DNA of 35,998 bases, from positions 1-35,998 of the forward strand of contig JAQUKG010000005.1 of the NCBI GenBank assembly GCA_028719245.1. Reading direction: 5' to 3'. This stretch comes from Candidatus Altimarinota bacterium. Its GTDB lineage: Bacteria; Patescibacteriota; Gracilibacteria; BD1-5; UBA6164. A program made the position numbers and the translations under genes. Positions 1 through 35,998 of this stretch are shown piece by piece; position 1 is the first letter of the stretch; the number at the start of each line of letters is the position of its first letter. The notes below the pieces were generated by a model that was given only the letters and a program-made list of their open reading frames with translations, was not told the DNA's origin and searched no databases.

Positions 1-226
1 GTGGGTATAATCATGTTTTTACATTATATGCTTCTAATCATGTTTGTATTTGTTTTAATGTTGATAATCTATTACTATCTCTTACATCTTTTGTGAATGA
101 TTGATAACTTGTAAATGCTATTGTTGCCAATATTGCTATTATTGTTATTACTATTATTAGTTCTACTAGTGTAAAGGCTTTTGTAGTTTTTAATGATTTG
201 AGGAATTTAGTTATTGATTTTTTCAT
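1..226 (-). CDS. type IV pilin-like protein, cut by window start
   Basis: Prepilin with a basic leader, cleavage site Ala17/Phe18 (KAFTLVEL), Glu22 at mature position +5 and a long hydrophobic helix. The helix runs into RDSNRLSTLKQIQ, typical of pseudopilins and major pilins of candidate phyla radiation bacteria. TGA codons at 38-40 and 11-13 are read as glycine, so the frame stays open to the window edge and the C-terminal domain is missing. Residue -1 is Ala rather than the usual Gly, as in the pilins at 5566 and 33508. It lies 36 nt downstream of the pseudouridine synthase gene on the same strand and may share its transcript. The family assignment is firm; whether it is the major pilin cannot be told. 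Confidence 0.88.
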
Positions 227-262
227 AAATTTACAGTTAATAATTTAATTTGTATAATTTTT

Positions 263-1201
263 TTATAAATTATTTTTAATTTTGGCTCAAATTATTTTTT
301 TCATATCATTTTTTAGTTTTCAAATAAAAGTTTTCATTTCTCAGTATAGTTCTATTTCCAATCTATAAGAGTGTAAAGCTTGTCTACTTAATCAATATTT
401 TAAAAATGTTTCTTCATTTACCTTTTTATTTCCATAAACTTTATCTCAAATAATTGGAAATCAAATGCTTGATAAATGAACTCTTATTTGATGAGTCCTT
501 CAGGTTTCTATTTTGACTTCAACTAAAGTAAATTTTTCATCTATATAATCAATAACTTTTACATAAGAAATAGCTATTTTTGGATTAATTGGATTTTTTA
601 TAGTCATTTTGATTTTATCATTTGGATGTCTTCAAATAAAACTTTCAATTTTAAATTCTTTATCTTTAATAATTCCAGAAATAATTGCTAAATAGTATTT
701 TCAAATTTTCTCTCTCTTTTTAATAATATCTTGCAAATAAGCCATCATTTTATCATTTTTTGCAATCATTATAACTCAAGAAGTATCTTTATCAAGTCTA
801 TGGACTATTCCAGGTCTTTGCATTCAACCAATTGAAGATAAATCTTTAATTTGATATAAAAGGGCATTTACCAAAGTTCAAGTTTTTCAATTTTCTCATG
901 GAACTGGATGAGTATTTATTCAAGCATCTTTGTTAATTATTGCAAGATTTTCATCTTCATAAATTATATCCAAAGACATGTTTTCTGCTTTTAATTCTAG
1001 TTTTTGAATATTTATAGAAATTTCTATTAAATCCTTATTTTGAACTTTTAAATTTTTATTAATTATTTTTCAATTAACTTTCACTTCACTATTATCAATA
1101 ATTTTTTGAATATAACTCCTTGAAAAATCACTAAAAAGAGTAGATAAATACATATCCACCCTTTGTTTTTCTTTCAAATAAACACAAAATTTATAAATCA
1201 T
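263..1201 (-). CDS. RluA/RluD-family pseudouridine synthase
   Basis: 312 residues. An N-terminal S4 RNA-binding domain (about residues 14-60, RVDMYLSTLFSDFSRSYIQK) is followed by the RluA catalytic domain. The catalytic motif HRLDKDTSG lies at about residues 133-141, with the nucleophilic Asp inside it, and GRTHQIRVHL is further on. The enzyme converts uridine to pseudouridine in rRNA; RluD and related members modify 23S rRNA, but the exact site cannot be read from sequence. Start chosen at 1201 so that the S4 domain is complete; ATG at 1151-1153 would cut into it. The upstream gene ends 8 nt away, so the two are probably co-transcribed. Several glycines, including part of the segment before the catalytic motif, are TGA codons. 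Confidence 0.93.
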
Positions 1202-1209
1202 AGTAAAAA

Positions 1210-1611
1210 TTAAAGACCTAAAGATTTTTTAATATCATCTATTTTTTGTTCATCTTGTCCTGAAACTTCTTTTTTTGCTTCTTCATTTTTATACATTCAT
1301 CATAAAATTAACCGTTCTTCTTGTTGTTTTTTTAATAACTTTTTTATATCTTCTGGATGCTCTTTAGCTAATTCTCTAAATTTTTCTCTTTCTTCTACAA
1401 AAACTTTTTTTAATTCATCAAATTGGAATTGAGATAAAGTTGGAACAGCATCAACTACTCTTTTTTTCTCAGCTACATTTAAAGATAATGAATTTTTAAG
1501 TAAATCTAAAAATTCGTTAACATCAACTTTAATTATAGGAAGATGTAATTTTAATAAATTTAAAACTATTTCATCAACTTCTTTATTAGTTGAAACTACC
1601 AAATCGGACAT
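1210..1611 (-). CDS. small charged helical protein, unknown function
   Basis: 133 residues, which I do not recognise. No signal peptide or membrane segment. The sequence is predominantly helical: an N-terminal half with repeated Leu/Val heptads (EIVLNLLKLHLPIIKV), then a Lys/Glu-rich half (FVEEREKFRELAKEHPED, KKLLKKQQEERLIL), two TGA-encoded glycines and a Lys/Glu-rich tail ending KSLGL. Translation would stop at 1300-1302 under the standard code; with TGA as Gly it runs on to TAA at 1210-1212. It sits 8 nt upstream of the pseudouridine synthase and probably shares its mRNA. It is likely a cytoplasmic protein typical of its lineage; no function is inferred. Confidence 0.75.
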
Positions 1612-1698
1612 ATTTTTATAATTATTTTTTTAAAGTGGTTGTATTATATATATTTTTATTTTTTTTCAAAAAAAAAGATTAAAATAAAAATTCTAATA

Positions 1699-2277
1699 TT
1701 AAAAAAGTTTTTTACTAATACTATAACAAATTTCAGAGTTTATTCAGTTATAACAAATAAAATCTTTTCATTTAAAATTTCAAGTTATTTCATAATCAAA
1801 TTTTAAATTTTCAATTATATTTTTTGTAGATTTTATATTATTTATTTTTATGTTTTCTAAATCATTAACTCAGGTAAGATTTAGCTTTAAAATACTTTCT
1901 TTTACTGTCCAAAGTATATAAAAATTTATTAAATTTTTTTCTCATAACAAACTGTATTCATCATTTTTATGAATAGAAAATATTTCATTTCATCTTTGTT
2001 TTATAACTTCAATATCAATTCAAATATTAGTGTTAGCTATTCCGATAAAAACTAAATCCTTCTTATGTGAAATATTCCAAAATTTTTTGTTTTTAAATAT
2101 AGGTTTTCAGTTTAAATCAATTTTTGGTAAAATTTTATAATATTTTGCTATTAAATATCTAGCAATTAAGCTTTCGTTAAATGTGATTTTTGTTTCAAAA
2201 GATTTAATATAATTTTCTGGTAAAAATTCTTTAGCCAATTTTATTAAATTTGGAGTTATTTTAATTATTTTTAACAT
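1699..2277 (-). CDS. 4'-phosphopantetheinyl transferase family protein
   Basis: 192 residues, short for the Sfp group but with its two magnesium/CoA motifs. Residues about 69-90 read NISHKKDLVFIGIAN then GIDIEVI (family motif GIDIE). Residues about 122-131 read LWTVKESILK (family motif W-x-x-K-E-S/A). Such enzymes move the phosphopantetheine arm of CoA onto a serine of a carrier protein. The start overlaps the last 17 nt of the upstream acyltransferase gene, so the pair is probably translationally coupled. No acyl or peptidyl carrier protein is visible in this window, so the substrate is unknown. The family assignment is good; the substrate is open. Confidence 0.85.
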
Positions 2278-3280
2278 ATTTTATATTTTTAAAATCTCAT
2301 AAAATAAAAGGCATAAATTTGTTTATTATAAATATTATTGGAAACATAATTATAATTGTTCATAAAAGTTGAATTAATCAAGATTCTATACTTCTTTCAT
2401 AAATTATATATCAATATGAAAATTTAGCTATAAATCATAATATCCGAGCTTTTAAAAACTCCATTCATAAAATTATTATTGAATTTATTCATAAGAAATT
2501 TAAAATTCTATTTTGTGGTATTATTTTTGCAATAATTATCCAAGTTGTTATTCATGTTATAGAACTTATTAAAAAATTGAAATAATTATCACCATATTCA
2601 TTCATTGAAAAATTAGTTCAATTTAAGAAAAGTATATTTAATAAAATTAACCCAGGTAGGTATAATATATATTTATAATTTATTTTTTCTACAAAATTTG
2701 TTATCTTTTCTTTATAAATATGTCATATTCAATAAAAGAAACTTGCCATAATTGAAGGCTCTATACTAAAAGGCAGTTTTATATTTATAAAGATTTTGCT
2801 TTCATAATATATAATAATTGATAATAAAAATAGAAATATTAATCTATGTAATTTATTCTTTATAAATTTATTTATAAAGAAATAAAAGATACTCACTAAA
2901 AATAGTGATAATAAAAACCAAGTTGAAACATTAAGTAAAAATATTTCTTTGTTTCACTTGAGCCAAGTTCAATAAAACATTCATTTTAATACACTAAGTA
3001 AGTTATGAGGAACTTTTTCAATTAATCTTTCATAAATGATAAATATTAAATTAAAAGATATATATGGAATTATAAGTCTTTTGAATTTTTCAAATAAAAA
3101 CTTTTTAAAATTATTGTGTTTTTCCTCATTAAATAAATAACCAGATAAAAAGAAAAATAAAGCTACATGAAAGCAAAAAATATATCAAAAGAATAAATTT
3201 CATTCTGAAAACAAAGAGTGTCAAGCTACTATCAATATTATTCATAATCATTTTAGATTATCAACCCATGAAATTCTCAT
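2261..3280 (-). CDS. acyltransferase-3 family membrane protein
   Basis: 339 residues, about ten hydrophobic helices. The N-terminus VDNLKGLGIILIVAGHS is the hallmark of acyltransferase-3 (OafA/YrhL-like, PF01757), with the conserved His at about residue 22. The next helix pair has FHVALFFFLSGYLF, also diagnostic. These enzymes O-acylate sugars or other surface polymers from the cytoplasmic membrane. A TATAAT-like -10 lies upstream on this strand at 3310-3315. The gene overlaps the phosphopantetheinyl transferase by 17 nt. The acceptor is unknown; lipid, glycan or peptidoglycan are all possible. Confidence 0.88.
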
Positions 3281-3382
3281 TTATTTATTTAAGATTTAAA
3301 ATATTAAAGATTATATAAAAATATAACAAAAATCAAAAAGCTATTTCTTTTTCAAATTTAAACTTATTTTAAACTTGTTTTA

Positions 3383-3388
3383 TATAAT
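3383..3388 (+). promoter_or_regulatory. -10 element upstream of DUF2202 gene
   Basis: A perfect TATAAT lies 53 nt before the ATG. No convincing -35 is visible. An AGGAG at 3408-3412 is about 30 nt from the ATG, too far to act as its ribosome binding site. Confidence 0.45.
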
Positions 3389-3441
3389 GCAATTGCTACC
3401 AAGAAAAGGAGCAAAATATTTTATAAATTAATTATATTATT

Positions 3442-4275
3442 ATGAAAACAAATAAATTTTATATAACTCTTTGAGTTATTATATCAATACTTTTAATTTG
3501 ATATGTAAGTGTTGATGCTAAGTGACAAAATTCTAAAAATTGAGAAAATATTTCTAAAACACAAAAACAAAGTGTAAAAAATGAAATTAAATCTTCAGAA
3601 ACTTGTAATATTGAAAATATTGCAAAATCTTCTTTAACTGTTGATGAAGAAAATGCACTATATTACCAATATAATGAAGAAAAAGTAGCTTATGACTTAT
3701 ACACATATTTTTCTGAATTATATGGTGAGAAAACTTTTTTAAATATATCTACTTCTGAATCCAAACATATGGAAGCTGTAAAAACATTACTTGATAGATA
3801 TTCTCTAGAAGTCCCAACTGATTTTTGAAGTTTAAGTTGAACTTACAACACTTTAAAATTAGAATGAGAAAAATCATTACAAAATGCTTTAGAAGTTTGA
3901 ATAAAAGTTGAAATACTTGATATAGAGGATATAGTTAAAACTATTAAATTAACTGATAATGATGATCTAAAAGTAGTTTTTATAAATATAGGTTGAGCTT
4001 CATATAATCATTTAAAATGATTTGTAAATTGACTTGAAATAAATAGTTTAACTACAAATATTGATTATTCAAATTATTTGACTTCAGATGAAATTAATAT
4101 TAAAGGGTCTTTAAAAGATAAATTAGTTGAAAAACTTGAAAATGAATGAGTTATTTTAAATGAAGTTATTAAATCAAATATTTGAAATTGAAATCATAGA
4201 AATTCTTGAAATAATAATCATAACTGAAAATGAATGTGAAAATGGGGAAGTTGAAAATTAAATTGTTTAAAATAA
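3442..4275 (+). CDS. secreted DUF2202 ferritin-like protein
   Basis: 277 residues. A signal peptide covers about residues 1-26, with no lipobox Cys. From about residue 67 comes the DUF2202 domain, a four-helix ferritin-like fold: EEKVAYDLYTYFSELYG, SESKHMEAVKTLLDRY, then KVEILDIEDIV and a final helix with NHLKGFV. The Glu and Glu-x-x-His residues are the expected di-metal ligands. From about residue 248 the tail is rich in Gly, Asn, His and Lys and may bind metal or stay disordered. The export signal implies an extracellular or periplasm-like location. The gene stands alone, followed by a strong terminator shared with the convergent gene. Biochemical function of DUF2202 is unproven; metal storage or oxidant defence is inference. 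Confidence 0.88.
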
Positions 4276-4286
4276 TTTTCTAATTT

Positions 4287-4324
4287 AAAAAAGTAATTAT
4301 AGAAATTTCTATAATTACTTTTTT
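4287..4324. terminator. bidirectional terminator, perfect 19-bp stem
   Basis: A perfect inverted repeat, arms 4287-4305 and 4306-4324, begins with six A and ends with six T, so it can terminate on both strands. It serves the DUF2202 gene (+) and contains the TAA (4315-4317) of the convergent ATPase gene (-). Confidence 0.9.
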
Positions 4325-4863
4325 TGTATAGTTTCATTATAATCCAGAACTTTATCTATTCAAACTATAAGTCATCATTTCTGAGAATCTTTGAAATATA
4401 ATTTATCAACAAGTTTCGTAATAATCAGAAATAATCATCTTCATCTAATTGAATTGTGATTATTAAATCATAATTCAGTTTTTTGATTTCTTAATATTTC
4501 CATATCACAGGCTTTTTTTGATTTAGTTCAATTTCATTCATCTTCAACTTCAATATTTATAAATATTTTTCCATCTTGTTTTTTTCACTTAAATCTTAAA
4601 ATATTTAATCATCATTTTTTTGTTCAATATTCAATAGCATTATTATTCAATTCATCAACAATAAGTACAAACCTATTTTTCCAAGTTGAATCTATTCATA
4701 ATATTCAAGAAATTACAAATAAAACATCTCTAATATGTTTAGTATTATTAAAATCTGATTTGAATAAAAATGATAATTCAAAGATATCATCATTATAAAA
4801 TCTGCTTAAATAATCTTTACTTAAACTAATTGATGAAATTTCATCTATAAATATTTCTTCCAT
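4315..4863 (-). CDS. RsbW/SpoIIAB-like GHKL ATP-binding protein
   Basis: 182 residues matching the anti-sigma factor branch of GHKL ATPases (HATPase_c_2). The N-box is VDELNNNAIEYG at about residues 65-76, the G1 box is DEGNGT at about 108-113, and the G2 box is RGRGLFLI at about 139-147. All key motif glycines are TGA codons, so the domain is invisible under the standard code. No membrane segment or phosphoacceptor domain is present, so it is not a histidine kinase. Known relatives bind and phosphorylate anti-anti-sigma proteins or sequester sigma factors. No partner gene (STAS protein, phosphatase or sigma factor) lies beside it, so the target is unknown. Confidence 0.85.
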
Positions 4864-4924
4864 TATTTATAAAATTATAATACATATGGTTTCATTATAA
4901 TAATTTCTGGTAAAAAAAGCAAAT

Positions 4925-4952
4925 AAAAAATACCTATTTCTAGGTATTTTTT
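4925..4952 (-). terminator. terminator of the HU gene
   Basis: The arms are AAAAAATACCTA and TAGGTATTTTTT with a four-base loop. It lies 12 nt past the HU stop and provides a T-run on the minus strand. Confidence 0.85.
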
Positions 4953-4963
4953 ATTTTTGTTAA

Positions 4964-5236
4964 TTATCTAACATTTTCTTTTAAAGTTTTACCAGCTCTA
5001 AAAACAGGAGTTTTCATAGCAGGAATAGAGATTTTAGCTCCAGTCCTTGGATTTACTCAATTTCTAGCAGCTCTTTTTGATACTTTAAAAGCACCAAAAC
5101 CAGTAATATTTACTTCACTACCAGCTTTTAATTCAGCTGTAACAATATCTACCATAGCATTTAAAGCTTTTCCAGCAGCATCTTGACTTAAACCAGCAGC
5201 AGTAGCAACTGCTTTTATAAAATCTTGTTTTTTCAT
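4964..5236 (-). CDS. hup: HU family DNA-binding protein
   Basis: 90 residues, full length for HU. It begins MKKQDFIKAVATAAGLS, followed by the dimerisation helices, NITGFGAFKVSKRAARNG and the DNA-binding arm NPRTGAKISIPA, ending with KTPVFRAGKTLKENV. The start at 5236 fits HU length; an upstream ATG in the same frame would add an AT-rich non-homologous leader. It is a nucleoid protein that bends DNA as a dimer. The unit is single-gene with its own promoter (5271-5298) and terminator. Only one TGA glycine (5055-5057 region) interrupts it under the standard code. Confidence 0.97.
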
Positions 5237-5270
5237 AACAAAAAAGTTATTAATAAAATAAACATTGGTA

Positions 5271-5298
5271 AATATAGCAAGTTTAAAATAAATTGCAA
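5271..5298 (-). promoter_or_regulatory. promoter of the HU gene
   Basis: On the minus strand, -35 TTGCAA (5293-5298), a 16-nt spacer and -10 TATATT (5271-5276) lie 34 nt before the ATG. The same TTGCAA -35 occurs upstream of 11257 and 17331. Confidence 0.6.
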
Positions 5299-5565
5299 AT
5301 TTTTTTTTAATTTTTATCATAGCCGATACAATAGATATTGTGATTTTTAGGAAATTAGTTTTGTGATATACGAAAATATTCAAGAAAAAATAATAAAAAA
5401 AGAGAAATAAGATATAATGAATTAGTTGAAAACATTATATATAATCCTATTTCTCTATGAATAATACTAACTATTTTTTACTAAACTACAAATAATAAAT
5501 CTTTTTTGATTTTTAAGGTTAATTTATATAATCCATCTAAATTTATTATATTATTTTTTTAAGTT
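5299..5565. other. intergenic region between divergent HU and pilin genes
   Basis: The gap between the HU start and the pilin start (5237-5565, 329 nt) contains no convincing gene. It holds the HU promoter, a long hairpin at 5401-5456 with a T-run on the minus strand, and a TATAAT at 5527-5532 with TTTTGA 16 nt upstream that may drive the pilin gene. The rest is AT-rich sequence without recognisable signals. Confidence 0.5.
5394..5456 (-). terminator. orphan hairpin with T-run, minus strand
   Basis: The outer arms AGAGAAATA (5401-5409) and TATTTCTCT (5448-5456) enclose inner arms ATATAAT (5412-5418) and ATTATAT (5434-5440). On the minus strand the stem is followed by seven T and further T-rich sequence, like an intrinsic terminator. 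No gene lies upstream on that strand before the divergent pilin gene, so it may end a small RNA or insulate the HU promoter. Confidence 0.45.
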
Positions 5566-6225
5566 ATGAATTTTTTATATAAAATATTTATAAAAAATAT
5601 TTTTTCAAATAAAGCTTTTACGGTGGTAGAATTAACAATAATTATCACCATATTAGCAATATTGTGAACATTGGCATTTTTGTGATTTAAACAATATACT
5701 TGAAATACAAGAGATTCTAATAGACTTCAAACAATACAAAATATAGAAAGTTGATTACAATTAGCATATGCAAAAACAAAAAAATATTCTCAATGAGAAA
5801 ATAATATAACAATATTATCAGGTTGAACAATAATATGATATCAATGAGATTTTTGAGATAATAATGCAAAAATAATAAATATGAATACTGTTCCATTAGA
5901 TCCTTTAGATAACCAAAAATATACATATTATGTAGATTCAAAAAATAGAAAGTATCAAATTCTTGCTTTTATGGAAGAATATATTGGATATAACTCAATA
6001 ATACAAGAAACTTATGCAATTGATTATTCTATTAGAAAACCTAGAGTTTTTTGAAAAAATTTATGAGTATTGTTATCAATAAACAATACTCCAGTTCAAA
6101 ATTTATCGTTAACTTGAATTGATATAGCTACTACAACAACACAATATAAAGCAATAATAGACAATACCGCAAGTTGAACAATAATTTGAACTTGATGAAT
6201 ATTAGTGAATTTTATTAAAAGATAA
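5566..6225 (+). CDS. type IV pilin-like protein
   Basis: 219 residues. Class III-like prepilin leader, cleavage site Ala17/Phe18 (KAFTVVELTIII), Glu22 at +5 and one long hydrophobic helix, then RDSNRLQTIQNIESGLQLA as in the pilin at the window start. The C-terminal part has DPLDNQKYTYYVDSKNRKYQILAF, the beta-sheet signature common in pseudopilins. The two pilins are probably paralogues. The next gene begins three nt after its stop, so it is likely translated from the same message. It is predicted to sit in the membrane until assembled into a pilus. Ala at -1 is tolerated by some prepilin peptidases but is unusual. Confidence 0.9.
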
Positions 6226-6228
6226 ATT

Positions 6229-7221
6229 ATGAATATATCTATAATGATGTCTACCTGATGTCAAAATCTTTGAGATGAATTAATTTTGAAAAATGAAATT
6301 TTTTTGTTAAAACAAAAATATTGAAATAATACTAATTTTTTTGTTTTTAGTTATGACTTAGAAAATATATTTTTTTTTGATTCAAAAATTAAATATTTTG
6401 AGTATTTTCCAATTTGAGCTAAAAATATTAAAAATATATTTAGAAATTTTAAAAATTATTATAACTTTATAAAAATAATAAAAAAATCTGATAAGGTAAT
6501 AATTTGATGATGATGAATAATGTTTGATAATGAAGTTTGAAATTTCTCAAATCCACTTAATTTATGGCTTTTTAGAAGTCAAGTTATAAGATTTTTTAAA
6601 AAAGATTTAATTTTTTGGTGAATTAGTATTGATATAAAAAATAAAAATAATTTAACAAAAATTAAAAAAATATTTTCTAAAGCAAAGGAAATTTATGTTA
6701 GAGATAAATCTAGTTTTGAATTACTTGAAAGTTTAGGAATTAAAAGCGAAATTATTTTAGACTCAGTTTTCTATGATAATTCTCAAATTTGATTAGAAAA
6801 TTATAAAAAGAATTTTTTAGTTAAAAAAGTTGAAGTAAAAGATTTTTCTGTAAAAGATTTAGAAAATACTGATTTTAATTGAAAAACAGTTTGACTTGCT
6901 TTAAGAAGCTCTTATTTAAATGATGAAAATAATTTAATTTTGGAAATAATAAATTATATAATTTTAAATTGATGAAAAGTAATTTTACTTCCGCATTCAT
7001 TTCATAAGGTAGATAATAAAGCCAATGACTTAATATTTTTAAATCAATTCATAAAACCTTGAATTAAAATTACATCAAATATGCAAGAAACTTACGAAAT
7101 ATATAAACAAAAAAAAATAGACTTTTGTCTATCTATGAGATTACATTCAATGATTTTATGTCAAGTTTATGGAATATTATTTATTTGAATAAAATATGCA
7201 AAAAAATGAGATTTAATGTAA
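6229..7221 (+). CDS. polysaccharide pyruvyl transferase family protein
   Basis: 330 residues, resembling PF04230 (CsaB/WcaK-like). Near the N-terminus is the STGCQNLGDELIL loop, then IIGGGGIMFD (about residues 90-99), RDKSSFELLESLGI in the middle, and MRLHSMILCQVYGILFIGI near the C-terminus. All are hallmarks of the family's GT-B-like fold. Family members add ketal-pyruvate to cell-wall or exopolysaccharide sugars. There is no signal peptide, so it acts in the cytoplasm. Its ATG follows the pilin stop by three nt, which suggests coupling. Whether it decorates a pilus glycan, a wall polymer or another surface glycan is not shown by the sequence. Confidence 0.85.
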
Positions 7222-7222
7222 T

Positions 7223-8350
7223 TTAAACCACATTTACCATATTGAAAAAAGGAAGTAAAATAGCCATTACCATAGTTCAAACTATTGATCAAACAATTAT
7301 TATAACAATTGGTTCAATTATATTTGATAATCATTTTACAATTACATCAACTTCCTTATTAAACTTAGCTGAAATTTTTATAAGTAAACTTGGTAATTTT
7401 CAGGTTTGTTCTCATATTTTTACTATTGAAGCTAATTCAATTGGAAAATAAGGATCATCTTTTCATATTTTTAAATTTCTGATTCAAATTAATTCACTAA
7501 GTGGAATTCATTCATTTAATTCTTTAGAAATTTCATCAATTTTTCTTTCATAATAAGCATTTTCAAGACTTTTTTTACTTATTTCAAGAGCTTCATTTAT
7601 CATTATTCAATTTTGAAGTAAAGTTCATAAAGTATGAGAAAATATTGCTAGAATTTTTTTTCTTATTAACCTTCAAAAAACAGGAAATTTTAATATTATT
7701 TTATCAACATATATTTTTGTTAAATTATTCTTTTTTAAAAAAGCTAAAAATAAAATCATTAAAATAACTCAGATTATTAAATATAAATAATTTTGTTGTA
7801 AAAATTGTGAAATATTTATAACATTTTGAGTTAAACTTGGTAAATTTACTCTAGCATCGCTATACATTTTTTGAACTCTTGGTATAACAAATAACATAAA
7901 TCAAATTATCATTCAAATTGATAAAGTAGTAATAATTGCTGGATAAATTAAAGCTCAAATTACTTTTGATTTTAACTGAGCATTTTGTTCTTCTCTATCT
8001 TTTATTATTTCAAAAGAGTTTGATAATTTTCAAGTTACTTCTCACATTTTTATCATTGATAAATCAAAATTTGAAAAAGTATTCTCAAATGATGCAAAGC
8101 TTTCATACAGTTTTTTTCATTTATTTATATCTTTTGAAATGCTGTCAACTAAATATTTTATATTTTTTTCTTTTGATTGAAATTGAATTATTGATAATGA
8201 ATTAGTCAAAGGGATTCAAGAATTTATTAAATTATATAAGGAATCAAAAAAGAATATCTTTTGTTTTTGAGATATCTTAGGAGATCTACTTTTTAATAAT
8301 TTTTTAAAATCTATATTTTTGATTTCTAAAATCAAATCTTTTATAACCAT
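7223..8350 (-). CDS. GspF/PilC-family inner-membrane platform protein
   Basis: 375 residues. Two tandem T2SSF domains, each with a short cytoplasmic helical bundle: LYNLINSGIPLTNSLSII (about residues 27-44) and FSHTLGTLLQNGIMINEALE in the second half. Hydrophobic segments lie at about 128-155, 180-200 and 340-370. EPIVIIIVGSIVGTMVMAILLP at the C-terminus is the classic ending. PilC proteins form the membrane platform turned by the PilB ATPase in pilus assembly. It converges on the pyruvyl transferase with one nt between stops. It is a second PilC beside that at 12354, and the two are not close copies. No PilB or PilT gene is in the window. Confidence 0.93.
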
Positions 8351-8394
8351 CTTTTTTATTATAATTTATAATTAAAAATAGTTTATCATTTAAT

Positions 8395-8421
8395 TTGAAA
8401 TTTAGCAAAAATTCCTATAAT
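8395..8421 (+). promoter_or_regulatory. probable promoter of hsp20 gene
   Basis: TTGAAA (8395-8400), a 15-nt spacer and TATAAT (8416-8421). The spacer is short for sigma70. No CIRCE-type inverted repeat is visible, so heat regulation is not evident. Confidence 0.4.
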
Positions 8422-8455
8422 GTATTTGTAAATTTTATTTTGTTATCAAAAAAAT

Positions 8456-8890
8456 ATGTTTAAAATATTTTGAGTTTGAAGTAATGACGAACATAATGAT
8501 GATTTAAAAGTTGAGGTAGTTGAGTCTGACGAAGAAACACTTGATGAAGAAGTTGGTCAAGTTGCACTGGATGTTTTAGAAACAGAAGATAATATATATA
8601 TTGTTGCTCCAATTGCTTGAGTTGAGTATGAAGATATAGATTTATCTATAAATAAAACTGTATTAACCATAAAATGAGCTAGACAAAAACCAGTTGAATA
8701 TGATTTAGAATGAATAAATATGAGAAATAGTGAATGTTTTTGGTGAAGATTTATAAGAAATATAATTTTGCCAGAAAATTTAGCATTAAACAAAATAAAA
8801 GCTTATATGCAAAATAACTTACTTGTAATAAGTGTTCCAAAACTTAGATTTGATACTAAAAACATTAAAATAAATAAAATGGAAAGTTAG
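8456..8890 (+). CDS. Hsp20/alpha-crystallin small heat-shock protein
   Basis: 144 residues. An acidic N-terminal arm (VEVVESDEETLDEEVGQ) leads into the alpha-crystallin domain at about residues 35-132: LDVLETEDNIYIVAPIAGVE, LSINKTVLTIKGARQ, then ECFWGRFIRNIILPENL and NNLLVISVPK. This order of strands is standard for Hsp20, an ATP-independent holdase that binds unfolding proteins as oligomers. The C-terminal I-x-I anchor is replaced by a short Lys/Ile-rich tail. It ends in TAG, one of four in the window. First gene of a run through rsmA with very short gaps. Confidence 0.92.
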
Positions 8891-8917
8891 TATTATTAAA
8901 TATAATTGATTATTAAT

Positions 8918-9160
8918 ATGTTTTCAAAAAATAAAAAAATAACTTATTGAGCTAAAAAGATTGATAAAATTGTAACTTGATTTATAATTGGTTGAGCTTT
9001 AGCTTCAATATTTGGTTTAACACATACAAAAAAATGACAAGAAATTTCTAAAGAATTAAAGTTAAAACTATGAGAAAAAACTAGTAATATCTTTTCAAAG
9101 TGAATTTGATTATTTTGAAAAACCTTAGCATTCTTTGCTTCAATATTTTCTAAAAAATAA
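8918..9160 (+). CDS. YtxH-like small membrane protein
   Basis: 80 residues. A short basic N-terminus is followed by a hydrophobic helix rich in small residues (FIIGGALASIFGLTHTKKGQ), then an amphipathic Lys/Glu stretch and a second hydrophobic segment ending SKK. The GxxxxS/G helix followed by KKGQEISKELK resembles YtxH-domain proteins, which are small stress-linked membrane proteins. This likeness is weak because the protein is so short. It lies between the Hsp20 gene (27 nt upstream) and a secreted protein (three nt downstream), so a stress connection is possible but inferred. Confidence 0.6.
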
Positions 9161-9163
9161 AAT

Positions 9164-9874
9164 ATGAAATATTTGTTGATTTTAGTTTTATTAATTCCTT
9201 TTAATTTTGTTTTTGCATCTAGTTGAGATGAGTTATTACCAGATTGTAATAGTGATTATTCATCAAAATATAAAGAATGTTTTCAAGCAAATGATCCAAA
9301 GGGCTGAAGCTGACCAAGAAGTATAGAAGAATTTGTTTGTATAAATTCAACTGACAAGTATGAAATACTACCACAAATTATTCTTGATGTAGAATTTAAA
9401 AAAATTGATAAAAAGGTTGAAAGTTATTTAGCACAGTTAGAAAATAATAAAGAAGAATTTTTTTGACCAAGTGCAAAAAGAAGTTTAGTTGAGTGAGTTA
9501 AAGAAGTTGATTCAAAATTTTCTATTTGAGATGATAATAGTTTTTGAAAAGAATATATGAATATTTGTTGAGATAAAATAGTCTCAGAAACAGTAAAATG
9601 TTTTTGAAGTATTCCAGATGATGAAATTCAACCATATTACAAAGATCAAACTTGTAAAAAATTAGTTTTAACAAAATTAGATGTATTTTCATCCGTTGCA
9701 TATAATATTTTAAAATTAAATAAAAATCAGGTAAAAAAAGATTTAGCTAAAAAAAACTCTAAGCAAAGAAGAACAAAATATGATAAATTATTAGATATAA
9801 TTATGATTAATATTTGATATGTAGAAAGAATACGGCAAAAATGGCCTTCAAAAACTAAAAATCCACATAAATAA
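9164..9874 (+). CDS. Cys-rich secreted protein, unknown function
   Basis: 236 residues, which I do not recognise. An N-terminal signal peptide MKYLLILVLLIPFNFVFASS is followed by an alpha-helical, mostly hydrophilic domain. Six cysteines follow in the mature part (in PDCNS, KECFQ, EFVCI, MNICG, VKCFG and QTCKK), enough for three disulfides, which suits an extracellular location. The C-terminus is strongly basic (KKNSKQRRTKYDK and RIRQKWPSKTKNPHK). It is packed between the YtxH-like gene and rsmA with gaps of two to three nt, so it is co-transcribed with them. No catalytic motif is visible. Confidence 0.75.
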
Positions 9875-9876
9875 AT

Positions 9877-10668
9877 ATGCAAAAAATAATTGAAAAATAT
9901 AATATTAAGGCAAAAAAGTCTTTAGGTCAAAATTTTTTATTAGATGAATATATTTTAAATTCAATTTGCGAAATTACAAATATTACTTGAGAAAATATAA
10001 TTGAGATTTGACCTTGATTTTGAGCTTTAACCTGAAAAATTTTAGAAAGAAAACCACAAAATCTAACTCTAATTGAGTTAGATAATTTTATGATTGAAAT
10101 AATCAATGATAGAATTAAAAACGATGATTTAGATGTTTGACAAACAAATTTAGAGATTATAAATAAAGATGTTTTAAAATTTGAAACTATTTTAAAAAAT
10201 TATAAATTAATAGCTAATATTCCATATTATATTACCTCACCAATTTTGTACAAATTTTTATACGAAGTTCAAAATAAACCAAATGAAATGATTATTTTAA
10301 TGCAAAAAGAAGTTTGAGAAAGAATTATTTCAAAAAAGTCATCCGTTCTATCCTTATTTATTCAAAAAAAATGTTTAGCTAGTGAAAAAGTATTTGTTCC
10401 AAAAAATTGTTTTTTCCCTCAACCAAAAATTGATTCTACAGTTTTATTTCTTCAAATTTTTGATAAATATGATTTTTTGGATGATAATTTATTCCTAACA
10501 TTTATAAAATCAAGTTTTTCAAATCCTAGAAAAAAAATGATAAATAATTTATCAAATGCTTGATACAATAAAGAAAAAATGTTTAAAAAACTTTTAGAAC
10601 TTTGATTTAATGAAAATACTAGAGCCGAAGAACTAAATATAGATAATTATATTTATTTAATTAGTTAA
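9877..10668 (+). CDS. rsmA: 16S rRNA dimethyladenosine transferase
   Basis: 263 residues, standard for RsmA/KsgA. N-terminal KKSLGQNFLLDE, the SAM-binding motif NIIEIGPGFGALTGKI, the acidic SAM ligand in LTLIELDNFM, and the catalytic motif NIPYYITSPI (family N-[IL]-P-[YF]). The C-terminal domain has VPKNCFFPQPKIDSTV and FSNPRKKMINNL. It dimethylates two adjacent adenines near the 3' end of 16S rRNA. Three glycines of the SAM loop, including both in GPGFG, are TGA codons. It is the last gene of the run that starts with hsp20; a weak hairpin follows. Confidence 0.97.
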
Positions 10669-10684
10669 AAACCAAATTAACTAA
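10661..10684 (+). terminator. weak hairpin after rsmA
   Basis: The arms TTAGTTAA (10661-10668) and TTAACTAA (10677-10684) overlap the rsmA stop. The following sequence is T-rich but not a clean run, so termination may be partial. Confidence 0.35.
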
Positions 10685-10751
10685 AATATTTTGTGTTTTA
10701 TTATTAATAACTATAATAAATAAAAATTAGTTTATTAAATTAAAAATTATT

Positions 10752-11177
10752 ATGAAAAAGAAAATTTTGTTTATTATTGTGATATTATCATCTGTATTTT
10801 TTATTTCCAATACATTTGCTGATTTATCTATTTTTAGTAATACTAATGATATAATTTATTGTCCAAATGATAGTGCTGGTAATTCTACATGTTCCTTAAC
10901 TGAATGAACTAATGTAGTAAAAAACTGAATTAATGATATAGAAAAAAATAAAAAAGCTTCTGTTTACATTCAAGATATTGTTAAATATTTATTAACATTT
11001 ATTACAATAATTGCTGTTATTTATATAGTTTATGCTTGATTTAAAATACTTACTTCAGCTTGAAAAGATGATGAAATTAAAAATTCAAAAAATATTATAA
11101 TATCAGTTGCATTTTGAATATTAATTATATGGCTTGCATATGCAATTGTTACTTGGATTTTATGAGTTATTACATAA
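10752..11177 (+). CDS. T4SS_pilin-type two-helix membrane protein
   Basis: 141 residues. A signal peptide covers about residues 1-23, then a short soluble stretch with two cysteines (YCPND, STCSL), then two hydrophobic helices: YLLTFITIIAVIYIVYAG and the C-terminal IIISVAFGILIIWLAYAIV. The order TM, AGFKILTSAG, polar KDDEIKNSKN, TM matches PF18895 (T4SS_pilin), small VirB2-like proteins frequent in candidate phyla bacteria. It stands just before the pilus operon but has its own TATAAT (10712-10717), and a separate promoter lies after it. Whether it forms a conjugation-type pilus or supports the type IV pilus is unknown; no VirB genes are seen. Confidence 0.75.
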
Positions 11178-11198
11178 TAATTAAATATGATTGTTTTT

Positions 11199-11227
11199 TT
11201 GCAAAAATTATAAATTTGTGTTAATAT
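11199..11227 (+). promoter_or_regulatory. promoter of the type IV pilus operon
   Basis: TTGCAA (11199-11204), a 17-nt spacer and TAATAT (11222-11227), ending 29 nt before the ATG of the PilN-like gene. Confidence 0.6.
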
Positions 11228-11256
11228 AAGCAAGTATTATTTTTTAATTAAAATTT

Positions 11257-11787
11257 ATGGTTACCACTAATGATTATAAAACTGACAAAAATGTAAATAG
11301 AGTTATGTATATTTCAATAATATTATTTGCTGTTGTATTATTTTCAACTATTTGATTATATTTTTATAATTCTAATTTAAAAATAGAAATAGAAAAAGTA
11401 AATAAAGATATTACTAAATTGGATGCAGATATTAAAGAAATAAATAATGATGAAAAAGTAAAACTTTATAAATTGATTACTTTAAATAAAACATATTTAG
11501 AAAAATACAATAATTTATCTAAAATCCCAGAATTTATAAATAATTTAAATAAATTATCAATTAAATACAATATATCATTTGAAAATTTTTCTTATTCTAA
11601 TTCCAAAATAACTACGAATGTTATAGCATTAGATGATTGAATTAATTTTTGATATGAAAAAACTAAAAAATTTATTTCAAGTTTTAGGGATAATTCAAGT
11701 AATGATATTTTTAATTTAAGTTTTGTTAACTATTTTGGAGGATGACAAGAACAAATTAAATTTAATGCCCAATTTGAAATTAAATAA
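11257..11787 (+). CDS. PilN-like pilus assembly protein
   Basis: 176 residues. A cytoplasmic N-terminus of about 16 residues, one membrane helix (MYISIILFAVVLFSTIGLYF), then a coiled coil of about 60 residues rich in Lys, Glu and Ile, then a small folded C-terminal domain (SIKYNISFENFSYS onward). This is the bitopic architecture of PilN and PilO, which form the alignment complex between the membrane platform and the outer parts. The next gene has the same layout, so the pair is probably PilN then PilO by order. The name rests on layout and position; sequence motifs are weak, and PilM is not beside it. Confidence 0.6.
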
Positions 11788-11805
11788 TCTTTAACCTAAA
11801 TTAAT

Positions 11806-12345
11806 ATGAATAATAAAACTCAATATTCTATAATAACATATTTATTAATTCTTTTAACCTTATTTATTTTATTTTTCTTCACGAAGGATTATTGCTATGA
11901 CTTAATTGATAATAATAATCAAAAACAATTACTAGAAGAAACTATAAAGAATAAAAATAAAGAATATAGTATAATATCAGAAATTAAATCAAAAATTGAC
12001 TCTTGAAATTTAAAAGATATAAATTTTGACAAATTTTTAATTAAATTTAATGAAAATGAATTAATAGATTATTTTTATTCTTATGTATCAAATAATAAAG
12101 ATTGAGTAAGTATAGATTCAATTTCACTTTGAGAATGAAAATTAAATGAATTTTGATTTAAACAAGGTGATATTAAATTGGTTGCTACATTTACTAATGA
12201 ACAAAATATGATAGATATGATAAATTTTTTACTTAGAAGTGAAAAATACAATTTATATATTCATGATTTTACATATCCTTTTTGAATTAGTTCAGATAAA
12301 CCATTACAAGTTTCAATTCCTATAAAGATTTTATATAAAAACTAA
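11806..12345 (+). CDS. PilO-like pilus assembly protein
   Basis: 179 residues. A short cytoplasmic N-terminus, a membrane helix (YLLILLTLFILFFFTK), a coiled coil (NNNQKQLLEETIKNKNKEY) and a C-terminal ferredoxin-like region (VSIDSISLGEGKLN, IKLVATFTNEQNMIDMINFL and PLQVSIPIKILYK). The pattern 'ATF-NEQ-M-D--NFL' resembles the beta-alpha-beta of PilO, in which a strand precedes a helix. It sits 18 nt after the PilN-like gene and 8 nt before pilC. Its likely role is scaffolding of the pilus machine through a heterodimer with its neighbour. The identification is from architecture and order. Confidence 0.65.
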
Positions 12346-12353
12346 TAAAAAAT

Positions 12354-13463
12354 ATGGATAATTCTTCAAATAAAAATTCAACTGATATAATAAAAAAAGA
12401 ATTTTATATATTCAAAAAAATAAGTTTAATTGATAAATTTAATTTTTATGAATATTTATCAATTATGTTAGATTGATGAGTTACAATCACTTCATCTCTT
12501 GAATCCGTTTGAAAAAAAATTAAAAATTTATATTTTAAAGAGAAAATTGGAGAACTTTTAATTTTTATTTCATCTTGAGATAGTTTAAATAAAGCTATGA
12601 AAAAATTACCAGATGTTTTTAATCAATCTGAATATTCTTTGATTGAAGCTTGAGAAAAATCTTGAACTTTAGTAAACACTTTATCATCTTTAGCTTTAGA
12701 ATTTAAAAAACTTTTTGAACTTAAACAAACAATTAAATCTTCACTAACTTATCCAACAATTATATTGATATTTTTAGTAGTTGCTGTTTTAGTTGTAATG
12801 ACTTATGTAATTCCTTCAATTATTCCATTACTTGATGAATCATGAGTTGAAAAGCCATTTGCAACTATTGCTTTAATAGCAACAAGTAATTTTATAAGTA
12901 ATAATTTATTTTCTATAATATTTTTTATAGTTTTAATTTTTGTTTTATTTTATTTTTTTAAATCTTCTGATGGTTGAAAAAAAATAATTGATAATTTATT
13001 ATTAAAACTTCCATTAATTTGAAATATTTACAAAAATTATATAATTGCCTCTAGTGCTTCAATTCTTTGAATTCTTATGAATGCTTGAATTCCAGTAGTT
13101 AAATCTTTAATACTTGTTTGAAAATCAACTAATAATGTAATTTATGAAGATTTATTTAATGATATATCTATGAAAGTTTGAAATTGAAGAAAAATGGTTG
13201 AATCTATAATAGAAGTTGATTGAATTAATGAGTATTTTCCATCTGATTTTCTACAACTTCTTTCCGTTTGAGAAAAAACAGCTTCAATTGATAATGTATG
13301 CAAAAAAATAAATGAACAATATACAAGAGAAGTAAATTATTCTTTATGAAATTTAACAAAATTAATAGAACCTTTAGCTATTTTTATAGCATGACTTTTT
13401 GTTTTATGGTTTGCATTTGCAATATTTTGAGCTATATTAAAATTGACTCAAACGGTGGGGTAA
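12354..13463 (+). CDS. pilC: PilC-type type IV pilus platform protein
   Basis: 369 residues with two T2SSF domains. The first begins FYEYLSIMLDGGVTITSSLE (about residues 30-50) and the second IIASSASILGILMNAGIPVV. Hydrophobic helices lie at about 130-155, 185-205 and 337-362; the last reads LIEPLAIFIAGLFVLWFAF, the conserved C-terminal signature. It is the polytopic platform for PilB-driven pilin polymerisation. Placed directly downstream of the PilN/PilO-like genes and upstream of four pilins, it is the core of this operon. PilB, PilT, PilM and PilD are absent from the window and must be elsewhere. Confidence 0.94.
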
Positions 13464-13485
13464 TTTAATTTTATTGTTATAAAAG

Positions 13486-14037
13486 ATGAAACATAAAACT
13501 CAAAAATGATTTACATTAGTAGAACTTTTAATATCCATGACTATATTTTTTATCTTCGTAGTTATGACTTATGTTAATTATTCTTATTATCAAAATATTT
13601 CAAAGGTCAAATTATCATTAAAACAAATTTCTCAAACAATTAATGATGCTAGAAATTTAGCAATTTCTTGATATAATAAAGATTGAATAAACCAATCAAT
13701 TTGAGTTTATTTTGATTTAGAAAATGATAAAAATAATATTTCATTATATGCGATTAATTATAATTCTTGAATTATTTTAAATAATAATTCTTTTTATAAA
13801 AAAATAAGTTTACAACCTTGAATTTGAATTGATAATATTTCTTGAAAAAACAAAATTTTAATTTATTTTTCATCAATTTATGCAAAACCAGAAATATATT
13901 ATTATGATAATTCCTGAGTAGCAAATATTTTTTCTTGAGATTATCTAGATTTTGATATTTCTTTTAAGTGAGCTTTAACTTTTCCATTAAATAGAAAATT
14001 AAAATATTTTAAAAATACAAATGTTGTAGATTATTAA
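13486..14037 (+). CDS. minor pilin, GspH/PilE-like
   Basis: 183 residues. Leader MKHKTQKG, cleavage site Gly8/Phe9 (KGFTLVELLISM), Glu13 at +5. The cleavage-site glycine is a TGA codon. The helix is followed by QTINDARNLAISGYN, the GspH/FimT-like segment where early pseudopilins carry 'DARNLA', then beta strands with SIGVYFDLENDKNNISLYA and a final FKGALTFPLNRKLKYF. It is the first of four consecutive pilin-like genes, probably the tip or priming complex of the pilus. The subunit class (GspH-like) is from the DARNLA segment and is moderately supported. Confidence 0.85.
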
Positions 14038-14051
14038 TAATTTTTTTAAAA

Positions 14052-14654
14052 ATGATAAATAATAAATGATTTTCTATAATTGAAATTCTAATTTGAATAA
14101 TGATTTTTACATTATGAATTACTTGAGTTTATGTTTTAATGGTCTCAACAATTAATTTAAATGAATACTCAAAAAATTCTATAATTGCAACAAATTTAGC
14201 TAGATGATCAATAGAAGATATTAGAAATTTAAGAGATAATAATTATAAAAATTTATATAAACGGGATAAACTTCCTTGAAACGATACTAATCTAGTATTT
14301 TCAACTTGAGTTTATTACAAAGTAGAAAATGATTACTCACCTTTTACAAGTGAAACTGTTAAATTAGAAGTTATATTAGACTTCGCTGAATGAAAAGAGT
14401 TTTTAGCTAATAAAATGAATAATTATATATTATGTTTAGATAATGAAAATAAATATACTTATGATTGTTCCTGACAAAATAAAAAAACTTATTTTTATAA
14501 ATATATGAAATTTGATGATGTTATTTATAACTCTGGATGAGTAAATAAAATTATTTCTGGTAGTTTAAAATTAACTTCAAAAGTTATTTGGTATAATAAA
14601 TGATATCATCAAATTGAATTAAAAACTATTTTAACAGATTATTTAAGACAATAA
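14052..14654 (+). CDS. minor pilin, PilV/GspI-like
   Basis: 200 residues. Very short leader MINNKG, cleavage site Gly6/Phe7 (GFSIIEILIGIMIF), Glu11 at +5, the site glycine being TGA. The helix has GIMIFTLGITGVYVLMVST, then NLARGSIEDIRNLRDNNYK: the 'A-G--E---NLRD' pattern is characteristic of PilV/GspI pseudopilins. A single cysteine pair (LCLDNENKYTYDCS) may form a disulfide in the globular head. The gene order H-I-J-K seen in type II secretion and minor pilin clusters would make this the I-like subunit. Confidence 0.85.
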
Positions 14655-14657
14655 AAT

Positions 14658-15263
14658 ATGAAAGCTGAAAATATTAAATGATTTACTCTTATAGAAATAA
14701 TAGTATCAATTGCTGTTTTGTCTATGATTATGATATCAGTTTTTACTATATTTAGTTTATCTGCTGATTTGAATAATAAAACAGATATTTCAAGAGCATT
14801 ACAAGAAAATATAAAAAATCTTGAGCAAATAATAATTGATGATATAAAAATAAATAATATTTCTTGAGTAAATAGTGATATTGTTATATCTAATTGTCAA
14901 ATTTCTTTAACTTCAAAATATAGTTCTTGAACAAAATTATGTGTGTGAACAAATAGTTATTATTTAGCTAGACAAGAAGCTTGAACATGGATAAGAATTT
15001 GAAATTATAATGAATGTGAATTATGAATAAATAGTTGTTATTTAGTAAAACATGATGAAAATTGAAATATAACTCAATTATCAAACAGTTGGCTAGAATT
15101 TAGAAAATTATATTTTTATGTTACAAATGATAAAATAAAAAAAGTTAGTATTAATTTTGAGGTTCAACCTTCAATTCATAAGTGAATTAAACCAGAATTA
15201 GTTAAAAATAATAAAATAAATTTTGAAACAACTATATCAGAAAGATTATATAATAATAATTAA
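14658..15263 (+). CDS. minor pilin, PilW/GspJ-like
   Basis: 201 residues. Leader MKAENIKG, cleavage site Gly8/Phe9 (KGFTLIEIIVSIAVLS), Glu13 at +5. The helix MIMISVFTIFSLSADLNNK is followed by NIKNLEQIIIDDIKIN, matching the GspJ/PilW pattern of a long amphipathic extension. Four cysteines sit in the globular part (SNCQI, KLCVG, NECEL and NSCYL), probably two disulfides. It starts four nt after the preceding stop, so translation is tightly linked. By position it is the J-like subunit of the tip complex. Confidence 0.82.
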
Positions 15264-15267
15264 TATT

Positions 15268-16065
15268 ATGAAAAAAGATATAAATAATTCTTGATTTTCA
15301 ATTATACTAGCTATAACAATGACTTGATTTATGATAGTTTTAACGGCTTGAATTTTTCTTTTAGTATTATCTGAAAATAAAGATACTAAATCTATAGAAA
15401 ATTATTTCAAAAGTTCACAATGAGCTGAATGAAGTTTAGAGTTAGCAATGTTAAAAGCAAAACAGTATAATTATTCTTATGATGAGAAATTGATTTCATC
15501 TAATTCCCTTTCAAAAATTCTTTGTAAGGATATTACAAATTGTTATGAAAATAAAGATGAGTTAATTACTTATAATTTATCTTCTATTTCATCACAAATA
15601 GTAGATAAAAAAATAGAATTATGAAATTTTGATATTATTCCATTATTTTCTTATGATCAAAATTGAGTTTATAAAAAAGTAAAAAATATAACTATTACAT
15701 GACTAAATAATAATATAATTTGGAATATAGTATGAAAAGACTCTTGAATAAGTTGAATATGAGATTTTATAAATACAACAGAGTGAAATTATAAAACTAT
15801 TTCTTGATTAGATATTTCTTATAATAAAAAAACTATTTGAGAATTTTTAAATTTTTCTGATTATAATTATTTAATATTACATAATTTATCTAATGGAGAA
15901 ATTACATATACTTTAAAATCATTAAATAGTTGAGAATTTCTAACAAAAGACACTTCTCAAATTATTGCAACTTGAGAAGTGTGAGGATTTAAACAAAATT
16001 TAATTGTAAATATTAATAGTTCTAAATACTTAAATTTACTAAAATATTCAATATTTTCAAATTAA
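15268..16065 (+). CDS. minor pilin lacking Glu5, PilX/GspK-like
   Basis: 265 residues. Leader MKKDINNSG, then F10 at +1: GFSIILAITMTGFMIVLTAG. Position +5 is Leu, not Glu. Loss of Glu5 is the mark of GspK and of PilX-N proteins, which cap the tip because they need not pair with the N-terminal amine of a preceding subunit. The rest is a large head with repeated short beta strands: GEGSLELAMLKAKQYNYSYD near the start and KNITITGLNNNIIWNIVGKD later. It is the last gene of the pilus operon, as GspK/PilX often is. Confidence 0.8.
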
Positions 16066-16161
16066 TAAGAATGGCTTAAATCGGCTTTTATTTTTTTATT
16101 TTGCTTTATATAAGATAAAAGTTAAAAAAGGTAAAAAGTAAATGGTAAAAAGTAAATAATT
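16066..16161. other. intergenic segment with a 14-nt tandem repeat
   Basis: Two perfect copies of GGTAAAAAGTAAAT lie at 16130-16143 and 16144-16157, just before the rpsF promoter. No clear terminator hairpin is seen after the pilus operon, only T-runs at 16087-16100. Confidence 0.5.
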
Positions 16162-16189
16162 TTGACAAAAAAATATATTTATATAAAAT
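16162..16189 (+). promoter_or_regulatory. promoter of rpsF-ssb-rpsR
   Basis: TTGACA (16162-16167), a 16-nt spacer and TAAAAT (16184-16189). This is the best -35 match in the window, as expected for ribosomal protein genes. It implies a leader of about 73 nt. Confidence 0.7.
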
Positions 16190-16218
16190 ACTCAAGCTTT
16201 AAAAAAAGCATTTTATTT

Positions 16219-16252
16219 TATATCCTTCTTTGATATAAAAATCAAAGATATA
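16219..16252 (+). promoter_or_regulatory. candidate S6:S18 autoregulatory leader hairpin
   Basis: Lower stem TATAT (16219-16223) with ATATA (16248-16252), upper stem CTTTGAT (16228-16234) with ATCAAAG (16241-16247), loop ATAAAA and a one-sided bulge CCTT (16224-16227). The known S6:S18 leader motif also carries a C-rich bulge in a hairpin ahead of rpsF. The match is by architecture only; the usual CCG is not present. Confidence 0.4.
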
Positions 16253-16258
16253 ACCCAT

Positions 16259-16262
16259 AGGA
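16259..16262 (+). promoter_or_regulatory. Shine-Dalgarno-like AGGA before rpsF
   Basis: AGGA lies six nt before the ATG at 16269. It is one of very few plausible Shine-Dalgarno sequences in the window and supports this start. Confidence 0.5.
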
Positions 16263-16268
16263 AAAATT

Positions 16269-16556
16269 ATGGCAAAATACGAATTAATGCTAATATTAAA
16301 CCCTAGCATTTCTGAAGAAGAAAGAAATAATTCTTTAAATAATTTAAAGAAATCATTTGAAGAAGCTTCAGTAAAAATTGAAAAAGAAGATATTTGGTGA
16401 GACAAGAAAATGGCTTACAAAATTAATTCTTCTGATAAAGGATTTTATGTTTTATTTAACTTAGAACTAGATTGAAAAGTTATTATTAATTTAACAAAAC
16501 TTATGAATTTAGATTTAAATATATGGAGACATATGTTTGTAAAAATAGATGTTTAA
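16269..16556 (+). CDS. rpsF: 30S ribosomal protein bS6
   Basis: 95 residues. KYELMLILNPSISEEERNN opens the typical S6 beta strand and helix, followed by IWGDKKMAYKINSSDKGFYV (family W-G-x-R/K-x-L-A-Y-x-I) and a C-terminal strand with LNIWRHMFVKID. It binds 16S rRNA as a heterodimer with bS18, whose gene lies two genes downstream in the standard rpsF-ssb-rpsR order. The W-G glycine is TGA. It lacks the acidic C-terminal tail of E. coli S6. Confidence 0.95.
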
Positions 16557-16573
16557 TTTTTAATTTTAAATAG

Positions 16574-16975
16574 ATGAGAACTGTTAACAAAGTTATATTA
16601 ATTGGTAATATTACCAGAGATCCTTTAATAAAAGATATTGATAATAATAAAAAAGTGGCTTTATTTTCATTAGCTACAAATAGGTATTATAAAACAGCTG
16701 AATGAGAAAATAAATCTGAAAGTGAATTTCATAATTGTGTAGCTTGGGGAAATTTAGCTGATAGAGTTGAAAAATTTTTAACTAAATGAAAATTGGTATA
16801 TGTTGAATGAAGATTGAGAACTAGAATAATTGATAAGGAAGATTGAACAAAATCATATAAAACAGAGGTCGTAATTTCAAATTTGATATTTTTAAATAAA
16901 AAATCTGATTTTGATTCAATTGAACCAATTGACGATATAATAGATGATGTTATTGAAATAGATGATAAATTTTAA
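16574..16975 (+). CDS. ssb: single-stranded DNA-binding protein
   Basis: 133 residues, a single OB fold at about 1-108: NKVILIGNITRDPLIKDIDN, ALFSLATNR, ESEFHNCVAWGNLADRVEKF, GKLVYVEGRLRTR and KTEVVISNLIFL. The remaining tail of about 25 residues is acidic (EPIDDIIDDVIEIDDKF) and ends DDKF, close to the DDDIPF tail that recruits repair and replication partners. Sited between rpsF and rpsR in the classic order. It binds single-stranded DNA as a tetramer and would also act in DNA uptake together with ComEC. Confidence 0.96.
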
Positions 16976-17005
16976 TAAAACTTTTAATAATTAATTTAAT
17001 TTAAA

Positions 17006-17224
17006 ATGACTAATACAAAATGTCCTTTAGAAGGTGTAGTAATTGACTATAAAAATATAGAACTTCTAAAAAAATATATAACTAAATTTGGGAAAATAAC
17101 TCCTAGATATTACACTTGAGTATCTTTAAAAAGTCAAAAGAAACTAGCAACTGCAATTAAAAGAGCTAGAATGATGGCTTTACTTCCATTTGTTAATAAA
17201 TTTGACCCAAACTTTAATAGTTAA
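17006..17224 (+). CDS. rpsR: 30S ribosomal protein bS18
   Basis: 72 residues. The core DYKNIELLKKYITKFGKI is followed by TPRYYTGVSLKSQKKLATAI and KRARMMALLPFV, the highly conserved end of S18. The usual RRLTGL is RYYTGVS here, with the glycine from TGA. The N-terminal Cys (TKCPL) is isolated, so no zinc site. It pairs with bS6 on the small subunit platform. Last gene of the unit, followed by a strong terminator. Confidence 0.94.
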
Positions 17225-17229
17225 AACTA

Positions 17230-17258
17230 AAATCTCTTGAATTTTCAAGAGATTTTTT
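17230..17258 (+). terminator. terminator after rpsR
   Basis: The stem is AAATCTCTTGA (17230-17240) with TCAAGAGATTT (17245-17255), loop ATTT, followed by more T. It ends the rpsF-ssb-rpsR unit. Confidence 0.9.
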
Positions 17259-17270
17259 AATGCTTTATTT

Positions 17271-17299
17271 TTGCAAAATAAAAAAACATATGTTAAAAT
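17271..17299 (+). promoter_or_regulatory. promoter of the gene at 17331
   Basis: TTGCAA (17271-17276), a 17-nt spacer and TAAAAT (17294-17299), 31 nt before the ATG. Confidence 0.6.
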
Positions 17300-17330
17300 A
17301 ACCTAGAATTTATTTTTTAATTATAAATAT

Positions 17331-17969
17331 ATGACAAGTATAGAAAAACCACCTAAAACATTAGATAATTGACCTGATAATGGTGAATGATGACAAAAAA
17401 AACAAGAACTAGCTCTTGCTGATGTTAAAAATTTTAAAGACTATTGATTAGGAATTAATTCTGATATTGACAAAAATTGAGTAAATCTTAATATTGGAAA
17501 AATAGCTAATTGAGTTGAAGCAGATTTAAAAGCACAATTAAATTGAGTAAATGATCCTGAAACTAGAGAACAACTTGAAAAAACTATTGCTTCTATTTCT
17601 CAATGATTTAGACAAATAAATCCAAATTTACAGTTAAATAATAATGAAATGCTACTTCTTGCTAATCAATATAGAGGTGTTATGGAAGCAATAGCAACAG
17701 AGATAGCAGAAAATAAACAATGAGAAAATGCTGCTGATAAAAATCAAGCTAATAAAAAAACAGAGTTAGCCCATAAAAGTACTCAAGAATTTTGTGATTC
17801 TTTACTTGAAAGTTTAAAAGCTATTGCTGAAAAATGAAAAAAAGGTGTCTCTATGGCTGAAAATACAGAACATGCCCCTGAATTGAATAAAGCAGAAGTT
17901 GCTTTAGAAGGAATGCCCCCACCATCTCAAAATCCAAAAGAAAATCAAAGTCCTACAGCTACAGCTTAG
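17331..17969 (+). CDS. acidic helical hypothetical protein
   Basis: 212 residues, which I do not recognise. No signal peptide or membrane helix. The N-terminus is Gly/Pro/Asn-rich and probably flexible, followed by helical stretches rich in Glu, Ala, Asn and Gln (LKAQLNGVNDPETREQLEKT, LLLANQYRGVMEAIATEIAE). The last 30 residues are Pro/Gln-rich (MPPPSQNPKENQSPTATA). The composition suggests a cytoplasmic, partly disordered protein; it holds one Cys. Its 3' end overlaps the comEC stop by 11 nt and carries a terminator within the coding sequence. It has its own promoter. Confidence 0.8.
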
Positions 17970-17978
17970 GACTTTTTT
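17947..17978. terminator. terminator inside two converging coding ends
   Basis: The arms AAAGTCCTA (17947-17955) and TAGGACTTT (17967-17975) enclose an 11-nt loop. A T-run follows on the plus strand to 17978; on the minus strand only AAAG/CTTT flanks give a short T-run. It contains the TAG of the plus gene and the TAG of comEC. Confidence 0.75.
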
Positions 17979-19437
17979 CTTGTCTAAAATAAATTATTAA
18001 AAAAACTAAAATCATAAAATAAATTATTTCAAGATAAATAGCATAGATTCATAAATCAACTTTCAAAACTGAAAAACTTAAATTTCAAATAAAGTTAGCA
18101 ACTCAAATAATGAAATTAAGTAAATAATAATTAATAAATCAAATTAGAAATCATATTTTACCCCAAATAAATTGTCATAAAATACTTAAAAATCCAAAAA
18201 ACATTGTGAAAGGAATTATTCATCAAACAAGTAAGTTTGAAATTGGTGAAAGTATTGAAATTTGTCCAAAATTAAAAATCATTATTGGTAAAGTTGTAGT
18301 TAATGCTGACATAGTCAAAACAAAACTATCCTTTATAGCAAAGAAACTTGGCAGAAATCTAAAAATTTTATTCCAAAAATTTTGAAAATATAAAAGTCAT
18401 AAAACAGCTAGAAAACTTAAATGAAATGAAATATCATAATTTAAACTTAAAGGATTATATAAAATAATTAAAAAAGCCGTAAATAATAAAATAGATAAGT
18501 TGTCAGTTTTTCTTCATAAAACTAAAATATAATATCAAACCAATCACATAATTGAAGCTCTAATAACAGCAATAGAATCTCAAACTATTAGCACAAAAAA
18601 TAGGATAAACAAACTAATTAATAAACTTCTAAAAAATATAGGCAAAAATTTAAACAAAAATCATAAAAAAATAATAATAATTGTAATATTAAATCAACTA
18701 ACAGAAATTATGTGAGTTAATCAAGAATTATTAAAATTTTTAGAAATATTTTCATCTAAATCACTTTTTTCTCAAATTAAAAGTCAAAGCAAAAAATCTG
18801 CTTCATTTTTTGGATAAACTTCTTTAGTAATTTTAATAATTCCTTTTTTAAAATCTAAAACTTTATTAAATAAATAAGAAACTTTTTTATTTCAGTTAAA
18901 TTCAATTTCTGGGTAATATAAAGCAAAATAAATATTCTTTGATTGTAGAAATTTTACATAATTAAAATTTGAAGAAGTATTTTTTATTTCTTTTAGATTT
19001 CATTTTATATTTATAATTTGATTATTTTCTAAACTAAGATTTGGTTTTACATAAAGTAAGAATTGTAAATTTATATTTTTATTTTCTATAAAATTTGTTT
19101 TTAAAATATAACTATTATAATTGGAAGTTTTTTTATAAATATCAACTACATAAGCATTTATATTAACTTCTTCATCATAATAAAGTTTAACTTTAGAAAT
19201 ATTTTTTGAAATAAAATAATTATTTACTGCAGAATAATTTAATCAAATAAAAACTCCAAAAGCTAAAATAATTAAAAATAAATGATATTTTTTAAACTTA
19301 AAGTAAATAAGTCAAAAAAATATCATTGTTATAGAATAAAAAAATGTAATTAAATAAATATTAAATAAAAAGTTTCAAAATAAAATTCAAATAAAAAATC
19401 ATACCAAAAAATTAATAAATATTTTATTTTTAGACAT
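17959..19437 (-). CDS. comEC: ComEC/Rec2 DNA-uptake channel protein
   Basis: 492 residues, short for ComEC (often 700-800). An N-terminal pair of membrane helices precedes a soluble OB-like region (about residues 70-190, YDEEVNINAYVVDIYKKTS). Next come the competence domain's helices: GLTHIISVSGFNITIIIIF at about 235-255 (family signature H-x-x-A-x-S-G-x-N/H) and RASIMGLVGYYILVLGRK. It carries FGQISILSPISNLLVGGIIP, typical of the pore region. There is no C-terminal metallo-beta-lactamase domain. It conducts single-stranded DNA across the membrane in transformation. Starts five nt after the Lgt-like gene. Natural competence would fit the type IV pilus genes nearby. Confidence 0.92.
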
Positions 19438-19442
19438 AAAAA

Positions 19443-20225
19443 TTAGATTATTTCACTATTTTTAGGAGTTTTATAAATTCTATATAATCAGTAAAATCAA
19501 GATATTATTAAAAATATTGCTCAAATTTGAGTAAAACTTATTCAAAGTTCAATTTTAAAATAATCATATTTTCAGCTAAAATTATCTAAAATTAAAAGTA
19601 TTGATCAAATTAAAGCTAATCATAAATATCAAATAATTCATCTAACTGAAATAAACATAGCAAACATGTATAAAACCGAGAATAATATAAAAAATATTAT
19701 TGAATAAACTATTGGCAATGGGAAAACAGGAACTTCGTAAGGAACTGGTGAAAATGAGTTAGTGTAAAGAATTTCTATTCAAAAATTTGTTTCCTTTCAA
19801 TAAACTTGTCATCCTAGAAATGAACCAAAAAATCATATAATACAAGAAAATAAAAATGCCAAAACAGAAACATCCATATATTTTCAGCTTTTAATATTAT
19901 GTAAAATGATAGAAATAAACAAGACTAAAAAATATCAAAATATTGCTCAAATTAAAGAAAAATTATAATCACTCATTAAAAAAAATTCCAAAGGATCTTT
20001 TATAAACTTAAAATCACTCCATCTACTTATTACATAAAATAATCTAGAAAAGAAAAATACTGATAAAAAATACCATAAGATTCTATTAAAAAAGAAAGTA
20101 TTATTAATTCAAAATTTTCAAGATAGTTTTTTTAACATCCATAAAAATACAAAAAAACATATTGTTAAAGTTAAACCAAAAGTATAAATATAAAATCAAG
20201 GAAATATTTCAAAAAATGGATACAT
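19443..20225 (-). CDS. Lgt-like membrane protein with degenerate active site
   Basis: 260 residues, seven membrane helices. MYPFFEIFPGFYIYTFGLTL, FFFSRLFYVISRW, FSLIGAIFGYFLVLF, GFFGSFLGGQVYGKETNFG and FTQIGAIFLIISGFYGLYR align in order with the landmarks of prolipoprotein diacylglyceryl transferase. However, the signature G-R-x-G-N-F-x-N-x-E reads G-F-F-G-S-F-L-G-G-Q: the essential Arg, Asn and Glu are all replaced. The YG motif of helix 1 reads FG and the catalytic His region reads YNFSLIG. So it is clearly related to Lgt but may not transfer diacylglycerol. It is followed five nt later by comEC. A role in the membrane with ComEC is inference. Confidence 0.75.
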
Positions 20226-20278
20226 AATTTAATAGATAATAATATTATTTATTTTTTTAAATATATTTTCAAAAAGAA

Positions 20279-20310
20279 AAAAGTCAAGAATTTAATAATT
20301 CTTGACTTTT
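20279..20310. terminator. terminator between rny and lgt-like unit
   Basis: Arms AAAAGTCAAGAATT (20279-20292) and AATTCTTGACTTTT (20297-20310), loop TAAT. The stem is symmetrical with A and T ends. It lies just beyond the rny stop (20314-20316) and ends that message on the minus strand. Confidence 0.88.
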
Positions 20311-20313
20311 AGA

Positions 20314-21864
20314 TTATTTTGCATATTCAATTACTCTCATTTCTCTAATCAAATTCACCTTTACTTCTCAAGGATAATTCAATTTTGCCTCTATGTCTAA
20401 AGCTATATTTCTTGCCATTTCATGAGCTTCAAAATCTCAAATAGTATCTGCATCAACAAAAACTCTTACTTCTCTTCAAGCACTTATTGCATAAGCCTTT
20501 GTCACTCAAGAGAAACTTCAAACTAATGCTTCCATTTCTTTAACTCTTTTTACATATTGTTCAATAGATTCTCTTCTAGCTCCAGGTCTAACTGAACTAA
20601 TTGCATCAGCCATTTGAACTATTGCTGCATAAATACTTAATCAAGTTGGTTCTCAGTGATGATTTTCAATCATATCAATTATATTTTCTCATAAACCATA
20701 TTTTCTTCATATTTTGGCTCAAATTTCTGGATGAGTTCATTCTATATCATGATCAAGTGCTTTTCAAATATCATGAAGTAATCAACCTTTTTTTGCTAAC
20801 ATTGGGTCTAAATTTAAATCGTTAGCGATACTTTCTGCTATATAAGCTACTTCAGTTGAATGTTTTAAAATATTTTGTCAATAACTTGTTCTAAATCTTA
20901 ATTTTCAAATTAATGGAATAATTTCCTCTGGAACTCAAGTAATATTTAATTCGTCAAGTGTTTTTTTACCAATATCTTTTAATAAAATATCAGCTTCATT
21001 TGTAGTCATTTCAACTATTTCTTCAATTCTTGCTGGTTGAATTCTACCATCTTCAAGTAATTTTTCTAAAGATTTTTTAGCAATATATCTTCTAAATAAA
21101 TCAAAAGCTGAAATGAAAACAGTATCTGGAGTGTCATCTATTATTAATGCTACTCAAGTTGCTCTTTCAAATGCAACTATATTTCTTCATTCTTTTCAAA
21201 TAAGTTTTCATTTTAAATCATCATTTGGAAGAGGAATTAAAGTTGTTGTAACTTCACTTGTTACATCTCAAGCATATTGTTGAATTGATTTTATAATTAT
21301 TTCTCTTGCTACTTCATTTTTTCTTTCTTCAATTCATTTTTTGTATTTTTCTATTTGAGTAACAGAATCTTTTTCGTATTTTTCAGCAATTTGTTTTAAT
21401 AATAGATCTCTAGCTTCTTCAATTGATAATTTAGACATTTGAGAAAGTTTATTATCAAGTTCTTCTTGTTTGTGTTTTAAGTTTTCTTGTTCTTGCTTTA
21501 ACTTTTCTTCTCTATCTAAAATAGATTCTTGTTTTTTTGAAATTTCATCTAATTTTGTTTCTAGTTTTTCTTCTTTTTCAAGTAATCTTTCTTCTAATTT
21601 TTCAGCTTTTTTAAGATTATCATTAGCTTCTTGCCTAGCTTTTTCAACAATTACATTAGCTTCTTGTTTTGATTTATTTAACAATAAATCACTTTCTTCT
21701 TTTGCTTTTTTTAAAATTTCTTCTTTTGCTTTTTCAGCTTCATTTAAAAGTTTTTCTCTGTTAGATTTAGCTTTAATTACACCTTTATCTTCTAAAACTT
21801 TGTTTACTATATAATACCAAGTTATTCATAAAATAACTCATATTAATAAATATATTATTATCAT
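20314..21864 (-). CDS. rny: ribonuclease Y
   Basis: 516 residues, the standard length. An N-terminal membrane anchor (residues about 2-20) is followed by a long coiled coil (about 30-170) of Lys, Glu and Leu. The KH domain has GKLIGKEGRN at about 213-222, and the HD domain has HDIGKALDHD at about 363-372, preceded by [11 protein letters not shown]. The C-terminus is [14 protein letters not shown] and ends VIEYAK. It is a membrane-anchored endoribonuclease starting mRNA decay. The start at 21864 puts the anchor at the N-terminus. TGA glycines fall in both the KH loop and the HD motif. The upstream 339 nt hold no gene. Confidence 0.96.
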
Positions 21865-22145
21865 TTTTGTTTTTTTAAATAATAAAATAAACTTGAATTT
21901 ATATTAAAAGAATAAACATAAAAATAAATTGAAAATACGATTTTAATATATGATATATTATTGAAAAAATATTAATATTATTTGAAATTAATTCTTTGAG
22001 ACTATTTTATTCTTTTAATAATTTTAATTTAACTTTTTTCTAAATTAACAATTCAGGAATCAGCTTTTTCTAAAAGCTACATCTATATTATAAAAATACT
22101 ATAAAAGTCAAATTATATTTTAATTAACTAAAAAAAAAAAAAATT
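21865..22145. other. gene-free region between divergent rny and tRNA unit
   Basis: No gene is supported here. It contains a small hairpin AGCTTTT/AAAAGCT (22062-22078), a run of thirteen A at 22131-22143 and otherwise AT-rich sequence. The rny promoter must lie in its left part, but none stands out. The tRNA promoter begins at 22146. Confidence 0.5.
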
Positions 22146-22173
22146 TTGACTTATTTAATATTTTTAATAATAT
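22146..22173 (+). promoter_or_regulatory. promoter of the tRNA-rpmE unit
   Basis: TTGACT (22146-22151), a 16-nt spacer and TAATAT (22168-22173), 30 nt before tRNA-Thr. GC-rich GTGTCTCGC follows directly. Confidence 0.65.
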
Positions 22174-22203
22174 GTGTCTCGCTAAATTCAAAAAACAAAA
22201 TTT

Positions 22204-22279
22204 GCCAGTATAGCTCAGTTGGTAGAGCATTCGCCTTGTAAGCGAACGGTCATCGGTTCAATTCCGATTACTGGCTCCA
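22204..22279 (+). tRNA. trnT: tRNA-Thr (anticodon TGT)
   Basis: 76 nt with encoded CCA. Acceptor stem GCCAGTA pairs with TACTGGC, D-arm with TAGCTCAGTTGGTAGAGC, anticodon stem TTCGC/GCGAA with TGT in the loop, T-arm GGTTCAATTCC. It reads ACA and, by wobble, other ACN codons. Confidence 0.97.
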
Positions 22280-22281
22280 TT

Positions 22282-22344
22282 AAAGCTTAAAGTTAAGAGA
22301 ATAAAGAATTAAATTCATACTTTGTGCTTTTAGCTTTAAGCTTT
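22282..22344. repeat. inverted repeat between tRNA-Thr and tRNA-Tyr
   Basis: AAAGCTTAAAG (22282-22292) and CTTTAAGCTTT (22334-22344) are perfect inverted copies separated by about 40 nt. The right arm is followed by T-rich sequence. It could be a partial terminator or a processing signal. Confidence 0.55.
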
Positions 22345-22355
22345 TTATATTTTTT

Positions 22356-22440
22356 GGGTCGATACCAGAGCGGTCAAATGGGGTGGACTGTAAATCCACT
22401 GGCTATGCCTTCGATAGTTCGAATCTATCTCGGCCCACCA
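22356..22440 (+). tRNA. trnY: tRNA-Tyr (anticodon GTA)
   Basis: 85 nt with encoded CCA and a long variable arm, as expected of a class II tRNA. Acceptor stem GGGTCGA/TCGGCCC (one G-T pair), anticodon loop with GTA in ACTGTAAAT, T-loop TTCGAAT. Confidence 0.96.
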
Positions 22441-22453
22441 TTTTAAAGCATGT

Positions 22454-22538
22454 GCCGAAATGATGAAATTGGTAGACATGCTGGCCTTAGAAGCCAGTGC
22501 TTCACCGCATGAGAGTTCGAGTCTCTCTTTCGGCACCA
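22454..22538 (+). tRNA. trnL: tRNA-Leu (anticodon TAG)
   Basis: 85 nt with encoded CCA and a long variable arm. Acceptor GCCGAAA/TTTCGGC, anticodon stem CTGGC/GCCAG around CTTAGAA, so positions 34-36 are TAG. It reads CTA and possibly other CTN codons. Confidence 0.96.
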
Positions 22539-22567
22539 TTTTTAAAAATTATTCCAAATATTTTATA

Positions 22568-22603
22568 TTTTGTTTTCGTACCTGGCGAAACAGTTAAACA
22601 AAA
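22568..22603 (+). promoter_or_regulatory. structured leader of rpmE
   Basis: TTTTGTTT (22568-22575) pairs with AAACAAAA (22596-22603); inside, TCG (22576-22578) pairs with CGA (22586-22588), with loop TACCTGG and a 3' bulge. Autoregulatory L31 leaders are known in other phyla; this one is a candidate by position and folding only. Confidence 0.35.
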
Positions 22604-22609
22604 ATTATT

Positions 22610-22828
22610 ATGAAAGATTGATTACATCCAGTTTCTAAAAAGATTAAATATATTTGTTCTTGTGGAAACATTGTAGAAGTTGCTTCTACTTTAAAAGATA
22701 ATGAAATAAGAGTTGAAATATGTTCTAAATGTCATCCATTTTATACTTGAGAACAAAGAATTCTTAAAACAGGTGCTGTTGATAAATTCTATGCTAGAAT
22801 GAAAAAAACTGAAAGTTATAAAAAATAA
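22610..22828 (+). CDS. rpmE: 50S ribosomal protein bL31, zinc-binding form
   Basis: 72 residues. [17 protein letters not shown] opens the family pattern, followed by [27 protein letters not shown] and a basic C-terminus. The cysteines CSC near residue 19 and CSKC near residue 42 form the four-Cys zinc site of the C+ type. The C-S-x-C-H-P-F-Y-T-G motif is nearly invariant. It lies 71 nt after tRNA-Leu with no terminator between, so it is probably co-transcribed with the three tRNAs. Confidence 0.96.
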
Positions 22829-22839
22829 AAAAAGTTTAA

Positions 22840-22873
22840 TTAAAAGTCCTAATTGTTAGATTAGGACTTTTAA
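22840..22873. terminator. bidirectional terminator rpmE/miaA
   Basis: A perfect 14-bp stem, 22840-22853 with 22860-22873 (AAAGTCCTAAT arms). It serves rpmE on the plus strand and overlaps the miaA stop (22870-22872) on the minus strand. Confidence 0.92.
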
Positions 22874-23766
22874 TTTTGTTTGTATTTTCAAAACCAAGTT
22901 AGTTGTCTTTTAGCATAATTTCTATTGAACTGTTTAACTAAATTAATACATTTTTCTAAAGATATTTGTCAATCTAAATAATCTAAAACTTCTTTATATC
23001 AAATAGTTTTAAATCAAAAATCAGTTTTTGTATATCACATATTTAAAATATTTTTAATTTCATCAATAAGTCAATCATCAAACATTTTGCTAACTCTTAA
23101 ATTTATTTTATTATAAAGAGCTTCTCTATCTCAATTAAAAGGAGTTAAAAATAAAGTTTCATATTTTAATTTTTTTTCACTTCTAAAATCTTTTTTAGAT
23201 TTTCAAGTCAATATTTTCACTTCTAAAGCCCTAATTATATAATTTAAATTATTTGGATGAAGTTCTAAAGCATAATCTCTATCTATTTCTAAAAGTTTAT
23301 CATAAATGAAATCATTTCAATATTTTTGAGCTTCTAGTTCTAAATTTTTTCTTAATTCAATATCAGCAGGAACTTCTGGAATATTAAAATCATAAATTAA
23401 GCTGTCAATATAGAGTCAAGTTCATCAAACTAAAATTGGTATTTTTCAATTCTTTTGCATTTTTAAGATAATATTCTCTGCTTGTTTTTTAAATTCTCAA
23501 ACACTATAGTTTTCATCTGGATTAATAATATCCATCATATAATGTTTTATTCAAGACATTTCTTCTAAAGTAGCCTTTCAAGTTCAAATATTTAAATATT
23601 TATATATCTGCCTTGAATCGGTTGAAATAATTTGTGAATTTATAGATTTTGCAATTTCAATTCCAAATCCAGTTTTTCCACAAGCTGTTGGTCAGTATAT
23701 TACAATTATTTTTTGTAAATCAGATTTTTTATTTAAAAAATCTTTTAATTTTTGATTATAATTCAT
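22870..23766 (-). CDS. miaA: tRNA dimethylallyltransferase
   Basis: 298 residues. The P-loop GPTACGKT lies at about residues 24-31, its first Gly being TGA. Next come [20 protein letters not shown] (substrate loop), [33 protein letters not shown] and, near the C-terminus, GYKEVLDYL with YAKRQLTWF, all MiaA signatures. It adds a dimethylallyl group to A37 of tRNAs that read UNN codons, tRNA-Tyr among them. It converges on rpmE, with its stop inside the shared terminator. Divergent from gyrB. Confidence 0.97.
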
Positions 23767-23956
23767 ATTAATAAAAATTATTTTTTTATTAATATATATA
23801 TAAACAAATAAAATACAAAAATAGTTTTAAATAAAAATTATTAAAAATATTAAAAAGATTAAGAAAGTTACATAAATCTTTTCAATAAAATTGCTTTTTT
23901 TTTAAAAATATTTATATTCAAACAGTATTTTAAAGTAATTAACATTTTAATAATTT
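23767..23956. other. divergent promoter region miaA/gyrB
   Basis: 190 nt, no gene. The plus side has TTGCTT-16-TATATT (23891-23918) for gyrB. The minus side has TATATT-type boxes around 23790-23805 that may serve miaA. Confidence 0.5.
23891..23918 (+). promoter_or_regulatory. promoter of gyrB
   Basis: TTGCTT (23891-23896), a 16-nt spacer and TATATT (23913-23918), 38 nt before the ATG. Confidence 0.5.
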
Positions 23957-25859
<1,903 letters not shown>

Positions 25860-25861
<2 letters not shown>

Positions 25862-25884
25862 AAAGCTAGATTTTCTAGCTTTTT
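25860..25884 (+). terminator. terminator after gyrB
   Basis: Arms AAAAAGCTAGA (25860-25870) and TCTAGCTTTTT (25874-25884), three-base loop. The stop codon is at its left edge. Confidence 0.9.
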
Positions 25885-25902
25885 ATTTTTATAATAATTA
25901 TT

Positions 25903-26619
25903 ATGTATTCTAAATGATTTTTTATTACAAAACCTGTTTGAAATAATGCTTTAAGTTATGAAAAAAGAATTAACAAAAAACTCTTTATTTCATCTTTAAT
26001 TGATTGAAAAATAGAAGATATTACAATTTGAAATGAAATAGTTTTTGAAGATTTTGATTTTGAAAACAATTTAATTTCAGCAATTTGACTTAAGAATTTT
26101 TATAAAATTAAATGGCTTAATAAAGATATATACTTGTTTGATAATCATAATCATGCTTTTTATTTTTGGTATTTAGCTAAAAATAATTGAATTATCTGAA
26201 ATAATAATTTACTTTTTCATATTGACGAACATTCTGATATGAGAAAACCAGAAAAATTATTTGATAAAGAAAACTCTCAAGATTTAAAAAAAATTTTTGA
26301 ATATACAAATTTTGAATTAAATGTTTGAAATTATATAATTCCAGCATTAGAAAACTGAATTATTAATGAAGTTATTCAAATTAGAAATGAAGATAATTTA
26401 TTAAATTACGATTTTAAAGAAATTAAAAAAGATATAATCTTAAATTTAGATTTGGATTTTTTTGAACCTAATTTAGATTATATTGATTATAATTTAAAGA
26501 AAAAAGTTATTTTGGATATTGCAAAAAAAGCAAAAGTTATTACAATTGCAACAAGTCCATTTTTTATAGATCAAAATTTAGCAATAAAAAAATTTAAAAA
26601 TTTGTTTTTTGAAAATTAA
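25903..26619 (+). CDS. UPF0489-family protein
   Basis: 238 residues. LFDNHNHAFYFWYLAK near the N-terminus, LLFHIDEHSDMRKPE (motif D-E-H-S-D) in the middle, NVGNYIIPALENGIINEVI, then DIILNLDLDFFEPN (motif L-D-L-D-F-F) and a final 'ITIATSPFFID'. This series of acidic and His motifs is the UPF0489 (C5orf22) signature and resembles the metal site of arginase-like folds; catalysis is unproven. No signal peptide, so it is cytoplasmic. Starts at an AATTATTATG context. It carries its terminator across its stop. Confidence 0.85.
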
Positions 26620-26654
26620 AAGTTAAAATATCAGCACTTTATATTTTAACTTTT
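26618..26654 (+). terminator. terminator after UPF0489 gene
   Basis: Arms AAAAGTTAAAATAT (26618-26631) and ATATTTTAACTTTT (26641-26654), then more T to 26658. The next ATG follows at 26659, so the protease message must come from read-through or be leaderless. Confidence 0.85.
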
Positions 26655-26658
26655 TTTT

Positions 26659-29352
26659 ATGTTAAATACAAAAAAAATTATTATTACTTTAGTATTTTTA
26701 AGTATTTTATTTAGCTTAAATACTTATGCTTATGGGGAAGTAAATATTTCACCAATTGTGCAAGTTATTTCTTATACAGATATTTATTGAAAATATCCTC
26801 AAATGATGTGATGGTGATCAGCATCAATTATAAATAAAAATTGAATTATTATAAGTAATGACCATGTAGTTGATTCTTGAAATTGAGCTTTATCTTCTGC
26901 ATTTTCAGTTTGTATTACAAAAGAAATATCAAAAAAACCAGTTTGTGATTATACAGCTTCGTTAATTGCCAGAGATGATAAACTAGATATTTCAATTTTA
27001 AAGATTGATGAAAAAGATATTCATTGAAATAAAGTTGATTATACAAAATTTAAAACGATTGATATTGATTATAATTACGAACCAAAAAATCAAGATGATG
27101 TAATTGCAATAGGTTATCCTTGGATTTGAGCTGATACAATTAGTGAAACAAAATGAATTGTTAGTTGAATAAGTGAATATAATTGATATAGCTATATAAA
27201 AACAGATACATTAATTGCTTGATGAAATTCAGGTTGAGCTTTTATAAAAGATGGAAAACTTATTTGAATTCCTACTTTCTGAATTTGATGGTGAGATAGT
27301 ATGTGATATGCATTATCTATAAAAGAAGCTAAAGATTTTATAGAAGAAAATATTTCCAAAGAAGCTAAAAAAAGTTCAATTACAAGCTTAATAGATTTTA
27401 ACTCGTATAGAAAAACTATTGAAGATATAAATAATTCTCTAAAACTTCAAGATGATGTTTTTGATTTATCTTTAGGAGAAGATTATCAAGTTTCAAATTA
27501 TATAAAAAATGTTTATTTAAATATTGAATTAAAAAAACAAAAAGATACGGGAGTTAGTTATTTTTGAGTATATTTAGAAAAAGCCCCGAAAATTGAAAAT
27601 GATAAACAAAAACTTTATTATTTTCAATTAAAATGACTTTATTCTAAAGATTGGCAAAAATTGATTAAGAAAAATATAAATTGAATAGAATATTATTATT
27701 CAGTTGATAAATCCGATTTATCAGATTGAAATTCTTCTTGGGGAAATACTTATTTTACAATAGAAAATTGATATTTAATAACTATTTATATTCAAGCACC
27801 TTTTTATGATGAGAAAAGAAATAAAGAAATAAAAACAGAAGTTGAAAAATTGTTAAATTCATTAAAAATAAATAAAAATAATTTTTCAAAAATACAAACA
27901 AGTTTTTCAACAAATATTCCAAAGATTGATATTAAAACTATTAAAGATGCAATTGTTGATACTTGAAAATATAAATTTTATTTATGAAATTTATACGAAA
28001 ATTTTGAAATCTATTTAAATGAATTAGTTGAATATAATTGAAAATGAAAAACAGCTCAAGAAATTTATGATGTTCAATTAAAAGATGTTGATGATAGTTT
28101 AAAATCAATGATTAGTTTTAATTGACTTGATTGATTTATAAATTGTTGAAATCAAAGTTATGGAAGTTATTATAATTATTACAATTATTATGGAAGTTAT
28201 GCCCCTTATATTGATGAAAACTGAAATTCTATAAATCTTGAAACTTGTGAAATAAATTTATTTTTTCCTATAAACAAAGAATTAAATAGACAAAATTATT
28301 TATCTCTAAAATTAACTTCACTAGCAAATAATAAACAAAAGAATTTGGATATTGCAATAGAATTTTTAAAAAGATTTTTAAAAGTTGATTGAACTTCTAC
28401 TGAAGTAAATATCCCAAATATTTTAAAAAGTCAAGTTAAATTGAATTTTACAGATTTAAAAAATCAGACAAAAGAATATAAGAATTTTCTAAACTTACTT
28501 GTTAGATATAATATGATTGAAAATTCTTCAAAATTTGATTGAGATACTCCAATTGCTTGGTGAGAATTTCTTGATATGTATATGAAATATGTTTATAATT
28601 ATAAAATAGATTCAGATACATGTGGTAAAAATGATTATAGATGTAAATTTGAATTTAAAGTTTGAGATAAATCATTAGATAGTATTTTTAATGAATTGTG
28701 AATAACTGACTATAATGAATATATAAATAGTTCAAAAATTTATAATTTTGACACAATATTAAACTATAAATTAGCTTGAGTTGAAATTGGTTCTGGCTAT
28801 ACTATGGAAAATTTTCTAACTTTTCAAAATTTAATTAATGAAGAACAATTAGTTTGAGAAAAAAATAAATTAAATAATTTTAATAATTCAATTTATTGAA
28901 ATAGAAAGATTTTAATTTATGATTTTTATTCAAATTATAATACATATTACTTTTCTACAAAATATCCTTTGTATTATCCAGAAATTGGAAAAATAGTTTA
29001 TATTAATGATAATTTATCTAAAATTGATTTTAGTTCTAAAAGAAGTCAATTTGATATTGAATTAGACAAATTATATAAATCTAGTAAATGTTATTTAAAA
29101 CCTACTTATAACGAAAGTCTTAAATGTGAAAAAGATTATGATAAAAAATATAAAGAAATTCAAGAAAAATATTTAGATAATAAAGATCTAATTTGACTTG
29201 ATTGAGAATATTCTTTTTATCCACTAACAAAATCTCAAGCAATTGAAAAAATATTTTCTCAAGTAGATTTTTGATTATTTGATACAAAATTAGCTAAGAA
29301 AAAAGATACGACTATTGATTGAAATAATATTGATGAAAATAAAACATATTAA
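26659..29352 (+). CDS. secreted trypsin-like serine protease, large C-terminal region
   Basis: 897 residues. A signal peptide covers about residues 1-25. The protease domain (about 30-230) has His69 in SNDHVVD, Asp110 in DDKLDISILK and Ser191 in AGGNSGGAF, a full S1C/Trypsin_2 triad. After it comes a long region with no PDZ motif seen. At about 499-516 is a Tyr/Gly/Asn-rich stretch (SYGSYYNYYNYYGSYAPYI). From about 600 it resembles S-layer homology-like repeats (RYNMIENSSKFDG, IAWGEFLDMYMKYV; LGITDYNEYIN, KLAGVEIG). It probably cuts proteins outside the cell while anchored to the surface. The SLH-like call is weak. The start follows a terminator with no leader. Confidence 0.85.
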
Positions 29353-29377
29353 TATAAAACAACCAAAATAGATTATT

Positions 29378-29411
29378 AAAAAAGATTATAAAATTTATTA
29401 TAATCTTTTTT
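29378..29411. terminator. bidirectional terminator after the protease gene
   Basis: Arms AAAAAAGATTATA (29378-29390) and TATAATCTTTTTT (29399-29411). It overlaps the stop (29410-29412) of the convergent minus gene. Confidence 0.88.
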
Positions 29412-30345
29412 AATGATGTTCTTCATTATGAGTTTCAAAAGATTTTATTTCTGAAATATTTGCTTTTCACTCTATATAAGCAAAATACCGAATAGAAGTT
29501 TTTAGAATATCTAAAACTCATCATAAATATCATAGTATTAGTATTAATATAATAAATATTATACTTAAACTTATAACTGTAATTATTAAAAATATTTTTG
29601 TTGTTATATATGTGATTGCAGATGCTATAAAAAATGGAAAAATTAAATATACTAAAAAGTTAATTAAAATTCTGATATTTACTAAAAACATATAAAAATA
29701 TAATTTTGAAGTCATTGCTATATTTAGAATCGCTATTCTTATTGATTCATTAATAGCTTCTAGAGCTCATTTTCCATTTAAGACTATTTCAAATCTAGCA
29801 TAAGCAAATAATATATTTACTATTGTTGATATAAATAATAAAAATAAAAAAACCAATGATAAATAATAAAAATATTCAATTCAAACAAACCTTAAACAAA
29901 ATAAAAAAATATTTATTATGCTCATGAATTTAAATTGACTAAATATATTTCAAAATTCAAATAATGGTAAATATCTATACAGTCAGTTTCAAAAACTATC
30001 ACCAATACTTACTTCTGTTTCGCTTTGTATTTTTTTTGATATATAATATATCAATGTTCCTTCATATAAAGGCATTAATATAATATATAAAAGGAAAACT
30101 ATTAAAAGTCATATTAATATATCTTTAAAATATCATGAATTAAATAAATTTAAAATAATTCTCAATATTTTATCTTCTTGATGAAATATTTCTACATAAG
30201 TATATATTGTTTGGTATACTAAAATTATAGTTATAAATATTATTGAGATAAGTCATGGAAAAAAATAAAATTTTTTTATTTTACTATCTTCGTGAATAAT
30301 ATCCCAAGATTTTTGAATAATTTTTTCTTTAATATGATTATTCAT
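29410..30345 (-). CDS. polytopic membrane protein, unknown function
   Basis: 311 residues with about six hydrophobic helices, among them LISIIFITIILVYQTIYTYV, GLLIVFLLYIILMPLYEG, FLFCLRFVG, FLLFISTIVNILFAYARFE, and a long C-terminal pair rich in Ile and Leu. The middle has NGKGALEAINESIRIAI, a pattern recalling bacterial integral proteins of the DUF7847/DUF975 kind, but I do not assign it. It ends in a His-rich tail (ETHNEEHH). It starts within the last eight nt of the solute-binding protein gene (ATGAATAA), so the two are translationally coupled and probably act together. Confidence 0.72.
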
Positions 30346-32497
30346 TTTTGAAAATTTTTGAAATAAAGTCTAGAAAATTAGAAAAACTTTTTTCAGAAAA
30401 ATTTATATTTTTCTCATAAGTTACATAAGATTTATTTATAGCATCATTTATTGCTAAATCTCAAGAAATGTTTTTTTGAATTTTAAATAATTTTATATTC
30501 TTATCAATTAATATATTGTTTTCTTTTTTATATAATGCTTTAAATATTCTTCTATCATTTATTATATTTATAGCATCATTTTCCTTTTGGTTAATACTTT
30601 TTTCATCTAGAATATTTGTTTCTAATTCTTCTAAAATTAAATCTAAATTTAAATTTTTTAGATTTGCAAAATTAAATCAGGATTTAGCTTGGCTTGAATG
30701 AAAATAAGGATAAATATTAAAATTAAATATTCATAAATCTATTCAAACTAAGATTATATCATAATCTTTTTCTCAAGAGTTAATTTTTTTGTTTAAATCA
30801 GATAAATTAATAGGAATACTATCAACAATAATCCCATAAGTTTGAAGGGAATTTTTTACAACATTTGCAACTCACGAAAGTTCTTCATTACTATCAATAT
30901 AATATAGTTTTAATTTGAATTGTTTTAAATTATAATCATAATAATATTTATCATCTAAAGCAATAATATTTTTCTTTCTTTGTTCATTTATAATATTATT
31001 TTGAATTGGTTTTATTTCAGTTATTGTTTCAGTTTTTTTAAAATAATTTTCTTCTATAGTTTTTAATTTTTCTTTATCTGTAGAAAATACTATATTAAAC
31101 TCTTCTTTTAATATTTTTTTTCATCAAATAACAAAATAAATTTTGTAATTATTTTCTCAAATTATTACATTTTTAAAACTAGTTTTTAGTCTGTAATAAA
31201 AATTTGTATTTCATTTTTTAAATCAAGATAATTTATAATTATTTATATATATTTCTTCAGGATTTTCATTATTTGTATTTCAATTTAAAAGTATATCATC
31301 TTCACTTAAAAAATTATATTTATTATTTATTGGAGAAACTATATATGTTAATTTAGAATTAATTTTTTCTGGAACCTCTTGTTTTATTTCAGTTTTTTTC
31401 TCTTCTTTAGATAAAAGATTTATTAGAAAATCTTTTTTATAATATCACATTTCTTTAATAGTATTTTCTAAATTTAAGTTTGGAATTTCAAATTTTGTTT
31501 CACCAGTTCAATATAAATAGGCATCTGAAGCAATATCATATCAAGATCATAAAGTTTTTAATATAGAATTTGAACCTATTTTTGATAATATAAAAGTTCT
31601 AAGGTTATAATTTTTTATTTTATCTTCATTAATAAAAATAGACATATATTGATTTAAATTATATGTTATTTTATTAAGTCTAGACATACTATCTCAGATA
31701 ATATTATTTTTATCAAAAAAAATGTTTATTATATCTTTGTGTTTTAAAAAATGTTCCGTATCTCTAAAAATTTTATAAATATATTTTGAAATTAAAATAT
31801 TTTCTTTTTTATAAAATTCATTTTTTGTCAAAATTAATTTTTGAATTCATAAACTATCATCATAACTGACTGTATCAACTTTATATGGTCAAGAATAAAT
31901 TCAATCAATAGGATTAAATTTTCAAAATAATTCTTTGTTTCATATATTATCAAGTATTTCTTTTGAAACAATTGGTTGAAAAAATACTTGTAAAAAATTT
32001 ACATCTTTTACTTTATTTGAAAATGATATTATTCAAGGCTTTGAAGTAATTTTAGTTTCTTTTAATAATGAACCCATAAGTGGGTTTATATTTGAGTTTT
32101 TTATTATATTATAGGTTGAAACAATATCTTCAGCAGTTATATCTTTTCAATTAGACCATTTAATATTATTATCTAAATAACATTCTATATAATTTAAGTT
32201 TTTTATATCACAATTTGCTAAATCTCAAATAATTTTATTATTTTTTTGGTCATATTTTAGTAAACTTCTATAAAGCATATAAATTACATTTTTATTATAA
32301 TCATTACTATTTAAAAGTGGGTTTAAGTGTGGAAAGTCTCATATAATTCATTCTGAAATACTTCATCACTCAATAGGAATTTCTTTAGCATTATCATAAA
32401 AATAAATATACAATATATGTCATCAAATTATAAACGAAAAAAACATACTTATGAAAAATAAGTATTTTTTTAATATTTCAATATTTTCCTTATTCAT
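30338..32497 (-). CDS. SBP_bac_5 extracellular solute-binding protein with inserted domain
   Basis: 719 residues, longer than the usual 500-600. One N-terminal membrane anchor (FISMFFSFIIGGHILYIYF), then GDFPHLNPLLNSNDYNK and YRSLLKYD, NNIKWSNGKDITAEDIVSTY (about 113-132, the family 'kWsdG--vTA-DV' motif) and YSGPYKVD. About 383-485 hold an inserted beta-rich segment (EEIYINNYKLSGFKKGNTNF). The last part, from about 527, returns to the family fold (FKLKLYYIDSNEELSGVAN). It would capture oligopeptides or similar ligands. No permease or ATPase genes for an ABC importer are beside it. Membrane anchored, not lipidated: no lipobox Cys. Confidence 0.82.
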
Positions 32498-32517
32498 GGA
32501 TATTATTTAATAATAAT

Positions 32518-32736
32518 TTATTTAATGAAAAAAAATAATAGAGAATTAAGTGTAAATAATGTTCAAAGAATAATTGTAGTAATATGTAAAACTTTTTCTC
32601 ATCATCTTTTTGTAATACTTCACATTCAACCTCACATACTTGTTAGATTTAATGATACATTTTTGTTTTGTATTAAAATTATAATAATAAGTAATACAGA
32701 AATAATTATTTGCGATATAGTTAAAATAGTTTCCAT
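32518..32736 (-). CDS. secG: preprotein translocase subunit SecG
   Basis: 72 residues, two membrane helices: ISQIIISVLLIIIILIQNKN and TTIILGTLFTLNSLLFFF. Between them is SMGGGMGSITKRGGEKVLH, the SecG loop with Gly-rich and Lys/Arg sequence. All loop glycines but one are TGA codons, so the gene is unreadable under the standard code. SecG helps SecYE in protein export. It lies 20 nt upstream of the solute-binding protein gene. Confidence 0.9.
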
Positions 32737-32738
32737 TT

Positions 32739-33134
32739 TTATTTTTTAGAAAATAACATTGAATACAAAATATTCAAAAAAGTAAAAATTGCAACTGCAA
32801 TTATAAAATTTACAGTTCAATTAATTATAAATTTCATATTTGGTAGCATTAGGATGTCATTTATAGTTTTTGATAACAACCATAATAAAAATGCATTTAT
32901 TAGTAAACTAATGATAGGAAATATAAAAAATAATGGTAATCAAAGTAATTTTAAAACAGGTTTTACAAATGTATTTAAAAGTCATAATATTACTCATCAT
33001 AATAAGTATGTTTTCCAAGCATCAATTCAAGCAGGTAATACTTCTACTGCATTTGGGTGAGTTTCATTATTTAATAAATACCAAATTATAAATAATATGG
33101 AAGCATTTAGTAAAATTGAGAAAAATATTTTCAT
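32739..33134 (-). CDS. phage holin 4_2/YvlD-family membrane protein
   Basis: 131 residues with about four hydrophobic helices. The pattern LLGGVILGLLNTFVKPVLKL, then LPLFFIFPIISLLINAFLLW is the PF04020 hallmark (G-L-L-N-x-F-V-K-P and L-I-N-A). The family occurs widely in chromosomes and is not evidence of a prophage. It overlaps nothing and ends two nt before the SecG start, so they share a message. Function is unknown; a membrane-maintenance role has been proposed for the family. Confidence 0.85.
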
Positions 33135-33258
33135 AATTTTTATTTAAAAAATAATTTTAGAGTTTATATTCATTTTTTTTTAAAATTCAAGATTATTTTT
33201 ATTGATTTATAATAATTTTTAAATAATATAAAATATATTTTTATTAATTTTAAATTTT
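33135..33258. other. short divergent intergenic region
   Basis: 124 nt between two divergent genes. TATAAT at 33208-33213 and TATAAA at 33227-33232 are possible -10 elements; TTGATT at 33202-33207 is a weak -35. Confidence 0.35.
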
Positions 33259-33504
33259 ATGAAAAAAATTCAAAATAATTTTTTTGATTTAATATTGTTC
33301 TTTGTGAGTATATTTTTTTCTTTTTATAGAAGTATTTTATGAATCTTATGAATAAAAAAAATTACTAGAAAATGAATATTTTTTAGAAGTCTTGATTATA
33401 TTTTTAGATTATGGCCAAATAACTTTTGGGCAAAACCAACATTATTTAAAATTTGAATGTTTTTTTGATCTTTTATCAAATATATATTTTATAATAAAAA
33501 ATAG
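33259..33504 (+). CDS. small membrane-associated protein, unknown
   Basis: 81 residues, which I do not recognise. One hydrophobic segment near the N-terminus (FFDLILFFVSIFFSFYRSIL) is followed by basic and aromatic residues: KKITRKGIFFRSLDYIFRLW, PNNFWAKPTLFK and FIKYIFYNKK. It ends in TAG and the next gene (pilin) begins four nt later, so the two are co-transcribed. It probably sits at the inner face of the membrane and may help the pilus cluster, but this is position only. Confidence 0.6.
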
Positions 33505-33507
33505 TTT

Positions 33508-34638
33508 ATGAAAATATGTAAAAAAGCTTTTACATTAATAGAAATGATCCTTGCAATTTTAATATTTACAATTGTTATAATTTGATGATTTCAAGCTTTA
33601 TCAGCTGTAGGTTTATGAAAAGTTAAACTTATTGAAGAAACAAATATTACAAAAGATGCATATTATTTTAGTCAAAAATTATTTGAAGAAATAAAATCTG
33701 GTTGAACTATTGATTTTGAAGAATATTTTAATAGAAAAGTAATTTGAAATACAACTTGAAATTGACATTATGATATAAATAGTTGATTTTGAAATTTTTG
33801 AAGTTGATGAACCGTTTGAAATTCAACTTATTGAGATTTTTTTTATTATTGTAGAAGCTGAAGTTGAATTACTACTGAAAATATGTGAACTTGATGATGT
33901 TATAATAATGACTTCAATAATTACTGAGTTTCTGTGAATTTAAAACCTCAAAGATATTGAGAATATGCTTTTCAATTTATTGATTATAACTCAAATATGA
34001 ATTGAGACTGATGATATTATTGAGATGAAAATTTAGACTGAAATATTAGATGAGATGATGATGATGAAAATATCTGAGAATGACCAGAAGCTTTTACTTG
34101 ATGAACAGATATAAAAGAAATTTATTTGATTTCATGAGATAAAAAGAAAAGAACTATTTTTAGATGGAATTGGATACAAGATCCAGTAAATCCAAATATT
34201 TGTGATGGGAGTTTATCAAATTTTTGAACTTGATGTTTAGGAACTATAGAATTTTTAAAACTTGAATGAAAAGATCGGTGAATTAATCATAATTCCTGAG
34301 CATTTTCAACTTGAAGTTATGATTGAATAATTGATACTTGGATAGTTGATAAAAATTTTACTGGATGAGTTGAAATAATAGCTTGAAGTGATAATAATAA
34401 TTATTGGCAATCTCTTTTTCCTGACAGTATAAGTGTTGCTGATTTTAAAGTTTTTATTTATCCAAATTTTAATCAAGATTATGCTTGGAAAAAAAGTTCA
34501 TCTAATAATGTGAATCCCTATGTAAGAATTCAATTAACATTAAAACCAAGTTGGAAAAAAAGATCAGCAATGAGAGGAATAGTTCCTGAAATTAAAATAT
34601 CAACAACTATTAATTTAACCGATTATTTTAGTAAATAA
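33508..34638 (+). CDS. large minor pilin with EF-hand-like loops
   Basis: 376 residues. Leader MKICKKA, cleavage site Ala7/Phe8 (KAFTLIEMILAILIF), Glu12 at +5. The head is very rich in Gly, Asn, Asp, Tyr and Trp. Residues 163-174 (NMNGDGGYYGDE) and 173-184 (DENLDGNIRGDD) each fit D/N-x-N-x-D-G-x-[I/Y]-x-x-x-[D/E], the calcium loop of EF-hand and dockerin proteins; they overlap by two residues. Both turn glycines are TGA. Cysteines at YYCRSG, GGCYNN, ICDGS and TGCLG probably form disulfides. It may be a calcium-regulated tip or adhesin subunit; that is inference from loops only. Confidence 0.83.
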
Positions 34639-34646
34639 ATATTTTT

Positions 34647-35564
34647 ATGAGAAAAAATAAATCCTGATTTTCAATTATTATATGAATGTGATTAGTTATT
34701 TTAATGACTTTATCAGCTTATTTAATACTTTCTTATATAATTCCTTTTTCACAAAACACTAAATGAATTGAAAACTCTTCTAATGCTTATTATTTATCTT
34801 ATGGTTGAATTGAAAAAGCTTTATACTTTATAGGAAAAGAAAGAACACCAGCAGATATGACAACTGAAACTTGATCAAATATGCCAAATACTTTAACTTG
34901 AATTAGTTATGAAACTTTTTCTTCTTGATCATCAATACCAAAACCTTGAGAATGAAATAGTGAATATGATAAAGATTATAATACAATATCTATAACAGAA
35001 GGTTTACAGCTTGAAGTTTGAAATAATATGATACCTAATTGGAGTTGAGTAAATTTTATTTTTAAAGTTCCAAATTTAGACCTAAATAATACAACTTCTG
35101 AAACTTTATCTGGATTAACTTTACCAATTATAAATTGGATGTTATCAACTGATAGTGATACTTTATCTGCAAGTTGAACAACTTATATTGAAGCTAATTG
35201 AACAACTTGAGTAAAAAGTTCAAACTGTTCTTCTTCTTGTAGTTGGCAGATAAATAATAAAAACTGAGTAATACTTGATTGAAGTCCTGAAATTTTTAAT
35301 CAAGCTTACTATAATAGTAATTGTTGAGCTTGATCTTCATGTATCTTAAAATTTTCAATTATAAATCCTTTAATATTAAGTACATGAAATAAAGTTGTTC
35401 CTTATTTAGAATATCAAATTAGTTGACTTTGAGGTTGATTTCCAGATAAATATGCAAAAATTATTTCGTCTTGAAAATCATATTGATTTCAAAAAAGTCT
35501 AGAAATTAAAATTCCTCAACAATTAACAACTAATCAAGCTCTTGATTTTACTGTATTTCAATAA
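34647..35564 (+). CDS. minor pilin lacking Glu5, PilX-like
   Basis: 305 residues. Leader MRKNKSG, then F8: GFSIIIGMGLVILMTLSAYL. Position +5 is Ile, so no Glu5, as in the pilin at 15268. A PilX/GspK-like feature is SSNAYYLSYGGIEKALYFIG after the helix, the usual 'A-x-x-G-x-E-x-A' element. The head is Ser/Thr/Gly-rich with a Cys cluster (SSNCSSSCSW) and another (SNCGAGSSCIL), likely two disulfides. It closes the pair begun at 33508, with eight nt between. Probably a tip-cap subunit of a second minor-pilin set. Confidence 0.8.
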
Positions 35565-35573
35565 CTTAAGAAA

Positions 35574-35998
35574 ATGAAACAATTTATAATTACTGAAAAT
35601 GATGCCAATCAAAGACTTGATAAATTTTTAAAAAAATTACTTCCAAATTCTTCTGCTAGTTTAATTTATAAATTTAATAGAAAGGATAAAATTAAAATCA
35701 ACTCTAAAAAACAAGATAACGAATACAAACTTCAAATTTGAGATATTGTAAAGATATTTTTAAATGATGATGAATTTAATATTTTAACAAAAAAATTTGA
35801 AGAAATAAATATTGAAAACAGGCAAAAATTTAATAAAGAAGATATAGTTTTTGAAGACTCTGATTTACTTGTAATTAATAAAGAACCGTGAATAAATGTT
35901 CATCCTTGAGATTATAAAACAAAAGAAACAAATATTATTTCACAAGTTCAAGATTATTTATGAGAAAAACTAAATAGTTTAACTTTTAAACCTTCACT
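35574..35998 (+). CDS. RluA/RluC-family pseudouridine synthase, cut by window end
   Basis: 141 residues seen before the edge. The N-terminal S4 domain: DANQRLDKFLKKLLPNSSAS, then LIYKFNRKDKIKINSKK and YKLQIGDIVKIFLND. It then enters the catalytic domain with DIVFEDSDLLVINKEPGINV and HPGDYKTKETNIISQV. The catalytic HRLDxxTSG lies beyond the window. The S4 pattern 'P-S/A-L-I-Y-K--R-K--I-N-K' is RluC-like. It is a second RluA-family gene beside pilin genes, as at the left end of the window. It starts nine nt after the pilin stop. Confidence 0.9.

Follow-up and report, generated by a model that had tools for sequence, protein, structure and literature searches.

LgtX, a catalytically stripped paralogue of the lipoprotein-modifying transferase Lgt in Gracilibacteria

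The lgtX locus and its gene neighborhoods

The stretch of DNA analyzed here (henceforth the window: 35,998 nucleotides of contig JAQUKG010000005.1 of a Candidatus Altimarinota bacterium, placed by GTDB in the order BD1-5 of the class Gracilibacteria) encodes on its minus strand a 260-residue homologue of prolipoprotein diacylglyceryl transferase (Lgt), which we term LgtX (Table 1). The lgtX frame stays open only if TGA specifies an amino acid, and its 19 in-frame TGA codons rule out the standard code for this gene. Genetic code table 25, in which TGA specifies glycine, is defined for Candidatus Gracilibacteria. In a 55-row alignment of orthologs, the columns of G93, G97, G139 and G143, all encoded by TGA, are invariably glycine, and those of G131, G199, G202 and G218, likewise TGA codons, are at least 90% conserved; this supports the reading of TGA as glycine in lgtX.

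Table 1. Features of the lgtX locus (positions are those of the window; residues lost or kept are numbered as in Escherichia coli Lgt)
Feature	Position	Strand	Remarks
lgtX, catalytically stripped Lgt paralogue	19443..20225	-	PF01790, AF2 model, 55-row ortholog alignment
comEC, 492 aa	17959..19437	-	starts 5 nt after the lgtX stop (ATG at 19437)
rny (RNase Y), upstream neighbor of lgtX	20314..21864	-	
Terminator-like hairpin between rny and lgtX	20279..20310	-	14 pairs, 3 G-C, then T run
Signature segment, LgtX residues 131-143	19797..19835	-	GFFGSFLGGQVYG replacing GRLGNFINGELWG; R143, N146, N149, E151 lost
LgtX residues 86-94	19944..19970	-	DYNFSLIGA replacing DGGMSFHGG; H103 lost, S101 and G104 kept
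TM6 segment, LgtX residues 206-218	19572..19610	-	Y235, R239, R246 lost; E243 kept as D214

The gene is flanked by rny and comEC, the latter directly downstream at the short spacing that an earlier note, made from the letters of this DNA alone, had given. The ComEC encoded in the window has the DUF4131 and Competence domains of Pfam only and no metallo-beta-lactamase domain, a composition described as usual in the CPR (PMC6744442). On the other side, the hairpin between rny and lgtX is a single site seen on both strands, where 0.7 are expected from shuffled sequences, and none of 200 shuffles was as stable (z -4.75). The close spacing of lgtX and comEC, together with this terminator-like hairpin upstream, suggests that the two genes probably form a unit of their own in the window and are made together. 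A crude scan of rny–lgtX gaps of 20–400 nt, which had no chance control, returned a similar hairpin in 12 of 22.

As raw counts across the order, comEC follows lgtX in 52 of the 54 loci with room for it (both exceptions belong to the family f3) and 48 of the 54 have RNase Y upstream. In 39 of the 52 loci, no more than 15 nt separate the lgtX stop from the first possible, and thus putative, start codon of comEC; 503–888 nt separate RNase Y from LgtX in 23 of the 48. The one gap that was read, at locus L009, holds a gene resembling that for EF-P by eye. Two sets of observations concern the wider contig of the window: three tRNA genes (Thr, Tyr, Leu; plus strand, 22204-22538) lie between the RNase Y gene and the next one; and the contig appears by eye to be rich in type IV pilus-type genes, with prepilin-like N-termini and two PilC/GspF-like proteins at 5566-6225, 7223-8350, 12354-15263 and 33508-34638.

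The linkage to comEC is not found wherever lgtX occurs. In all 15 genomes studied outside the families f1 and f2 (two of f3, three of f13 and ten of other families), comEC lies elsewhere and LgtX is still present. Other gene orders prevail there: In f13, the RNase Y–LgtX order recurs in each of the 16 loci read (three, then 13 further ones), and a protein of about 519 residues follows LgtX in the three first loci and in 12 of the 13 further ones (L231 being the exception). This protein (L146:3320-4876 and its homologues) has no Pfam match and no homologue in the window. Among 33 loci from across the class, a protein of 349–500 residues, c0, is encoded upstream of LgtX in 18, and in 15 of the 33 it is preceded by a gene that resembles CTP synthase by eye, yielding the order CTP synthase–c0–LgtX. 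Neither c0 nor c11, another recurrent neighbor, found a match in Pfam; by eye the start of c0 (L139:3278-4720) resembles the N-termini of PilC/GspF. Thus, the pairing with comEC, in which the earlier note saw a possible hint at DNA uptake or membrane handling, is conserved in f1 and f2, but a general role in DNA uptake is unsupported because the link is absent from all 15 genomes studied elsewhere; across the class, it is not for the sake of ComEC that LgtX has been retained.

An Lgt fold without the catalytic set

LgtX matches the Pfam family LGT (PF01790) over its length with 51.9 bits (E 8.4e-14; cut-off 24.9), and falls far below the NCBIfam equivalog cut-offs (TIGR00544, 32.5 bits vs 118.9). 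An AlphaFold2 model, for which the window and locus sequences served as input, has a mean pLDDT of 88.8 and a pTM of 0.86. The solved structure that it matches best is that of E. coli Lgt, 5azb, with a Foldseek E of 7.5e-8, Z 17.7 over 238 aligned residues and an rmsd of 3.5; the next row of the PDB comparison reaches Z 5.6 and all later ones stay below Z 6. The modeled LgtX has the same three-dimensional fold as 5azb, and both the profile search and the structural prediction uphold the earlier note's reading that the fold landmarks of Lgt are in order.

What this fold has lost is its catalytic set. The signature motif reads GFFGSFLGGQVYG, just as the note had it, and in the alignment with E. 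coli Lgt the tyrosine of helix 1 and the histidine of the loop, also suspected of having been replaced, correspond to phenylalanine (Y26 to F16) and isoleucine (H103 to I92). Further replacements are R143 to F132, N146 to S135, N149 to G138, E151 to Q140, Y235 to I206, R239 to L210 and, depending on the alignment, R246 to S217 or G218, with the acid of E243 retained as D214. The LgtX of the window thus has neither Y26 nor R239, nor a histidine, tyrosine, tryptophan or phenylalanine at position 103. A shifted alignment is excluded by the fold match and the kept anchor residues S101, G104, G154 and P197, which leave it no room.

The relatives have lost the same pocket residues. None of the eight residues Y26, H103, R143, N146, E151, Y235, R239 and R246 is retained in any of the 55 full-length LgtX rows of the order in the larger alignment (L048, with a split frame, being left out), while they are retained in 37 of 37 chosen canonical rows (R246 in 36 of the 37); the latter comprise 31 rows of the order, E. 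coli and five of seven canonical-like places of the class, with L002, L153 and L163 (the last two keep R143 and not N146) left out, which would break the 37 of 37. N149 is likewise kept in none of 56 order LgtX, and 55 of the 56 have an acid (E or D) at position 243; position 103 is variously F, I, M, A, V, Y or another residue. Conversely, Y26, H103, R143, N146, N149, E151, Y235, R239, E243 and R246 are present without exception in the order's canonical Lgts, of which 31 were read out of 54 canonical-type matches and were not picked by motif. The enzyme signature GRxGNFxNGE (carrying R143, N146 and E151) is absent from all 55 order orthologs, so that no relative in the order has an intact motif at this locus. 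Over all 101 LgtX read, 88 keep none of Y26, H103, R143, N146 and R239, 11 keep one, and one each keeps two and three. The loss is therefore common to the orthologs, as would be expected of a pseudoenzyme.

The weight of these losses can be judged from mutagenesis of E. coli Lgt, in which R143A/E/K, Y26A/F/Q, E151A/Q, H103A/N/Q/R/Y, Y235F/L/S and all tested changes of R239 and R246 fail complementation (PMC4728403); Y26F, E151Q and Y235F, each carried by LgtX, are among these failing changes. However, E151A and E243A are tolerated in another E. coli strain and complement in one assay, and position 103 is Y, W or F in the Lgt of some species, so that F or Y there would, on its own, be tolerated in other Lgts (PMC13251419). 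Hence, the argument for loss of catalysis rests mainly on Y26, R143, N146 and R239. Judged by its residues, LgtX does not belong to the known diacylglyceryl transferases; in the genome of the window, an intact Lgt does that job.

Conservation, origin and coexistence with canonical Lgt

Among the order's 60 genomes, that of the window included, 56 carry an LgtX ortholog, as do all 44 of good quality. The median dN/dS is 0.08 for LgtX (35 pairs at 70% identity or above, of which 28 gave a value and seven none) and 0.098 for canonical Lgt (11 pairs), values that are rough because dS is high. LgtX is thus under purifying selection, and this value, along with its presence in 56 of 60 genomes, excludes a pseudogene. 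Its mean identity is below that of canonical Lgt (0.43 vs 0.50), and it is the less conserved of the two in 348 of the 406 pairs of genomes compared.

The genome of the window has three Lgt homologues: LgtX on contig C5, a canonical Lgt on C52 and a third on C27. The canonical copy (141 bits) displays GRIGNYLNKE and GGMSFHGG, and LspA is encoded on the same contig; thus, a second, intact Lgt, for which the earlier note had advised looking, is at hand, and this intact Lgt and LspA exclude LgtX as the sole Lgt of the genome. By eye, the canonical gene adjoins one for a protein with an LSGC lipobox-like start. The third homologue (L002:1477-2214; PF01790, 63 bits) keeps R143 (in VGRIGAF) without Y26, H103, N146 or R239; close to it are the gene for a radical SAM protein that carries an HMPTM zinc ribbon and one that by eye is phosphopantetheinyl-transferase-like. 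In the order as a whole, 54 of 60 genomes have a canonical-type match and 52 have both this and LgtX. No match to canonical Lgt was obtained in the six others, of which one (G019) is 92% complete; G019, G028, G053 and G057 have LgtX without a canonical match, three of these four genomes being incomplete. Among 40 genomes from across the class, an Lgt match was found in all 40 and LspA in 39.

A class-wide search returned matches in 163 of 192 genomes, a count that mixes LgtX and canonical Lgt because the profiles used, A1 and A2, also match the latter. Out of 40 class places read, which were chosen over families and include second matches, 33 score as LgtX and seven are canonical-like. In a 71-row tree that took 14 of the 56 order rows, the LgtX of order and class form one clade (95/87), whose sister, on a branch with 98/92, is a trio of “GRIGCFLNGCC”-like homologues of other Patescibacteria, five homologues in all having been read from outside the class. 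An absence of LgtX from part of f13 was considered and is excluded: a closer profile (E at most 4.9e-31) identifies the frame that follows RNase Y as LgtX in 13 of 13 further f13 genomes, ten without and three with a weak earlier match.

The lineages of the class differ in what they retain. In 30 class LgtX rows outside f13, H196, Q199 and Y201 are kept in 26–29, R246 in 24, Y235 in 17, R239 in eight, Y26 in five, N146 in two, R143 in one, and H103 and E151 in none, with L147 (GRLGNFFDG, on a long branch), which may not belong, counted among the 30. The order of the window and f13, which share the reading of TGA as glycine, have lost the HPxQxY motif as well. The other lineages of the class keep HPxQxY and mostly R246, whereas the order of the window and f13 are without HPxQxY; hence, the comparison of these sequences points to a catalytic loss that was probably stepwise.

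A few further Lgt homologues were noted in passing. L147 (2468-3256) is a possible intermediate, with an LgtX-like score (65 vs 58 bits) and with R143 and N146 kept. Two proteins of the family f23 (L153:2480-3232 and L163:2477-3241) are of another paralogue type, reading GRIGDYLIGSH and GRIGCYLIGDH, with R143 kept and N146 and N149 changed. A search of plasmids gave 10 records; the five matches listed are all annotated lgt, at 22–25% identity, and the two plasmid copies that were read both carry the canonical signature. A phage search gave two records without annotation. The 13.7-kb record MT836033.1, named “Bacteriophage sp.”, has an Lgt-like stretch at 979-1503, and may be a mislabeled bacterial contig.

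Possible functions and known relatives

The earlier note saw in the loss of the signature either a new chemistry or a non-enzymatic role in the membrane. The lost residues are those that in Lgt bind the phosphatidylglycerol headgroup and catalyze the transfer. In the LgtX of the order, the old active site has changed from Y26 to F, R143 to F or Y, E151 to Q and E202 to Y, with Y235 mostly F and R239 mostly an aliphatic residue or F; a cavity of this composition looks as if it could hold hydrophobic groups and no longer a phosphate headgroup. Since these changes run toward the hydrophobic, we prefer a non-catalytic role in binding a lipid or peptide. We propose, with a little better than even confidence, that LgtX is an old Lgt paralogue that kept the fold, lost catalysis, and serves in the cell envelope as a non-catalytic scaffold or holding factor. 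The old lipid cavity, stripped of its charges, would then act as a binding groove, whose ligand might be a lipid chain or a hydrophobic stretch of some other protein, either membrane-bound or exported. A broader formulation, which we offer tentatively and at less than even confidence, is that LgtX is a class-wide membrane module in which the lipid cavity of Lgt has been reused for a function so far undescribed, which might be to bind or move a neutral lipid, to hold exported proteins by their hydrophobic segments, or to carry out a new transfer reaction; such a module would be kept across Gracilibacteria, with ComEC as its neighbor in one branch and RNase Y in a broader one.

The polar residues bear on the choice between a binding role and an enzyme. 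At a threshold of 90%, canonical Lgt has 17 conserved polar positions and the LgtX of the order 11; at 95%, the numbers are 14 and five, and at 85%, 21 vs 18. The 30 class rows and f13 each have nine at 85%. The ionizable residues conserved in at least 90% number eight in canonical Lgt (R73, H103, D129, R143, E151, R239, E243 and R246) and three in the LgtX of the order, of which R73 and D129 are shared with canonical Lgt and D221 is new. In E. coli, the R73A mutant grew without forming colonies, and the D129A mutant retained activity (PMC13251419). An enzyme that retains the cavity of Lgt and uses another donor or acceptor, with catalytic residues at other positions, is an unlikely but serious reading. 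Its candidate residues would be Q140, Y142, Y174, D221, Q233 and R61 in the order (the first five are among the conserved polar set particular to the order's LgtX), and R73, Y153, H196, Q199, Y201 and mostly R246 in other orders. That each lineage has conserved polar residues where canonical Lgt has none speaks for it, as does the suggestion of the authors of PMC13251419 that a separate Lgt subgroup without R143 and R239 may have a different acyl substrate or mechanism. However, these sets differ between lineages: over all 101 LgtX, D129 alone is conserved in at least 90%, with R73, S101 and one Thr reaching at least 80%. Moreover, the order of the window and f13 lack both HPxQxY and RGD, which other orders have kept, and in E. 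coli Lgt H196A/Q and Y201F are active, Q264A is without effect, and P197A is thought to be structural (PMC4728403). Because no new polar set is common to all lineages, a non-enzymatic role fits somewhat better than a new chemistry.

It is improbable that LgtX regulates canonical Lgt or works as its partner, as a pseudoenzyme controlling its active paralogue would: the two share a fold and are both matched in most genomes of the order, but in the genome of the window their genes are unlinked, canonical lgt residing with lspA on a contig other than that of lgtX, and four genomes (three of them incomplete) have LgtX and no canonical match. Still less probable is a role of LgtX as subunit or helper in DNA uptake through the ComEC channel; the same-strand adjacency and tight spacing in the order, the upstream hairpin in the window, and the pair remaining intact in L009, where another gene separates RNase Y and LgtX, favor such a partnership, yet outside f1 and f2 comEC is elsewhere in every genome studied and LgtX sits in the f13 or the CTP synthase–c0 gene order. 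That lgtX is decaying or misread, through a pseudogene, a sequencing error, a wrong genetic code or a shifted alignment, could be argued from its stops under the standard code and its low Pfam score relative to canonical Lgt, but is already refuted by the TGA codons at conserved glycines, the 55 full-length rows that align, the low dN/dS, the matching fold and the identical losses across many genomes.

For the non-catalytic scaffold or holding factor, the link to ComEC would be secondary, as the other lineages tested keep LgtX without comEC alongside; in the lineage of the window, LgtX is probably made with ComEC and may help it. Lgt is under study as a target for antibiotics, and homologues of it are annotated as active transferases. 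A label given to LgtX from the Pfam match alone would mislead, as by the known rules no Lgt reaction should be possible. A strongly selected paralogue devoid of the catalytic set also makes other uses of the Lgt scaffold testable.

Titles and abstract starts in the open-licence literature, on Lgt in Gracilibacteria or in the candidate phyla radiation and on Lgt paralogues or pseudoenzymes, yielded nothing on this gene. Lgt homologues without R143 and R239 are already known: a subgroup described in 2026 (PMC13251419) is from Deinococci, Acidimicrobiales, Anaerolineales, Acidobacteriales and Myxococcales, groups other than Patescibacteria, and the words CPR and Patescibacteria do not occur in the main text of that paper. 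LgtX resembles this subgroup in lacking both arginines and differs from it in its hosts, the comparison being with its published description; a Deinococcus plasmid copy of Lgt keeps GRLGN.

Set against E. coli Lgt (5azb/5azc), the modeled LgtX has the same fold over its full length, and the LgtX of the order keep R73, S101, G104, G154 and P197, and in most cases D129, while Y26, H103, R143, N146, N149, E151, Y235, R239 and R246 are all replaced. The “G(R/K)IGCFL(N/H)GCC” homologues of other Patescibacteria (L190-L192), the sister of LgtX in the tree, differ from it, by eye, in having R (L190, L192) or K (L191) at position 143, N149 in two of the three, and HPxQxYE and an arginine at the position of R239 in place. 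Finally, the second Lgt of Mycobacterium smegmatis, MSMEG_5408, for which only Y26H and N146C are named (as cited in PMC13251419), parallels LgtX as a second copy beside the main one and is presumably less active; LgtX, by comparison, has lost the whole catalytic set.
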